A DNA stretch of 64,000 nucleotides from a virus, in the IMG/VR virus record IMGVR_UViG_3300035681_000002, positions 114,754 through 178,753 of that record; one strand, 5' to 3'. Below the pieces are notes generated by a model, which worked only from the letters and a program-made list of their open reading frames with translations, did not search any database and was not told the origin of the DNA. This document shows, in pieces, positions 1-64,000 of the stretch (position 1 is the first letter of the stretch; every line of letters begins with the position of its first letter). Position numbers and translations under genes: made by a program.

Positions 1-2
1 AT

Positions 3-2408
3 ATGTACCAGCATGAGTTGGAAGTGGATGACAAAACACAAGTCGGTAAAAGACAATTTATTCAAGCATTTCCAGCTACCTTTAAAAAAGACATATTAGC
101 GAACATAGACGATCAAGGAGTGGTCAAGCCTGGTACAGTAGTTAACTTTGGAGATCCTTTGGTATTGGGGATCACACAAAAGGAAAATGTATACAACAAA
201 GTGCATAAGAAGGGTCAATCTGGATTCAACGACGCAGCAGTACTTTGGCAGCATCACGATAGTGGTGTTGTTACTGATGTGGTAATGGGTAAGAAAGGTC
301 CAGTCGTTGTAGTTAAGGCAGAATCGCCAACGCAGGTTGGAGATAAGCTGTCGGGTCGTTATGGGGATAAAGGTGTTATTGCTGACATCATCCCAGATAG
401 CGAAATGCCCCATGATTCAAATAAACAACCTTTTGAAGTGCTTCTTAATCCTCTTGGGATTATTAGCCGAACCAACCCAGCTCAAATGTCTGAATTGTTT
501 CTAGGTAAAATAGCAGCTAAGCGTGGCATGCCTATTAAGGTGGATGATTTTGACACTAAAAAAGATATGACTCAATGGGTTATGCAAGAATTAGCTAAGG
601 AAGGTTTGTCGGACTTAGAAGACATTATAGACCCATCTAAAGATCAAAAAATTAAAAATGTGGCAACGGGTAATCGTTTCTTCATGAAACTGCATCACAC
701 CTCTGAGTCTAAAGGACAAGGTAGAAGTGGTGGAGCTTACACGATGGAAGATGCACCGGCTAAAGGTGGTGTTGAAGGTTCTAAGCGTATTGGGCTAATG
801 GATGCCAACGCATTACTTTCTCACGGAGCTACGGACACACTGCAGGACATTTTTACAATTCGTAGGCAGAAGAATGATGATTATTGGATGCAGTACATGT
901 CTGGGTATAACCCTAAGGTTACTAAAGTTCCTTTTGCTTATCAGAAGTTTGTAGCCCAGCTGCAATCTGCTGGAGTTAATGTGGTTAAGCAAGGAACGCA
1001 GACTCAAATCATGGCATTGACGGACAAGGACATTGACAACTTAGCTGGGGATCGTGAGCTTAGCAGCGCAGACGGAGTAGAATGGGGAAATCAGCTTAAA
1101 GAGATTAATGGTGGCTTATTTGACAAGGCTAAAACTGGTGGACACGGGGGCACTCGTTGGTCGTTTATGCGTTTGCACGAACCTTTACCTAACCCAGTAA
1201 TGGAAGAACCTATTCGTCATATGCTTGGGCTAACACAGAAAAAGTTTGAAGGCATTGTGGCAGGTACAGAATTTTTAGAGAAATATGGCACCGGTACGAA
1301 AGCTTTACAAAAGGCATTAGAGAATCTTAATCCAGAAGCAGAAATCCCTAAAGCTCGAGCTATGATAGCCGCAGGGCGAGGGGCGCAACGAGATGCCGCA
1401 ATTCGTAAGCTTAGCTATTTTAAATCTGCACATAAACTAGGGCTGAAGCCTGCGGACTACATGCTGACCAAAGTGCCAGTTCTTCCTCCAATGTTTCGTC
1501 CAGTTAGCTTGATGAGCAATGGCATGCCATTGGTTAACGACGCTAATCACCTTTATAAAGAACTGTTTGAGGCTAATCAGAATTTTAGCAAAATGCAGCA
1601 AGAAGTAGGGGAAGAAGCTTCGGGATCGGAGCGTCTTTCTACCTATCAAGCATTTAAAGCGGTGACTGGGTTAGGTGATCCTATTAGTGCAAAAAGCCAA
1701 GAGAAGAATGTTCGTGGGGCTTTAAAAAATGTGTTTGGTGCAAGCCCTAAGTTCGGGGTTGTACAACGCAAACTGATTTCGTCTACGGTAGACAATGTAG
1801 GTCGAGCGGTAATTACTCCAAATCCGGAATTGGACATGGACTCGGTAGGGCTGCCCGAAGATAAAGCATTTAAGGTCTATGAGAAATTTGTTACTAGAAG
1901 ATTGGTGCGACAAGGCATGTCGATGCTGCAGGCTCGTACTCAATTAGAAGATAAGACTCCGGTAGCACGCAAATTCTTGCTTGAAGAGATGGAGCATCGT
2001 CCTGTATATATTAGTCGTGCTCCTGTTTTGCATAAGTTTGGGATTATGGCGATGAGGCCAAGATTGACTAAAGGGAATACCCTACAAGTAAGTCCTTTGA
2101 TCGTGAAGGGATTTGGTGCTGACTTTGATGGCGACACCATGAACTATCATGTGCCAAGTACGGAAAAAGCTAGGCAAGAAGCATTTGACCGCTTATTGCC
2201 AAGTCGTAATCTTTTTAGTGTGGGTGATATGAAGTCTGTAATGCATGCCCCTGCTAATGAGTACATTGGTGGTTTATTTATGGGTACAGATCCTTCTCGT
2301 AAATCTGATCGACCATTAAGGATTTTCCAGAATATACAGGATGTAAGACGAGCGCATGCACGTGGAGATATTTCGATCAACGATCCCGTACGAATTTTAA
2401 ATGGTTAG
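3..2408 (+). CDS. RNA polymerase beta C-terminal part fused to beta-prime N-terminal part (5' partial)
   Basis: This is a subunit of a phage multisubunit DNA-dependent RNA polymerase. The frame is open at the window edge, so the first ATG is probably internal. Residues 113-160 match the beta subunit core (GDKLSGRYGDKGV, then LLNPLGIISRTNP), and residues 226-285 match the beta C-terminus (FFMKLHHT, GGAYTMEDAP). Without a stop the chain continues into beta-prime: VPVLPPMFRPVSLM at 491-504, a GRAVITP block near 600, SRAPVLHKFGI at 671-681, and the catalytic magnesium-binding DFDGD at 707-711. The usual NADFDGD is GADFDGD here. The protein stops at 801, right after the INDPVRIL strand, where a normal beta-prime would run on into its F-loop and bridge helix. 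Those are supplied by the gene at 4059. It is therefore a beta/beta-prime fusion with a split beta-prime. The family assignment is very secure. Confidence 0.93.
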   Translation: MYQHELEVDDKTQVGKRQFIQAFPATFKKDILANIDDQGVVKPGTVVNFGDPLVLGITQKENVYNKVHKKGQSGFNDAAVLWQHHDSGVVTDVVMGKKGPVVVVKAESPTQVGDKLSGRYGDKGVIADIIPDSEMPHDSNKQPFEVLLNPLGIISRTNPAQMSELFLGKIAAKRGMPIKVDDFDTKKDMTQWVMQELAKEGLSDLEDIIDPSKDQKIKNVATGNRFFMKLHHTSESKGQGRSGGAYTMEDAPAKGGVEGSKRIGLMDANALLSHGATDTLQDIFTIRRQKNDDYWMQYMSGYNPKVTKVPFAYQKFVAQLQSAGVNVVKQGTQTQIMALTDKDIDNLAGDRELSSADGVEWGNQLKEINGGLFDKAKTGGHGGTRWSFMRLHEPLPNPVMEEPIRHMLGLTQKKFEGIVAGTEFLEKYGTGTKALQKALENLNPEAEIPKARAMIAAGRGAQRDAAIRKLSYFKSAHKLGLKPADYMLTKVPVLPPMFRPVSLMSNGMPLVNDANHLYKELFEANQNFSKMQQEVGEEASGSERLSTYQAFKAVTGLGDPISAKSQEKNVRGALKNVFGASPKFGVVQRKLISSTVDNVGRAVITPNPELDMDSVGLPEDKAFKVYEKFVTRRLVRQGMSMLQARTQLEDKTPVARKFLLEEMEHRPVYISRAPVLHKFGIMAMRPRLTKGNTLQVSPLIVKGFGADFDGDTMNYHVPSTEKARQEAFDRLLPSRNLFSVGDMKSVMHAPANEYIGGLFMGTDPSRKSDRPLRIFQNIQDVRRAHARGDISINDPVRILNG

Positions 2409-2480
2409 GCAATATATCTCTATCCTAGATTTTGATTAGAACTTAGAATCATAAGATGAGATCACACAAGGAGTATGTTT

Positions 2481-3209
2481 ATGGCAGTTAATTTGGAATT
2501 GTTAAAGATGGCCCGACAACATGTAGGAAAACGACACCTATCTAAATATGCATTTGTTGCGGCAGGCGATCCTGCTATGGGGGCTCCTATGCCTTCTGGC
2601 GGTGCTCCTCCTATGGATCCTTCTATGGGCGGTGGTGCTCCACCTCCTGACCCTTCAATGGGCGGTGCTCCTCCTATGGATCCTTCTATGGGCGGTGGTG
2701 CCCCACCTCCTCCTATGGATCCTTCTATGGGTGGCGGTGCTCCACCTCCTCCCCCTATGGACCCCATGGCAGCAATAATGCCGATGGTTCAACAGGCAGT
2801 GCAACAAGCAATGTCAGCTAATGGTGGCGGGCAACCACAAGGCGCAGGCCCCGGTCTTAAACCTAAAATTGACATCAATGTCGAAATCGTACAGATTAAG
2901 AAAATGCTTGCTAAGATTATTGATGCACTTGGCATCCATGTACCTGTGTCTGATATGGTGGTAACACCTGAAGACTTAAACCAGATTGCACAAGGTGGGC
3001 CAGGATTAGCGGCAGCTACTCCCGATGGTAAGTCGGGTGGTGGTCTTGGGCAGATTCAACCTATTGCTCCTATGAAGTCAGCGGAGGCGTGGGAAAGTGG
3101 TACAGCTTTCAGCTTGCCTGCGGATTATTACCCTCAACATACTTCTGTTAAAAGTGGCAGTGTAGCAGCGTTGGCTACTGCACTTTTAATGCGTAATAAT
3201 AACAAGTAA
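2481..3209 (+). CDS. Pro/Gly/Met-rich repeat protein between the RNA polymerase genes
   Basis: Function unknown. The start at 2481 is preferred over 2475 because the AAGGAG at 2468-2473 is then 7 nt away instead of 1. Residues 1-30 are helical and basic. Residues 35-95 are an imperfect repeat built on MDPSMGGGAPP with polyproline stretches. A hydrophobic Met/Gln-rich helix follows, and the C-terminal half looks like a folded domain. The same MDPSMGGGAPP unit, nearly identical at DNA level, occurs in the scaffold-like protein at 16682. The gene sits between two halves of a polymerase gene, so it may be a virion or polymerase-associated protein. That is inference from position and composition only. 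Confidence 0.8.
   Translation: MAVNLELLKMARQHVGKRHLSKYAFVAAGDPAMGAPMPSGGAPPMDPSMGGGAPPPDPSMGGAPPMDPSMGGGAPPPPMDPSMGGGAPPPPPMDPMAAIMPMVQQAVQQAMSANGGGQPQGAGPGLKPKIDINVEIVQIKKMLAKIIDALGIHVPVSDMVVTPEDLNQIAQGGPGLAAATPDGKSGGGLGQIQPIAPMKSAEAWESGTAFSLPADYYPQHTSVKSGSVAALATALLMRNNNK
2587..2768 (+). repeat. Tandem imperfect repeat encoding MDPSMGGGAPP units
   Basis: About four in-frame copies of a 33-48 bp unit containing ATGGATCCTTCTATGGGCGG, with variable runs of CCTCC. It lies wholly inside the gene starting at 2481. A further near-identical copy lies at 17719-17758 in another gene. Confidence 0.85.
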
Positions 3210-3221
3210 GGGATTTATTAT

Positions 3222-3446
3222 ATGTTTATCGTGGAGGTACTTGAAAGTATTGGTAAACCTCCACTTAGGATACCTGCTTCTCAGGTTGTAGTGCGTATGC
3301 TAGATGGTACTCCAGTTAGCGTAGCTGCACTTTTTGGTGGTTCTTCCAGCGTTATGGTGTCTCATTGTGAAGATGCCAGTTTCAATGATAATTTGCGTAA
3401 ACTAGGTATTAACGAAACCGTTATTTCTACTAAGATACAGGTGTAA
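3222..3446 (+). CDS. Small hypothetical protein, 74 aa
   Basis: Not recognised. It begins 12 nt after the previous stop, with an AAGGGA ribosome site about 9 nt before the ATG. The sequence alternates hydrophobic and polar residues (VVVRMLDGTPVSVAALFGG), suggesting a small beta-rich fold, and has no signal peptide or membrane helix. The next gene starts one base after its stop, so the two are probably translationally coupled. It belongs to the three-gene group lying between the two polymerase genes. Confidence 0.65.
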   Translation: MFIVEVLESIGKPPLRIPASQVVVRMLDGTPVSVAALFGGSSSVMVSHCEDASFNDNLRKLGINETVISTKIQV

Positions 3447-3447
3447 T

Positions 3448-4017
3448 ATGGACGATTCTTTACGATCTTCTGACTGCTACTATCGAGACCGAAAACCAGA
3501 GGTTAGCCTTACAGCTATCCCTGCTCCTACTTATCAACAATCTTCTAACTTAAACTCTTCTAATAATAAGTATTATGCCGAGATGTCACTACCTATATTA
3601 GAAGATGCCCCTCTTATTGCTAAACTTCAACTTCCTCCAAAAAAAGAAGTAGAGTTAGAAATACTTGATAATTGCTATGGGCTCGCAGCCATACAAGCTG
3701 AATTTGAAAACGGAGCCACGCTTATCACAGTGAAGGCCACTGAATATATAATTACACAGCTGCAAATCGTTGTAGACATGTCGGTTGGACGGGGAGAATT
3801 AACCCGTGATCAGGCAGACTCCATATCTTTTTCTATACTAGCTCCTGAAGCTATTAAAGAAGAAGTAGTCAAAGTTGTTGAGAGTATGCCAGAGGCGGCT
3901 GCTATTATACAAGATGAACCTAAGCCATCTCGTAAGAAAGCAAAGCGTGGCAAGAGTGAAGAAATTACTCTTAAAGATATCGAAGCCGCCTTTGGTGGTG
4001 ACGATAGTGACGACTAA
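3448..4017 (+). CDS. Hypothetical protein with charged C-terminus, 189 aa
   Basis: Not recognised. The first 45 residues are rich in Ser, Asn and Tyr and look disordered. The middle (about 50-140) looks like an alpha/beta domain. The last 40 residues hold a Lys/Arg-rich segment (SRKKAKRGKSEE) followed by the acidic end GGDDSDD. The start has only a weak ribosome site and lies one base after the upstream stop, consistent with coupling. It is the last gene before the resumption of RNA polymerase beta-prime. An accessory role with the polymerase is possible, but nothing in the sequence proves it. Confidence 0.7.
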   Translation: MDDSLRSSDCYYRDRKPEVSLTAIPAPTYQQSSNLNSSNNKYYAEMSLPILEDAPLIAKLQLPPKKEVELEILDNCYGLAAIQAEFENGATLITVKATEYIITQLQIVVDMSVGRGELTRDQADSISFSILAPEAIKEEVVKVVESMPEAAAIIQDEPKPSRKKAKRGKSEEITLKDIEAAFGGDDSDD

Positions 4018-4030
4018 AATCCAGATTTTA
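4015..4030. promoter_or_regulatory. Inverted repeat TAAAATC-CA-GATTTTA between genes
   Basis: Two 7-bp arms are separated by two bases. The element overlaps the stop codon of the 3448 gene and lies just before the beta-prime C-terminal gene. A closely related perfect palindrome lies at 28079-28096, also right after a stop codon. It could be a protein-binding site or a weak RNA hairpin. The function is unknown. Confidence 0.35.
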
Positions 4031-4058
4031 AATAATTTGCACACGCTGAGAACTATCC

Positions 4059-7000
4059 ATGTTGAATACGACCGTTGGACAACTGTTAATTAATGATGTC
4101 CTTCCGGAAGAGTTGAGAGACTCTCATCGTGTGCTAGATAAAAAAGGGCTGCAATCTTTATTACAGCAAGTGGCACAACAACACCCAGAGCGTTATAAAG
4201 ACATTTCTTTTAAGCTAAGTGGTCTTGGCCAAAGCATGGCTCAAGAGCAGGGTGGCATGTCTTTTGGTCTTCGCCATTTGCAAGTAAGCAAAGCGGCATT
4301 AGCTTCTCGCCAGAAAGTTAGAGCAACACTTACCAACATTCTATCTGACGAATCTTTGACAGATCAGCAGCGAAATGAGCAGATTATTCGTGCCGTTGGT
4401 AAAGAAAGTCCAGAACAACAAAAACAAGTACTTGCAGAGGCATTGCTAAATAAGAATCCGCTTGGGATGCAGGTAATGTCAGGTACGCGCGGTAAGTCTA
4501 TGAATTTAACTAGTTTGTTAGGTTCAGACATGCTGTATTCGGATCAGCGGGATGATGTGATTCCAATCCCTGTACTGCGTAGCTACAGCGAAGGGTTGTC
4601 CCCTGCCGAGTATTGGGCCGGAACCTATGGGGCACGTAAAGGTATTATGGCAACTAAGTTTGCCACACAAGATGCCGGATTTTTTAACAAACAACTTAAT
4701 CAAACTAGCCATAGATTAGTGGTAACCGGAGAAGATGCCGAAGAGGCAGAAGATGCACCTATTCGAGGATTGGTAGTAGACACTGATGACGCAGATAACG
4801 AAGGAGCACTGCTAGCTCGGGCTGTTGGCCCTTATGCTCGAAACACTCCCCTTACTCCGAAAATACTGAATCATTTAAAACGGCTTGGCACATCTAAAAT
4901 CTTAGTACGATCTGCCCTCGTAGGTGGATCTCCCGATGGTGGTGTTTATTCTAGGGATGTAGGTATTCGGGAAACTGGAAAGCTTCCAGGGCTTGGCGAG
5001 CAAGTTGGGTTACAGGCTGCACATGCTTTAAGTGAACCGATTAGCCAAGGTCAGCTATCTGCAAAACATTCGGGTGGAGTGGCAGGTCAAGAAAAAGCTG
5101 TCAGCGGTTTCCAGTATTTAAACCAATTAGTGCAAGTTCCAAAGAAGATGCAAGGCGGGGCAGCGCATGCACTAAAAGATGGAGTAGTACAGCGTATTGA
5201 GGAAGCTCCTGCGGGTGGTAGCTATGTAACCATTGGAGATAAACAACATTATGTAGGGGCTGGGTTTGATCTTAAAGTAAAAAAAGGAGACGAGGTAGAG
5301 GCTGGGGATGTAATTAGCTCAGGAATTCCTAACCCTGCTACTATTACAGAGCACAAAGGGGTAGGCGAAGGAAGACGCTATTTTGTTAATGAGTTTCGTA
5401 AGGCAATGGGTGACAGCGGAATGTTCGGGCACAGACGAAACATAGAGGTATTAGCTCGAGGTCTTATTAACCATGTAAGGCTGACAGAAGAAACAGATGA
5501 CCATGTACCTGACGATATTGTTCCTTACTCTACGCTTGAGCACACTTACAAACCACGAGAAGACCACCAGCGATTAACTCCTAAGCGAGCACTAGGTCAA
5601 TATCTTGAACGACCTATACTGCATTACACTATTGGTACTAAAATTCGACCTTCTATGCTTAAGAATTTTCAAGATTTTGAAATCAATGAAATTCCAGTAC
5701 ACAAGAACCCTCCGCCATTTGAGCCCCACATGGTTCGTGGTTTGTATCAAATGCAGCATGATCCTGACTGGATGACTCAAATGTATGGGTCTGGTTTAAA
5801 GAAAAGTTTCTTAGATTCTGTGACTCATGGGGCTATCAGCGAAGAACGAGGTACAAGCTTTGTTCCTAGTTTAGCAATGGGTCTTGATTTTGGAGAAGGT
5901 AAAGACCATGCGGTAATAAAACCTAAACCTAGCTATGAGCTACCTGCAACTCCTACTCCTCCTGCATTAAAGCCTATAGCACCTAGCAACGCTCCTTTTT
6001 TTGGCGGTCGTTTTACCCCTGGCCAAACTAAGCTTGCGATGGACTCTGTTCCAGATGTTTCTAAACCACCTTCCGTTTCTAAGCCTCCTGCCGTCTCTAA
6101 ACCGATACCCAATACCCCTGCTACAGAATATATGGGCGGACCAGCCCCAAGGAATGGGTCAAATTCCCCAGAACATATGGAAGGCGGGGTTGCCCCTCGT
6201 AATAATACTGAACCTCATCCTTATACCCCAGCAGCTGACCTTAGCCCAAATATCATGCCAGCTCTGCCACCTACCCCTGCACCTACTCCTGCGCCTGCAC
6301 CTACTCCTGCCCCCGCCCCATCACTGTATGACACATACAAAGATACTGACGCAAAGGGCGATCAGGGCACTTCTGCTTTAGCCCCTCCGCCCGCATCTAC
6401 ACCTACCCCAACCTCAAATTCGGATCAATTTAATCACTTTAATTATTTGATGCAAAATAATTCTAATTTTGCAGGGCAAGCTGGGCAGATGTTAAATCAA
6501 AATCCTTTAATGGGGCTTATGATGTTAGGTGGGATGGCTGGTGGTGGTAATTTTCAACAGCTATTTAATTCGAGACCCTCACAAGGATTAGCTACAAGTA
6601 ATAATAATGGGTTGTGGGGTAATATGCTTAATATGTTTGGGGGTGGTGCCCAAAACAACAGCGGACAAGGACAACAAAATTTAAACCAAAGCCCGCAATC
6701 TAATGCACCTAGCAGCAGTCCTACCCCAGCTGCAAACCAAGGTGGGATGTGGAATAGCATGCTTAATATGTTTGGTGGCGGTTCCCAGCCTAGTGCCCCT
6801 ACAGCATCTGCTCCTACAGTAGACTCGCCTACAGAGGAAAAACCAGCAGCCCGCTCGGGTCCAGATACAGGTACAGCATTTGGGTATGCTGCTCCAATTG
6901 GCTACAATGGTATAAAAAATACAATTATGGCACCTAAACCACCTGCATTTCCTACCACTCCGCCTCCTATACCCGGAAGCCCGCCCCCCTTTCCTACAAC

Positions 7001-7991
7001 TCCACCACCTGTGCCTGGTAGCCCCCCGCCATTGCCTAAAGGTCCACCCCCATTACCTAAAGCACCTGCAGGTTATGTAGGTAAAGGATTTTCAGCACTT
7101 ACTAAAGGAGTAGGAAAAGCTCTGCCATTCCTTGGTGCAGGTATGGAAGCTTATAGCGTTGGTTCAGACATAGTAGATAAAGGTTGGGATAATACAACCA
7201 ATGATGCAGCACAAAACTGGAGAGACATTCTTTCGTTTAAAGATGGGCTGCATACAGCATGGCAAGCCCCTGCACAAGCTCTTAACCCAGTGGCTAATGC
7301 GCAGCTAATAGCTGGGGGTGCAACTCAGACAGCGGGGATGCTTGGGGAGCAGGCTGGGATGGCCGGTGAAGCTATTCGTGACAAAGTAACTGGAACTGAT
7401 GCTCGTTCCCGTGCCTCGGTGGCAGACAAAACGCAAGTTAATGCAATGGAAGTAGAAAAGCAAAAAGGTCTAGAAGCACAATTAGCTTTGACTAAACCGC
7501 AGAATTTAGAAGGTACTGCAGATTTAAAAGCACAAATACAAGACGCTAAAACTAGACAAGGAAATACAGCGGATGAAACAGCTAACTGGAGACTAGGCCA
7601 ACAAAATTGGTTTGGTAGTGGCGGACACAAATTCCGTGATGCCATGCAAAATTCGGTTACAGCTGCGGACACAGAACTAGCAGAGTTAAAAGCTAAGGGG
7701 GAGCTAGACGCAGGGGGGCAAGCAAGGCAGGAGCAGTTATTAAATAGACAGGCACAGCGTAAGCAGATGATGGGTACTTACGAGCGAGAGGGTGGTTCTT
7801 CAGGTAAGGGCTTGTTTAGCACGGACATGCGTAATCGAGTTAATGGGCTTAAAGAAAACATTGTGGCAGTTGAAGCACAACTTCGAGATACTTCTCTTCC
7901 GCCAGAACAAAGGGCGAAACTAGAATCCCAATTGAGAACTAACAATGAAGATCTAGCGGAGTATCGAGGATGGGCAGAAAGTTCTAAATGA
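4059..7991 (+). CDS. RNA polymerase beta-prime C-terminal part with long Pro/Gly/Asn-rich extension
   Basis: This gene supplies the part of beta-prime missing from the gene ending at 2408. It opens with MLNTTVGQLL, the block that normally follows the DFDGD domain. The bridge-helix region lies at about 178-222 (EYWAGTYGARKG, then HRLVVTGEDAEE), the trigger-loop base GLGEQVGLQAAHALSEP at 311-327 and KHSGG at 336-340, with beta-prime C-terminal domains to about 600. The segment VRSALVGGSPDGGVYSRD aligns with the second zinc-binding site of bacterial beta-prime, but its cysteines are absent. Residues about 620-1310 are not polymerase: they hold Pro-rich tracts, an Asn/Gly/Gln-rich part with two MLNMFGGG copies, PPPIPGSPPP-type repeats, a hydrophobic patch near 1010-1050 and a charged helical end. 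The extension may serve packaging or anchoring, which is inference. The ribosome site is weak. Confidence 0.93.
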   Translation: MLNTTVGQLLINDVLPEELRDSHRVLDKKGLQSLLQQVAQQHPERYKDISFKLSGLGQSMAQEQGGMSFGLRHLQVSKAALASRQKVRATLTNILSDESLTDQQRNEQIIRAVGKESPEQQKQVLAEALLNKNPLGMQVMSGTRGKSMNLTSLLGSDMLYSDQRDDVIPIPVLRSYSEGLSPAEYWAGTYGARKGIMATKFATQDAGFFNKQLNQTSHRLVVTGEDAEEAEDAPIRGLVVDTDDADNEGALLARAVGPYARNTPLTPKILNHLKRLGTSKILVRSALVGGSPDGGVYSRDVGIRETGKLPGLGEQVGLQAAHALSEPISQGQLSAKHSGGVAGQEKAVSGFQYLNQLVQVPKKMQGGAAHALKDGVVQRIEEAPAGGSYVTIGDKQHYVGAGFDLKVKKGDEVEAGDVISSGIPNPATITEHKGVGEGRRYFVNEFRKAMGDSGMFGHRRNIEVLARGLINHVRLTEETDDHVPDDIVPYSTLEHTYKPREDHQRLTPKRALGQYLERPILHYTIGTKIRPSMLKNFQDFEINEIPVHKNPPPFEPHMVRGLYQMQHDPDWMTQMYGSGLKKSFLDSVTHGAISEERGTSFVPSLAMGLDFGEGKDHAVIKPKPSYELPATPTPPALKPIAPSNAPFFGGRFTPGQTKLAMDSVPDVSKPPSVSKPPAVSKPIPNTPATEYMGGPAPRNGSNSPEHMEGGVAPRNNTEPHPYTPAADLSPNIMPALPPTPAPTPAPAPTPAPAPSLYDTYKDTDAKGDQGTSALAPPPASTPTPTSNSDQFNHFNYLMQNNSNFAGQAGQMLNQNPLMGLMMLGGMAGGGNFQQLFNSRPSQGLATSNNNGLWGNMLNMFGGGAQNNSGQGQQNLNQSPQSNAPSSSPTPAANQGGMWNSMLNMFGGGSQPSAPTASAPTVDSPTEEKPAARSGPDTGTAFGYAAPIGYNGIKNTIMAPKPPAFPTTPPPIPGSPPPFPTTPPPVPGSPPPLPKGPPPLPKAPAGYVGKGFSALTKGVGKALPFLGAGMEAYSVGSDIVDKGWDNTTNDAAQNWRDILSFKDGLHTAWQAPAQALNPVANAQLIAGGATQTAGMLGEQAGMAGEAIRDKVTGTDARSRASVADKTQVNAMEVEKQKGLEAQLALTKPQNLEGTADLKAQIQDAKTRQGNTADETANWRLGQQNWFGSGGHKFRDAMQNSVTAADTELAELKAKGELDAGGQARQEQLLNRQAQRKQMMGTYEREGGSSGKGLFSTDMRNRVNGLKENIVAVEAQLRDTSLPPEQRAKLESQLRTNNEDLAEYRGWAESSK

Positions 7992-8003
7992 TATTAGTTG
8001 AGT

Positions 8004-8023
8004 GCTTGTATTGCGGTACAAGC
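8004..8023 (+). terminator. Short hairpin after the beta-prime gene
   Basis: GCTTGTA and TACAAGC form a 7-bp stem with a TTGCGG loop in the 80-bp gap after the polymerase gene. No run of T follows, so it may be an RNA-stability or processing element instead of an intrinsic terminator. Confidence 0.35.
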
Positions 8024-8078
8024 CCTTGTGTGGCTAAACTAGTCTAATAATTTCAAGTTTTAAATTTAGGTGAATATT

Positions 8079-8288
8079 ATGTGGAATAAACCATTGCTTG
8101 GTGGGCTTGACATAAAATATGCTGCAGCATACTTGTTGCCTCCAACTACCATGAAGAAAAAGAAAAAGAAAACGCCACTAGAGGAAGAAGAAACGGATGT
8201 TGAAAAGGTGGCAGCAGCCTTGGGTAATGCCATTGTAAATGCGCGCCTTTCTTTACTTAGACAGCAGATGCACTCTAATAATCAGTAA
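8079..8288 (+). CDS. Small Lys-rich hypothetical protein, 69 aa
   Basis: Not recognised. The ATG at 8079 is preferred over the GTG at 8070 because the TTAGG element near 8066-8069 is then at normal spacing. It holds a hydrophobic N-terminus (KYAAAYLLPP), a stretch of eight lysines broken by one Thr-Met pair, an acidic EEEETD patch and a C-terminal helix. The KYA motif resembles the K-x-A motif recurrent in neighbouring head-region proteins. It may be a small internal or DNA-binding head protein, on composition only. Confidence 0.6.
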   Translation: MWNKPLLGGLDIKYAAAYLLPPTTMKKKKKKTPLEEEETDVEKVAAALGNAIVNARLSLLRQQMHSNNQ

Positions 8289-8313
8289 GTAATACAATCG
8301 AGGAATGTGGCTC

Positions 8314-10836
8314 ATGAAAATGTCTAGAAAAAATAATTTATTGAAGAATGCTAGTATCGGCGGTAAGGGAGGAGAAACAGAATTTGAACAAGCTTTCTCT
8401 AGCTTAGCCTATGCTTATCTAAAAGATAAGGCACCAAGACTTCTTGATTATATGTTGGGCTTCCAGCTAATTGATCGTAATGAAGACAATACTAAAGCTA
8501 TTGGTGTTTTTGGCTTTCAAATCGGTAAGCAGTGGTTGTATGCTCCTGTCTTTTTCTTAAATGGTGATTTAAAAGGACACGAGCTACTCTACATAAAAAA
8601 TAATGATTCATTTGTTCCAATGAAAGAAAATTGGATCAACTATCTTATGAGCCGGAAACCTCATATTTTAGGAGAACCTTCTGTAGGCAAATTACAAGAG
8701 CTCGGAGGCATTGCCCCTGACATTAACTCTTTGTCTATTTCGCCCCAAGGCAACAAGCACGCAAGTGATTCTCATTGGCTAGCACCTGTGCTTCCTATGC
8801 TTGCCGCCTTCAAAGTAAAATTTGCCGGATCCTTGTATCGTGGCGCAGGTAATCGCAAGTTGGATCAAAAGGCAGTTGTCCAAGTGCCATTTGAAGCGGC
8901 GCTAGCAAAGACAGCTTCAAATCTGGATTTTAACCAAGTGCTCCCTAAAAGCTTGGCATTACTTGAAGCAGCTTACGACTTAGCAGAACGCTATCCCACC
9001 ATTAAAAAAGCTACTAGTGACTTTTATGGTGTTGATTGTTTTTCCCGCTGGGCTAAAGAACTTCGAAGTAACACAATCAAGCAGGCTAGCAGCATTCTTC
9101 CTACGCCTACTACCGTCACACTTGTGCCTACTACCTTGCTGGGTACGCTCTCCCAGCCCCAGCCTATTACCGATCACATTAAAGAAGGTAAGTTAGAGAT
9201 CTATATGTCCGCATCGGTGGTTACGAACAAATCTGATTTGGGCACTTCAGACCGAGAGAAATTGCTGCAAGGCAAAGTAGTCATCAAAGATCGTAGAGAA
9301 GATACAGAAGTAAGTAAGCTTTACACCACTGAAAATGATATTAGCCTCACTAACCCCTCTGAAACTGAATTATATTCTGTTTTAGAAAGCTCTGGTGAAT
9401 TTAGCAAAATGCTGGTGGTCTTGAATGGTATCAGCAGTCGTGGAGCAGAGTCCATGACCACAGTTGTACGGATAGATAAAAAGGATGGAGCTAATAAAAG
9501 CTGGTTAAATGCCGACAGCACATCAGTTTTTGCTACACAAGTTTCGGACAAAGACGAATGGAAAGATTGGTTTGACGGCTTATCCTCTGACACAGACTTA
9601 GACGAGGATGCAGAATATATCGCTATAAACTACAGTCGTTCGGCTACTGCGCCTTTCCGTGTAACTACGGACATGGGTGATGGTGAGTACAAAGTAGATT
9701 TTCGCACGAATAAAGATTATTCAGCTTCACGTAGCGAGCTGATGCCTAAGATACAAGATCGGTATGCTCCTTCTAGGCGGGGCATGGCAGCAGGTGCTAA
9801 TCTAATAAGTTCTTTCAATAGTAATAGTAATTATGGGGCTACTCTAATCATTGGCAAAGAAGATAAGAGCGGCCTTAGACTTAGACCTGTCTCCGGGCAA
9901 CTTCGTGTGCCAGCTTCTTTCAAGTTCATCAAATTGTCGGATGGTTCTTCTTCCAGCATCTTTGGTGGGTGTGGCTGTTCACCTTTTGACGATGAATCAA
10001 ATCCTATTAAGTTAGGTGGCTTATCTGACATCAAACGCTTATTAGTTGAAAAGACAGCTAGGCTCAAAATATTCAATAACGGCACCGATGTGTACTTAGA
10101 CTCTGTAATCGGTGCCGTTCAATTAAGCAAAAAAGCAGCATTATGCCGGTTGGTAGACACACATGGACTTCGTGAAAAAGTTGCTATGGATATGCTGCAA
10201 AAAGCAGAGAAGTCAGGGCATGCAATTTATCGTGTGCTGTATGCTGCTGGCTATGGCACAGAGAAACAAGCTGCACCTAATACTAGTGTGTTAGCTGGAG
10301 GTCCTTCGTTCCCCCTTGATACGGACACTTCTGGGGATCGTGGTAGCGAGACATTTGGGCCAAGCACATCTGCCTTGACTCGCTATCCTACGGAAAAGAA
10401 TTCACCTATACCCTCAATGAGTGGTAAGAATACAAATAGATCCAAGTGGGACAACTGGCAGAACTTTGAAGCTAAAGATTTTCAACAAAATCTGCAATCA
10501 GCACAAACTGCTGGCAAAGATGGTCAGAAAGAAGTATTTGATGTTTCAATGATGGCAGGTATGTTAAAAACAGTAAGACAAGATTCACTGGTAGACCGCC
10601 ACTTGGGCGACTTAATGGCAGCCTTGGATTCGCTAGGCCGGTTGTTGATGAATTTCTACTGGCATCAAGAAGAATTTGAAGATAGATATGGTAAAAGTGA
10701 TCTTCCAGAATTAGAAGATAGTTTACGGAATGCCTTTGAATCTCTTGGTGATATTACACTCTTCTTGAAAGAGAAGACTATTGAGTCATCATTTGATAAA
10801 GGTGACATTAACTTAGACGAAGTTTCAAGGAACTAA
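8314..10836 (+). CDS. Large virion-like protein of unknown function (portal is one possibility)
   Basis: About 840 aa. The ATG at 8314 lies 10 nt after GAGG, whereas the ATG at 8305 is only one base from it. No catalytic motif is recognised. The N-terminal 300 residues look like a globular alpha/beta region. A middle region holds many K-x-A motifs (AKTASN, VEKTAR, EKQAAP). The C-terminal 100 residues are strongly helical and acidic (LVDRHLGDLMAALDSLGRLL, then LPELEDSLRNAFESLGD). Its position upstream of the prohead protease, scaffold and capsid genes is where a portal gene is often found, and no other portal candidate is obvious here. The portal assignment is speculative. That it is a real gene is certain. 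Confidence 0.8.
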   Translation: MKMSRKNNLLKNASIGGKGGETEFEQAFSSLAYAYLKDKAPRLLDYMLGFQLIDRNEDNTKAIGVFGFQIGKQWLYAPVFFLNGDLKGHELLYIKNNDSFVPMKENWINYLMSRKPHILGEPSVGKLQELGGIAPDINSLSISPQGNKHASDSHWLAPVLPMLAAFKVKFAGSLYRGAGNRKLDQKAVVQVPFEAALAKTASNLDFNQVLPKSLALLEAAYDLAERYPTIKKATSDFYGVDCFSRWAKELRSNTIKQASSILPTPTTVTLVPTTLLGTLSQPQPITDHIKEGKLEIYMSASVVTNKSDLGTSDREKLLQGKVVIKDRREDTEVSKLYTTENDISLTNPSETELYSVLESSGEFSKMLVVLNGISSRGAESMTTVVRIDKKDGANKSWLNADSTSVFATQVSDKDEWKDWFDGLSSDTDLDEDAEYIAINYSRSATAPFRVTTDMGDGEYKVDFRTNKDYSASRSELMPKIQDRYAPSRRGMAAGANLISSFNSNSNYGATLIIGKEDKSGLRLRPVSGQLRVPASFKFIKLSDGSSSSIFGGCGCSPFDDESNPIKLGGLSDIKRLLVEKTARLKIFNNGTDVYLDSVIGAVQLSKKAALCRLVDTHGLREKVAMDMLQKAEKSGHAIYRVLYAAGYGTEKQAAPNTSVLAGGPSFPLDTDTSGDRGSETFGPSTSALTRYPTEKNSPIPSMSGKNTNRSKWDNWQNFEAKDFQQNLQSAQTAGKDGQKEVFDVSMMAGMLKTVRQDSLVDRHLGDLMAALDSLGRLLMNFYWHQEEFEDRYGKSDLPELEDSLRNAFESLGDITLFLKEKTIESSFDKGDINLDEVSRN

Positions 10837-10839
10837 AAC

Positions 10840-11658
10840 ATGGCTTCAGAATATTCTCGTGTGGTTGCATTTTCTGGCAACTCAAATGCGATCCAAACTT
10901 TGGAACTCCCTGCTCCATCTTATGGAACGCTGGACCGCTTTATTATTACGCAGACTAGCCCTGCAAGTAATACTGGTAGCGGTACCTTCAAAGTTTATGA
11001 CCGCAGATCTGCGTGTATTGGATTGACTGATCTTAATGTGGAAAACTCGGGAACTGTTTCGTCAATAACTGTAACTAGTAATCTTTTTCTCGGGGAATAT
11101 GCTGGTGGCGCTGATTACAGTATTGGGGACATTGTATCTTATGCTGGTGTTTTGTGGCGTAGGCTACTTGGCCCAAATACAGGTTATGCCCCAGGTACAG
11201 AATATTGGGAAGCGACCCCTATTAGCACACCGGCCAGTATAGTTTTTAGCACAGCACATGGTTTAAAAGTAGGATCTTCATTTTCGATCAAAGACTGCGA
11301 TATTGCTGCATATAACACCACATATACAGTCACTAGCGTAACTTCTTCTGTTGCTGTAACTGTTTCCGTTTCTGCTGCTTCAACCGCTGCGATTACTACA
11401 GGGGTATGGCAGACAACACCATTTAACCCAAGAACTTCCCCACCAACTAGCCTAGTCTATGCCGGCACTGTAACTGCTGGAACAACTTTTCAAGCATTTG
11501 ATTTAAATCGTGGATATGAGAACAAAGATAACCAAGACATCAATCTACGAAGCCGCCATACAGGTCTCTGGTTAGAATTTACAGCGGATGCCCTAGATCC
11601 TAATATAGCGTTGGGATGGGAAGTTGCTTACACCTGCAAAACTAATAGCGTTGATTAG
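10840..11658 (+). CDS. Beta-rich head-region protein with carbohydrate-binding-like segment
   Basis: Starts 3 nt after the preceding stop, with an AAGGA ribosome site inside that gene. The 272 residues are rich in Ser, Thr, Val and Gly, typical of beta-sandwich virion proteins. Residues about 90-125 (YSIGDIVSYAGVLWRRLL, then GTEYWEA) resemble the Y-x-x-G-x-x-V-x-Y-x-G-x-x-W pattern of small chitin- or carbohydrate-binding modules. A head decoration, head fibre or neck-associated protein is plausible. No specific family is assigned. Confidence 0.65.
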   Translation: MASEYSRVVAFSGNSNAIQTLELPAPSYGTLDRFIITQTSPASNTGSGTFKVYDRRSACIGLTDLNVENSGTVSSITVTSNLFLGEYAGGADYSIGDIVSYAGVLWRRLLGPNTGYAPGTEYWEATPISTPASIVFSTAHGLKVGSSFSIKDCDIAAYNTTYTVTSVTSSVAVTVSVSAASTAAITTGVWQTTPFNPRTSPPTSLVYAGTVTAGTTFQAFDLNRGYENKDNQDINLRSRHTGLWLEFTADALDPNIALGWEVAYTCKTNSVD

Positions 11659-11667
11659 GAGTTAGTG

Positions 11668-12687
11668 TTGAAAAGTTACAAGGACGTACGCCTCGCTGAC
11701 CCATTTCTTCGCCCCTACTGGAGGCATGAGCGGGTACTTCGTATGCTTCGAAGTGTTCCTCCCGAGCGATGTAAACGATTTGATGATCAGTGGATTCAAG
11801 AATATAAGAAGTTCTTGTTTTTCTGGAACAAAGGTGAAGGGCATAGAGAGAAGCTTCTCTATGAAAACCCTGGCTTATACTTTGCCTATAGTTTGTATGA
11901 CCGATTAGCTGTTGAACCTGAGTTGACATTGATGATCGAGGCTAGACTGCTAGCTGGGGCATCTATCGAGAGCATAGCTAATGATTGCAAAACTATACCT
12001 GAAACTATCCAATGGTATGAGCGATTATTCTTTAATGTATCTGATTTCTTGTCTCATCATGATTGGATTGTAAAGAATGTGCTTCTGCCCGCATCCGACC
12101 GATTTGTGGAGCAGGCACCACATGACAGTGATGAAGCATCTCAGCCAATTATCGCTGCTGGGCTTATGCGATCACAGTTAGACTTACCTTTAAAATTCTT
12201 TGCATATTTTGGCGGACCCTTGGTGTGCGATGTAATGATTAGTGGATTTCGTCGTAATAATCATGTATTAAATACAGATAATTTATCGGAGTTCTTTAAC
12301 AGCCAGCTCACTCTTCAAGTACAGCGCCGCAGTGCACAAGCAGCGGGTCAGTTTGAAGTGAACAAGTACAATGTGATGGAATTGCTCAACACACATGTAA
12401 GGCTGATGGAATTGCAAAGATCGGATAAGAGCCAAGAAGTAAGGCACAATGAGTTCGAGAAGAATGTCAGTGCAATGATGTTAGAAATTCCTTGGAGTAT
12501 TGGGAAAAACGGGGAACAGTTATATCAAGGAACCCCTGTTGGTAAGTATGATATGGGACCAGTTGAGTTGAATTCAGAAGAAGCTATTTTGATCGCAGCT
12601 GGAACTAATTTACCCGTATTGGAACACGATACAGGTGTTGATGTTTACAAACGGGAGGAGCCAGAAAAAAATGCAAGCACTAAGTAA
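11668..12687 (+). CDS. Hypothetical helical protein with possible helix-turn-helix
   Basis: No ATG is available near the ribosome site AGGAG at 11657-11661, which itself overlaps the upstream stop. The start is TTG at 11668 (6 nt spacing) or GTG at 11665 (3 nt). The protein is about 339 aa and mostly helical. Residues about 90-125 (EARLLAGASIESIANDCKTI) resemble a helix-turn-helix like those used by sigma factors or small terminase subunits to hold DNA. The rest shows no known motif. Lying between head genes, it could be a DNA-packaging or head-assembly factor. This is low-confidence inference. Confidence 0.65.
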   Translation: MKSYKDVRLADPFLRPYWRHERVLRMLRSVPPERCKRFDDQWIQEYKKFLFFWNKGEGHREKLLYENPGLYFAYSLYDRLAVEPELTLMIEARLLAGASIESIANDCKTIPETIQWYERLFFNVSDFLSHHDWIVKNVLLPASDRFVEQAPHDSDEASQPIIAAGLMRSQLDLPLKFFAYFGGPLVCDVMISGFRRNNHVLNTDNLSEFFNSQLTLQVQRRSAQAAGQFEVNKYNVMELLNTHVRLMELQRSDKSQEVRHNEFEKNVSAMMLEIPWSIGKNGEQLYQGTPVGKYDMGPVELNSEEAILIAAGTNLPVLEHDTGVDVYKREEPEKNASTK

Positions 12688-14050
12688 GTCAGACGAACAG
12701 CAGCTACTGGATGGCGTTAAAATGGCCGTGGATTTGGTGGATAACCAAAACATGCTGCCTAATGATGCCATGCACAAGGTAGCTAAACATATGCAGTTTT
12801 CCCCAGGCTTTTTAAAAGCAGCTTGCAACGCTTTTAATACTGGGAGACAGCTAGCACAATGGAACGCTAATGATTCCGTGCTGGATAAGCTCGCTAGTTT
12901 TAGTCTAGCGGACTACGCTACTGTTCATGATCAGATCTGGGGGCAAAAGGTAGAGAAAGTTGCTTCAGTATCTTTTTTTCCTCCTACTTTTGCTTCGTAT
13001 GAAGAGCAAGCAAGACAGCAATTGCTTAGCATGGATTTAAGTACATTAGAGAAATCAGCAGCAGAGGTGGAACCTCACCCGCTAGCAGCAGCAGAACATG
13101 CCACCAATAAAATTGCAAAAAGCTATTCAAACTTTGACTACTGTCGTCGAATGGCTGAAGAAGCTAGACGAGAAAAGTCAGCAAATGAAGATAGGCTAAA
13201 CCTTAAGCTTCATTTGTTGGAAAGCTACTTCCGTAAGTTTGCTCAAGATCGCTTGCCCTTAGCACAAGTAGAACACGCAGTTTCTGTCTGTCGTGGTGCT
13301 GTAGGCAAGTCGCTTATGGACCATGTTGCAGGGCAGTTTACGAAAGAAAAAAGAGCATCAGATCACAAAGCTAGTTGGGCAGGGTTTCAACAAGAAGCAG
13401 ATTGGAAAAAAGAACCCTACACCTTAATCGATGCCACGATAAAACAAGCTAAAGACTATTACAAAGCTTCAGAAGCTTTGCAAAAAGCCGAAATTAAATT
13501 AGCAGAAGCCAAAGAGCTTACAGCTTCTTTTTACCAGCCGTACTCTAATAGCGAACCTTGTTTGCCTCTCCATTCTAATATTATGGGAGAAAAACAAGGG
13601 GGTACGGCCTCAGGTATGTTTGCTAGCGGAGCTGGGTTTGGGTTAGCACGCAATCTAGCAGAGGGCGTAGGTGGCGAGCATGACAAAGATGTGGAACGCC
13701 AAATAAATAAGTTAGATAGCCCTGAGCATGTAAATGAACTGCGTAAGATTAGGGCACAGACAGTACTTACTCAGTTAATGAGTGATCCTGATAACCCTTT
13801 AAGTCAGTATGATCCTGAGGATGTGCTAAGTAAATATAATGAAATGGTTCAGCTGTCTCCTCGTCTAGCCGATCAGTCTGGGGGTATTGGGCCATTGTTG
13901 AACAAGCGTATGATAGGCAACACAGAACCTTTCGAAGTTGCTGAATTGCTTAAAATGGAAGGAAGTCTTAAAGATACTCAAAGTGACTCTAATATTTCCA
14001 ACCAAGCACAAAGAGTAAAGGCAAAAAATGACACCGATAACTCTAAGTAA
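12671..14050 (+). CDS. Helical head-region protein, unknown function
   Basis: The start at 12671 is preferred over the upstream in-frame ATG at 12635 because GGAGG at 12654-12658 then lies 12 nt upstream. The gene overlaps the previous one by 17 bp. The 459 residues are mainly helical and charged, with a coiled-coil-like stretch near residues 240-300. They contain a cluster of K-x-A motifs (LDKLAS, VEKVAS, LEKSAA, EKSANE, EKRASD). A Gly-rich hydrophobic patch (GMFASGAGFGLARNLAEG) near 320 could associate with membrane. It may be an internal head or ejected protein processed by the prohead protease. No family is recognised. Confidence 0.7.
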   Translation: MQALSKSDEQQLLDGVKMAVDLVDNQNMLPNDAMHKVAKHMQFSPGFLKAACNAFNTGRQLAQWNANDSVLDKLASFSLADYATVHDQIWGQKVEKVASVSFFPPTFASYEEQARQQLLSMDLSTLEKSAAEVEPHPLAAAEHATNKIAKSYSNFDYCRRMAEEARREKSANEDRLNLKLHLLESYFRKFAQDRLPLAQVEHAVSVCRGAVGKSLMDHVAGQFTKEKRASDHKASWAGFQQEADWKKEPYTLIDATIKQAKDYYKASEALQKAEIKLAEAKELTASFYQPYSNSEPCLPLHSNIMGEKQGGTASGMFASGAGFGLARNLAEGVGGEHDKDVERQINKLDSPEHVNELRKIRAQTVLTQLMSDPDNPLSQYDPEDVLSKYNEMVQLSPRLADQSGGIGPLLNKRMIGNTEPFEVAELLKMEGSLKDTQSDSNISNQAQRVKAKNDTDNSK

Positions 14051-15149
14051 CATTACTTATTCCCAAGGTTTGCAGCTATTGGCTGCTAGGAAGCAAGCTT
14101 TAGACTCTGGGCATATTCAGCGTATGTCCAAAGAGGCTATGGCTACTTCTTTTCCTTTAAGAGATATCGGTGCTGACTACATAGAAAAGCTTGCAGAATC
14201 TGGATTGCTTGATTCTTTAAAATCCGGATTTGGCGGAATGGACGACTCTACTCGTAATGTTCTGCTATCTGGGCTAGCTGGAGCAGGTCTTGGGGCAGGT
14301 GCAGGCGGAGCCTCTGCTTTATTGAATGGCGAAGAAGGTGCAGGCTGGAAAGCATTGCAAGGTGGGTTGGCTGGTGGTGCGCTAGGTGGTGGTCTTGGGT
14401 TGGCATTTAATCCGGATGCACTAGGCAAAGCTTTACACTTTGAAAAAAAGCCTGGGCTAACTTCTGCCCTTCCTCCTGATGCTTCTAAATCCAGACAAAT
14501 AGCCGCTCACATTAAAAGCAAGTCACCAGCTGAACAATTAAATGAAATAAACGAATTACAAAACACCGCAGAAAGTAGTATGCCAGAAATTGTCAACTAC
14601 ACTGCACATGGGCTAAACACAGCGGCAGCTGGTGGGGCTGGGGCTTATGTAGCCGCTAAGGGAGTATATGATCCTACCGCAGCTGCAGAAAACATAAGTG
14701 CAAGATTGCAAACTTTAGGACCGCCTCCTAAGGGGTCTGCCGCTGGCACTTCCGGTCCCCCTCTAATAGACACTGCTCGATTTCAGAAGGTGTTTCCGAG
14801 TACGGGAAAACCAGCTAGTTTAACCGTTGATGAGATTAGGGCAATGTTGCCTAAAAGTTTAATTCCAGGTGTAGCTCCAGGTTTGTTGAACACTAAATTA
14901 CAATCGGCCATGGGCGATGCAGCAGCTAAAGAAATTATAGAAGCCTCTAAAGTAACGGGGATGCGTAATGCACTCGGGAAGCTACGACCTGGGAAATTAG
15001 GTTTACTAGGATTGTTAGCTGGTGGTTGGGGCGTTGGAAGCGGAATCATACGTAACCACTACAGACAAGGTGATGCAAATCGCAACAGTGCTAAAGATGT
15101 ATTAAATGCACTAGTCATGCCCGATCAAACAGCTAACACAATGCAGTAA
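14028..15149 (+). CDS. Gly/Ala-rich hydrophobic-patch protein (possible internal or ejected protein)
   Basis: Starts 23 bp inside the previous gene, with AAAGG at about 14016-14020 as ribosome site. Residues 80-130 form a long Gly/Ala/Leu tract (LAGAGLGAGAGGAS, GGLAGGALGGGLGLAF) that could insert into or cross a membrane through glycine-zipper-like packing. A second Ala/Gly segment lies near 195-215, and LGLLGLLAGGWGVGSG near 325-340. Such glycine-zipper segments are common in phage proteins delivered with the DNA and in pore-forming proteins. An ejected internal protein is a reasonable guess. No enzyme motif is visible. Confidence 0.7.
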   Translation: MTPITLSNITYSQGLQLLAARKQALDSGHIQRMSKEAMATSFPLRDIGADYIEKLAESGLLDSLKSGFGGMDDSTRNVLLSGLAGAGLGAGAGGASALLNGEEGAGWKALQGGLAGGALGGGLGLAFNPDALGKALHFEKKPGLTSALPPDASKSRQIAAHIKSKSPAEQLNEINELQNTAESSMPEIVNYTAHGLNTAAAGGAGAYVAAKGVYDPTAAAENISARLQTLGPPPKGSAAGTSGPPLIDTARFQKVFPSTGKPASLTVDEIRAMLPKSLIPGVAPGLLNTKLQSAMGDAAAKEIIEASKVTGMRNALGKLRPGKLGLLGLLAGGWGVGSGIIRNHYRQGDANRNSAKDVLNALVMPDQTANTMQ

Positions 15150-15161
15150 TGGAGAATAACT

Positions 15162-16640
15162 ATGGCACTGATTAAATTTGTTTCTCCGTCTGGTTGGGAT
15201 TTTGCAGAACAAATCGTTTCACCGATCAAGGTGAGCAGTCGTGGGTTGATTGGTAATGATCGACAAGATTTTTTAAAGCGGGCTAGTCATACCTTCTTAC
15301 CTCAGTTAGACAATGTCAAGTTTGCCAAAGATGAGGTTCCTGTGCATTTGATTGCATTAGGTGCTAGTGAAGCTTATGGCCCTAACCGCAATGGTGATGG
15401 TTTTAAAGAAGCCACTTGCCGAGATCATCATGCTACCTTTGTTAAATTTGCCAAGTTCTTCCGCAATCATAAAAACAAAGCAGAACGAGGCGACCCTTTC
15501 TATGGGGTTGTTAAAGCTTCTGCCTACAACGAAGATATGCGTCGAGTGGAGTTGCTTTGTGCGTTGAATGCTAGTAAATCTGCAGCAGATCGAAATGGTG
15601 GTTTTGTTGCAGACACAGAATTAGAAAAGATTGCAAAGGGAGATGACATTCCAGTGAGCATGGCTTGCCGTGTTCCTCATGATGTTTGTTCCTTCTGCAA
15701 ACACGCAGCTAAGACTAGGGAGGAATACTGCACAAGAGAAAAGTGTGCAGCAGGTGGCTGTAAGGATAATCTTACTAGATTAGTAAAAGTAGGCAGCGAT
15801 GTGCATCACCTACATGTAGACAATCCTAACCCTGTATGGTTCGATATTAGCCGAGTATTTCGGCCTGCGGATCGTATTGCTTATGGGGCTAGGGCGGATT
15901 ACTTAACAAAAGCTGCAGCAGATTCCGGCATATTTGAATTGCAAGATTATATTAAGTTGGCTTCTGCCTCTACCGCTCCGCTGGATGTAATTCTTTATCA
16001 ATCGGGAAGAAATGGTTTATGGTCAGAGAAAAATACTGCTCAAGTTAAATTAGGATATGGGCTAGCTGCTCTTGAAAAATTTGCTGAGATGGGAGATGCT
16101 GGTACTTATCGAGCGGTAGCAACCTCAGCTTTCCCTATAGAAAGGCTGGCGAAACTAGGTTCGGAGCAATGCAGCAAACAGTTAGCTGCGTTGGCAGATA
16201 ATAAAATATTTTTAACATTATTTGATTATGCACGATTGGCAGGACACGAAGAGCATATGAAATCTGCAGCTTTAATACTTCCAGAAATATATACAAGAAT
16301 GGCTGCGGATGAATCTTTGCCTATTGAGATTGAACGTGGTGCATGTTCATTTATTGACAAGACAGCTAATGAAAGTTCTAAGGCATTCGCCGCTACTTTG
16401 ACTGCGAGTCATTCGCTTCATCGATCTGCGGTTGAAGACCGAAGTTTCTTGAGTTGTATCCGGGGGCAGGCTGCCCCTGTGATTCGTCAAAAAGCAGCTG
16501 CATGTAATTTGGAAGGTGAAAGCCTAGCCAAAGAATATGCAATGTATAAGCTAGCAGGATTGTGGAGGCTAGCTGCAACAGACAATGACTTTACCTCAAC
16601 AGTTAAGTTAAGTCTGCGTCAGAATCGAATATTTAACTAG
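15162..16640 (+). CDS. Prohead maturation protease with Cys-rich insert
   Basis: Likely the serine protease that matures the procapsid. The N-terminal 240 residues show the prohead protease layout: a strand with IALGASEAYGPNRNGDGF, a His at 103 (FFRNHKNK), a beta strand VKASAYNEDMRRVELLCALN, and a Ser at 166 (DIPVSMACRVP), positioned like the His/Ser pair of herpesvirus-fold phage proteases. Directly after the Ser comes a Cys cluster (C176, C179, C190, C195, C200) that looks like a zinc knuckle. The C-terminal 250 residues are helical with K-x-A motifs, and may be self-cleaved or scaffold-like. It lies immediately before the scaffold-like gene and upstream of the capsid gene, the canonical order. 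The GGAG ribosome site is good. The fold is inferred from motif spacing. Confidence 0.75.
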   Translation: MALIKFVSPSGWDFAEQIVSPIKVSSRGLIGNDRQDFLKRASHTFLPQLDNVKFAKDEVPVHLIALGASEAYGPNRNGDGFKEATCRDHHATFVKFAKFFRNHKNKAERGDPFYGVVKASAYNEDMRRVELLCALNASKSAADRNGGFVADTELEKIAKGDDIPVSMACRVPHDVCSFCKHAAKTREEYCTREKCAAGGCKDNLTRLVKVGSDVHHLHVDNPNPVWFDISRVFRPADRIAYGARADYLTKAAADSGIFELQDYIKLASASTAPLDVILYQSGRNGLWSEKNTAQVKLGYGLAALEKFAEMGDAGTYRAVATSAFPIERLAKLGSEQCSKQLAALADNKIFLTLFDYARLAGHEEHMKSAALILPEIYTRMAADESLPIEIERGACSFIDKTANESSKAFAATLTASHSLHRSAVEDRSFLSCIRGQAAPVIRQKAAACNLEGESLAKEYAMYKLAGLWRLAATDNDFTSTVKLSLRQNRIFN

Positions 16641-16681
16641 GTCATCGAAACTCGGTGCCGTTTTGTAAGGAGTATTTTTAA

Positions 16682-17887
16682 ATGGCGACAACAGTTAAGA
16701 ATCAAATAGACTCTATTGATCGCTTTCTAAAGGCGGTTGGTTATTCCGAAAAGAATGCAGCGGCTAATACAGAAGCAGGCAGCATTGGCGGAGAAACCAC
16801 CCACCCTGTGAAAGACGTGGATGATTCTACAGAAGATGCATCAGAAGGTGCACGTTCTGCAGAAAACACAGCAGATGTAAAGGCCGACCAAGGCCCAGCA
16901 TCTGTTGAAAATGCTAAAAAAGCTGCAGCTAAGAAGCGAGCTTCTGCAAATAAGTGGGCTGCTGAAAAGGATCCTACTGGATCTGCTGCAGATGATCAGC
17001 TGCAGATTGGCACGAATAAGCAACCAACCGGAGAGGATCCTTCAGTGGAAACCTCTTCAGTAAAAGCTGAAAAAGACGATGTGGAAACTTCACATCCTGC
17101 TAGCACTGACAATAGTGAATTAGATGGCAATAAATATGCATCTATGTCCACTGCAGAATTGCACAAGCTTTCTAATGATCTTGGAAACCGTGTTCTTGTC
17201 TCTTTGACAAAGAACGCAGAATTCCACGATGATGACGAAGAAGCCCGCAAATCTGATTCAGATTCTGACTCTGCATCTGACATAATGGAAGAAAAAGGTG
17301 CAGTAGATCTTGCTGGCCAAGCTGGCTGGGAACTTGCAGGATTATTGAGTGGTCAGTTCGATAAACGAGCTGCTGACTCCCTTGTGTATTCTACTTTGAG
17401 CGAAATCATCAAGACTGCTAATGACGATGCAGACAAAGCCGCAGTTTACTTACACAGTTATCAAAATGAATTGCGTAAGCAAGCTGAAGGCGAAGAAATG
17501 CCTCCAGAGATGGATCCTTCTGCTGGTGGTATGACTCCTGCGAGTGGTGGTGACGAAGCTGCCATGGCTGGTGCCATGGGCGGTGGCGCAGCTCCAGAGG
17601 GCGAAGGTGGCGACGATGTAGAGCAGTTAGCAGCTGTTTTAGACCAACTTGGCATTTCTCCCGAAGAACTAGAAGCGGCCATGGCCGGCCAAGGTTCTGA
17701 AGGTGGTGAAGGTGGCGCTTCTCCTATGGATCCTTCCATGGGCGGTGGTGCTCCTCCAGAGATGGCTAATGCTGCCCCTAACATGGAAGTTGAAGCCGCT
17801 TATAAACAAGCAGCAGCTAAAAAAGGTGCAGCTAATAAAAATGTGCGGGATTACATTCAAGAAGTTCTAGAACGTTCCCGCCGTTAA
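16682..17887 (+). CDS. Acidic scaffold / prohead core-like protein
   Basis: 401 aa, very rich in Ala, Glu, Asp, Ser and Lys, with few aromatics, typical of prohead core or scaffolding proteins. An AAGGAG site lies 9 nt upstream. Residues 1-150 are highly charged and probably disordered, with alternating acidic stretches and AKKAAAKKRASA. The middle has helices (AGWELAGLLSGQFDKRAAD). The C-terminal 150 residues are Gly/Met/Pro-rich with EEMPPEMDPSAGG and a copy of MDPSMGGGAPP. Its position between the prohead protease and the capsid gene supports the scaffold role. Abundant K-x-A sites fit degradation by the protease. No direct homolog was recognised. Confidence 0.65.
   Translation: MATTVKNQIDSIDRFLKAVGYSEKNAAANTEAGSIGGETTHPVKDVDDSTEDASEGARSAENTADVKADQGPASVENAKKAAAKKRASANKWAAEKDPTGSAADDQLQIGTNKQPTGEDPSVETSSVKAEKDDVETSHPASTDNSELDGNKYASMSTAELHKLSNDLGNRVLVSLTKNAEFHDDDEEARKSDSDSDSASDIMEEKGAVDLAGQAGWELAGLLSGQFDKRAADSLVYSTLSEIIKTANDDADKAAVYLHSYQNELRKQAEGEEMPPEMDPSAGGMTPASGGDEAAMAGAMGGGAAPEGEGGDDVEQLAAVLDQLGISPEELEAAMAGQGSEGGEGGASPMDPSMGGGAPPEMANAAPNMEVEAAYKQAAAKKGAANKNVRDYIQEVLERSRR
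17719..17758 (+). repeat. Distant copy of the MDPSMGGGAPP-coding repeat
   Basis: This segment of the scaffold-like gene is almost identical in DNA to the repeat units at 2587-2768, 15 kb away, including the shared ATGGATCCTTC core and GGGCGGTGGTGCTCC. Such identity at synonymous positions suggests duplication or gene conversion. Confidence 0.6.
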
Positions 17888-17923
17888 TCTTTCTTTAAAA
17901 TCTATTCTTGGAGGATTTATACA

Positions 17924-18364
17924 GTGAACACAAAGTTAGCAGCTCAGATGATCGAATACATTGCTGTCACCTCGACATTAAATGATCGATTATTGAAGCA
18001 CGCAAAAGCACGCTATGTGCAAGATAAGCAAGCTGCCGATAAGCAGTCTGCTGTTCTTGCTCAGTTAGAGCGGACTGGTTGTGTTGCTCCCCATCAAAAA
18101 CAGGCAGCTGTTGCGATGTTGAGCAATCATGCCCAAAGTTTAGACTTGTTGGTCAATGCCGTTGACAAAATGTATCAGTTTAAAACTGCTGCTGAGAAGA
18201 CTGGCTCTGACCTTGGACAAGCTGTTTCGGACAGAGAGGCAGGCATTAAGCCCGGTCTCAAAGGCCGTACCAGTTTAAATGATCCGTATGTAGGCCGACG
18301 TACTTCTGAAAAGAAGGCATCGGATGTGGCAATTTGGGCGGTTATGGACGCCCCTCGTTCTTAA
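17924..18364 (+). CDS. Small helical head protein with K-x-A repeats
   Basis: Starts with GTG, 9 nt after a strong GGAGG. The 146 residues are helical and rich in Lys, Gln and Ala, with repeated DKQAAD, KQSAVL, QKQAAV, FKTAAEK and EKKASD motifs. No known domain is recognised. It lies between the scaffold-like and capsid genes, so it is probably a minor core or internal head protein. The protein at 20039 has similar size and composition. Confidence 0.7.
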   Translation: MNTKLAAQMIEYIAVTSTLNDRLLKHAKARYVQDKQAADKQSAVLAQLERTGCVAPHQKQAAVAMLSNHAQSLDLLVNAVDKMYQFKTAAEKTGSDLGQAVSDREAGIKPGLKGRTSLNDPYVGRRTSEKKASDVAIWAVMDAPRS

Positions 18365-18378
18365 CTACTTTAACACTA

Positions 18379-18397
18379 AAGACTCGTTATGAGTCTT
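18379..18397 (+). terminator. Weak hairpin, AAGACTC/GAGTCTT
   Basis: A 7-bp stem with a 5-nt loop in the gap before the 18421 gene, followed by AATTT only. It may be a weak terminator or an mRNA-stabilising hairpin. Confidence 0.35.
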
Positions 18398-18420
18398 AAT
18401 TTGGTCTTAGGAGGACAATT

Positions 18421-18951
18421 ATGGCTGCTCCACGGCAAATGACTGCCAACACTCTCAATGCGTTGAAGGGTTGGCCACAGATGAACGCAGTAGATTACAC
18501 CGCAGCATTCGATGCTAGTGTAACTTCTGTTGTTCCTGCAGGTTCTGTCGTTTCTTTGAATTCTTCTGGTAAATTCATTCTTGGCGTTGGCAACCTTAAG
18601 GTTATGCCTATGTTTCTCTTCGCCAATTCTGATGACCCAGATATTGTTAACGATGGTGGCGATGCCTCCACTGTTAAGGGTGTATTCATCCCAATTGGCC
18701 CCACCGGCCAAGCATTAGCGTTGGTTGCAACTGGTGCATATGAGTTGGTAACGACTTCGTATGTATCTGGTTCTTATGCCCCCAATGCTGCTTTAACCTC
18801 TGCTACCAGTGGTGGTAACGCAGGCAAGCTTTCTGCAGGCACAATGTACACCAACATGATTGTTGGTCTTGTTTCCCGTGGCGTTGTGGACAATGGTTAC
18901 GGCAAGAATGCTTTGGCATTCTGGCCTTGCCCTGTGTTCCCTACTGCTTAA
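18421..18951 (+). CDS. Small beta-rich capsid-associated protein (decoration candidate)
   Basis: 176 aa with a strong AGGAGG site. It is rich in Ala, Gly, Val, Ser and Thr, with predicted short beta strands throughout (SVVPAGSVVSLNSSGKFILG, then GLVSRGVVDNGYGKNALAFW). There is no signal peptide or membrane helix. The pattern and the position immediately upstream of the capsid gene match head decoration or stabilisation proteins, which often sit next to the capsid gene and are highly expressed. Hairpins on both sides of the gene fit a separate abundant transcript. The decoration role is inferred. Confidence 0.6.
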   Translation: MAAPRQMTANTLNALKGWPQMNAVDYTAAFDASVTSVVPAGSVVSLNSSGKFILGVGNLKVMPMFLFANSDDPDIVNDGGDASTVKGVFIPIGPTGQALALVATGAYELVTTSYVSGSYAPNAALTSATSGGNAGKLSAGTMYTNMIVGLVSRGVVDNGYGKNALAFWPCPVFPTA

Positions 18952-18967
18952 TAACTTTTCTCTTAAT

Positions 18968-18997
18968 CTTGACTCAGTCAAGCCGCAAGCTTGACTG
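18968..18997 (+). promoter_or_regulatory. Overlapping alternative hairpins upstream of the capsid gene
   Basis: CAGTCAAG (18975-18982) can pair with CTTGACTG (18990-18997) across a CCGCAAG loop, or its TCAAG part can pair with CTTGA at 18968-18972. Only one can form at a time. No T run follows. The element lies just upstream of the capsid ribosome site and may tune or stabilise the mRNA. Confidence 0.35.
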
Positions 18998-19020
18998 GTA
19001 TAACAAGGAGGTTCTTATAA

Positions 19021-19968
19021 ATGGCTAATTCTAGTATCATGACTCAAGAAGAAAGCAAACTTCTTAGTCAGACAATTTTTGAAAAATTGGCTTCCCGTGA
19101 CTCTAACCTAGAAAAGCAAGCTGTTGACGCTGTCAACGACTTCACTAGGACTAAGATGCGTGAAGATGGCTTCTACAGACGTATTATGCCACCAATCCCA
19201 CTCAGCAACGACGATCTTGATCGTCAAGTTGACACGGACAAGCCTGTAAAGATCGTGGACAAGGAACCAGATTCTCCAGCAGCAATCTCAATTCCTTTTG
19301 CCACGCTTCCTACCAACTTGTACATCCGTGGTGATAGGTACCGAGTTACCTTTGACCGCATCGTGACCCCTAAATTCACGAAGGATGTGGATGAACTTCG
19401 CACATGGCATATGGATATCAGACAAATCCTATCCGATAATGCCATTAAGGATATGTTAGCGGAAGAAGATGGCAAATTTATTTCTGCGGTCAACACTGCT
19501 CTTGTTGGCGCAGGAACAACTGTTCCTACTTCTGGAGTAATCCAGTACAAACAGCTTAGCGGTGGGGTAACCCGCAGCAACCTGTGGGACAGCTTTAAGA
19601 TTATGCCAGGCACTCCTTCTAATCTTGAAGTTCATTCCGTTTTGCTTAATAACATCACTATCAAAGAAGTTGCCAAACTCAATCGTAATGATATGGGTGG
19701 CGATCTTAGTGAAGAGATTATGCGTAATGGTTGGACCTACAGCGAATTTATGGGTGTTCAGTGGATCATCACTATTAAGAAGGGACTTGTCCCAACTGGT
19801 ACGATGTATCATTTCGCTGACCCTAAATTTATCGGCAAGAGCTACCTGATAGAAGACACCACGATGTACATCCGTCGTGAAGCGTATTTTATCGAATTCT
19901 TTGCTTATGAAACCTTAGGTGGCACCATTGGTCATACCTCTGGTCTTGCTAGGGTTGACTTTACCTAA
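19021..19968 (+). CDS. Major capsid protein
   Basis: 315 aa preceded by a very strong AAGGAGG site. The N-terminal 30 residues are helical with LEKQAVDAV, a candidate processing site for a prohead protease. The body shows an HK97-like layout: an N-arm, then a strand region with IRGDRYRVTFDRIVTPKFTKDVDELR, a long helix with MLAEEDGKFISAVNTAL, the domain IMRNGWTYSEFMGVQWIITI, and a C-terminal P-domain/E-loop style strand series ending in GLARVDFT. It follows the protease, scaffold and small-protein genes and is followed by a hairpin, as expected for the most abundant gene. I rely on layout and context, not an alignment, but the call is strong. Confidence 0.8.
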   Translation: MANSSIMTQEESKLLSQTIFEKLASRDSNLEKQAVDAVNDFTRTKMREDGFYRRIMPPIPLSNDDLDRQVDTDKPVKIVDKEPDSPAAISIPFATLPTNLYIRGDRYRVTFDRIVTPKFTKDVDELRTWHMDIRQILSDNAIKDMLAEEDGKFISAVNTALVGAGTTVPTSGVIQYKQLSGGVTRSNLWDSFKIMPGTPSNLEVHSVLLNNITIKEVAKLNRNDMGGDLSEEIMRNGWTYSEFMGVQWIITIKKGLVPTGTMYHFADPKFIGKSYLIEDTTMYIRREAYFIEFFAYETLGGTIGHTSGLARVDFT

Positions 19969-19978
19969 ACATAGGTTT

Positions 19979-20008
19979 AAGTTAGCCCTACATTTGTGGG
20001 GCTAACTT
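19979..20008 (+). terminator. Perfect 10-bp hairpin after the capsid gene
   Basis: AAGTTAGCCC and GGGCTAACTT form a perfect stem with a 10-nt loop, 11 bases after the capsid stop. The following bases are ATCTTAAAA, not a clean T run, so termination may be partial, letting some transcription through to the next gene. Confidence 0.6.
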
Positions 20009-20038
20009 ATCTTAAAATCCAGAATTGGAGAAATTAAC

Positions 20039-20413
20039 ATGTCTGCGAATTCAAACGGTCTACCTAATCCTAATGATGCTTACAACTATTTGTTTAACAA
20101 TGTGCATGCTCAAGTATTTTTGAACAAGTTGGCCAGTTACGGCATTGTTCCTAGTACTGAAGCAGAAGTCTCAGACTTATTTGCACTTGCTGGACAACTT
20201 CGTCACATTGAAAGTCCTGAGAAGCAAGCTGCCGACCATAGCCGTTTTGGCTCTGCTGTCGCTGGTCTTAATGCTGCTTTAACTTCTACACCAGAAGCAC
20301 AGGATTTTGCAGTGAAGCAGGCAACATATGATCTAGCTAACGACCCCGCTATTTACAGCTCAATACTTTCTTTGAAAGCCCATGAAGCGGCTGTTTTAGC
20401 TGGCAATAGCTAA
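20039..20413 (+). CDS. Small helical protein downstream of the capsid gene
   Basis: 124 aa, helical, not recognised. It has a GGAG site 9 nt upstream. Its motifs LNKLASYG and PEKQAADHSRFG match the K-x-A pattern of the other head-region proteins. Bracketed by hairpins at 19979 and 20455, it probably forms a short transcript tail of the capsid gene. It may be a minor capsid or internal head component. Confidence 0.65.
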   Translation: MSANSNGLPNPNDAYNYLFNNVHAQVFLNKLASYGIVPSTEAEVSDLFALAGQLRHIESPEKQAADHSRFGSAVAGLNAALTSTPEAQDFAVKQATYDLANDPAIYSSILSLKAHEAAVLAGNS

Positions 20414-20454
20414 GACATCTACTTAGAAAAACTTTCTATAAAAGTGTGCAATTT

Positions 20455-20498
20455 AAGATCGACTGGTTACAATATGACCGGTCGATCTTTCATTTTAG
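20455..20498 (+). terminator. Strong hairpin terminator
   Basis: AAGATCGACTGGT (20455-20467) pairs with ACCGGTCGATCTT (20477-20489) with one G-U pair, giving a 13-bp stem and a 9-nt loop, followed by TCATTTT. It separates the head genes from the glycosyltransferase gene. Confidence 0.75.
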
Positions 20499-20510
20499 AA
20501 AGTAGTAGTT

Positions 20511-21731
20511 ATGAAACTAAGTTTGTTCACCCCAACACACAAACCTACATATCTAGTTGAAGCTTATAATTCTTTAAAATTGCAGACAATTACCGATTGG
20601 GAATGGGTTATTTTGCCCAATGGTAAAGATGTTAAAATACCAGAAGTTATACGAAAAGACTCAAGGGTAAAGCTGATAGCTGATGTAACTAACTCCAGTA
20701 ATATTGGAGCTTTAAAACGCAGTGCTTGTGATGCGGCAACCGGAGATGTGTTTGTTGAATTTGATCATGATGATTTATTTGTTCCTGGAGATAGCCTCCA
20801 GAAAATACATGATAAGTTTGATGAAGGAGCTGACTTTGTCTATTCGGACACTGCGGTATTTAAGCACAAGGACAATATTGGTTTTTCTCCATTTACTTAC
20901 TCCTCCCACCATGGCTGGCAAGATTACGAGATCAAAGTGTATGGGCATAAGTTGAAGGCTACTCGGTGCTTTCCCATATCTCCTCGATCTTTAGCTGAGA
21001 TTTACTATTGTCCCGACCATGTGAGAAGTTGGTCTCGAAAAGCTTATTACAAAGCTGGCGGACACAATCCTGAGTTAGCTGTCTGCGATGATCACGAGTT
21101 GATGATTAAGACATACATAAGCGGGGCTAATTTTGAGCATACAGGTGGTTGTCAGTACCTATATCGAATGTTTGCACATAATACAGTGTGGGCTCGAAAC
21201 CAATTAATTCAAGACACTACCCTAAGCTTACGCCAGAAATATGTGCAACCCTTAATCGAATCTTGGGTGCAACGAAACAGCTTACCCACGCTAGACATTA
21301 CTAAATTAAAAGCCAGCGGGTGGGACGCAGATAGGCAACTGCTACAAGGATTTGGTGCTGATAACTACGGCCACATTAAAGCAGATACTGAATTGCAATG
21401 GTTAACGGGACGGCAAGTTAGAGAGTTTATGAACGCAGCTTACACTGCATTAGTGCCTGGGGGATATTTGACAATCACTGTGCCAGAGGTGCATTCTGGA
21501 ATGGGGTATGGAGATGTAGAGTGGCAATCTCATTTTGGTGCAATAAGCATGGCCCCATACACTCGTAAAAATGTCGCTAAAGTTAATGGAAAGATTAATT
21601 GCAGATTTCAGCAGATTAATTGTTTAGAAGTGTTTCCTTCGGACTACCACAAAGATAATAACCTTAAATTCTTACGTTTTGAGCTTGTGGCTTTAAAAGG
21701 ACAGCGACACCCTGGCCTACAGCATATTTAG
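20511..21731 (+). CDS. Family 2-like glycosyltransferase fused to a partial methyltransferase-fold domain
   Basis: 406 aa. Residues 1-230 are a GT-A family 2 glycosyltransferase: the N-terminal strand LSLFTPTHKPTYLVEAYNSL, the WEWVILPNG strand, and the acidic metal/nucleotide motif FDHDDLF around 84-90, then DFVYSDTAVF and a CDDHELMI acceptor-side motif near 200. Residues about 255-400 resemble the C-terminal half of a class I SAM-dependent methyltransferase (FMNAAYTALVPGGYLTITVPE), but the SAM-binding glycine-rich half is missing, so it is likely not catalytic. The gene is isolated between a terminator and the neck genes and has a weak ribosome site. It may glycosylate virion or host-surface components. 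The target is unknown. Confidence 0.85.
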   Translation: MKLSLFTPTHKPTYLVEAYNSLKLQTITDWEWVILPNGKDVKIPEVIRKDSRVKLIADVTNSSNIGALKRSACDAATGDVFVEFDHDDLFVPGDSLQKIHDKFDEGADFVYSDTAVFKHKDNIGFSPFTYSSHHGWQDYEIKVYGHKLKATRCFPISPRSLAEIYYCPDHVRSWSRKAYYKAGGHNPELAVCDDHELMIKTYISGANFEHTGGCQYLYRMFAHNTVWARNQLIQDTTLSLRQKYVQPLIESWVQRNSLPTLDITKLKASGWDADRQLLQGFGADNYGHIKADTELQWLTGRQVREFMNAAYTALVPGGYLTITVPEVHSGMGYGDVEWQSHFGAISMAPYTRKNVAKVNGKINCRFQQINCLEVFPSDYHKDNNLKFLRFELVALKGQRHPGLQHI

Positions 21732-21802
21732 GGTGAAGCCTAGGACTTCTATTCAGATTTCTTGCGTAACAAATTACAATGACATAAATAGGAGTACCTG
21801 CT

Positions 21803-22753
21803 ATGCCGAATGAAAGTACTAATCAAAATAATCTTAGACCCAAACAGACTTTGGTCGATGGCTGCCCTGTGCTTGCCAAAATCCAATGTCATGAGATTCA
21901 AATGGGACAATATGCTCGATTACTTTGGAATTTGAAAGATCCACAAGGAATACTTGTAGATTTATCCGCAGTTGCAAGCTGTTCCGATAGTGCTGCAATC
22001 AGCCAGCCTAATGTTTCCTTTGACGATGTGGGTAACCCACCTTGTGGCGTTACTTTGCGGATGAGGGAATTAACAGGGGTTGATCCAGCTAATGACCCGA
22101 TTCATTCCATAGATGTTACTATTATCAACCCCGCTACGGGACTGGTTAAAGCTGACGCTCTTCCTGACGAAATTGTACGAAATCCCGGAGTGTATTTAGA
22201 AGAGTGGGCAGTGTTTGATTCTAATGGCAACATGCTGTTTAGTAATCAAAGTTGTGCGTTTGTAAGGCGCGGTTTGTTCGGTGTAAGTGATGACATGACT
22301 AAGCGAACGCTTGGGCCTCCTACAATCGAAGAAATCCGCTTGTCTATGCGAGATAATGGCCCAGCAGATAACTCTTTGTTAGACGATGTAGAGTTTGATG
22401 CAGCTGAAATTACACAAGCAGTTTTGCGCCCAATTATGTATTGGAATGAAACTCCACCTCCTATTCAACCATTGCTTACTACAAAAACATTTCCTTTTAG
22501 AGAGATGTGGATGGTTGGGATTCAGTCTTATCTATTTGATATGGTATCTAGCCACTATCGTCGTAATCAGCTTGCCTACAACGCAGGTGGGTTATCTATT
22601 GATGACAAGAATAAAGAACAACAATACCGAGCAGCAAGCAATCAGCTAACTCAGCAATTTAGAGAAATGCTCCGTGCTAAGAAGATGGAAATTAATATTG
22701 GGTTGTTCTCTGGCAACTTAAATTCAAGTTATTCTGGCATATTCTATAATTAA
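21803..22753 (+). CDS. Probable neck / head-completion protein
   Basis: 316 aa with an AGGAG site. The N-terminal half is beta-rich (VDGCPVLAKIQCHEI, then GQYARLLWNLKDPQGI). The C-terminal half is helical and includes FREMWMVGIQSYLFDMVSSH and QLTQQFREMLRAKKMEINIG, a pattern seen in proteins that sit in the head-tail connector. It opens the run of genes leading to the tail sheath. The specific family is not recognised. The role is inferred from position and general character. Confidence 0.6.
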   Translation: MPNESTNQNNLRPKQTLVDGCPVLAKIQCHEIQMGQYARLLWNLKDPQGILVDLSAVASCSDSAAISQPNVSFDDVGNPPCGVTLRMRELTGVDPANDPIHSIDVTIINPATGLVKADALPDEIVRNPGVYLEEWAVFDSNGNMLFSNQSCAFVRRGLFGVSDDMTKRTLGPPTIEEIRLSMRDNGPADNSLLDDVEFDAAEITQAVLRPIMYWNETPPPIQPLLTTKTFPFREMWMVGIQSYLFDMVSSHYRRNQLAYNAGGLSIDDKNKEQQYRAASNQLTQQFREMLRAKKMEINIGLFSGNLNSSYSGIFYN

Positions 22754-22769
22754 CGCAGAGGAGCTTGAT

Positions 22770-23636
22770 ATGTACAACAACTGCGAAACAGATCAATGCC
22801 CGCCTTCCTGCGAAAATGTTTTCGATATGGTGCATGTTTCCTACCTAATAAGAGGGGGCACCCATGTTATGTGGTCATTGCTCCCCACTTTTGTAGATCC
22901 AACCCCTTGGACTTTTCAACTACAAGTCGGGCATGGTGGTAGCCCAACTGCAGATGATTGGGAAAATGTTGGGCTTCCTCTTGTTAATGCTTGTTATGCC
23001 GTTGATCCCGGCCAAGACACCTACAGCGTTATAACCTTACCGATTTATTATCGAGTCAAACTGACTACTTCCGTTGGAGTTTACTATTCCGACCCAGTTG
23101 CAAAAGCTGGTATTCTGTCTGTTAGAGACTGGAGAATAGCAAAAGAAATTGTAAGAAAAGAAAAGCTACGATTTAAACATATTTCACAAGATGGTTATTT
23201 GCTAAAGCGTCGAGTGATGGGAGCTAATTGTCCCGTATGCTCCGATTTTCAAACATTAGAAACTCTTGATCCTTATTGCCCTCAATGCTGGGGAACTGGC
23301 AAAGAGTGTGGTTATTTTTATCCGGTTGGCTGCATTTGGGCGGACTTTTCACCTCAGTCTCAAAACATGAATATAGATGACCAAGGCATGCGAGGTACAG
23401 TTCAAGACATTAAAGTATCGGCACGAATGTTAATGCTGCCTTTAATTGGGGAACAGGATGTATGGGTTAACCGAAAAACAGATGACCGCTACTACATACA
23501 GTCTATTCAGCATACTGCTGAAATAAGAGGCGTTCCTTTAATTGCTAATGTAGTGTTACGCCCTGCTCCGTTTTCAGACATAGTTTACAAAATTGCGATA
23601 CCGCAGCAAGATGACTGGTTGCAATCATTAACCTGA
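22770..23636 (+). CDS. Probable neck protein with zinc-ribbon
   Basis: 288 aa with a GAGGAG site. Residues 154-173 hold two CPxC knuckles (CPVC, then CPQC 16 residues apart), a classic zinc ribbon. The N-terminal 110 residues look like a beta-sandwich (VHVSYLIRGGTHVMW, then YYRVKLTTSVGVYYSD), and the C-terminal part is mixed alpha/beta (DVWVNRKTDDRYYIQSIQH), similar to connector or head-completion proteins. Position between the putative neck and tail-terminator genes supports a connector role. No exact family is assigned. Confidence 0.6.
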   Translation: MYNNCETDQCPPSCENVFDMVHVSYLIRGGTHVMWSLLPTFVDPTPWTFQLQVGHGGSPTADDWENVGLPLVNACYAVDPGQDTYSVITLPIYYRVKLTTSVGVYYSDPVAKAGILSVRDWRIAKEIVRKEKLRFKHISQDGYLLKRRVMGANCPVCSDFQTLETLDPYCPQCWGTGKECGYFYPVGCIWADFSPQSQNMNIDDQGMRGTVQDIKVSARMLMLPLIGEQDVWVNRKTDDRYYIQSIQHTAEIRGVPLIANVVLRPAPFSDIVYKIAIPQQDDWLQSLT

Positions 23637-23643
23637 GATACTT

Positions 23644-23913
23644 ATGCCATACATACCAAGATTTATATCTCCTAGCACTCCTGACTTTGGTAGCGTACCT
23701 CGTGCGCCTTCTCGCACGAGTTTAGAGAAGCCCACTGTACCTTACACTAAACCTGAGCCATCTACTGGGAGAAAGTCAAGTTCGCTAATAGGGCGATTAA
23801 GCATGATGAAATTTGATGTCCCTGCAGCTAAAATTTATAAACACATTACAGATAAGGAGTTAAATATCGATGAATACAGCAAATTGGTGTCCCCCAAGCG
23901 TCCCTCCTCCTGA
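23644..23913 (+). CDS. Small Pro/Ser-rich protein, 89 aa
   Basis: Not recognised. The N-terminal 60 residues are rich in Pro, Ser and Arg (RFISPSTPDFGSVPRAPSR) and probably unstructured. The last 30 are likely helical. The next gene starts 44 bp before its end, with its ribosome site inside this gene, which suggests coupling. The composition could suit a flexible connector peptide. It could also be non-functional. Confidence 0.5.
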   Translation: MPYIPRFISPSTPDFGSVPRAPSRTSLEKPTVPYTKPEPSTGRKSSSLIGRLSMMKFDVPAAKIYKHITDKELNIDEYSKLVSPKRPSS

Positions 23914-24601
23914 GAGAGATGCTCCAAAAGTACAAAGTACGATTGACACTAGCTATTTGTGTGACAATGGCTGGCAACCTCTTCTTATCACCGGATTTCT
24001 TCGTGATTTGCTTATAAGACAATGGTCTAATCCAGAAAATATTATTACTCCAGAAATGAAGCAATACATCTGGAAAGAACAAGTCAACTCGGGTATACTC
24101 ATTGAAAGTGTGTATCGTTATAGACCTGATCTTGTTGAAAAACGGCCAGCTATAATGATAAAACGCAATGCCTTTAGGGATACGCCCCTTGGTCTAGGTG
24201 GCGGGTTTATCTTTGGGGGTGGAGAAGCGGCATACGAAAACGAAAAGGGTGCGATTACTCGACATGCCACCATGTTTGTTGGTTCGCACACTCTTTTCTG
24301 CATCCATGGAACGGGTGCTTCAACGGAGGTTCTAGCTGCGGAAGTCATGGGGCATTTAATTGCCTGTATGTGGCCGATTCGCCAGAACCTTGGATTGAGA
24401 AACTTCTCAGTCACCGACGTAGGGGCTATTCAAGAACTTGAAGAGTCCACAGAGAATTATGTGATTCCGATAACTGTTGGATGGGCTTACGAGCATGTCT
24501 GGCAGCTTAAACGAGATTCACTTCCGGCTCAGGGTTTCTCTTTTACTGGTGTCTTGGACGGAGATCAAGTTAGTTTAAACTCTCGGTACCAAGGTCCATA
24601 A
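23870..24601 (+). CDS. Probable tail terminator / tail completion protein
   Basis: 243 aa with AAGGAG 10 nt before the ATG. The layout is an N-terminal helix region (WQPLLITGFLRDLLIRQW), then strands VEKRPAIMIKRNAF and HATMFVGSHTLFCIHG, then a helix VLAAEVMGHLIACMWPIRQN, then further strands ending in VIPITVGWAYEHVWQL. This matches the helix/beta-sheet arrangement of tail-terminator-type proteins, and the gene lies immediately upstream of the tail sheath gene, where such genes usually are. The role is inferred from layout and context. Confidence 0.6.
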   Translation: MNTANWCPPSVPPPERDAPKVQSTIDTSYLCDNGWQPLLITGFLRDLLIRQWSNPENIITPEMKQYIWKEQVNSGILIESVYRYRPDLVEKRPAIMIKRNAFRDTPLGLGGGFIFGGGEAAYENEKGAITRHATMFVGSHTLFCIHGTGASTEVLAAEVMGHLIACMWPIRQNLGLRNFSVTDVGAIQELEESTENYVIPITVGWAYEHVWQLKRDSLPAQGFSFTGVLDGDQVSLNSRYQGP

Positions 24602-24632
24602 CTCTTATACATTTTTAGGCAGGAGGCCACTA

Positions 24633-27440
24633 ATGGCAACTTATGTTCTTCCGCAAGTTCTTGTTTTCCAAGATTTTACTATTCAACCAGCTGCAGCAGC
24701 TAACCCGCTGTCAGCACATATCTCTGGCGGTCATGCCAAACTCGTTCGTTACAGCGATGAAAACGAAAGAGAATTTGGTAACTTGGGTTTTTATGACAAT
24801 GGTACTGACTCGGCTTTCCCTTGGCCTGAGCGCCCAGCTGGTGCCGTGGTTGACGCAAGCTACACCAAGCTGTTTATCAAAGATGCTTTGTTAAAGTATT
24901 TTTCTGACCCCTCTACTAGCGGTTCTACTATTACGGTAGTAAGTGGGTATCGTAACCGAGTTGCATCAGCTACTGTGAACTTTGTGTCTAATGGTGGGTT
25001 TGCTCGTAATGCCGCTTTGGGTAATCGAGATGTAAAAATTGGTGATATTGTTCGAGTACGAGGTGTTGCAGATGGTTCTGGGGCTACTTCTGATGTGCTT
25101 ACCTTATGGACTTATGTCCGTGGGTTTGTTGCAAACGTAGTTGCCTCCTCCATTGATGCACCTATCGCAGCTTCTACTAATAGTGCTTCCCAAGCTGCTG
25201 TCTCTGTCGCAGTACGCACTACTGGTGTTGCTAACTCTATCACTATCACACCTTCTGGTACCTACAATGGGTTACCTTCTGGTGTAATTAATGAAGTTTA
25301 TACGCTTACGGTTATCGATGGTTCCATTGGCGGAGACTTGACTACCGCTCGTTTCCGTGTAACTACTGCAAGTGGAACTGACAATCAGTCCTCTTTGGCG
25401 TTGTCAGGTGCAACTGCAGTTGGAACCCGTGGCTTGCTTGTCACTTTTGGTAGCACTCCTGACGCAGGTACTGTTGCAGCCTCTGCCGCAGCAGGTGTTA
25501 GCGATGTGGACATCCTTGTTGGTCAAGTGTTTACCATGACAGTTTCACAATTGTTCGATGCTCCTGCCTCGACATCTTGCGGAACTTATGTAAGCAACTC
25601 AGACACCAACTATATTGTAACAGTCACTAAAGGTGGTGCTTGGGGTGCTTATCCTGAGATCTCTGTTGCTACCACTGATGGTGTTGATCAAAGTGGCCCT
25701 TCAGTAATCGCTAATAACACTTGTCTTCCTATCGGAACTCGTGGTGTTTCGTTCAAGCTTATCAGTACTGCAGGTTTACGCAAAGGTGATCGATTTTATG
25801 TTCAAGCTAATGGCACTAGCGAAGGTGAAATTCGTACCATTGTGCTTGGGAATAATTTAGATCAAACCTTTGGTGGTAATGAAGAAGTCGGCATTGATTT
25901 GTACATTCGCAAACCACTTCTTGAAGTGACTGCAAATCGTATAGGTATGGCTCCTCTTACCAACTGGGAACAGTCTGATGTTGAGCTTTCTGTAAAATCC
26001 GGAATTGTAGCTTACGATGCTGAGATTGGCACAGCTACTGCACTAGATGTCTACTCGTCTGACGAGGCAGGCTATGGTGAGTTGTATGTTGAGTATCGTG
26101 CTTGGTTGCCCGACTTGGCTGGCAAGGTTAACAGCATTGTCGATGTTGGCAACATTGATGATATTTCTGGTTCTTTAACTCCCGACAATCCTCTTAAGTG
26201 GGGCGTGTTTAAGGCATTATCAAACAGTAATGGTACTCCCGTACTTTACACTGCAGTTAATGATCCTAACGATGTCAATTATTGGGATGAAGTGCTAGAA
26301 GTGTTGTTAAGCCGAGATGACACCTACAATCTAGTACCATTGACCAACGATGCAACAGTACTTGGGTTATTCCAAGCTCATGTTAATAGTTGTTCATCCG
26401 CTTCTGAAGGGTTATGGCGAGTGCTCTGGGCAAACTTGCACGGCATTCCTGAAATCCCAGTCGTAGCAGCCGGTTCTACCGTACCTAATCATACGGAAGC
26501 AACTAGCACCGATGGAGAAGTTGTTTTAGCTAGATTTGAAGCTGATCCTACTACTACTGCAGTTGACTACACCATTTGCTATGTTCCCGCAGGTAATGCT
26601 GGGTTTGAAGAAAATGGCGTAAGACCTGGAGACATCGTTCGTGCGTTGTACACTGGTGACGGCTTTGGCAACTACACTTACAGCGAATTTGTTGTAGATG
26701 AAGTTCAGTCTGAAGGTCAACTTCGAGTTAAGACTGGTCCTGCTGTAGAACAGTTGGTTCCATCTAAAATTGAAGTTTGGCGAACTTTGTCGGCTGGTGA
26801 AGAAGCTGTTGAAATTGCCAAGACTGCTGGTGCTTATGGAGATCGACGTGTTAGAGCCACATGGCCTGACCGAATCGAATCCTCAGGTACCATTCAATCG
26901 GGTTACTTTTTGAATGCAGCACTTGCCGGTTTGGCTTCCGCTGTACTTCCACAACAAGGTTTGACCAATGTGGAAATTACTGGTTTTTCCAGCACACAAC
27001 GGACAAACGATAAGTTCAACAAGCCACAGCGAGATATTCTAGCTCTTGCTGGCGTGTGGGTTGTGCAACAGGATGCAGCAGGTCAAATTTACACTCGACA
27101 TGCTGTAACAACTGGGGACTATGCAGATATCAACCAGCGTGAAGAAATGCTGACTCGTAATGTGGACAGCATTAGCTACCGGTTCAAGGATTACTTTGCT
27201 CCCTTTATTGGTGTTACTAATGTGACCCCAACAATGAGCGATATTATTCTTGGCGGGATGGATAGGCTAATTCGTGCGTTGCGAATAGAGCGGACCACTC
27301 CCCAACTCGGCGGGCAGCTAATCACCGCAACCGTTGATCGTTTCTTTATTTCAGAAGTGTTTAAAGATCGGTATGTCGCTTACATTACCTTGGAAGTGCC
27401 ATACGCATTAAATAACATTGAATTACACCTTGTAGTTTAA
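24633..27440 (+). CDS. Tail sheath protein
   Basis: 935 aa, the contractile sheath subunit that stacks around the tail tube. It has a strong AGGAGG site. The C-terminal 250 residues show the sheath core: VEITGFSSTQRTNDKF, then DILALAGVWVVQQDAAGQIY, TRHAVTTGDYADINQREEML and a last domain ending in YITLEVPYALNNIELHLVV. The N-terminal 550 residues include Ser/Thr/Val-rich Ig-like beta regions inserted between the conserved parts, which explains the large size compared with simple sheaths of about 400 to 650 residues. It is followed by a strong terminator and the tube gene. Confidence 0.85.
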   Translation: MATYVLPQVLVFQDFTIQPAAAANPLSAHISGGHAKLVRYSDENEREFGNLGFYDNGTDSAFPWPERPAGAVVDASYTKLFIKDALLKYFSDPSTSGSTITVVSGYRNRVASATVNFVSNGGFARNAALGNRDVKIGDIVRVRGVADGSGATSDVLTLWTYVRGFVANVVASSIDAPIAASTNSASQAAVSVAVRTTGVANSITITPSGTYNGLPSGVINEVYTLTVIDGSIGGDLTTARFRVTTASGTDNQSSLALSGATAVGTRGLLVTFGSTPDAGTVAASAAAGVSDVDILVGQVFTMTVSQLFDAPASTSCGTYVSNSDTNYIVTVTKGGAWGAYPEISVATTDGVDQSGPSVIANNTCLPIGTRGVSFKLISTAGLRKGDRFYVQANGTSEGEIRTIVLGNNLDQTFGGNEEVGIDLYIRKPLLEVTANRIGMAPLTNWEQSDVELSVKSGIVAYDAEIGTATALDVYSSDEAGYGELYVEYRAWLPDLAGKVNSIVDVGNIDDISGSLTPDNPLKWGVFKALSNSNGTPVLYTAVNDPNDVNYWDEVLEVLLSRDDTYNLVPLTNDATVLGLFQAHVNSCSSASEGLWRVLWANLHGIPEIPVVAAGSTVPNHTEATSTDGEVVLARFEADPTTTAVDYTICYVPAGNAGFEENGVRPGDIVRALYTGDGFGNYTYSEFVVDEVQSEGQLRVKTGPAVEQLVPSKIEVWRTLSAGEEAVEIAKTAGAYGDRRVRATWPDRIESSGTIQSGYFLNAALAGLASAVLPQQGLTNVEITGFSSTQRTNDKFNKPQRDILALAGVWVVQQDAAGQIYTRHAVTTGDYADINQREEMLTRNVDSISYRFKDYFAPFIGVTNVTPTMSDIILGGMDRLIRALRIERTTPQLGGQLITATVDRFFISEVFKDRYVAYITLEVPYALNNIELHLVV

Positions 27441-27451
27441 TGTGGCCTTTT

Positions 27452-27481
27452 CTAGGGGGCCTGCCAGCCCCCTAGATTTTC
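27452..27481 (+). terminator. Strong intrinsic terminator after the tail sheath
   Basis: TCTAGGGGGC (27452-27461) pairs perfectly with GCCCCCTAGA (27468-27477) around a 6-nt loop and is followed by TTTT. It sits 11 bases past the sheath stop. Confidence 0.88.
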
Positions 27482-27496
27482 CCTAGTGGCTAACCG

Positions 27497-27516
27497 CTAT
27501 AAGTGGCTTTATAGCT
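27497..27516 (+). terminator. Second weaker hairpin upstream of the tail tube gene
   Basis: GCTATAA and TTATAGC form a 7-bp stem with a 6-nt loop, followed by TTTATAATTT. It lies 16 bases after the strong terminator and could be a backup terminator or a 5' stabiliser of a tube transcript. Confidence 0.4.
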
Positions 27517-27540
27517 TTATAATTTCAAGGAGTAACTTCT

Positions 27541-28077
27541 ATGTCAGATATCTATCAAAGACAACGAACGCAGTTTGCCGGAGCTTTTGCCTCGGATGTT
27601 GCTGCATTAACAATTGCAGGCACCCCTACTAATGTAGGCATCGTACAGAACGTCAACATGTCATTCTCTCAGCAAGTTGCACGCATCTACGATGTTTCAA
27701 ATGGTGGTAGCGGTGGGGCAGCAGGTGGTGTTGTTCCTGTATTCTATGTAGGTGGTCGTACTCAAGGACAAGGTACGATTGCTCGAATACTTGGACCGCA
27801 GTCTGGTGCACTTTGTGATTTTTATAACAAAATGGGTAATGTTTGTTCCCCTCAAGATTTTTCATTCACCTTCGCAGGAGGGTGTGACGCAGCTTCAGGT
27901 ACCTCAAAACCTGCGCCTTTTAAAAATGCAGTAGGGGCAGCAAACTTTAATAAAGTAAAGTATTCCATTACGGGTGCTTTAATGACTAACTTAAGCGTTA
28001 CTGTTGGATCGCAAGACATGCTTGTAAATGAAAATATTACACTCATGTTTGCAAACCTAACATGTGAAACAGCATAA
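27541..28077 (+). CDS. Tail tube protein
   Basis: 178 aa, beta-rich, with a CAAGGAG site. The sequence has the repeated strand pattern typical of tube subunits (VGIVQNVNMSFSQQVARIYD, GQGTIARILGPQSGALCDF, then YSITGALMTNLSVTVGSQD and a final strand NENITLMFANLTC). It lies directly after the sheath gene and before the spike-like gene and chaperone/tape-measure genes, the usual order in contractile tails. Terminators on both sides indicate an independent abundant message. Confidence 0.75.
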   Translation: MSDIYQRQRTQFAGAFASDVAALTIAGTPTNVGIVQNVNMSFSQQVARIYDVSNGGSGGAAGGVVPVFYVGGRTQGQGTIARILGPQSGALCDFYNKMGNVCSPQDFSFTFAGGCDAASGTSKPAPFKNAVGAANFNKVKYSITGALMTNLSVTVGSQDMLVNENITLMFANLTCETA

Positions 28078-28078
28078 G

Positions 28079-28096
28079 TTAAAATCCGGATTTTAA
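28079..28096. promoter_or_regulatory. 18-bp perfect palindrome TTAAAATCCGGATTTTAA
   Basis: This is a perfect 18-bp palindrome right after the tail tube stop and before its terminator. Related inverted repeats are at 4015-4030 (between genes) and, in partial form, at 20012-20024. A symmetric DNA-binding site is the simplest reading. The function is unknown. Confidence 0.4.
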
Positions 28097-28100
28097 ACCG

Positions 28101-28131
28101 ACTGGCTCAACTTAGGTTGGGCCAGTTTTTT
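28101..28131 (+). terminator. Strong intrinsic terminator after the tail tube
   Basis: ACTGGCTCAAC (28101-28111) pairs with GTTGGGCCAGT (28116-28126) with one G-U pair around a 4-nt loop, followed by a run of T to 28131. Confidence 0.88.
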
Positions 28132-28170
28132 GAGCTTTAAGCTCCAAACGCACCCTAAGGTGAGACACAT

Positions 28171-30978
28171 ATGGCATACAGTCCAGGATCTTCTGTTGAT
28201 AGTAAACCAGCAGTGTACAATGAAAAGTCTACAGGGGCTAATGCTGGTGATCTTGGTTTAATCTCTGCACTCAGATCTAGACTAGATGGGGCTTCCTCTT
28301 GGGATCAATTACTAGCTGGCGGTCAAGTCAGCGACTCAAAAAATAACGCAGCCAACCACTCATCTCCTTTAGCCTCAGACACGCCTTTACGGGTAGGCCG
28401 TGTTCTTTTAGCTCTTCCATATGTTCATTGTTACAAAGTTCAATTAACTGGAAGGCAAGGCACTTGCATTGCAACTTCTGCCTCTAATCATTCCCGCACT
28501 CCGCTAGGTGTACGCTCGGGCGAAGTAATTGCACCTAATTCTAATGTGTTGATTTGGAATCCAGCCTCCTCAGAGTTAGCTTACATCTTAGCAGTGCTCC
28601 CTTCCCCTGTGCTCCATGATGACTTTAATGCGTCAGATCATATTCAACAGGGTGGCAACTCCGGCCCTAAGAAAGTAGATGCTTATCGTAATATTCCAAG
28701 GACAGCAGCAAGAGGGCATGGTTGGGTTTCTCAATCTTGCGGACGGCCAATGGATGGGACTATTGGTGAATATGTCCGTATGTCTGAAACGGGTATCGGC
28801 CTTTTAATTGACTCTTTTCAAACTTATCTGCGTGTGAATGAAACTTGCGGTCTCTGGTTAAACTACTTTGATAATTACACTAAGCTAGCTGGCTTATCTT
28901 TAAACATTATGTCGTATTGTACCCACAATATACAGCAGTACGATGAGGGTGAAAACTTCTCATTAATTGGACATGCAACTTATCCATGGGAAGCTGCTGG
29001 GATGTATGCTCCCCTTGAAAAGTTCACTAAGACTAACAGTGCAGAAGCAGTTCAGATGGATAGGCTATTTCCGTTTGGATTAGAGGAAGTACAAGATCAG
29101 AGTCAAACTCCACTGTATCGTTTAACTGATTACACGGGATATCTTGGTCAAGGATTTAACCGCACATTAATTAAGCCAGCTAAAGACAGTGGCAAAAGAT
29201 TAATGACTGATGCTGCAAAAGATAAAGATATAGGGTTATTTCAAGAATTAATAGCATTAGATGGAAGTTATTCGGTGAGGTCGGCTAAACAGATTATGCT
29301 GGCTAAATATCCACTAATCCCCAATCCTAGACGCAAACGATTAACAGAAGATACTCAAGGCGAAGATTTAACAGAAAGACCTAACAGAGGCCAATATAAG
29401 TTTAGCGGTAAATTCGGAGGAGGTCCAAACCATGTAGTTCTAGACTGGAAAGACGATAGTGTTGCTGTCCTTAAAAATATACTGCGCCCCGCTGGCATTA
29501 TGGATTTACTTACACATCATTATAACTGGAAGTCTACTCATCCCTTTTTCTATCATAAAAAAGATTATGATTACCCAGAAGAAGGGGATAACAAGAGCCC
29601 ATTAACAGAGATTCGTTTTTATCGTGGGGAAATGTCCAAAGCATATGTTGAAGTTACACCGCAAAAGCTTCTCATTGATGAACGGTATAAAGATGTAAAT
29701 TACTATAACACCGCTGCATTTATTACGATTGCAGAGGATGGAAGCATTGTTATTGCAGATGGATATGGTTCTCAGTTGCTGATGGGCGGAGGACAAATTA
29801 GGCTAGAAGCTGGTGGTGATGTGATGTTGATGTCGGGTGCGCGTGTAGTCACATTAGCTAACGAAGCGATAATTAGAGCAAGAGGTAGCGTAGATATTTC
29901 CTCAAACGAATACGATGTTAGAATTAAAGCTGAGCGTAATATGCAGCTGCTTGCCGGTAATTCTGGAGCCGGTGGCATGCTTTTAGAATCGAAAGGGAAG
30001 GGAGTAGCTCAAGTTTATCAAGGTCTTATTGGGGAAGAAGTAAGGGCAACAGGTATTACGCTGCTCAGTCGTGGTGGTTCTGTAAACACTATGTCAAAAA
30101 CTGCCTACATTCGCACTGGGGTGGATGAAGGTAACCCAGAAAGCACTGGCGATTTAATCATAGACTGTGCCAATGGTCGTTCTAGCATGGTTTCTTATGC
30201 TAGATCGTTTGACTTTTTTTGTACTGGCGGGGTTGGCATATGGCATTCACCTTCTGGTCAAGGGGCCACGCAGATGACAGCCTCTCACTATTTTGGTGCT
30301 GGCTTTGCTAAGGTGCATGGTCCAGCCGTCATAGAAGGTCACGTGGGAATTGTTAATGGTGGAAGTCTTACAGCAGCTGGTGGCATATACTCTCTAAGAG
30401 ATATTCAATCTGTTGGGGGGATGGCATGTAAAGGCGGTTACCCCAAAGTTGGAGATAGCTCCAAGAGTAATTTATCTGAAATACTTTCTAAATCCATTGC
30501 TCAATTTACAAAATCAGCTAGAGATCATATTAAAGACGGTAATCCTATTTTTTTAGGATTCTACTCTAATTTTTACTGGAAACCTTCTCAACCTGGTAAC
30601 AGTAATTTACTTGGAAATCAAATTGGATTTTCTTACCGAGATACTTCGATTAGAGGTAATGCTTATGGTTATTCTGCAACTGGGTTTTTCTTATTAGAAA
30701 CTAGGTGGCAACAATTGGAACGCATGGGTATGCTAGCATCAGCCGGTAGAACTTGGACAGAGAAGGTGGTGAAGTATCAAGGTAAAGAATTATACCCATG
30801 GCCCGGCAAAATTAACTGGGTAACTAAAAAAGTATTCCTAGGGTATAGCGATGAAAACAAATTTAAATTGTTTGAGACTAAGAAGGCAAGAAGTCGAAAA
30901 GATAATACGAAAAAGTATGAGGAGCCTAGTTTTCCTCAATGGAAAGAACGGGTATGTGACGGAAATTATTCAATGTAA
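28171..30978 (+). CDS. Tail spike / baseplate spike-like protein with OB-like N-domain and beta-helix-like C-part
   Basis: 935 aa. Residues 70-150 (LRVGRVLLALPYVHCYKVQL, then GEVIAPNSNVLIW) resemble the OB-fold of gp5/VgrG-type spike proteins. Residues about 514-650 are short repeating strands (ITIAEDGSIVIADGYGSQLL, GGQIRLEAGGDVMLMSG, ARGSVDISSN, RIKAERNMQLLAG), the hallmark of the VgrG/gp5 triple-stranded beta-helix needle. The middle 200-500 is globular without a recognised lysozyme or other enzyme. The C-terminal 150 residues are unusual for a spike and rich in aromatic residues and Lys. It lies between tube and chaperone genes. The role as a central spike is a reasoned call. Confidence 0.65.
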   Translation: MAYSPGSSVDSKPAVYNEKSTGANAGDLGLISALRSRLDGASSWDQLLAGGQVSDSKNNAANHSSPLASDTPLRVGRVLLALPYVHCYKVQLTGRQGTCIATSASNHSRTPLGVRSGEVIAPNSNVLIWNPASSELAYILAVLPSPVLHDDFNASDHIQQGGNSGPKKVDAYRNIPRTAARGHGWVSQSCGRPMDGTIGEYVRMSETGIGLLIDSFQTYLRVNETCGLWLNYFDNYTKLAGLSLNIMSYCTHNIQQYDEGENFSLIGHATYPWEAAGMYAPLEKFTKTNSAEAVQMDRLFPFGLEEVQDQSQTPLYRLTDYTGYLGQGFNRTLIKPAKDSGKRLMTDAAKDKDIGLFQELIALDGSYSVRSAKQIMLAKYPLIPNPRRKRLTEDTQGEDLTERPNRGQYKFSGKFGGGPNHVVLDWKDDSVAVLKNILRPAGIMDLLTHHYNWKSTHPFFYHKKDYDYPEEGDNKSPLTEIRFYRGEMSKAYVEVTPQKLLIDERYKDVNYYNTAAFITIAEDGSIVIADGYGSQLLMGGGQIRLEAGGDVMLMSGARVVTLANEAIIRARGSVDISSNEYDVRIKAERNMQLLAGNSGAGGMLLESKGKGVAQVYQGLIGEEVRATGITLLSRGGSVNTMSKTAYIRTGVDEGNPESTGDLIIDCANGRSSMVSYARSFDFFCTGGVGIWHSPSGQGATQMTASHYFGAGFAKVHGPAVIEGHVGIVNGGSLTAAGGIYSLRDIQSVGGMACKGGYPKVGDSSKSNLSEILSKSIAQFTKSARDHIKDGNPIFLGFYSNFYWKPSQPGNSNLLGNQIGFSYRDTSIRGNAYGYSATGFFLLETRWQQLERMGMLASAGRTWTEKVVKYQGKELYPWPGKINWVTKKVFLGYSDENKFKLFETKKARSRKDNTKKYEEPSFPQWKERVCDGNYSM

Positions 30979-30987
30979 GGAGTAGTG

Positions 30988-31929
30988 ATGCTAGATTTGA
31001 GCCGAATATCTGATGAAGAACGACAGCTATTAGAAGAAGTGGCTAAAGCTAAAGGACAAACTTTAGAGGAAGCGTTAATTTCTCTTGGGCATGTACCTCC
31101 ACCTAAGCAAGATGCAAAGATAGAATTTGTAGGTATTGCCGCTACAGAGGACACTGCTGACACACCTCCAATGGTGCTCGAACCACCTTTACGACTACAA
31201 GTAGAAACTGACGCACCTATTGTAGATGTTGTACCCGACTTACCTAGCGACTTTGCACCTCCACCGCCTCCCGCTGCTGTGGAAACAGAAGTAGAAGAAG
31301 ACAAGAAAGATGACGATGAATTAGGTTCTGTTTTACATATTTGTCCCCAATGCGGGTGGGATAATAATATGCCAGTTATTGAAGAACCGAGCCATATTGA
31401 CAAGCTTGGATTTCTACAAATGCTGTTAGGGCAAAAAGTTTTTACAAAGCGATACCTACTATATTCAGGACATTTACGCATAACTTTCCGCTCGTTAACT
31501 TTAAGAGAAATTGATGTACTTTACCAAGAAACATTTAGAGCATCAAAGATGGGGGTCATTGCAACAAGGGATGACTATTACGAATACTTAAACCGATTAC
31601 GCCTTTACCTTCAGCTTACTAGTCTGTCTGCGCAGCAGAGTTCGTTACACATGACGCTTCCAGATGGGTTGACTAAAGAAACACATCCTAACGCAGAATC
31701 CTTCTGGGATACTTTTTTAAAAGAAAAAGGTTGCTACAAGGAAGAAGCAGATAACGGCCCAAGTCTTATAGAACAGATAAAAGATTACATACTTACTAAT
31801 GTGTTATGCACAGAACATCTACATCGTATTGTTTCGCACAGCTGCAGTAAATTTAATCGTTTAGTTGTCAAGCTGGAGGTGTGCGTTGACGACCCAAATT
31901 TTATGAACGGGATCGAGCAGCTGTCTTAA
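30988..31929 (+). CDS. Tail assembly chaperone, upstream frame
   Basis: 313 aa. The ATG at 30988 is 5 nt from AAGGAG, and the GTG at 30985 is too close. The N-terminal 110 residues are Pro/Glu/Asp-rich. A single CPQCG knuckle follows near 118, then a helical domain (FRSLTLREIDVLYQETFRA). Lying immediately upstream of the tape measure gene with an overlapping second frame, it matches the two-frame tail assembly chaperones of contractile and long non-contractile phages (G/GT in lambda). A slippery CCCAAAT at 31893-31899 sits 10 codons before the stop in exact phase for a -1 shift into the next frame, giving a predicted 483-aa fusion. Confidence 0.75.
   Translation: MLDLSRISDEERQLLEEVAKAKGQTLEEALISLGHVPPPKQDAKIEFVGIAATEDTADTPPMVLEPPLRLQVETDAPIVDVVPDLPSDFAPPPPPAAVETEVEEDKKDDDELGSVLHICPQCGWDNNMPVIEEPSHIDKLGFLQMLLGQKVFTKRYLLYSGHLRITFRSLTLREIDVLYQETFRASKMGVIATRDDYYEYLNRLRLYLQLTSLSAQQSSLHMTLPDGLTKETHPNAESFWDTFLKEKGCYKEEADNGPSLIEQIKDYILTNVLCTEHLHRIVSHSCSKFNRLVVKLEVCVDDPNFMNGIEQLS
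31893..31899 (+). promoter_or_regulatory. Predicted -1 programmed ribosomal frameshift site CCCAAAT
   Basis: In the 30988 frame the codons read gaC-CCA-AAT, the X-XXY-YYZ pattern. Slipping back one base gives CCC-AAA and enters a frame with no stop until 32438. The upstream-frame stop is at 31927-31929. The downstream frame has no good ribosome site of its own at its ATG (31944). Confidence 0.7.
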
Positions 31930-32438
31930 CTGTTCGGTCGGCGATGCGTGGCATGATTGATTACAGTAAGGCAGACTTACATAGCAGTATGTGGTGGACT
32001 CGTTGGAAATATTTAATTCGAGCACTAGAGGAAGATTCTCGAGAAAAACTTTTATATCATGCCTACGAATTCCAACTGTCATTAGTTTCTAGTTCAAAAC
32101 TTTCTTCAGAGGATTTTTCTAAATTACAAAAAGAATGTAAAGAACTTTTTGCAGATTTAGAAGGAAGTTTGCGGCCTTGGCTTGGTCGATCTTCAGAAGA
32201 TCGTCATACTAAGGATGTTATAAATTTTAAAGAGCAATGGAAAGCTCTAGCGGGTTTTGATCCTGACGATGCAGAAGCTAAAGCAAAATGGGAAAAAGAG
32301 ATAGAAGGATTAGCTTCAGCCGTGTCAGATAGGATTAAAAAAGCTGAAGATGAAACTGCAGGAAAGGAAACCGCATTCTATACCAAGTTAGAAAACTTAA
32401 GGTTAAAGCGGCTTAGGCAGCAAGGACGCATAAAATGA
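31899..32438 (+). CDS. Tail assembly chaperone, -1 frameshift extension
   Basis: The downstream frame is open from 31890, after a TGA at 31887-31889, and runs to 32438, giving 179 residues after the shift at 31899. An internal ATG at 31944 would give 164 aa, but no Shine-Dalgarno precedes it. The segment is helical and charged (WWTRWKYLIRALEEDSREKL, then ALAGFDPDDAEAKAKWEKEI, ending in ENLRLKRLRQQGRIK). In the lambda GT analogy the extension recruits the tape measure protein. Its stop overlaps the tape measure start (ATGA), consistent with coupled translation. Confidence 0.7.
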   Translation, partial: FYERDRAAVLTVRSAMRGMIDYSKADLHSSMWWTRWKYLIRALEEDSREKLLYHAYEFQLSLVSSSKLSSEDFSKLQKECKELFADLEGSLRPWLGRSSEDRHTKDVINFKEQWKALAGFDPDDAEAKAKWEKEIEGLASAVSDRIKKAEDETAGKETAFYTKLENLRLKRLRQQGRIK

Positions 32439-35400
32439 CCATGGATCCCAGCCAATTAGAGTGGATGCAAGATGCAACACAAGGACTAGGGATGCTCCCA
32501 GGTGGAGCATTTAGTCCCCATCCCACTGGGGGTGCTGGGTATTTAGCTCAGTTGGCACGAGGATATTCCTCTCCGATCCAAGGTAATGCATTACCCGACA
32601 CATCTCCTTTAGCTCCTCTAAACTTACAACAATTTGGCATAGGTGGAATGCTAGCTGCGGGTGCTGGTAATGCTTACTTATCTCAGCAGATGCAGCAGCA
32701 AGGCTTAATGCCTATGGGTAACGCTGGTTCCTACATGCAAGCACACCGCACTCGTGAACACTTACGGATGAAAAATGAAGTAGGTGCAGGGGTGGCGGGG
32801 CAAGACTCCGAGGGTATTTATCGTTCTTTCCGAGGAGCCGCTGCTTTAGCTGGCGTTCCTTTTGATCGTAGACAACGAGAAGCCGCACGCAATATGGCGG
32901 ATACTATTTCTTCGCTTGGGCCTACTTTATCAATGGTCGCTCCTGATTTCATGGATGCAATTTCTGGGGAAAAAGGCAGCGTACAAGCAATGGCTGGGCA
33001 GATGATGGAAGCAAACCGCTACCGAGCGGACCCCATCACAGGTAAAATGGGATACAGCACTGACTCCAATAAAAACTTAGTTAATAATGTTTTTGAAAAC
33101 ATGTTTTCTAGGGACAACATGGCCCAAATGAATGGGATGCGGGCTGGAGATATGGGGCAAGCATATAGACAATTATCCGCAGAAGGCTTGGTTGGTCCTA
33201 CCGGAAGTTTGCGGGATCGCACCCTTCAATCTTTACAAGAAGGTAGAGAACAAGGGATGGATTTAAAAGCGATAGGTAAAAAAGTTGGAGTTGAAATCGG
33301 AGACGATACCAACCTTGCTAGCTTGTCCAATGAACAATTATCTAAACTGAGAAAAGATTCAGGTGTCTCAGCTAAAATGGGCAAGGACGACGCTAGGCAG
33401 ATATCAGACCAACTACAAAATTATGTTGGATCGCTTTCGGCTATTCGTGAGGTGTTCGGTGAGAATGGAGATCCAAACGCACCTGTTCCAAAATTAATAA
33501 ATGCACTTAAAGCCATGACCTCGGGGCAGATGCAGAAATTTACACCAGGGCAGCTTACTTCGATGGTACGAGATATGCAGGCCATGTCTCAACTTTCGGG
33601 TAAAAGTATCGATCAATTGACTGCAATGAATCAATATGCCAACTCGCAGAACACTCAGATGATGGGGGGTCATGGAGTTCATTTTAATCCTACATCGCTT
33701 AAGGTTGGAACTACTACAGGTATGGCTTTTGCAGAGCATGGTGGAGCTACTGGATTTGGAGCACTAAACCGAGAACAAGCAGAGCAGGCATCCATGGGCC
33801 TATTCTCTCGTGGGATGGGTTCTGAAATGGCTAACTCTTTAGGAGCCTTAACCCGCATCGAAGAAGCTGGTGGTTTTTCCGAGAATCAAGCTGGGCGAGA
33901 GATGAAAGCTGCATTAGCTGCCGCTGATTCTGGGGCACCGAATTACACATTTGTAGATGATTCAGGTAAATCACATACAAAGAACACCCCAACAAAAGAG
34001 GGTGAATTTAGAAGTATGGTCGGGCGAGGTGCTGTGAATGGAATGAACACCTCGGACTTTAACATGATGTTAGGGGATCGAACTTCTAACCTACGTGCTT
34101 TGTCTACTAATGAAGAGCGGCAACAGGCTGCGATGAGACAGCAGCCTGCTGAAATTGCAAAGCAAATTGCTAGAACTACCGGCAATCGTCTATCGTCAAG
34201 CAAAGCACTTCAAGAACAAGTGGCAGATCCTAAGCAACGCACAGAAATTGCAGCTGCACTTGGTAAAGCGGCCACGGATGCTACTGACGAATTGACTATG
34301 GCACAGTTGCAAGATCCAAAACAAAGAAACCGAGCGATTGCCGATGCAATACAAGCAGAGGCGGCTAACCGTGGAGTAGTCTTAAGTGAGGCAGAAGCTC
34401 AGAATATGGCTGCTACTTCTTTTGGGCAGAGGGAGACAGTACTACGCAATAAGCTGGGAATGGATGCTACTTCTTACGCACAAGTGCATGGTAAGGCTGT
34501 GCGAGAAAGCCGAGAAGAGAAACAAGCTGAAGTGGGTGCAAGAGCTGGTTTAAATGAAGCAATGTCTGGGCTCGGACCTAAAGGTAGCATTTTACAACGA
34601 TTGTCTACTGGAATACAGAAGCAAGGGGATAAAGGAGAAGATGCTAACTTAGCTACTTTAATGGGAGATATGTTTGCTGGAGATATGGATGAGGCCGCAG
34701 CTAAGTTAAATAAACCATTGGAAAGTGTACGAGCAAGCCAGTCTAAAATTGAAAGTTTAACCGCTAAACTGCAAGGTGCTAGCCCTGAAGAGAAAAAGAA
34801 AATTCAAAAGGAAATCAAAGAAGAAACAGCATTGCTGAAGCAACATGTAACAGCCAGCCGAGAGATGTCAGATAGTCTAGGTCTCACAGATAAAGAAGGG
34901 GAGTTCAATCAAGCAGATATTGCTAAAGGTAAAACTGCTGCTCGAGAATTAGATCACTTTAACCGAATGGAACAAGTGCGGGCAGCTGGGTCTACTGCTG
35001 AAGTAACCAAGCAAGAAAGAAAAGATGCTGGAACAACAAAACTTACAGACAGCGATATGCGAGTACTAGCGGAAAAGGATCGAACTAAGCAATTAGAAGA
35101 AGCAGATAAGCTGTCAGCTGGTGCCATAAAAAATCTGTCCCCAGAAGCTAAAGCAGTTTATGACAAAGCGATTAAAAGCGGGGCTAATGAAGAAACAGCG
35201 CGTGCCCGAGTAAAGGAAAAGTTACGGGGTGATGTAGTCTCCGTAGATGTTCGGGCTAAAGAGATGAGGGAAGAGCTTGGAGCAGACGCAACAGTTGGGG
35301 GGTTAAAGGATGAGAAAACCCAAGATGCTATTATTCAAGGTAGGCGAGGTGGGGTGGAGCTGAAGCCGACTGCCAAGGCGGTAGATGAACGCACAGAGTT

Positions 35401-37630
35401 GATGCGAACAGAAGCAGCGGGGCAAAAGAAATTAACTAAAGAAGAGTTAAAGGCCCTAGATCCAGCTGCTCTCAAAGCTTACAACAGCAGTGAAAAACAA
35501 TTAACTCAAAAAGCCGAAGATCAATTACTTGCAGAAAATCAATTACGCAGCCTCGGTGTGCTTGGAGCAGATGAAAAATTAAGCGGTAAGGGTGCAGATA
35601 TTGCCAAATATAAGGGTCTAGATGGGGCGGATAAAGCTCAATTGAAGAAAGACTTAGTTGCAGCCAAATCTGAAGACAGAGCAGCAATTGTTAGCAAGTA
35701 TATCGACAACAAACAAATTGAACAGTTTTATGGAAAAACCGAAGCAGATGTCACAAAGAAGCGGGACGCAGCTAACACTTACGCAGATTCTGCCGAGGGC
35801 AAGCGAGCGGCCCAAGATACAGAATCTCGAATAGGCAGTCTTTCAGAAATGAGACGAGAATTCTTATCTGACTCTAAAGCCGTTAGCCGTGGTGGGGCAC
35901 GCGCAATAATAGCTGCTAAGCAAAGTCAAGAGTCTGAAGAACAACTGCAGTCGATGGCAAATAAGTATTTTGGTGGTGATGTCGGCAAGATGGTGAGCAG
36001 CGGTGGTGTGGCTCTTGATAAGAAGGGGCAAGACCAAGTAAAAGCCGATTTCAATAAATTGTCTGATGCAGAGAAGACCACAGTAACGGAGCGGTTGAAA
36101 GCCGCTGGTAAAGATGTTGGCACAGGCATGTTTGGCGGAAGTAACCTTACTGAAAAAGATTATGCTGCTTATCTTTCGCTTAAATCTAAAGACTTAGTTG
36201 GAAACATGAAAGATTCCGTAGAAGGTATGTCCGGAGCAGCCAATAAGACCTACGCAGATATGCTTAAGCCGACAGAAGCAACTAAGACATTGGCAAAAAC
36301 AATGGTAGGTAAAGACGCATCAAGTGAACAAGAAAAAGGGCTGCAAGCTTTAAGCTCGGCTGCCACTTTAAAAGGTACGGATTTAAAGAAGGCTACTGCT
36401 GGGCTAGATCTGAAAACAATCACCAACCAAATCGCAGCGGGTAAGCCAGTTAATACAGATGGTATGACCCCAGAACAGAAAGAGCTAATCAAATCGGCAG
36501 AAGGCATGCAAGGTTTAACAGGGTTAAACAAAGATCAAATTACCTCGTTAGATAAGATGGCCAAAGAAGACGCAAGAGATGTCTCAAAAGATGCAGCAGC
36601 TTTGGGCATGAAAGAAGAAGACTATCGAAAAGCGGTTAGAGGTGGCGAGATCGATCCTAATCTTAAAATGTTTAAAGATGATCCAACAAAGGGGACAGCT
36701 AAAGCACAGTTACAAGCAGCAAGACAAGATGAATCGTCACTATCTGGATCAAAAACCCAGCTAGCAAACGCAAAAGAAATGTTAGCTAGAAATCCAAACT
36801 CCCCAAATGCACAGCAAGAAGTAGCAAGGTTGTCTGGGGTTGTTGAGAAGAAAACTGCTTCTAAGGAAGCACGGATGAAGGAAGCTGGACTCGACATCAA
36901 CAAACCTGAAGATGTTAAAAAGTATGAACAACGCCTAAACAACCAAGGTGTGGTAGAGCAGCTTGAAAAACGAAAAGCGGAATACACAGCAGAAGCCACA
37001 AAACTGAGAGCTGGTGGTATGTCCGAGTCGGACATTGTTAAGAACCTTGGAACTATGACTGGTTTAGAAAAAGATGCTCAAAAGATTGCCAAGGAAGCTA
37101 AGGATAAAGACTTGGGCAGTGATTCCATGAACACGCTAGCCGATGCTTTCGGTAAGACGACTAAAGAAGATAGGCAAAAGTTTAGTGCAGATCTTGGAAA
37201 AAGTGGGGGTGTTGCTGGCGATAGAAATAGACAGATGGTTGCGAATGTACTTAAAGATGTAGGCAAACTCACAATTGGGGGTAAAGATGCTACTGCTATT
37301 GATAAGTTGGATATGCTCACAGACGAGTACGCTAAGGCTAAAACTCCAGAGCAAAAGAAGGCTTTAGCAAAGACGCATGGTATGTCTGAAGACGCATTAG
37401 ACAGTATGATGAAAAAGACTGAGTTTATGGGGCTGAAAGATAAGGCTCCAGGAAAGTATGGGGAAAAAGATCTAAAAGAATCCTTAGGCCGAGTTAGTAC
37501 GCAAGATATTGCTGCAGATGTTAAAAAAGAAGCAGATAAGACCATGAAGTTAACTGGTACACTGACAATCAAAGGCACAGTTAATGGCGAGGGCAATATG
37601 AGTGAAACCATTTTAGCCCCAACACGCTAA
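32435..37630 (+). CDS. Tape measure protein
   Basis: 1731 aa, the largest complete gene here, overlapping the chaperone by 4 bp. The first 150 residues are Gly/Met/Gln-rich (GGMLAAGAGNAYLSQQMQQQ). The remainder is almost entirely charged helix rich in Lys, Glu, Ala and Gln, consistent with an extended coiled protein inside the tail tube. The final 20 residues form a short beta segment (TLTIKGTVNGEGNMSETI). If the usual relation of about 0.15 nm per residue holds, the tail would be about 260 nm, which is inference. No lysozyme or peptidase domain is recognisable in it, and no obvious transmembrane helix. Position after the chaperone and before baseplate genes fits exactly. Confidence 0.85.
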   Translation: MTMDPSQLEWMQDATQGLGMLPGGAFSPHPTGGAGYLAQLARGYSSPIQGNALPDTSPLAPLNLQQFGIGGMLAAGAGNAYLSQQMQQQGLMPMGNAGSYMQAHRTREHLRMKNEVGAGVAGQDSEGIYRSFRGAAALAGVPFDRRQREAARNMADTISSLGPTLSMVAPDFMDAISGEKGSVQAMAGQMMEANRYRADPITGKMGYSTDSNKNLVNNVFENMFSRDNMAQMNGMRAGDMGQAYRQLSAEGLVGPTGSLRDRTLQSLQEGREQGMDLKAIGKKVGVEIGDDTNLASLSNEQLSKLRKDSGVSAKMGKDDARQISDQLQNYVGSLSAIREVFGENGDPNAPVPKLINALKAMTSGQMQKFTPGQLTSMVRDMQAMSQLSGKSIDQLTAMNQYANSQNTQMMGGHGVHFNPTSLKVGTTTGMAFAEHGGATGFGALNREQAEQASMGLFSRGMGSEMANSLGALTRIEEAGGFSENQAGREMKAALAAADSGAPNYTFVDDSGKSHTKNTPTKEGEFRSMVGRGAVNGMNTSDFNMMLGDRTSNLRALSTNEERQQAAMRQQPAEIAKQIARTTGNRLSSSKALQEQVADPKQRTEIAAALGKAATDATDELTMAQLQDPKQRNRAIADAIQAEAANRGVVLSEAEAQNMAATSFGQRETVLRNKLGMDATSYAQVHGKAVRESREEKQAEVGARAGLNEAMSGLGPKGSILQRLSTGIQKQGDKGEDANLATLMGDMFAGDMDEAAAKLNKPLESVRASQSKIESLTAKLQGASPEEKKKIQKEIKEETALLKQHVTASREMSDSLGLTDKEGEFNQADIAKGKTAARELDHFNRMEQVRAAGSTAEVTKQERKDAGTTKLTDSDMRVLAEKDRTKQLEEADKLSAGAIKNLSPEAKAVYDKAIKSGANEETARARVKEKLRGDVVSVDVRAKEMREELGADATVGGLKDEKTQDAIIQGRRGGVELKPTAKAVDERTELMRTEAAGQKKLTKEELKALDPAALKAYNSSEKQLTQKAEDQLLAENQLRSLGVLGADEKLSGKGADIAKYKGLDGADKAQLKKDLVAAKSEDRAAIVSKYIDNKQIEQFYGKTEADVTKKRDAANTYADSAEGKRAAQDTESRIGSLSEMRREFLSDSKAVSRGGARAIIAAKQSQESEEQLQSMANKYFGGDVGKMVSSGGVALDKKGQDQVKADFNKLSDAEKTTVTERLKAAGKDVGTGMFGGSNLTEKDYAAYLSLKSKDLVGNMKDSVEGMSGAANKTYADMLKPTEATKTLAKTMVGKDASSEQEKGLQALSSAATLKGTDLKKATAGLDLKTITNQIAAGKPVNTDGMTPEQKELIKSAEGMQGLTGLNKDQITSLDKMAKEDARDVSKDAAALGMKEEDYRKAVRGGEIDPNLKMFKDDPTKGTAKAQLQAARQDESSLSGSKTQLANAKEMLARNPNSPNAQQEVARLSGVVEKKTASKEARMKEAGLDINKPEDVKKYEQRLNNQGVVEQLEKRKAEYTAEATKLRAGGMSESDIVKNLGTMTGLEKDAQKIAKEAKDKDLGSDSMNTLADAFGKTTKEDRQKFSADLGKSGGVAGDRNRQMVANVLKDVGKLTIGGKDATAIDKLDMLTDEYAKAKTPEQKKALAKTHGMSEDALDSMMKKTEFMGLKDKAPGKYGEKDLKESLGRVSTQDIAADVKKEADKTMKLTGTLTIKGTVNGEGNMSETILAPTR

Positions 37631-37641
37631 AGGAGTAAAAT

Positions 37642-38115
37642 ATGCCAGTCATTTTTTCAAGAAATACTGGGCGAGTATTCATGCTTAATGATGCAGTTGC
37701 TGAAGGTGCAATATCAATGGGGAAAGTAGTTGGTAATTCCCCAATCACTTACACACAGCACACTACTATTATTACTCGCATTGGTGTCGCTGCTGCAGGT
37801 AATTTTCAATTTCTGCATACAATCGGTAATGATGTTTATGTTTATGTTTTTGGGGACAGAATGGGTCAAGTAGACTTACACGGTATAAGCTTTGCGCAAA
37901 GTTGTGGTTCAAACGGGGCAGAACATGGATTTGAAAAACTGTTCCAATGGTATGAATTAAACCGAATCTCAGTGCGTAAGGAGCCTGTGACAGTGACTAT
38001 CGGGGTTAACAAATCTTTCCAAGGTTTTGTTACGGCATTGACCGGCGACGCACAGGACTCACAGACTAGAACTATAAATTTTCAACTAACTATATCTCTG
38101 CTGCCCCCAACATAA
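37642..38115 (+). CDS. Tube-fold baseplate protein (tube initiator candidate)
   Basis: 157 aa with AAGGAG. The beta-rich sequence (VYVYVFGDRMGQVDLHGISF, then KLFQWYELNRISVRKEPVTV and TINFQLTISLLPP) resembles the tail-tube fold seen in tube-initiating and tube-baseplate adaptor proteins. It is the first gene after the tape measure gene, where such adaptors sit. Identification with gp48/gp54-type proteins is unproven. Confidence 0.6.
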   Translation: MPVIFSRNTGRVFMLNDAVAEGAISMGKVVGNSPITYTQHTTIITRIGVAAAGNFQFLHTIGNDVYVYVFGDRMGQVDLHGISFAQSCGSNGAEHGFEKLFQWYELNRISVRKEPVTVTIGVNKSFQGFVTALTGDAQDSQTRTINFQLTISLLPPT

Positions 38116-38126
38116 TAAGGTTAATC

Positions 38127-38918
38127 ATGTTTAATCACGCACGCACACTGCTTTTGAATTTAGATGGAGGTCCAGGTTATTTCCCTGAGTGCCCTGGTGA
38201 AGAATTAATCCCAGGTGGTTATCAAAAGTTAGAACTTCCTACTTACCTAGATGTGTTTCGATCTCGTTTCTTCGGTGCAGATCCTGATCGAGCTATGTTA
38301 AATTACCGGTCTTGGCAGTTACTGCAATTGGTTGAGGCTACGGAGTTGCAATCGCATATCCTTGCGTTAGACTCCCGCATTACTTATGACTTAAATATTA
38401 ATAGACTTAGTTTGCAGAATACATTTTTACCTAAAGTTATTCGACAAGGTGGGACTTCCGCACAGACCCTTACAATAGCAGGCACCCCAATTAAACCCGA
38501 TGCTTCGGGAAAAGCTACCTTTGATTACCAAATCAATATAGTTAACCCAAACATTCAGATAAAACGCCTTACCTTTCCTTTGATAGATGTACAACATCTA
38601 TTAGATTTAACTGATGGCCTTAGCCCGTATTTTGCACTGCCTTTATCTGGTTATAAATTTTGTGTCAACACAACAGATGAAGCGGTGTCATGGCGGATAC
38701 AGGGATATCTTAGGCCACAAAATAGCTTATCGGAAATTGAAAAGGGATTACATAGCATAGGAGAACCTTACTTACTCCAGCTATTTGGAACATCCTCTGC
38801 TGAGCCTTATGCCACTTTTAGAAATTGTTGGGAAAAACATCCTGAGTTTGCTTATCGATTAGGTGGCATCGTACTTGCAATGATTTACCGCACGGAAGAA
38901 ATTTATAATGGCAGATAA
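38127..38918 (+). CDS. Baseplate-region protein, unknown
   Basis: 263 aa, not recognised. The N-terminal half is helical (YRSWQLLQLVEATELQSHIL). The middle carries beta strands (TLTIAGTPIKPDASGKATFD), and a long helical tail is followed by an aromatic-rich end. It lies between the tube-fold protein and the hub-like gene, with an 11-bp overlap at its 3' end. It could be a baseplate adaptor or hub-associated protein. Confidence 0.6.
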   Translation: MFNHARTLLLNLDGGPGYFPECPGEELIPGGYQKLELPTYLDVFRSRFFGADPDRAMLNYRSWQLLQLVEATELQSHILALDSRITYDLNINRLSLQNTFLPKVIRQGGTSAQTLTIAGTPIKPDASGKATFDYQINIVNPNIQIKRLTFPLIDVQHLLDLTDGLSPYFALPLSGYKFCVNTTDEAVSWRIQGYLRPQNSLSEIEKGLHSIGEPYLLQLFGTSSAEPYATFRNCWEKHPEFAYRLGGIVLAMIYRTEEIYNGR

Positions 38919-40878
38919 ATCAAATAACTGGGCAATGGTGGATTTGTCTGCAAAAGTAGGCGGAGCAGAAGTAATTCTGTATGTAGCTGAAACAGAAATT
39001 CCAATGTCACAATTTAGTATGAGCTATGGCTTAAACGATATTCCAAGAGCTACTGCACTCGTAGCACTAGGGCGTAATGCTCGGACAGGTGTGCAATCTC
39101 CTATCTACTCGCAAGTAAATGTCATTAAGCAGATGGCTCCAGTTCGGGTATTTGTTCGAGGTGAATTAGGAGACTGGTCTCCTCAAGGAAATAATGGGGC
39201 TAAAGAATCTTTTCCAGTTGTAAACGATGCCACGATATTTATTGGGTATGTTGCAGGCATGAGCTATCGCCGTTCTTCCGGTAGGATCAGTTTAGTTTTA
39301 AATTTAGTAGGTCAATTAATAGATTTGGCTCTTTCTTCTGGTGGTAGTAAAGATGTGGTGCCAGGAGCCCCTAACGATTTAATGTTGTCTGTTTATGCAG
39401 AGGGCGCAGGAGCTGCGGGGACAGCCGCTGAAAAATTTACAGAGGACTTACCAGTCGGTATGCAAACTGATTTTAGCAAAGGTGTGCTTAAAGTTTTAGA
39501 TGAGGTTTCACAGAAAAATCAAGTTCAAAGTCACAATCATGAGTTTTGGTGCGGTAATAATCCTGCAGGTGCTCCAATTAATAACACAGAAACAAATGGA
39601 AGAGCGGCAGCGGTAATAAATGGTAACGGAGGTAAATGGCAAGGTATTTCTAATTTAGCGAAAGGCACTGATGTAGATAAGTATGTTAAAGATTATCCAC
39701 TTAAAATACAAAGTAATGGGTATGAAAAAGCAGCTACATTCATTGGAAACCAAGTTGCTGCATCACTTGCTAGCAATAGTATGTGGGGTATGCTAATTGG
39801 TTCAATTTTACCTAACTTTGGTTGCGGTATTGTTCCTTGGGCCTCGGGGGCGATTGTAGCCCCTATTCTTACTATGGCTAGCGATGCACAAATAATAATT
39901 AAAGCAGAAGAATATGTAGATTTTGATTTAACTACCCAATCCCAACGCCCGCTGTACGGGGTAGGTGTGCTTGGTAATTATCAAATGGGGACCATCAATA
40001 AGGCTGAAGATGCAAAGCTTTGTGCAGGAGCTATTTTTGTAGCTAAAAGCCAAGAGGGTGACCCCTTTAACGATGGCATGTGGTTGTTTGTTAATGCCCC
40101 TGCTTGGATAGACGACTGGGCAAATTTTGATCCCGAAGCTGCAACCGGAGATGCAGATATAAACAAAACACTTAATCAACCCTCCCACGATGCCACTGGT
40201 GCGGATAAACCCGCAATAAAACGAGAGCCGGGCACAGAAGTGGTTGAGTGGAATAACGTGATGCAACAATACGCACGAATGATGTATGCCGTCAATGCAC
40301 TGGCGGGGCGAGAAGGGACGGTAGTTGGCAAGCTGCGATTTGACATTGCTCCTGGCACTACTGTGATGATTCAAGCTAGAGGTGATACCTATTTATCGGA
40401 AGGAGTAGACACGCTAGCCACAGATCTATACGGATTCGTAGCCAAGGTGCATATTTCCATTAATGCGGAGCAAGCTTCGGCCACTACCGCTTTTGAGGTA
40501 ACTAATCTACGCACAGCAAAAGAAAATGAATCACAAAGGTTTTCAATGATAGAACACCCATTCTTTATGGAAAACTATTTCAAATATGCCCCGCTAGTAC
40601 CTGCACTTACCAAAGCTAAAAAATCTGTAGCTGTAGTTGGGGTTCCAAATGACATGGTAGTTGCTGGGGAAGAAGACGAGACAAGCGCAGGAGACGATCT
40701 AGCCGGAGGCATCGAAGACCTTGGAGCTGGACCATCAATGGCTGCTCCTCCTTATAACCCAGCTTTAGCTGGTGAACCCATTACCGGTGGGGGTTTTCCA
40801 CTCCCTGCGGAAACAGGAGGTGGCTTTCCACTTCCTATAAGCGACCCTGGAGAAGCGGGACAAACTGTAATAGTTTAA
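38908..40878 (+). CDS. Baseplate hub protein (gp27 / gpD-like)
   Basis: 656 aa. The N-terminal 130 residues (PVRVFVRGELGDWSP, then IFIGYVAGMSYRRSSGRISLVLNLVGQLIDLAL) match the first beta-barrel of hub proteins of the T4 gp27 / P2 gpD type, in which a barrel strand series is followed by GxVxGMSYRRSS-like turns. The middle includes a Trp-rich domain, and residues 480-560 form a second barrel-like region (FDIAPGTTVMIQARGDTYL). The C-terminal 90 residues are acidic and then Gly/Pro-rich (GGGFPLP twice), apparently flexible. It overlaps the upstream gene. The assignment rests on strand pattern and position. Confidence 0.7.
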   Translation: MADKSNNWAMVDLSAKVGGAEVILYVAETEIPMSQFSMSYGLNDIPRATALVALGRNARTGVQSPIYSQVNVIKQMAPVRVFVRGELGDWSPQGNNGAKESFPVVNDATIFIGYVAGMSYRRSSGRISLVLNLVGQLIDLALSSGGSKDVVPGAPNDLMLSVYAEGAGAAGTAAEKFTEDLPVGMQTDFSKGVLKVLDEVSQKNQVQSHNHEFWCGNNPAGAPINNTETNGRAAAVINGNGGKWQGISNLAKGTDVDKYVKDYPLKIQSNGYEKAATFIGNQVAASLASNSMWGMLIGSILPNFGCGIVPWASGAIVAPILTMASDAQIIIKAEEYVDFDLTTQSQRPLYGVGVLGNYQMGTINKAEDAKLCAGAIFVAKSQEGDPFNDGMWLFVNAPAWIDDWANFDPEAATGDADINKTLNQPSHDATGADKPAIKREPGTEVVEWNNVMQQYARMMYAVNALAGREGTVVGKLRFDIAPGTTVMIQARGDTYLSEGVDTLATDLYGFVAKVHISINAEQASATTAFEVTNLRTAKENESQRFSMIEHPFFMENYFKYAPLVPALTKAKKSVAVVGVPNDMVVAGEEDETSAGDDLAGGIEDLGAGPSMAAPPYNPALAGEPITGGGFPLPAETGGGFPLPISDPGEAGQTVIV

Positions 40879-40894
40879 CAAGGAGAAATTAGCC

Positions 40895-41632
40895 ATGATG
40901 GACGATTATTTAGAAGACGAATATAAACCAGCATTTCAAAGCTGGCAGCAGAATCAAACACCAGAAGGCAACGCTGCCTTACTAAAAGCACTTGATCCAA
41001 TAGTACAAAAGGGGGTCAAGATGTATGGTGCAGATAGTCCATTAACGTCTAGCCGTGCCAAGCTGTTAGCATTGGACGCAGTGCGTAAGTACGATCCAAA
41101 GCGGTCCCGCCTTCAGTCGCACTTGTTAACCCAGATGCAAGGGCTTCGTAGGATTAACCAGCAGCAGCATCAAGTAATAAGCGTACCTGAACGCATCTTG
41201 CTAGAGAATCAAAGGTTACACGGATCTACACAAGAGCTGTCAGACGAGCTTGGGCGAGATCCTACTGACGCAGAACTATCAGACAAGCTGGGGATAGCTA
41301 TGCCCCGTCTTGCAAAGATTCGTAGCTATCAGCCCGGAGTTAACACAGGAAGATTAGATGCAATTGACCCATTAGCGGGAGGTGCTCCAAGTGTAGTTCC
41401 TAACCAGCAAGCTAGTGCAGACCTATGGGGTGAAGTAGTTTATCAAGGGCTAAGTCCTTTAGACCAGCGCATCATGGAACTGACATTGGGAATGCGTGGA
41501 AATAAAAAACTATCAAATCAAGAAATTGCTGCCAAGCTTAATCGCAGCCCAGGTGCTATTACCCAGCGTAAAACTAAGATACAGCAATTGCTGGATCAAG
41601 AACAAAAATTGTCTCCTTTTATTCCGAGGTAA
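40895..41632 (+). CDS. Sigma-70-like RNA polymerase factor
   Basis: 245 aa with an AAGGAG site. Residues about 60-95 (RKYDPKRSRLQSHLLTQMQG) resemble region 2 of sigma-70 (the DPxRx-x-F/L pattern and following basic helix). Residues 112-145 (STQELSDELGRDPTDAELSD) are a near-textbook region 3 (LxxELGRxPTxxELAxxLG). Residues 184-232 (LSPLDQRIMELTLGM, then LSNQEIAAKLNRSPGAITQR) are region 4 with its helix-turn-helix for the -35 element. The conserved region 1 is absent. It probably gives promoter specificity to the phage polymerase encoded at 1-8 kb. Placement between the hub and the gp25/gp6-like genes is unusual and may mean it is packaged or co-regulated with late genes. Confidence 0.85.
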   Translation: MMDDYLEDEYKPAFQSWQQNQTPEGNAALLKALDPIVQKGVKMYGADSPLTSSRAKLLALDAVRKYDPKRSRLQSHLLTQMQGLRRINQQQHQVISVPERILLENQRLHGSTQELSDELGRDPTDAELSDKLGIAMPRLAKIRSYQPGVNTGRLDAIDPLAGGAPSVVPNQQASADLWGEVVYQGLSPLDQRIMELTLGMRGNKKLSNQEIAAKLNRSPGAITQRKTKIQQLLDQEQKLSPFIPR

Positions 41633-41635
41633 ATC

Positions 41636-42394
41636 ATGGCACAAAAAGGTCTTATTGATGCTAATGTTGAAAGAACTTTAAAGAAGTTTGCTGCCTTAAA
41701 AAAAGAATCAGCTGCAGCCCGAACGGAAAATAAGGCTGTAGGATGGTTTCGTCCTGTAGTTGGGCGGTTGGTCAAAGTAAACTTTGACAATTTAAAAGAT
41801 ATAGTAGGGCATGGTCCACCTTCTACAACATTTCAAGTTTTTATAACCAGTAAAGAATCAGGCGAAAGATGTGTTGCAAATGTTACAACTGACGCAGAGG
41901 GGCGTATTGTTAGTGTTGATATACCTTTAAACAGCCAAGGAGATCGCTTTGTTGCTAATGAGTCTCCTCTACTTATGGTGCCAGTAGACGCAGAACTTGC
42001 GGCAGACTGGAATCAGCGTGGGATTGACAAAGTACCAGTAGCAGCAGCAGAAGTTACTTGGGAGGGCAGCTTGCAGACTGAAGCAGATTTAATCGCAATT
42101 CATGCTGCATTTGAAACGCAGATAGCAGAAGAAAGATTGATGTCTACTTATAATGTAAGTGACCCTGGAAATTCTTCAGATGGTATTCTTTTACCTTTAC
42201 AAATCGATTATATGGCGCAGGCAGAAAGAGCTTACCGATCCCGTGCCACACACACCTTTCCTCGCACGCTAGCCCATGTTGCAAGTAGGGAAAAGGGGCA
42301 CAGCCAGCCGACCGGTGTTTTCTTAGGGCAAGCTTTAGACTATTTTATACTACTATTAAAACAAGGGGCATCAGCTGAAGGGGAGGGCGTATGA
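41636..42394 (+). CDS. Baseplate-region protein, unknown
   Basis: 252 aa starting 3 nt after the sigma-like gene. The N-terminal 50 residues are helical. Then come beta strands (GRLVKVNFDNLKDIVGHGPP, then FQVFITSKESGERCVANVTT) and a mixed C-terminal part. It overlaps the gp25-like gene by 4 bp, so it belongs to the baseplate operon. No family is recognised. Confidence 0.65.
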   Translation: MAQKGLIDANVERTLKKFAALKKESAAARTENKAVGWFRPVVGRLVKVNFDNLKDIVGHGPPSTTFQVFITSKESGERCVANVTTDAEGRIVSVDIPLNSQGDRFVANESPLLMVPVDAELAADWNQRGIDKVPVAAAEVTWEGSLQTEADLIAIHAAFETQIAEERLMSTYNVSDPGNSSDGILLPLQIDYMAQAERAYRSRATHTFPRTLAHVASREKGHSQPTGVFLGQALDYFILLLKQGASAEGEGV

Positions 42395-42879
42395 CACAAT
42401 TATCAGGAACTCTGGCTCAGTATGAGGGGCGCACTGTTGATTTTTTAGCATTTGAAGACATGAAGGCTAGTGGGGATACTCAATTAACCCAAGCTCTAGT
42501 GCTCCCAGGGCAGGCAGGGGCTTTAATTACTGGGATTGAAAAGCTAGTTCAAAGGTTTTTACTAGAGTTATTAACTGAGCGGGGCTCACTACACTACGAT
42601 CTACAACGTGGTACATTTTTTATAACTAAGATTCGGGCAGGCATGGTCAACACTTCACAGTCATTGTTTGCGGTTTTTAATGCAGCTGAGTTGGAATTAC
42701 GCAATACTCTGAAAATGGAAGAAGATAAACTAAATGAACCTGCGGATGAATGCTACAAACAAGCTACGCTACTCGCTGCATCGTTGCTTGGTGACTTTGC
42801 CACGCTATCTATACAAGTACAAAGCATGGCAGAAGAATCTCGTACTGTTATTTACCCGCTTCGTGTTATAGCTAACTGA
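42391..42879 (+). CDS. gp25-like baseplate wedge protein
   Basis: 162 aa. The sequence LITGIEKLVQRFLLELLTER followed by GSLHYDLQRGTFF matches the helix-then-strand core of gp25/gpW-type wedge components, which usually read as an R-x-x-x-x-L-L-T-x-x-G-x-x-x-x-x-P-x-F-G signature. The gene overlaps its upstream neighbour by 4 bp and precedes the gp6-like gene, matching the conserved gp25-gp6 order. Confidence 0.7.
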   Translation: MTQLSGTLAQYEGRTVDFLAFEDMKASGDTQLTQALVLPGQAGALITGIEKLVQRFLLELLTERGSLHYDLQRGTFFITKIRAGMVNTSQSLFAVFNAAELELRNTLKMEEDKLNEPADECYKQATLLAASLLGDFATLSIQVQSMAEESRTVIYPLRVIAN

Positions 42880-42889
42880 GGATAATAAG

Positions 42890-44551
42890 ATGGCATTAAG
42901 TTTTTCTAGTGCAGACTTGTCCAGCCTAACTTCATTAAATTCAGCAGATGTGCAACAGCTGTTAGACCGGCTTGCGACTCAGCTGCAGGAATTAAATCCT
43001 AGTCTGGATCTAAAGCGAGGGGTATTTAAGGATACTGTTGCCTATTACCATGCCGTGCTAGAGGCTTCAATCCGTGCTAGTTTACGCCGTTATCAATCTG
43101 CAAGAAGCTTACAGCAGATTCAGATAGACCCTACATTAGCGGACGATACCGTAGTAGACGAAGTGCTATCTAACTGGGGTATAACTCGTAAAATTGGAAC
43201 TAAAGCAATTGGGTCCATTACTATTGAGTTGAACCAAGCACGCTCCATTAATATCCCAATTAACTTTTCATTCGAGTCTAATGGTAAACGATATTTTGCT
43301 ACCAAAACATTTACATCTCGGCCAGTAACCACACAAGTATCTTTAGACACTGACCGATTATTACAGCTTTTAAGCAATGGTAATTGGGCATTTACCATAG
43401 AGGTGGAAGCAGAGAGCATTGGGGCTACTTACAAGTTAAACGCTGGTGATTCGATTGTACCTACCCGATCTATTACAAATTATGTGACTAGCTATGTTAC
43501 TTCTAATTTCTTAGATGGCACAGGGGCGGAAACTAATACAGAATTGCTGCAAGAACTTCAATTAGGTATTGCTGCAAAAACTTTATCTAACCGCACTAAT
43601 ATGCGATCTTTTCTACGATCAATACCCGCATTTGATTCAGTTACTAACCAATCTATCATTGGGTATGGCGATGCAGAAATGCTACGGGATAGGCATACAG
43701 TGTTCCCCATTAGTTATGGTGGAAGGGTAGACTGGTATATTCGAGGTCAATTGCCTTTACAGCGTACCCGCTTATTAGTTACAGCAGTATGCGTTGAAAT
43801 TGCAGCAACTAGTAGCACTTGGCAATTTTCAATAGGTAAGGACGATGTACCTGGATTTTATGAAGTTACAAAAATAAAAAATGTAATAGATGCAGGTTTA
43901 AATTCCGGATTTGAACCTATTAGTGATACCCGCTCTAACGATTTAACCGCAGCGGGTTTTTTACCAGATATCGCAACGGTAGCTGAAGGTGCTTATTCGG
44001 CATTCCAAGCTACAGTTATACGCTTTGTAGATACCTCCACTTCTGTTACTACACTTACAATAGGACAAACAGCTCAATATTTTTGTGATGTTACGGGAAC
44101 ACCTTTTATCCGACAAATTCAAGAACTGATTGGAAGTCGGGATGTGCGAAGTTATGCTGCAGACGCATTAGTTAAAGCCCCTATTCCTTGTTTTGTTGAA
44201 GTTACTTTAACCATTAATAAAACAGCGGGTGATACTGCTCCTTCGATTGCAGCGATCAAGGCAGCTGTTGTGGATGTAGTGAACAGCACCGATTTTATAG
44301 GTAGGTTAGACGGTTCCCGAATTATTGAAGCAGTACACGGATTTTTACAAAATAGTTTAAGTGTAACTGGCTTAGACTTGTTTGGACGCATACGCAATCC
44401 AGATGGGACAATGCAGTATCTAAGAGATTCAGATTCGTTGATAATACCAGACCAACCGGCTAAAATGGTTACGGCTAAAACTGTACAGTTTTTTACAGAA
44501 ATTTCTAAGGTATCAGTTAATATTGTTTCGACCATTTATACGGCAAAATAA
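42890..44551 (+). CDS. gp6 / gpJ-like baseplate wedge protein
   Basis: 553 aa. The N-terminal half follows the baseplate J layout: LDRLATQLQELNPSLDLKRG, helical YHAVLEASIRASLRRYQSAR, the GSITIELNQARSINIPINF beta domain, then TNTELLQELQLGIAAKTLSN with NMRSFLRSI. The C-terminal domain (FVEVTLTINKTAGDTAPSI, then VNSTDFIGRLDGSRI) is characteristic of the same family. It follows the gp25-like gene and is the last clearly conserved wedge gene before the accessory cassette. High confidence. Confidence 0.85.
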   Translation: MALSFSSADLSSLTSLNSADVQQLLDRLATQLQELNPSLDLKRGVFKDTVAYYHAVLEASIRASLRRYQSARSLQQIQIDPTLADDTVVDEVLSNWGITRKIGTKAIGSITIELNQARSINIPINFSFESNGKRYFATKTFTSRPVTTQVSLDTDRLLQLLSNGNWAFTIEVEAESIGATYKLNAGDSIVPTRSITNYVTSYVTSNFLDGTGAETNTELLQELQLGIAAKTLSNRTNMRSFLRSIPAFDSVTNQSIIGYGDAEMLRDRHTVFPISYGGRVDWYIRGQLPLQRTRLLVTAVCVEIAATSSTWQFSIGKDDVPGFYEVTKIKNVIDAGLNSGFEPISDTRSNDLTAAGFLPDIATVAEGAYSAFQATVIRFVDTSTSVTTLTIGQTAQYFCDVTGTPFIRQIQELIGSRDVRSYAADALVKAPIPCFVEVTLTINKTAGDTAPSIAAIKAAVVDVVNSTDFIGRLDGSRIIEAVHGFLQNSLSVTGLDLFGRIRNPDGTMQYLRDSDSLIIPDQPAKMVTAKTVQFFTEISKVSVNIVSTIYTAK

Positions 44552-44565
44552 ATAGGAGTTGACAT

Positions 44566-45468
44566 ATGTCACTAGAGCAAAAAGGGCGGGTAGAAGCTAT
44601 CCGTTTATTTAAGAAAAATGGAAGTGATAAAAACTCTCCACAAGCAATGCACTTTGCGATGGACTACCTAACTTTCTTTGGTTATGTCGCCATTGATTTG
44701 CTTCAGAACATGGACTATGCCAAGCTCGAAGCAGCAGTCAAAACATTTCAACGCATGTTTAATTTGAAAGTAGATGGGGTTATTGGGCCTAAAACTTTAC
44801 GAGCCATGGAAACTCCTCGTTGTGGCTGCCCTGATAAGCTTGATCCTAAAAATAAACAACATATCCAGTTTATGGAAGCTCAAGATGTTGCGGAGAAGCA
44901 GCGTAATCGATGGAATAAGAATGGGCTTACTTTTGCTGTTCAACAGTATGTCACAGGGCTAGGCAAGCCAACGCAAGATAAAATACTAGCTGCAGCCTTT
45001 AAAGCTTGGGACGATGTGTGCGGTTTAAACATTACCCGAATCAAAGACGCAAAGAAAGCAGACATTGCGATTGCTACAGGTAAGGGAATACAGCATAATT
45101 TTGATGGGAGAGGTGGTACGCTAGCTTGGGCTTATATGCCAAAAGGGAATGACCAACAACTAACAATGCGGTTCGATCTGGATGAAACTTGGATTTCTCA
45201 GCCTACGGATCGTGGAGTTATGATGTTAAATGTTGCTTGCCATGAATTTGGGCATCTTCTTGGGTTAGACCACTCAAAGAATGCTGGGGCACTGATGGCC
45301 CCCTACTATAACCCTTTTGTAAGCGGTCCCCAAGATAATGATGATATTAAGCGCATTCAAAAACTATATGGGAAAAATGAAAATGCAGTAGGGGTTAAGA
45401 AAGAAACAAAAAATACATTAGCCGTAGAGTTGCACAAAGGGCAGAAATTAGTTGTCACTTGTGTTTAA
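44566..45468 (+). CDS. Matrix-metalloproteinase-like protease with peptidoglycan-binding domain and cysteine switch
   Basis: 300 aa with an AGGAG site. Residues 5-80 are a PG_binding_1 fold (LEAAVKTFQRMFNLKVDGVI, then GPKTLRAM). Residues 84-90 are PRCGCPD, the exact cysteine-switch pattern (PRCGxPD) by which matrixin zymogens hold their zinc. The catalytic domain follows: FDGRGGTLAWAYMP at 179-192, then RFDLDETW, the zinc site HEFGHLLGLDH at 226-236, Met-turn ALM at 242-244 and the C-terminal DDIKRIQKLYG. Structural-zinc histidines usual in this family appear replaced (LAWAY for LAHAF, RFD for HFD), so only the catalytic zinc is likely. There is no signal peptide. It lies after the gp6-like gene and may be virion-borne. 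Confidence 0.9.
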   Translation: MSLEQKGRVEAIRLFKKNGSDKNSPQAMHFAMDYLTFFGYVAIDLLQNMDYAKLEAAVKTFQRMFNLKVDGVIGPKTLRAMETPRCGCPDKLDPKNKQHIQFMEAQDVAEKQRNRWNKNGLTFAVQQYVTGLGKPTQDKILAAAFKAWDDVCGLNITRIKDAKKADIAIATGKGIQHNFDGRGGTLAWAYMPKGNDQQLTMRFDLDETWISQPTDRGVMMLNVACHEFGHLLGLDHSKNAGALMAPYYNPFVSGPQDNDDIKRIQKLYGKNENAVGVKKETKNTLAVELHKGQKLVVTCV

Positions 45469-45480
45469 AGGAGGTGTCCT

Positions 45481-45876
45481 GTGATTATAGGTGAAATTGT
45501 AATAGATTTGGCAGGGTTAATTCCTTGGGTTAAACCTATTTTAACCATTGTGCTGCTAGCTATTGGAATAGTTTTTTTTGCAATTCCTTGGATTAAAGAG
45601 CTAACCTCTCGCTTTGTTTCTGATATTCCAAACATTCTTCCTCCCGCACCTACCCCCGCTCCTAAAACTCGCAATAGCGATGCCCCTGCACCTGCAGGTA
45701 TTGGGGAGTTTCTTAAAATTATTGAAGCGACTTCACCTAATGCTAATCCTTCCATTTGGTGGGAGTATGCGAAAGCCGAGATGACAGAAGCACAAGTAGC
45801 CATTACGGAAGCTAAACTAGCTAGACGCAATGACTGTACCCCTAATGTCGTTAAACCTGAAGAAGTAAAAAATTAA
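45481..45876 (+). CDS. Small membrane protein with Pro-rich linker, 131 aa
   Basis: Starts with GTG after a very strong AAAGGAGGT site. Residues about 15-41 form one hydrophobic helix (WVKPILTIVLLAIGIVFFAI), followed by a Pro/Ala-rich linker and a C-terminal helix (WWEYAKAEMTEAQVAITEAK). It is the first of four or five small membrane or exported proteins in this cassette. It could be a holin, an antiholin or a membrane anchor for the proteases. No family is recognised. Confidence 0.65.
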   Translation: MIIGEIVIDLAGLIPWVKPILTIVLLAIGIVFFAIPWIKELTSRFVSDIPNILPPAPTPAPKTRNSDAPAPAGIGEFLKIIEATSPNANPSIWWEYAKAEMTEAQVAITEAKLARRNDCTPNVVKPEEVKN

Positions 45877-45891
45877 CTTAGGAGACTTACT

Positions 45892-46248
45892 ATGTCTTTG
45901 CGTTATCTAGGACTGCTGAGTGGTGCTTTTGGGCTATTCTTATTGATTGGGCCTTTTCAATGCGATTCAACTGCATTTGTTCCAAGTACCCCCGTTGCCT
46001 CTCCTAAGCAAGTATTTGCGACCTATGAGCAGCTATGGCGGGCCCATGCTCAAGCTGCAGCGGACAAGCTGGCTTCTGGCGATATTAAGACAGAACAAGA
46101 AGCTTGGGATTTTATTGCAGCAGGACAAGAACCTGCCCGCAAAGCTGCCTTTAAAGAGCTAGCAAAAAGCGAACAAGATTATTTTGTCAAACAAGGCGGA
46201 TGGTCTGCCAAGGCACATGAAAAACTATTAAGGAGCTATGCAAAATGA
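45892..46248 (+). CDS. Small exported or membrane-anchored protein, 118 aa
   Basis: The N-terminal 23 residues form a signal-like or membrane-anchor segment (LGLLSGAFGLFLLIGPFQC). The Cys at 24 is in a lipobox-like but non-canonical position (PFQC). The remainder is helical and charged (AHAQAAADKLASGDIKTEQE, then LLRSYAK). The next gene overlaps by 4 bp. A signal-anchored periplasmic protein is likely. Its relation to the neighbouring proteases is inferred from their spacing only. Confidence 0.65.
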   Translation: MSLRYLGLLSGAFGLFLLIGPFQCDSTAFVPSTPVASPKQVFATYEQLWRAHAQAAADKLASGDIKTEQEAWDFIAAGQEPARKAAFKELAKSEQDYFVKQGGWSAKAHEKLLRSYAK

Positions 46249-47066
46249 GTGAAACAAAAATGTCAGGTAATTGGAAAAAAGAAAAAGAAGATTACAGCTT
46301 TATTCGTAGTCTTTCTCGAGTTCCCATGTCTACCCCTTTATGGAAAGCATTTGCCCGCCCCGCAGAAGTAGACATTAAGTGGCATCGCAACGAAGACCAA
46401 GGACAAATTGGAAGTTGCCAAGGTCATTCACTTAGCTCAGTGCTAGAACGATTAGCCTTGGTACGAGGTGAAACTGTACAGCTATCTGAGATTTTTGCTT
46501 ATCTTTCTTCTCAGAAATTAGATGGACTTCTTGGCTCCGATGATGGCTCTACTATCTCCGGAGGATGCCAAGTTGGTCTTGAATATGGCTGTTGTCCTGA
46601 ATCTCTTACTGGTTATCCTAGTGGTTATCCTAGAAGGGCAGATCGAGAAGCTATTTTAAGCGCTGCCAACTATGAAGCTGCACTTCCTTACAAGGCACTG
46701 TCTTTATGGGAAGTTCCAGATGATCATGACAAGGTATTAGATTTTATTGGTGGCGGAGGTGCAATTAACTTTGGTATTGCTTATTACGATGGATATATAC
46801 CTGATGATCGAATTGTGCGGAGTTATCAACCACGACGCAGTGGCGGTGGGCATGCAATGTGTGTTTTAGGCTATGACAAAGATGGTAATCTTAGAGCTGC
46901 CAACTCATGGGCAGATGGCGGTTATTTGATTACACCCAAGGCTTGGAAACAGATGATAGAGTATTCAGATACGGCTGCAATTGGGTTGATGGGCAACAAG
47001 GAAGCTGTTCCAGTTGATTGGTATAATAATTCTCCTTACTACAAAATGAGGTTAAAACCAGAATGA
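46245..47066 (+). CDS. Papain-like cysteine peptidase
   Basis: 273 aa overlapping the previous gene by ATGA. Residues 50-60 (EDQGQIGSCQG) carry the papain oxyanion Gln and the nucleophile Cys58. His203 lies in SGGGHAMCVLGYD and Asn220 in RAANSWA, giving the full C1 catalytic set in the right order, with the typical GGHAM and NSW contexts. There is no obvious propeptide or signal peptide, and the sequence is about the length of the C1 catalytic domain. Papain-type peptidases are unusual in phage genomes and are not standard lysis enzymes. Immediate proximity to the metalloprotease suggests a joint role in dismantling a proteinaceous host barrier, which is inference. Confidence 0.88.
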   Translation: MSETKMSGNWKKEKEDYSFIRSLSRVPMSTPLWKAFARPAEVDIKWHRNEDQGQIGSCQGHSLSSVLERLALVRGETVQLSEIFAYLSSQKLDGLLGSDDGSTISGGCQVGLEYGCCPESLTGYPSGYPRRADREAILSAANYEAALPYKALSLWEVPDDHDKVLDFIGGGGAINFGIAYYDGYIPDDRIVRSYQPRRSGGGHAMCVLGYDKDGNLRAANSWADGGYLITPKAWKQMIEYSDTAAIGLMGNKEAVPVDWYNNSPYYKMRLKPE

Positions 47067-47461
47067 AAAATCTATTAACAGTTATTCTTAATGCGTTTGC
47101 ATTTGGGTTGATCTGCTTTATAAGTTTTATAGTTCTTCGACCTATTAGCTCTGCTTCTACATCTACGGAGCTACCCGCAAGCGTACAAGCTAGCTTTGAT
47201 AAAGATTTAAATGAAGCTATCCTTAGCAATCAAAAGACTCAGTTAGAGCTGCTAACCGAGCAGAAAATGATATTACAAAAGATCGATGCAAATGTAAATC
47301 GGTTGGTAGGAGAACCTGCTATTGTAGCTCCTACCTCACCTAAGTTAATTGAAGTTAGAGAAGCGGTAGAAGTCGAACCTTCTTTTTCTTCGACTACTTC
47401 TCGTGGGCTATTTCGTAGAGGCAGCACAGTCCGTCAATCTACTGGTACCCCAAGTAAATGA
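47063..47461 (+). CDS. Small anchored protein with coiled coil (spanin-like)
   Basis: 132 aa starting within an ATGA overlap. Residues 5-27 form a membrane helix (LLTVILNAFAFGLICFISFI), followed by a helical region (NEAILSNQKTQLELLTEQKM) and a Ser/Thr-rich tail. The N-terminal helix, coiled coil and flexible tail resemble inner-membrane spanin subunits in general layout. No homology is recognised. Confidence 0.55.
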   Translation: MKNLLTVILNAFAFGLICFISFIVLRPISSASTSTELPASVQASFDKDLNEAILSNQKTQLELLTEQKMILQKIDANVNRLVGEPAIVAPTSPKLIEVREAVEVEPSFSSTTSRGLFRRGSTVRQSTGTPSK

Positions 47462-47474
47462 AGTTAAACTCTAA

Positions 47475-47491
47475 AGAACCAGTTAGGTTCT
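47475..47491 (+). promoter_or_regulatory. Short hairpin AGAACC/GGTTCT between genes
   Basis: A 6-bp stem with a 5-nt loop in the 41-bp gap before the 47503 gene, with no T run. Weak, and included only because it is the sole structure in that gap. Confidence 0.25.
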
Positions 47492-47502
47492 AATGGAAAC
47501 AT

Positions 47503-47784
47503 ATGAACTATCCAGTCAAAATTCCTTCATTTGCTTATGACTTGTTACGCAGTTTGCTGCAACGAGGTGTAGTGGAACACGAAGGTAAACGTTTAGATTT
47601 TTCAGAAGTGCAAGACATTAAGATCAAACAAGGGGTGATGACTTTTAATCCTCCGGCTAAGGTAAGTATGGCGGTCGGCCCCCTTAACATAAGAACTACT
47701 ATGTCTTCTCTTACTGCAGGGGCTGATGGCGTGGAAGTTGAAATTGATTATTCTCCCATTAATATCAAAGTGAAACCCCAATGA
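47503..47784 (+). CDS. Small hypothetical protein, 93 aa
   Basis: Not recognised. It has a GGAAAC site. The sequence is mainly beta (VEHEGKRLDFSEVQDIKIKQ, then VGPLNIRTTMSSLTAG), with no signal peptide. The next gene overlaps it by 4 bp. It sits between the spanin-like protein and another small membrane protein and probably belongs to the same accessory transcript. Confidence 0.6.
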   Translation: MNYPVKIPSFAYDLLRSLLQRGVVEHEGKRLDFSEVQDIKIKQGVMTFNPPAKVSMAVGPLNIRTTMSSLTAGADGVEVEIDYSPINIKVKPQ

Positions 47785-48113
47785 ACTGGACAGAATTAAC
47801 AGAAGAATGTTGCAATGAGCAAGGCTGTGCAATGTCTAATTTCCCTAAAACTAGGGTGACTCTTGCAGCTAAACGGCTCACACACGATCTGCTAAAAAAG
47901 CGAGAAGATGTTCGTCGAGTTGCACTTGCAGTAAGGAAAGCGTATGAAGCTAATCCTAATGGCACAGAAGAACAAATACGCAAACAAGCTGTTAAGTTTA
48001 TCACAGGCGGTCTTATCTTTTTCTTTATTGGTAGTTTCCTTTTAAACCAAGTGATGAGCATGGCATTAAACTGGTTTTTAAAACGTTTGTACCATCCAGA
48101 GCAGGGTAAATAA
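47781..48113 (+). CDS. Small protein with C-terminal membrane helix, 110 aa
   Basis: Overlaps the preceding gene by 4 bp. Residues 1-70 are charged and helical with an acidic Cys-containing start. Residues about 72-95 form a hydrophobic helix (GGLIFFFIGSFLLNQVMSMA) followed by a short basic tail. The layout fits a tail-anchored inner-membrane protein such as a holin partner. It overlaps the 48113 gene by one base (TAATG). Confidence 0.6.
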   Translation: MNWTELTEECCNEQGCAMSNFPKTRVTLAAKRLTHDLLKKREDVRRVALAVRKAYEANPNGTEEQIRKQAVKFITGGLIFFFIGSFLLNQVMSMALNWFLKRLYHPEQGK

Positions 48114-49669
48114 TGGCATATCGCTACCCACAGAATGATTTAGATAATGCCGATTTACTTTTAAATCTTTTAGGAAGTTTTTGGGCAACAACTTATCAAG
48201 GTAATAAGTTAATTTCGGATTTAACCGAAGTGACAGGGCAAATGGCACAGCAAACCTATGCTCAACTTATGGAGCTTGTGAATAGCATATCTAGATTTAA
48301 GGTACCAATATTTCATCAAGACAACTGGTATGCTTTGCGTTTTCGTGAGACGGATTTAAATATAGATACAAACTTACTGCCCAAGCATAACGAGCAGACT
48401 TCACAAACTTATATTTCCGATAATTCGCTAACTTATGGTCAAGCTTTATCCACTCCTTATTTTGTGCTTACTAAACCTAGAGGGCTGGTAGAAGTAAAAT
48501 TAATATTCAATCGGCTGACAAACCCTACTGTGGAACTAGTTCAAGGAGTGGACTATTGGTTAGAAGACACAACCATCGTTTTTCGAGAGAATCCATTTAA
48601 AAACAATCTAATAGCGAAACGAGATTTATTAAACGATAGCGGTGAAATTGTAGATAAAGAAATAGTATTGTGGATGTATCGTGGAAAGTGGGATTGGTAC
48701 ACGACTTACAAGCAATTTGGCTATGTTCTTCGCTTGCAATTAAAATCCAGCGAAAACTATAAGCAATTCATTAATGCAATATTTGATGCTTTTGTAAGCG
48801 GAACAAGCATTCGCACGCAACAGCTAGCCTTAGCTGCTGCCTTTGGAGTGCCTTTAGTAATAGAGGCAAAAGAAGTTGTTGAAAGAATAATTAGAGACGC
48901 AGATAAACTTAATATCTTTACAGATCAGCATGTTTATCGTTTCCCTCTAACAGCAACACCTACCGTCTTTATCCATCAGCAAGTAACAGCTGGGGATAGT
49001 CTTACAGATCTTCTCCAAGTATTTGAGTTTAACCAAGGCAAACAAATTGATCCGCAGGATATAGGTGCACTTTCGGCTGGAGTAGGACTTATACCTTATG
49101 GGTTCCAAGGTGAATTAGTCTTTGAAAACATTGAAACACCTATAATTGTTGAACTTGGAGTCGATGGATTTACCAAGGTATCTTGGAAAATTGGTGGATT
49201 CCCATTTGATGCCGATAAGTTTTGGGACGACACGCACGCAGCAGGGGTAGCTAAAAATCAAACGCTTGCCATGCTTTTAGATAGGCGAGCAACCCCCATA
49301 GGGCAACCAACTGCTGCCATGCTCCCCGGTATGATAAACCCACTACAATTTCTTACAGATAATGTTTTACGCAATAACGCTTATGTAGTAAAAATTAAGG
49401 CTGGAATTTCTAGAACAACTCGACTTCCTTTCGTGCCTTCTGACCAGTTACGCAAAATTCAGCCCCCACATACCTTAATGTTATTAAATGTTGAATTGGT
49501 CTATGACGACACTCATGTTATCATGGAGACCTTGGGTACGGAAACGAGTGCAGGGTATGAGGAGAATTTATCTTCTTTTCCATGTATGGTAAATGCAGAG
49601 AGCCTACTACCCGCTTTATATATGTCTGAACAAGTACGAGCTACCATAATTGGTGGTCGTTGCATTTGA
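48113..49669 (+). CDS. Baseplate or tail protein after the accessory cassette
   Basis: 518 aa, start overlapping the upstream stop by one base. The N-terminal part is helical (LLNLLGSFWATTYQGNKLIS), and the middle contains beta-rich segments with LTKPRGLVEVKLIFNR. Near residue 285 the segment FIHQQVTAGDSLTDLLQVFE resembles a LysM-type motif loosely. It resumes baseplate-type genes after the protease/membrane cassette, so it is probably a peripheral baseplate component. No family is certain. Confidence 0.6.
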   Translation: MAYRYPQNDLDNADLLLNLLGSFWATTYQGNKLISDLTEVTGQMAQQTYAQLMELVNSISRFKVPIFHQDNWYALRFRETDLNIDTNLLPKHNEQTSQTYISDNSLTYGQALSTPYFVLTKPRGLVEVKLIFNRLTNPTVELVQGVDYWLEDTTIVFRENPFKNNLIAKRDLLNDSGEIVDKEIVLWMYRGKWDWYTTYKQFGYVLRLQLKSSENYKQFINAIFDAFVSGTSIRTQQLALAAAFGVPLVIEAKEVVERIIRDADKLNIFTDQHVYRFPLTATPTVFIHQQVTAGDSLTDLLQVFEFNQGKQIDPQDIGALSAGVGLIPYGFQGELVFENIETPIIVELGVDGFTKVSWKIGGFPFDADKFWDDTHAAGVAKNQTLAMLLDRRATPIGQPTAAMLPGMINPLQFLTDNVLRNNAYVVKIKAGISRTTRLPFVPSDQLRKIQPPHTLMLLNVELVYDDTHVIMETLGTETSAGYEENLSSFPCMVNAESLLPALYMSEQVRATIIGGRCI

Positions 49670-49686
49670 AATAGTAAGGATGTTAT

Positions 49687-50271
49687 ATGAACAATTATCT
49701 AAATGGCGGTGAAAACATTAGTGGCAAGGTGCGTGCCTACAATGTGACAGATGACAACTGGACAGCACTTACAGAATATAAACATAATCTTGTGTTATAT
49801 CAATGGGCAGAAATTGCTGCAAAATTATTAACAACAGGGGATGGTCGGTTCCGTATTGGCGGGTTGTACTTGGAATTTGAAAACACAGCTAGCCCAGGCG
49901 ACACCGTGGCTATACCTTCATTTAATCGTACTCGTAATGTAGATTACTACAATAATTTATCTGGAAGTGCCGTTAAAGACTATTTACGGGTTCCTTTGAC
50001 AGCTAGCCCAGTGGCTTCTGCCGGAACTGGGTTAACTAATAACCAAATAACATTCTTTGCTAGAAGTGGTGGAGTAGCTGGGGTACATGGTAAGCCTTTC
50101 TCTTATGCTTCTAACTCTGTTATAATCGGTGCATCTCTTGTGGCATTTATCGACGCAACGGATGCTACTAGAGACTTGTTATTCAGCAGTTTTTATTTTG
50201 CAGCAGAAGATCAGCAACAAAAGCTTGCAACTAGTCAAGTTGGCATCGAATGGGTGCTAACTTTAGAATAA
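49687..50271 (+). CDS. Small beta-rich tail/baseplate protein, 194 aa
   Basis: Not recognised. It is beta-rich with aromatics (RIGGLYLEFENTASPGDTVA, then VGIEWVLTLE at the end). It may be a trimerising adaptor that links the baseplate to fibres. It lies before the first long fibre-like gene. Confidence 0.55.
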   Translation: MNNYLNGGENISGKVRAYNVTDDNWTALTEYKHNLVLYQWAEIAAKLLTTGDGRFRIGGLYLEFENTASPGDTVAIPSFNRTRNVDYYNNLSGSAVKDYLRVPLTASPVASAGTGLTNNQITFFARSGGVAGVHGKPFSYASNSVIIGASLVAFIDATDATRDLLFSSFYFAAEDQQQKLATSQVGIEWVLTLE

Positions 50272-50302
50272 CTAGGGATGGCTTAAAAGGGAGAGCTCAA
50301 GG

Positions 50303-52123
50303 ATGAGTTTAGAACATTTTATTAAGTTTATTAGGGAAGGAGAGCCAGTCTCCCCTGGTACAGCTAACCGACCACTAGAACAACTAGACCAAAATATTCA
50401 GTATCTGTGGAGCATTATTCAAGCAGCTTCATTGGGCTCCACAGTCTACGCACGGGCACAGACAATTGAAACTACTTTAAAAGTAGGTCAACCTGTTTAT
50501 TTTAATGCTACTACGAGTCGGTTTGAAGCTGCATTTGCGTCTACTGAGTCTGACACTGTTACAGGCTATTTGACAGTCCCAGATCAAGCACAGGTATGGG
50601 GTATTGTGGCTATAAAGCACAATGCTACGCTAGCTGACATCTTGTTGTTTGGTTATGCCCAAATAGATATACGAGAAGCTCTCGACATAACATTAGCTCC
50701 CGGAGCTGCTGTTCCTGCGGCTACTTGGTATCTGTCTGGCATGAGTGCAGGTAAGCTTACTCGTCAACTTCCCCCAGTCACTATCCCTGTTTGTAAAACT
50801 AACAACAATGGCGGGGTCTATGTAAACCCAAGTTTTGTAGACTTCTTAGAGAATCATAGGCATTATGCTTTTTCGTTAGCAATGCTTCCTTCCGGTACTG
50901 TAACCCCACCCGCAGTAGGTGCAGCCCATGTAATTACAAATCCGGATTTGAACCTCGCTGGTTGGCTTCCTGCTGATCATGTTAGCTTTAATAACTTAGC
51001 CCCAGTAGGAGCTAAGTTTGGGTATAACTTGTCTCAAGATTTATCGCTTAAAAATCTATACCCTCCCGTGCCTTTGCAATCAGCTTGTATTCAGATGCAA
51101 CGACCTAGCATCTGGGACACCGCCACAGAACATCGTTGGTATGGGCAGCAACTAATGGATGACTTAGTTGTGATTGATAGGAATGGCATTTGGTGGATGA
51201 GTGACTGCTATGACGAAGTACCTTGGCCCACAGACCTCGACACAGATAGTTCAGCAAGCAACAGCTATAGCGAATGTGCCCCTGCTGGCCGTGCATATGT
51301 TTTAAAGCTGTACTACACTCGAGTTGGGTTTGCTACTGATGTCTCTACAGTAACTAGTCTTAACTCTTTAGACCCTCGTATAGTTATAAACTGCGCAGGG
51401 CAAACTATTCCTGGATCAACTGGGGACTTAGACATTGATTTAAATTTAGCGTTCATGATTGGTAGTCAAAATCTAACTGGGTATCGTGTTTTTAAAACAT
51501 TTGATCCAGTAACTAACACTTTTAATGCAGGACCTGTGGCTGAAGGAGTTTACGCTAACTCTGCTAATGTTGTATTATCCAGCCCCTACACTACATTAGA
51601 TACACTTGGGCGCACCATTTATCATGGTCCAGTTGGTCTCGGTGTAATAAGCCAGCCAACGCAGGAACTAGCTAGTCAGCTTGTACGATTAGACGGAGCC
51701 ACGGAAGAAAGCTACCCTGTGCTATATCTGGGGATGCCAAATGATATCACTACAAGTTATGTTGTAAAATTTGAAGTTCCTTCAGATGCTCCTTCTAATT
51801 CTAACTTTAAAATTAGACTACGCTTAATTGGAAGGGCAGCGGGTACGTTGCCTCAACTTGCTGTTAGTTATTATATTTCTGCCAGACCTACTGCCGGTCT
51901 AGCAACTCCAGTCAATGTGGTGCAAAGTTATACCAGTCTTACAATTGATACGATAGCTTTGGTTGGAGCCAATCAAGCAGTAGAAGCAAACAGCTCATTA
52001 ATTGAAGTAAGCGCAGGGGCAATTATTTATGTTAAGGTGCAGCGTACACCTACCGATCTTACCGATACTTATGCTGGTGAATTAGGTATCATGCAACAAA
52101 CAGGAATATTGACTGCAATATAA
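50303..52123 (+). CDS. Tail fibre / adaptor-like protein
   Basis: 606 aa. The N-terminal 50 residues (ANRPLEQLDQNIQYLWSII) look like the attachment domain seen at the start of baseplate-bound fibre proteins. The next 130 residues form a beta region with VGQPVYFNATTSRFEAAF. The middle includes a conserved-looking Trp/His-rich segment (TATEHRWYGQQLMDDLVVID). The C-terminal 150 residues are beta-sandwich-like. It fits a short tail fibre or an adaptor, and no exact homolog is recognised. Confidence 0.6.
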   Translation: MSLEHFIKFIREGEPVSPGTANRPLEQLDQNIQYLWSIIQAASLGSTVYARAQTIETTLKVGQPVYFNATTSRFEAAFASTESDTVTGYLTVPDQAQVWGIVAIKHNATLADILLFGYAQIDIREALDITLAPGAAVPAATWYLSGMSAGKLTRQLPPVTIPVCKTNNNGGVYVNPSFVDFLENHRHYAFSLAMLPSGTVTPPAVGAAHVITNPDLNLAGWLPADHVSFNNLAPVGAKFGYNLSQDLSLKNLYPPVPLQSACIQMQRPSIWDTATEHRWYGQQLMDDLVVIDRNGIWWMSDCYDEVPWPTDLDTDSSASNSYSECAPAGRAYVLKLYYTRVGFATDVSTVTSLNSLDPRIVINCAGQTIPGSTGDLDIDLNLAFMIGSQNLTGYRVFKTFDPVTNTFNAGPVAEGVYANSANVVLSSPYTTLDTLGRTIYHGPVGLGVISQPTQELASQLVRLDGATEESYPVLYLGMPNDITTSYVVKFEVPSDAPSNSNFKIRLRLIGRAAGTLPQLAVSYYISARPTAGLATPVNVVQSYTSLTIDTIALVGANQAVEANSSLIEVSAGAIIYVKVQRTPTDLTDTYAGELGIMQQTGILTAI

Positions 52124-52135
52124 TGGAGGGCAAGG

Positions 52136-53089
52136 ATGCCATTATCACAGTGGAATTTAGATTTTCTAAATCATAATTCGCAGCGTAGTTACCCGCTGAC
52201 GGCGGAAGCAACTAAACAAGATGTTACAGCTTCGTTTGAAATCCCAGACGATTTTCTTGTAGGATTAGATTTACCTGTGTCCCCTGCTATGGACATGGAA
52301 ACTGGAAGATTCTTTATACGCCAGCTTGGTTTATTTTCTTCGGGTATACAACTAATTATTTCGTATGACACAGGGGACAGCCTTATAGATGTGGCCACTG
52401 GGTTAATCTCTACAACTAATCCTATTCGAAATAAAGTTTTTGCGATCAATGGTATAGGTGCTTATACCGACATAAGCGGTAAAGTAATTATTGGGCGCGT
52501 AGATACTATACAAGAACAGCCTAGCGGTCTATTCTCCTTCACTATTGAAGGTACACACATTGAGCCCCAAGCCATTCGCCCTATGATTAAAGGAATATCT
52601 GCAATGCGGATATCCTCAGGTACAGGTGACACTAGCCAGAATCTATATGGAGATATTGAGTTAGTTGCCGGAACTAACATTCAAATTTCTACCGCAATAA
52701 ATGGGTCAGAAACTAAAATCATTATAAGTGCTTTAGACGGGGAAGGCACTATTGAAAAATGCGTGTGCGCAGGTGAAGCTGTCGCCATTCCTTGCATTAA
52801 AACTATTAACGGAATAGGTCCAACCACAGCGGGTAACTTTAACTTTGTGGGGGATGACTGTATCAGTTTTGCTCCGGTGACAAATGGACTTAAAGTCGCA
52901 GATTCTTGCTGTGCTCCTTGCTGTGGTTGTGAAGAGTTAGAGGCAATTACTAGGGATTTAGAACGCTTTGCAACGCAGCGAAACGCTTTAGAGCTTTTTG
53001 TTAACCAGTTAGCGGCAGAAACTGCAACCTTCGACACAACTGTGCTTGGGGCGCGTCTTGGAGATCGCCGCTGTTTAACTTGCGAATAA
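52136..53089 (+). CDS. Adaptor/fibre paralog A with Cys-rich C-terminus
   Basis: 317 aa. Its first 40 residues (LDFLNHNSQRSYPLTAEA) share a pattern with the N-termini of the 54782, 56566 and 57373 genes: Asn-rich, then R-x-Y/F-P-L/F. Near residue 222 it carries the repeated block INGIGPTTAGNFNFVG, which also recurs in those paralogs. A Cys cluster (CCAPCCGCEEL) is followed by a C-terminal coiled coil. It is probably a trimeric adaptor connecting the baseplate with fibres. Confidence 0.6.
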   Translation: MPLSQWNLDFLNHNSQRSYPLTAEATKQDVTASFEIPDDFLVGLDLPVSPAMDMETGRFFIRQLGLFSSGIQLIISYDTGDSLIDVATGLISTTNPIRNKVFAINGIGAYTDISGKVIIGRVDTIQEQPSGLFSFTIEGTHIEPQAIRPMIKGISAMRISSGTGDTSQNLYGDIELVAGTNIQISTAINGSETKIIISALDGEGTIEKCVCAGEAVAIPCIKTINGIGPTTAGNFNFVGDDCISFAPVTNGLKVADSCCAPCCGCEELEAITRDLERFATQRNALELFVNQLAAETATFDTTVLGARLGDRRCLTCE

Positions 53090-53092
53090 ATT

Positions 53093-54769
53093 ATGAGTAA
53101 CACACGAGGAAGACAACCGGTTGGTTTAAATCAGCCCCCTAGTGGGGGTTCTGCTTATCCGTTTGTATCTCCTTCCGATGATGTTATATATTTATTAGCC
53201 GATTTCTTTGTTTCGTTTGATGACCTTGCTGACGAGGTTGTTTATCCACTGCGTATTGCTTGGATGTATGGGTTTGGAAATGTTAACGTTTCGCCTCCAG
53301 CGGGCTGGCCTTCGCCTACGCATACCCATGATCTTGTGGTGCTAGACGCAAACAATGCCATAGTGTTTAATTCTACTACCGCAATTCGATTCACTACAGA
53401 GGTATGGGATAACCGATTATTAATTCTTGAATGGACTAATGAACATAATGTATGTCGATGTAGTCTACACACAGAATGGACAGAGTCAGACATTATTGAT
53501 GGGCAGTCTCGTAGCTATGACAATCACATTGTTCCTACTCGGGGTGAGTTACAAGCAGATACATGGTATAAACTTCCTAAAAGATTGTTATCGCTTCGTG
53601 TTGGATTAACCCAAATTAAGAAAAGTAGTGTAACTTTTGCAGAAGGTTATAATGTAAAGATTTCTCAAGTTGTAGACTTAGCTGCAGCTAATGTTGACTT
53701 AGCTGGAATATCTGCAACAAAATCGCTGATAGAAGGAACCCGACTTACAAAAAAGATTTTAATAGAGTCTTCACCTACCGCTGGATTAGGTGTATTTCCA
53801 GGATGCGTAGACGAAGAAAAAGTCATTCGTACAATCAATTTGGTTCGTAGTAATGTGCATCAAAATTTTATATATGACAGCGAAGGTTGCATAAGAACAC
53901 AACGACCTGTATCTCTAACTTCTACCTCCCCTCGTATTTTTAACTACAGCGCAGCGGGCCTACTTACACAAGCAGAAGCCAGCTCTGCTATCCTTGTTAG
54001 TAATGATTGCACCAATTGTTGTGACTGCCTCTACTTTGCACAGACTTACCAAGGATTAAAGCGACAGTGGTATCTATTTAAAAGTACAGCAATAAACGCA
54101 GAAGAAGTGCGAGATGTCTACGCAAAAAATAAAGATCGATGGATAGCGCAAAAACAAATAAGAGAAGCGAACATGCTGAGAGTTCGAATATCACTAGATG
54201 GTAATTGTAAAATTAGGTGGGGAATTGCATTCTGCAACGCTAGTAAATGCTGTATTAATAATGTCACAGTATATTTGACTTGGCTTCAGTATCTTAATGG
54301 TGTACCTCATAACCCCATACGACCTCAGTTTGATTGTTTACCTGTTATGCTGGAGGGAGATGCTGAATGTGATGGCCCAATCCCTATCGTATCAGATCAA
54401 ACAAATGTGCGCGGAAATGTGTCTAAGTTTAATTGGGACTACAGCAATCCGCAAACTGTCACAACTTTATATGGTCGGCATTGTATCCCAGATTGTAATA
54501 GCTACCCTGAGGGTGCGTTAAAGTTTAGATTACATGTGTGCATATCTTGGGAATCTGTAGCTAAAAATCCTGCAACTGGAGAAGTTTGTGTGTTTCCAGC
54601 CGTGCAATATACCACAATTCCAGCAGAAGTACGAAGTATTTGGGAAGCTTCTGCAATGACTTTACCTACAAACATTAAAGACGAAAAAATAACTCCGTTG
54701 ACAGTTAGTGATAAATCAAACCCATTCTGTCGCCGGTGCAATTGTGTTGAAGCTGATGTGATTATTTAA
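53093..54769 (+). CDS. Fibre-like protein with Cys clusters, 558 aa
   Basis: Starts 3 bases after the upstream stop. The N-terminal part is beta-rich and aromatic (YPLRIAWMYGFGNVNVSPPA). Several Cys-rich spots occur (NDCTNCCDCLY near 302-312, CRRCNCVE near the C-terminus), suggesting metal-bound or cross-linked folds. Fibre-like composition and position suit a tail-fibre assembly component. The family is unknown. Confidence 0.55.
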   Translation: MSNTRGRQPVGLNQPPSGGSAYPFVSPSDDVIYLLADFFVSFDDLADEVVYPLRIAWMYGFGNVNVSPPAGWPSPTHTHDLVVLDANNAIVFNSTTAIRFTTEVWDNRLLILEWTNEHNVCRCSLHTEWTESDIIDGQSRSYDNHIVPTRGELQADTWYKLPKRLLSLRVGLTQIKKSSVTFAEGYNVKISQVVDLAAANVDLAGISATKSLIEGTRLTKKILIESSPTAGLGVFPGCVDEEKVIRTINLVRSNVHQNFIYDSEGCIRTQRPVSLTSTSPRIFNYSAAGLLTQAEASSAILVSNDCTNCCDCLYFAQTYQGLKRQWYLFKSTAINAEEVRDVYAKNKDRWIAQKQIREANMLRVRISLDGNCKIRWGIAFCNASKCCINNVTVYLTWLQYLNGVPHNPIRPQFDCLPVMLEGDAECDGPIPIVSDQTNVRGNVSKFNWDYSNPQTVTTLYGRHCIPDCNSYPEGALKFRLHVCISWESVAKNPATGEVCVFPAVQYTTIPAEVRSIWEASAMTLPTNIKDEKITPLTVSDKSNPFCRRCNCVEADVII

Positions 54770-54781
54770 TGGAATATTAGT

Positions 54782-56569
54782 ATGCCGATTCGTAATAATC
54801 ATTGGTACAACCTTAACGAACAGCGTTATTATCCGCTGGATGATACAGCGTCGGCACGATCAGACAATGGCGATTTATTACCTAACTCTTTACTCTCGGA
54901 CATGCGACTTTGTTGGCCTACCGAATATGGTCGCTATGCTTTTATTAGTGCGGCAGCTATTACTCCTAACCTAATTACTGTACTTATTGAAGTTACAAAC
55001 ACATTAGATAATAGTCCAAGTACTTCAGTGCTTATTGCTGGCATAACTCTTCCCAAAGAAGAGATAATCAATGGTAGAACCTATGCCTTAACTGCTTTTA
55101 AATCTGGAGTTGGCGGATTCATTGTATTTGGAGCCGATTTAGATCAAAACTATTCTGGCCGTTTTAGTTCCCCATCTCAGTCTTTACTTACCCCTAGAGC
55201 AGCTAGGTCTAGCCGACTCCCTCCTGTGCCCACAATCAAAGTGGAAGATAATGCTGTTGCTTTATCTGGTCTAGTAAAATTGACTGCAGTATCTCCTCTA
55301 CAGCTAGTTAAAGAAACTCGTGTTATTAATGGGGTTGAATATTCTAATGTTGTTGTTTTTCGTTTAAAAGAAGAAGCACAAACTGCAGGAGTAACCACAA
55401 CAACTGACTCAGTTTTTTCTACTTTTTCTGGGCTTTGCGGTAAACGATCTGGGGCTAAGACTTGCAGTGATCCACAGCCCATTCAATTTATTAACGGGGT
55501 GGCACCAGACTGCTCTGGAGTACTTACCTTAGATTTTCAAGGGTGTGCGGTTGTTGGTAGAAATACAAAAGATGGGGGAGTTATTGTCGATTGTTCTTTA
55601 GGTTTATCCGCCAGCTGCACCCCCGCTTATCTACCTACCTTAAGTACCGGCAAGCTTCCAAGCGAATCCCCACGAGTTATTATTATTCCCACAAGACCTC
55701 CTACTCCTCCAGTTGTGCCTGATGTTAGCATTAGCGAAGTGATACGCACGGTATTAACTTTACCTTATTGCGACACTTTTGATGAGATGATAGCAGTTGG
55801 TTTTTACCCCATGGGGGATTCACTATTTGATTTTATTTCTGAAGACAGTCCTGGTGAAAACGATTGTTGTGTAGGGGCTTTAACTGGCTATGGTTGTGAC
55901 ATGTCAATCTCGGTCTCCTCTTCTATCGACTACGATGTATCTTATTCTCTGTCTAATTCTCTGTCTAATTCTCTGTCTAATTCTATGTCTCATTCCGTGT
56001 CTTATTCTGTAGCCACTGTCCCAATAATAAGACAAATAGAAATTGCAAGCAGCTATGCCACAATAAACCCAAATGCACAAGCACGAACAAACATTTCTAT
56101 ATGGACAATGGATGTTCAATCACTGTACCGCAAATATACTACAGATGTTAAAATAACTAGCGGGCAGTTAGGTAGCAAAAAAAATGCAGGAATTGTTATA
56201 AATTATCGACAAGTATTACCTAGTGTAGTTAATTATTTAGTGGCAATTCTCGACATTGACAATAGTACTTTCGGCATTTATTTTTTTAATGGTTTAGTAC
56301 TTGCTCCCCTTGTTACAGCTGGAGTTCCAAAAGTGAAAGTGAATGACTGGTATCGTATTAGTTTTGCTATTATTCCTAATAATATTACGCAGACTAGTGT
56401 GCAGTTATCCGCTATTTTGACTGGTGTCACAGACCCAACTATTTCAACAGTACTTTCTACTTCAATCTCCGCTAATTTGTGGCAAACAGATGCAGGTAAT
56501 GCTGGTGTCTATGCTAGACGCTCTCGCAGTTACTTTTCCTTCTGGCGAGTGGAGGAAGTTGCAATATGA
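54782..56569 (+). CDS. Adaptor/fibre paralog B with Ser repeat and lectin-like C-domain
   Basis: 595 aa. The N-terminus (NLNEQRYYPLDDTA) belongs to the paralog family, and the INGVAPDCSGVLTLDF block near 239 matches the block in paralog A. Residues about 375-409 are a Ser-rich linker, including a 12-bp DNA repeat encoding SLSN. Residues 410-595 look like a concanavalin/LamG-type beta sandwich (NDWYRISFAIIPNN, then AGVYARRSRSYFSFWRVEEV), a common carbohydrate-binding fold. This makes it a likely receptor-binding component. Confidence 0.65.
   Translation: MPIRNNHWYNLNEQRYYPLDDTASARSDNGDLLPNSLLSDMRLCWPTEYGRYAFISAAAITPNLITVLIEVTNTLDNSPSTSVLIAGITLPKEEIINGRTYALTAFKSGVGGFIVFGADLDQNYSGRFSSPSQSLLTPRAARSSRLPPVPTIKVEDNAVALSGLVKLTAVSPLQLVKETRVINGVEYSNVVVFRLKEEAQTAGVTTTTDSVFSTFSGLCGKRSGAKTCSDPQPIQFINGVAPDCSGVLTLDFQGCAVVGRNTKDGGVIVDCSLGLSASCTPAYLPTLSTGKLPSESPRVIIIPTRPPTPPVVPDVSISEVIRTVLTLPYCDTFDEMIAVGFYPMGDSLFDFISEDSPGENDCCVGALTGYGCDMSISVSSSIDYDVSYSLSNSLSNSLSNSMSHSVSYSVATVPIIRQIEIASSYATINPNAQARTNISIWTMDVQSLYRKYTTDVKITSGQLGSKKNAGIVINYRQVLPSVVNYLVAILDIDNSTFGIYFFNGLVLAPLVTAGVPKVKVNDWYRISFAIIPNNITQTSVQLSAILTGVTDPTISTVLSTSISANLWQTDAGNAGVYARRSRSYFSFWRVEEVAI
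55946..55981 (+). repeat. 12-bp tandem repeat encoding SLSN
   Basis: Three exact copies of TCTCTGTCTAAT, followed by degenerate copies to about 56008, in-frame in the 54782 gene. It forms the Ser-rich linker before the lectin-like domain. Such a repeat is prone to length change. Confidence 0.85.
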
Positions 56570-57363
56570 CAGCTATTCGTTTTCCAGAGTTTTTAGCATC
56601 ACTAGAAAATACTAAATACCCATTTATAGCTACAGCTACTTTAAACAATGGTAAAGTTTCATTGTTGGAAGGTACTTTTTTAGACGCTCATGTATACAAT
56701 ACAACAAGTTTTTTTCGTTACTACATCTCAGAAGTAGTGGTGGAGTCGGGAAAATTTACAATTTATATCGGGGATGAGACTACACCTAAAAGTATATATG
56801 GTGAAGTTAGCTTTCCTATAACTACTGCAAATGTGCCACTACAAGATAATTATGGGCGACCTGCCGGCATACTGGTTTCTAGCCCCACCCGCCTATCCTT
56901 GTTATCAGGATGGGGAATTGGTATTCATGAATTTGAAAGAGATCAAACAGAATTTTGTGCTACTTGTCAAATGCCTATTCCGACTCCTGGGGTTACTGGA
57001 TTCCTACTGGATACTGGAGAAGTATTAAGTGGTAAAGTCTGGTTTGTTGGTGATGATGGTGTTGTCTTATCTACTTTGGTTGCAACAGACTCACAAAACA
57101 ATCCAGTAACTACATTACAAATAAACGCAGTGGGAGATCCGCTTTATTTGCAGCGGCTGTGTACCTCTGATAATTTATTTACCCCAGTTAACCCTATTCG
57201 AGTACTTCGAATAGTAAATGGCACAAATGTGTACGACAGTTTACCCGATGCCCAAGGTAATTTTAATATTCAAATGAATGATTCGCTAGCTCCCGATGCC
57301 GCTTTGCGAATTCGTACAACTTCTGAAGGCATCGTAATAAATGTAGAAGGCTCCGCACCCTAA
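56566..57363 (+). CDS. Adaptor/fibre paralog C, 265 aa
   Basis: Overlaps the previous gene by 4 bp (ATGA). The N-terminus (FLASLENTKYPFIATAT) and the block VNGTNVYDSLPDAQGNFNIQ near 223 match the family pattern in paralogs A, B and D. There are two Cys residues (CATCQMP). It is shorter than the others and lacks the lectin-like or Cys-rich extensions. It may be a structural spacer or a reduced paralog. Confidence 0.6.
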   Translation: MTAIRFPEFLASLENTKYPFIATATLNNGKVSLLEGTFLDAHVYNTTSFFRYYISEVVVESGKFTIYIGDETTPKSIYGEVSFPITTANVPLQDNYGRPAGILVSSPTRLSLLSGWGIGIHEFERDQTEFCATCQMPIPTPGVTGFLLDTGEVLSGKVWFVGDDGVVLSTLVATDSQNNPVTTLQINAVGDPLYLQRLCTSDNLFTPVNPIRVLRIVNGTNVYDSLPDAQGNFNIQMNDSLAPDAALRIRTTSEGIVINVEGSAP

Positions 57364-57372
57364 GGTTACAAT

Positions 57373-58389
57373 ATGGCAACACCTAACTTTTTTAATGAAA
57401 ACATCAATCGTAGTTTCCCCTTTCAGCGGGCAACTGTGGGCGTAGACACTCCTACTAGTGGTGCTGTGACAATGCTTCAATTACCTGATAATTTTATTGC
57501 TGACTGCGGTTTTATCTTAGGACCTGAATCTGGATTCATTGATGGAGTTCATTCTGTTTTCCTTTATAAAATTTCAAGAATCAGCAGCTCTATAATTGAG
57601 TACGAATTTCATTCAGATGCTCCTAATTTAGTAAATAGTTTTTTACTGTTTAGACGAGATATTACTGATCCAATCTATCAAACAGAATTCGTAGAAAGTG
57701 ATGTTCCGTTTTATGAACCAATTAGCCAATCTCTTTCCTTGTCTATTTCAGTTCCCATAGTTACATGTGGAGAACCTTACTGGTCTGGTTATCTTGTGAC
57801 AGGCCCACTCGAGGCAGTTACATCTCGTTTATTTATTGGAGAGACGATTGTGCGAAGCGGAGATGCTGAAGCTATAGTTGAACCCGCATTAATTCAAAAT
57901 TTAAACCAAAGTCAGGTTGTGTCTTTAAACATTTCAAATGCAGACAGAACAAGGGCAGCCCGCCCTTCTAACTGTGCTCCTAATTCTTGGGCTTTTCCAA
58001 TTGGGCAAAGCTATGTACTGCGGGAGTGCCTTCAAGGAGATTTGCGGTTACAGTCCGGCTATAACATGGAAATAAAACAGAATTCAACTACCAACACCAT
58101 TCAATTTGCAGCAAAAGTAAATGCCGGCTTAGGTGCACCCTGCACAGAATTCAAATTATTTCCGCAAGAAACTCCACCAATCGGTACAAGCAATAATTTA
58201 TTAGCTGGGGACTATTACTGTAATGAAACACTCCGCTCAATCAATGGGTTGCAGGGGCCTAGCGTGACACTGCTAGCCGGTGTAGGTGTGTCTATATTTC
58301 CCAACGACGCAAAAAGTACTGTAATCGTAAATGTTAATTTAAAAGATTTACAAACATGTTCTTATGCCACTGTGTCTGAGACAATTTAA
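57373..58389 (+). CDS. Adaptor/fibre paralog D, 338 aa
   Basis: Starts 9 nt after the previous stop. The N-terminus ([18 protein letters not shown]) and the block [20 protein letters not shown] near 285 match the family. The body is beta-rich with [17 protein letters not shown]. Its C-terminus ends 14 bases before the collagen-like gene, so it may cap or anchor that fibre. No homolog recognised. Confidence 0.6.
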
Positions 58390-58403
58390 GAGGAATAGTA
58401 ACA

Positions 58404-64000
<5,597 letters not shown>

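Follow-up and report, generated by a model that had tools for sequence, protein, structure and literature searches.

What does a phage do with a protease built like an animal matrix metalloproteinase (MMP) and encoded among its tail genes? The question is raised by an open reading frame (ORF) at 44566-45468 (+ strand) of a 64,000-nt stretch of viral DNA, referred to here as the window, which forms positions 114,754 to 178,753 of the 178,753-base record IMGVR_UViG_3300035681_000002. The ORF starts with ATG, encodes 300 amino acids, and has a good ribosome-binding site (AGGAG) 9-10 nt 5' of its start.

Zymogen architecture of the window protein

The Pfam domain Peptidase_M10 covers residues 115-269 of the window protein (3.3e-36), and the protein scores 125 bits against the curated matrixin profile PF00413, whose cut-off is 24. 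A prodomain with the PG_binding_1 fold precedes the catalytic domain at 44665-44808 (+; residues 34-81, Pfam PG_binding_1 3.3e-10) and is the sole PG_binding_1 match across the 178,753-base record. The PG-binding domain named in the first-pass annotation is present, but, as in animal MMPs, it is itself the inhibitory prodomain and not an additional domain beside it. The cysteine switch PRCGCPD, which contains Cys86, follows at 44815-44835 (+; residues 84-90, pattern match). A degenerate DNA pattern for this peptide has a single match in the window and none in 100 shuffles, so a chance occurrence is not expected.

Alignment places the calcium-site motif FDGRGGTLA at 45100-45126 (+; residues 179-187), the catalytic zinc motif HEFGHLLGLDH at 45241-45273 (+; residues 226-236), and the Met-turn ALMAPYY at 45289-45309 (+; residues 242-248). 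The calcium-site acids are also present in the alignment, with D180, D204, and E207 at the D175, D198, and E201 positions. In other words, the protein combines HExxHxxGxxH, including the catalytic Glu, and a Met-turn with the PG_binding-type prodomain and PRCGxPD switch of an MMP-type zymogen. Every element of the zymogen layout that had been listed from the letters alone was recovered by Pfam, pattern match, or alignment. The ligands of the structural zinc are gone: in MMP-3 numbering, the H168 and D170 positions hold a gap and Ile, H183 is replaced by Trp (W188, the residue right after the calcium-site motif), and H196 by Arg. The N-terminus, MSLEQKGRVEAIRLFKK, shows no signal peptide and no hydrophobic or transmembrane segment by hydropathy and sequence.

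The closest solved structure in the PDB is human proMMP-9 (2.7e-30), with a match that spans the prodomain to the end of the catalytic domain. An AlphaFold2 model built from 21 sequences has a pLDDT of 84.1 and a pTM of 0.80. Foldseek aligns the model with the whole zymogens proMMP-3, -9, and -10 over about 250 columns, with TM scores of 0.80-0.84 normalised to them. Residues 85-86 form a short bridge in this model, which holds no metal, and the predicted bridge is what would be expected if the switch peptide crossed the cleft. The matrixin is under purifying selection: its dN/dS is 0.04 and 0.08 against two close relatives, as low as that of the neighbouring tail genes. Judged by its sequence, the ORF is a genuine matrixin (M10) zymogen.

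An endolysin identity was considered and rejected. The PHROG endolysin matches span the PG_binding part and extend at most over the linker and the start of the catalytic domain. Because the catalytic domain is M10, the window protein is not a peptidoglycan-cleaving endolysin. Searches of the whole record returned no SLT, phage-lysozyme, or M15_4 domain, a Pfam search of 69 ORFs of about 130-420 aa (to 1e-3) found no peptidoglycan hydrolase family, and no endolysin was among the 25 PHROG families listed for the record. The absence of a peptidoglycan hydrolase is suggestive only, and the phage may still have an endolysin that escaped recognition. A collagen-like ORF spans the junction of the two record ends, so the record is probably near complete; it also looks circularly permuted. 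It also encodes several glycosyltransferases and methyltransferases, a SET-domain protein, and a tubulin/FtsZ-family protein. Segments of a multisubunit RNA polymerase lie at 3-2408 and 4059-7991 (+), with Rpb2 domain 6 joined to Rpb1 domains 1 and 2, and Rpb1 domain 5. Such polymerase segments and a tubulin/FtsZ-family gene recall phiKZ-like jumbo phages.

A phage family of matrixins

Does the window protein stand alone? Scanning viral contigs with an alignment of phage proteins plus MMP-9 gave 23 loci, and the gene is carried by a group of large, uncultured phages. The scan patterns favoured conserved M10 motifs and may miss divergent phage members, so the family size is a lower bound. The 17 full-length phage homologues are 41-96% identical in local alignments, and all 17 keep the switch Cys (RCG), the catalytic motif, the Met-turn, and the calcium-site acids. 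Matrixins usually have a structural zinc site of three His and one Asp, which lies outside the catalytic definition. The first-pass annotation had reported the histidines of this site as lost in the window protein, and the loss proved to be general: all four ligands are missing in every full-length phage protein (17/17). The H183 position is always Trp, and the H196 position is Arg, Lys, or Glu. The ligands are retained in all three human MMPs and in nearly all of the bacterial matrixins sampled. The phage clade provides a natural test of the purpose of this site. One contig (L024) carries a second, adjacent matrixin copy at 4243-5589, which has a signal-like N-terminus and a long N-terminal region and lacks both the switch prodomain and the structural-zinc ligands.

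A phylogeny had been proposed with bacterial, plant, and animal matrixins and was run with bacterial and three human ones. It placed the phage proteins in one clade of their own (100 SH-aLRT) in an unrooted tree. An origin from animal MMPs was considered; the human MMPs fall between the phage clade and the bacteria in this unrooted tree, with which a bacterial and a eukaryotic origin are both compatible.

A complete MMP-like proenzyme in a phage baseplate cluster was at first thought striking; the layout as such is not unusual in prokaryotes, and many bacteria have it. What was already known is the zymogen architecture in animals and bacteria, as well as single annotated phage M10 proteins. 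Plants also have this architecture. Phage matrixins as such are not unprecedented, because viral predicted structures include M10 proteins of tailed phages. As far as our searches reach, what is new is that these phage proteins form a clade and family of their own, that this family has uniformly lost the structural zinc site, and that it behaves as cargo in a tail cluster. INPHARED (50,697 phage records) held no homologue to the window protein or to two divergent members, and a phage matrixin family of this kind did not turn up in literature searches. A 2025 survey of MMP gene transfer mentions neither viruses nor phages (PMC12587646). Because of this omission, phages appear to be an overlooked reservoir, and a possible vehicle, of MMP genes.

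An optional cargo site behind the baseplate gene

The gene directly upstream of the matrixin, at 42890-44551 (+), encodes a Baseplate J or wedge-like protein (Pfam 1.4e-9; phrog_6 baseplate wedge 1.7e-19), and this order is conserved in relatives. Further upstream in the tail module, a sigma-70-like protein with region 3/4 similarity is encoded at 40895-41632 (+), a position kept in nearly all Baseplate-J relatives. When viral contigs were scanned with an alignment of the Baseplate-J protein, 24 close relatives were found. Their core order is Baseplate-J followed by the tail gene that lies at 48113-49669 (+) in the window. In the window and in 12/24 of these loci, the matrixin and accessory genes lie between the two; the 12 loci include two pairs that are identical or nearly so. 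The matrixin is absent in 9/24, where Baseplate-J abuts the next tail gene or is separated from it by a small gap or an unrelated ORF, and another cassette replaces the matrixin cargo in the remaining 3/24. Because roughly half of the relatives lack the matrixin or have another cassette in its place, it is cargo and not a core baseplate gene. Its assignment to a baseplate cluster is therefore right as to position, directly behind Baseplate-J, but not as to a fixed part of the baseplate.

In the window phage, the cargo genes encode a papain-like protease and four small proteins that each have a single hydrophobic segment. The first small protein (45481-45876, +), which adjoins the matrixin in eight loci, has a strong hydrophobic segment at residues 20-38, and the second (45892-46248, +) has an N-terminal one by hydropathy and is possibly exported. 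The papain-like (C1) cysteine protease follows at 46245-47066 (+). It was recognised by a profile match to the cysteine protease PDB 3ois (7.8e-17); it had no Pfam match and no signal peptide was seen. Its residues C58, H203, and N220 are invariant in six phages. Divergent papain-like sequences were noticed by eye in the same cargo site of two relatives, L118 and the matrixin-less L126. The next gene (47063-47461, +) encodes an N-terminal hydrophobic anchor and then, by eye, a possible coiled coil. It is followed by a gene for a 93-aa protein of unknown function that is conserved in the cargo (47503-47784, +) and by a gene whose product has a C-terminal hydrophobic segment at residues 70-88 (47781-48113, +). 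The mix of a papain-like protease and four proteins with hydrophobic segments resembles a lysis or envelope-attack cassette.

Other members of the family have different companions. The cargo of L015, L017, and L018 encodes instead secreted CxxCH cytochrome-like proteins and a repeat-rich protein, with signal-like N-termini. A related cytochrome-like gene lies beside the matrixin in L020 and L021, which have different backbones, together with genes for small CxxCH and repeat-rich proteins; one of these backbones carries an integrase. CxxCH cytochrome-like proteins with signal-like N-termini and VQHV-repeat proteins were observed beside the matrixin at L125:8655-11942, L131:8620-11668, L129:8155-11778, L020:3351-5829, and L021:3649-5929, and those of L125, L129, and L131 are part of the tail operon. 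For the matrixin neighbours in L016, L019, and L022, neither PHROGs nor Pfam assigned a function. A weak match to 'Planctomycete cytochrome C' (PSCyt1, 9e-4) was found in L015/L017, and the cytochrome-like neighbour was matched in 6/294 planctomycete versus 1/299 pseudomonadote genomes. These sequence matches suggest planctomycete (Planctomycetota) hosts for L015/L017, a suggestion that does not extend to the window phage.

Possible roles and known systems

How might such an enzyme be used? We strongly infer its latency from the sequence, and we infer its activity, activation route, late timing, and target. Our preferred reading, held tentatively, is that the matrixin is a latent protease made late, restrained by Cys86 and carried as optional cargo for breakdown of the host envelope at lysis or in the virion. 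Late synthesis is probable because the gene lies in a tail cluster. Without a signal peptide, the protein would probably be made in the reducing cytoplasm of the host, where a free thiol would serve as a good latch during virion assembly: the Cys86 thiolate would bind the catalytic zinc, keep the enzyme off, and protect the phage's own assembly. The envelope would be reached at lysis or inside the virion, and the prodomain would then be cleaved, or the thiol oxidised. Cleavage could be carried out by the matrixin itself or by the adjoining papain-like protease; the latter is not a universal activator, because it is missing from several matrixin cassettes. The active enzyme would cut host envelope proteins and add to envelope breakdown and would not be a structural part of the baseplate. 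With modest confidence, the accessory status of the gene and its small hydrophobic-segment or secreted neighbours favour a released envelope-attack enzyme over a structural baseplate role. Counting against the lysis reading is that matrixins cut proteins, not peptidoglycan, and a location right behind Baseplate-J is also compatible with a virion protein.

This location bears on a second explanation, close to what was first proposed for the gene, in which the zymogen sits at the baseplate or tail tip, is activated on contact, and cuts the host surface layer at adsorption or DNA injection. Such a virion-borne entry protease would fit the matrixin's place directly 3' of Baseplate-J in two divergent lineages, its PG-binding-like prodomain, its missing signal peptide, and selection as strong as that on the baseplate genes. 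However, the gene is optional in the tail module, it sits among genes for secreted proteins in other backbones, and no baseplate-anchoring domain was recognised in the protein, which makes an entry role somewhat unlikely. The secreted neighbours point to a third explanation, in which the matrixin is a moron-type host-modification protease. It would belong to a mobile envelope or secreted set that alters the host surface, for example for superinfection exclusion or receptor removal. The cytochrome-like and repeat-rich cargo with signal-like N-termini in L015, L017, and L018 would fit, as would the similar set beside the matrixin in L020 and L021, which have other backbones, one of them with an integrase. 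We consider this clearly unlikely for the window protein, as the matrixin itself has no export signal and the window phage's cargo lacks the cytochrome-like and repeat-rich genes.

A further candidate substrate lies within the phage itself. A giant collagen-like ORF with long repeats and at least 1,986 codons starts at 58404 of the window, runs to 64000 (+), and continues at the other end of the record (L110:1-). Most matrixin-bearing genomes of the tail family have a gene for a long collagen-like protein about 14-16 kb downstream. A strong collagen-repeat match (E<=1e-8) was found in 11/12 matrixin-bearing versus 2/11 matrixin-less genomes of this family (Fisher p=0.0006, or 0.005 with near-copies merged; the genomes are related and the counts are not independent). 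A maturation protease that trims structural proteins of the phage itself, perhaps the very long collagen-like one, would account for this association, but it is very improbable, as the lineages are related, L015 has a matrixin without collagen and L130 and L137 collagen without a matrixin, matrixin contigs outside the tail family show weak or no collagen matches, and a latency switch suits cytoplasmic work poorly. The collagen-like protein as substrate is a lead, not a result.

If the preferred reading of a latent envelope-attack enzyme is right, phages may use inhibitor-gated proteases against the cell envelope, besides peptidoglycan and polysaccharide enzymes. A bolder proposal, which we regard as improbable, is that large phages recruited a cysteine-switch matrixin without structural zinc as a proteolytic lysis or entry enzyme that replaces the classical endolysin, in hosts with a protein-dependent envelope.

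The nearest known systems share parts of this design. Animal MMP zymogens (proMMP-1, -3, -7, -9, and -10; MEROPS M10A) have the prodomain fold, PRCGxPD, HExxHxxGxxH, Met-turn, and calcium motif in common with the phage matrixin, whereas the latter has no signal peptide, hemopexin domain, or structural-zinc ligands. Bacterial matrixins with a PG_binding-like prodomain and an RCG switch occur in Sphingomonadaceae, Flavobacteriaceae, cyanobacteria, actinobacteria, and Paenibacillus. They resemble the phage protein in layout and size, and many have no obvious signal peptide, but they are only about 32-37% identical to it and keep the structural-zinc ligands, and many bear long C-terminal repeat regions, unlike the phage protein. 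Latency in karilysin, another bacterial matrixin, depends on an aspartate switch and not on a cysteine. Its M10 catalytic domain (PDB 2xs4) is shared with the phage protein. MMPs of insect viruses (granulovirus, nudivirus, ascovirus, iridovirus, and entomopoxvirus) are likewise virus-encoded matrixins, but they belong to animal viruses, have other layouts, and are mostly 20-28% identical to the phage matrixin in structural alignments.

A functional parallel comes from Listeria, in which a prophage-linked metzincin and a partner lipoprotein (Mtz/Tim) make the cells sensitive to phage lysins (PMC8235301). This metzincin is likewise phage-associated and affects the cell wall and lysis; however, it is secreted by a signal peptide and paired with a TIMP-like lipoprotein, and no cysteine switch is mentioned (PMC8235301). 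Among tailed phages, annotated M10 proteins are those of Maribacter phage Colly_1, Lactobacillus phage 3-521, and uncultured Caudovirales (A0A6J5P205), as well as A0A6J5RTD2. They share the metallopeptidase fold at 13-18% identity, and most matches cover the catalytic domain; for A0A6J5RTD2 the alignment spans 280 columns, and this protein may be a full-length, though distant, relative.
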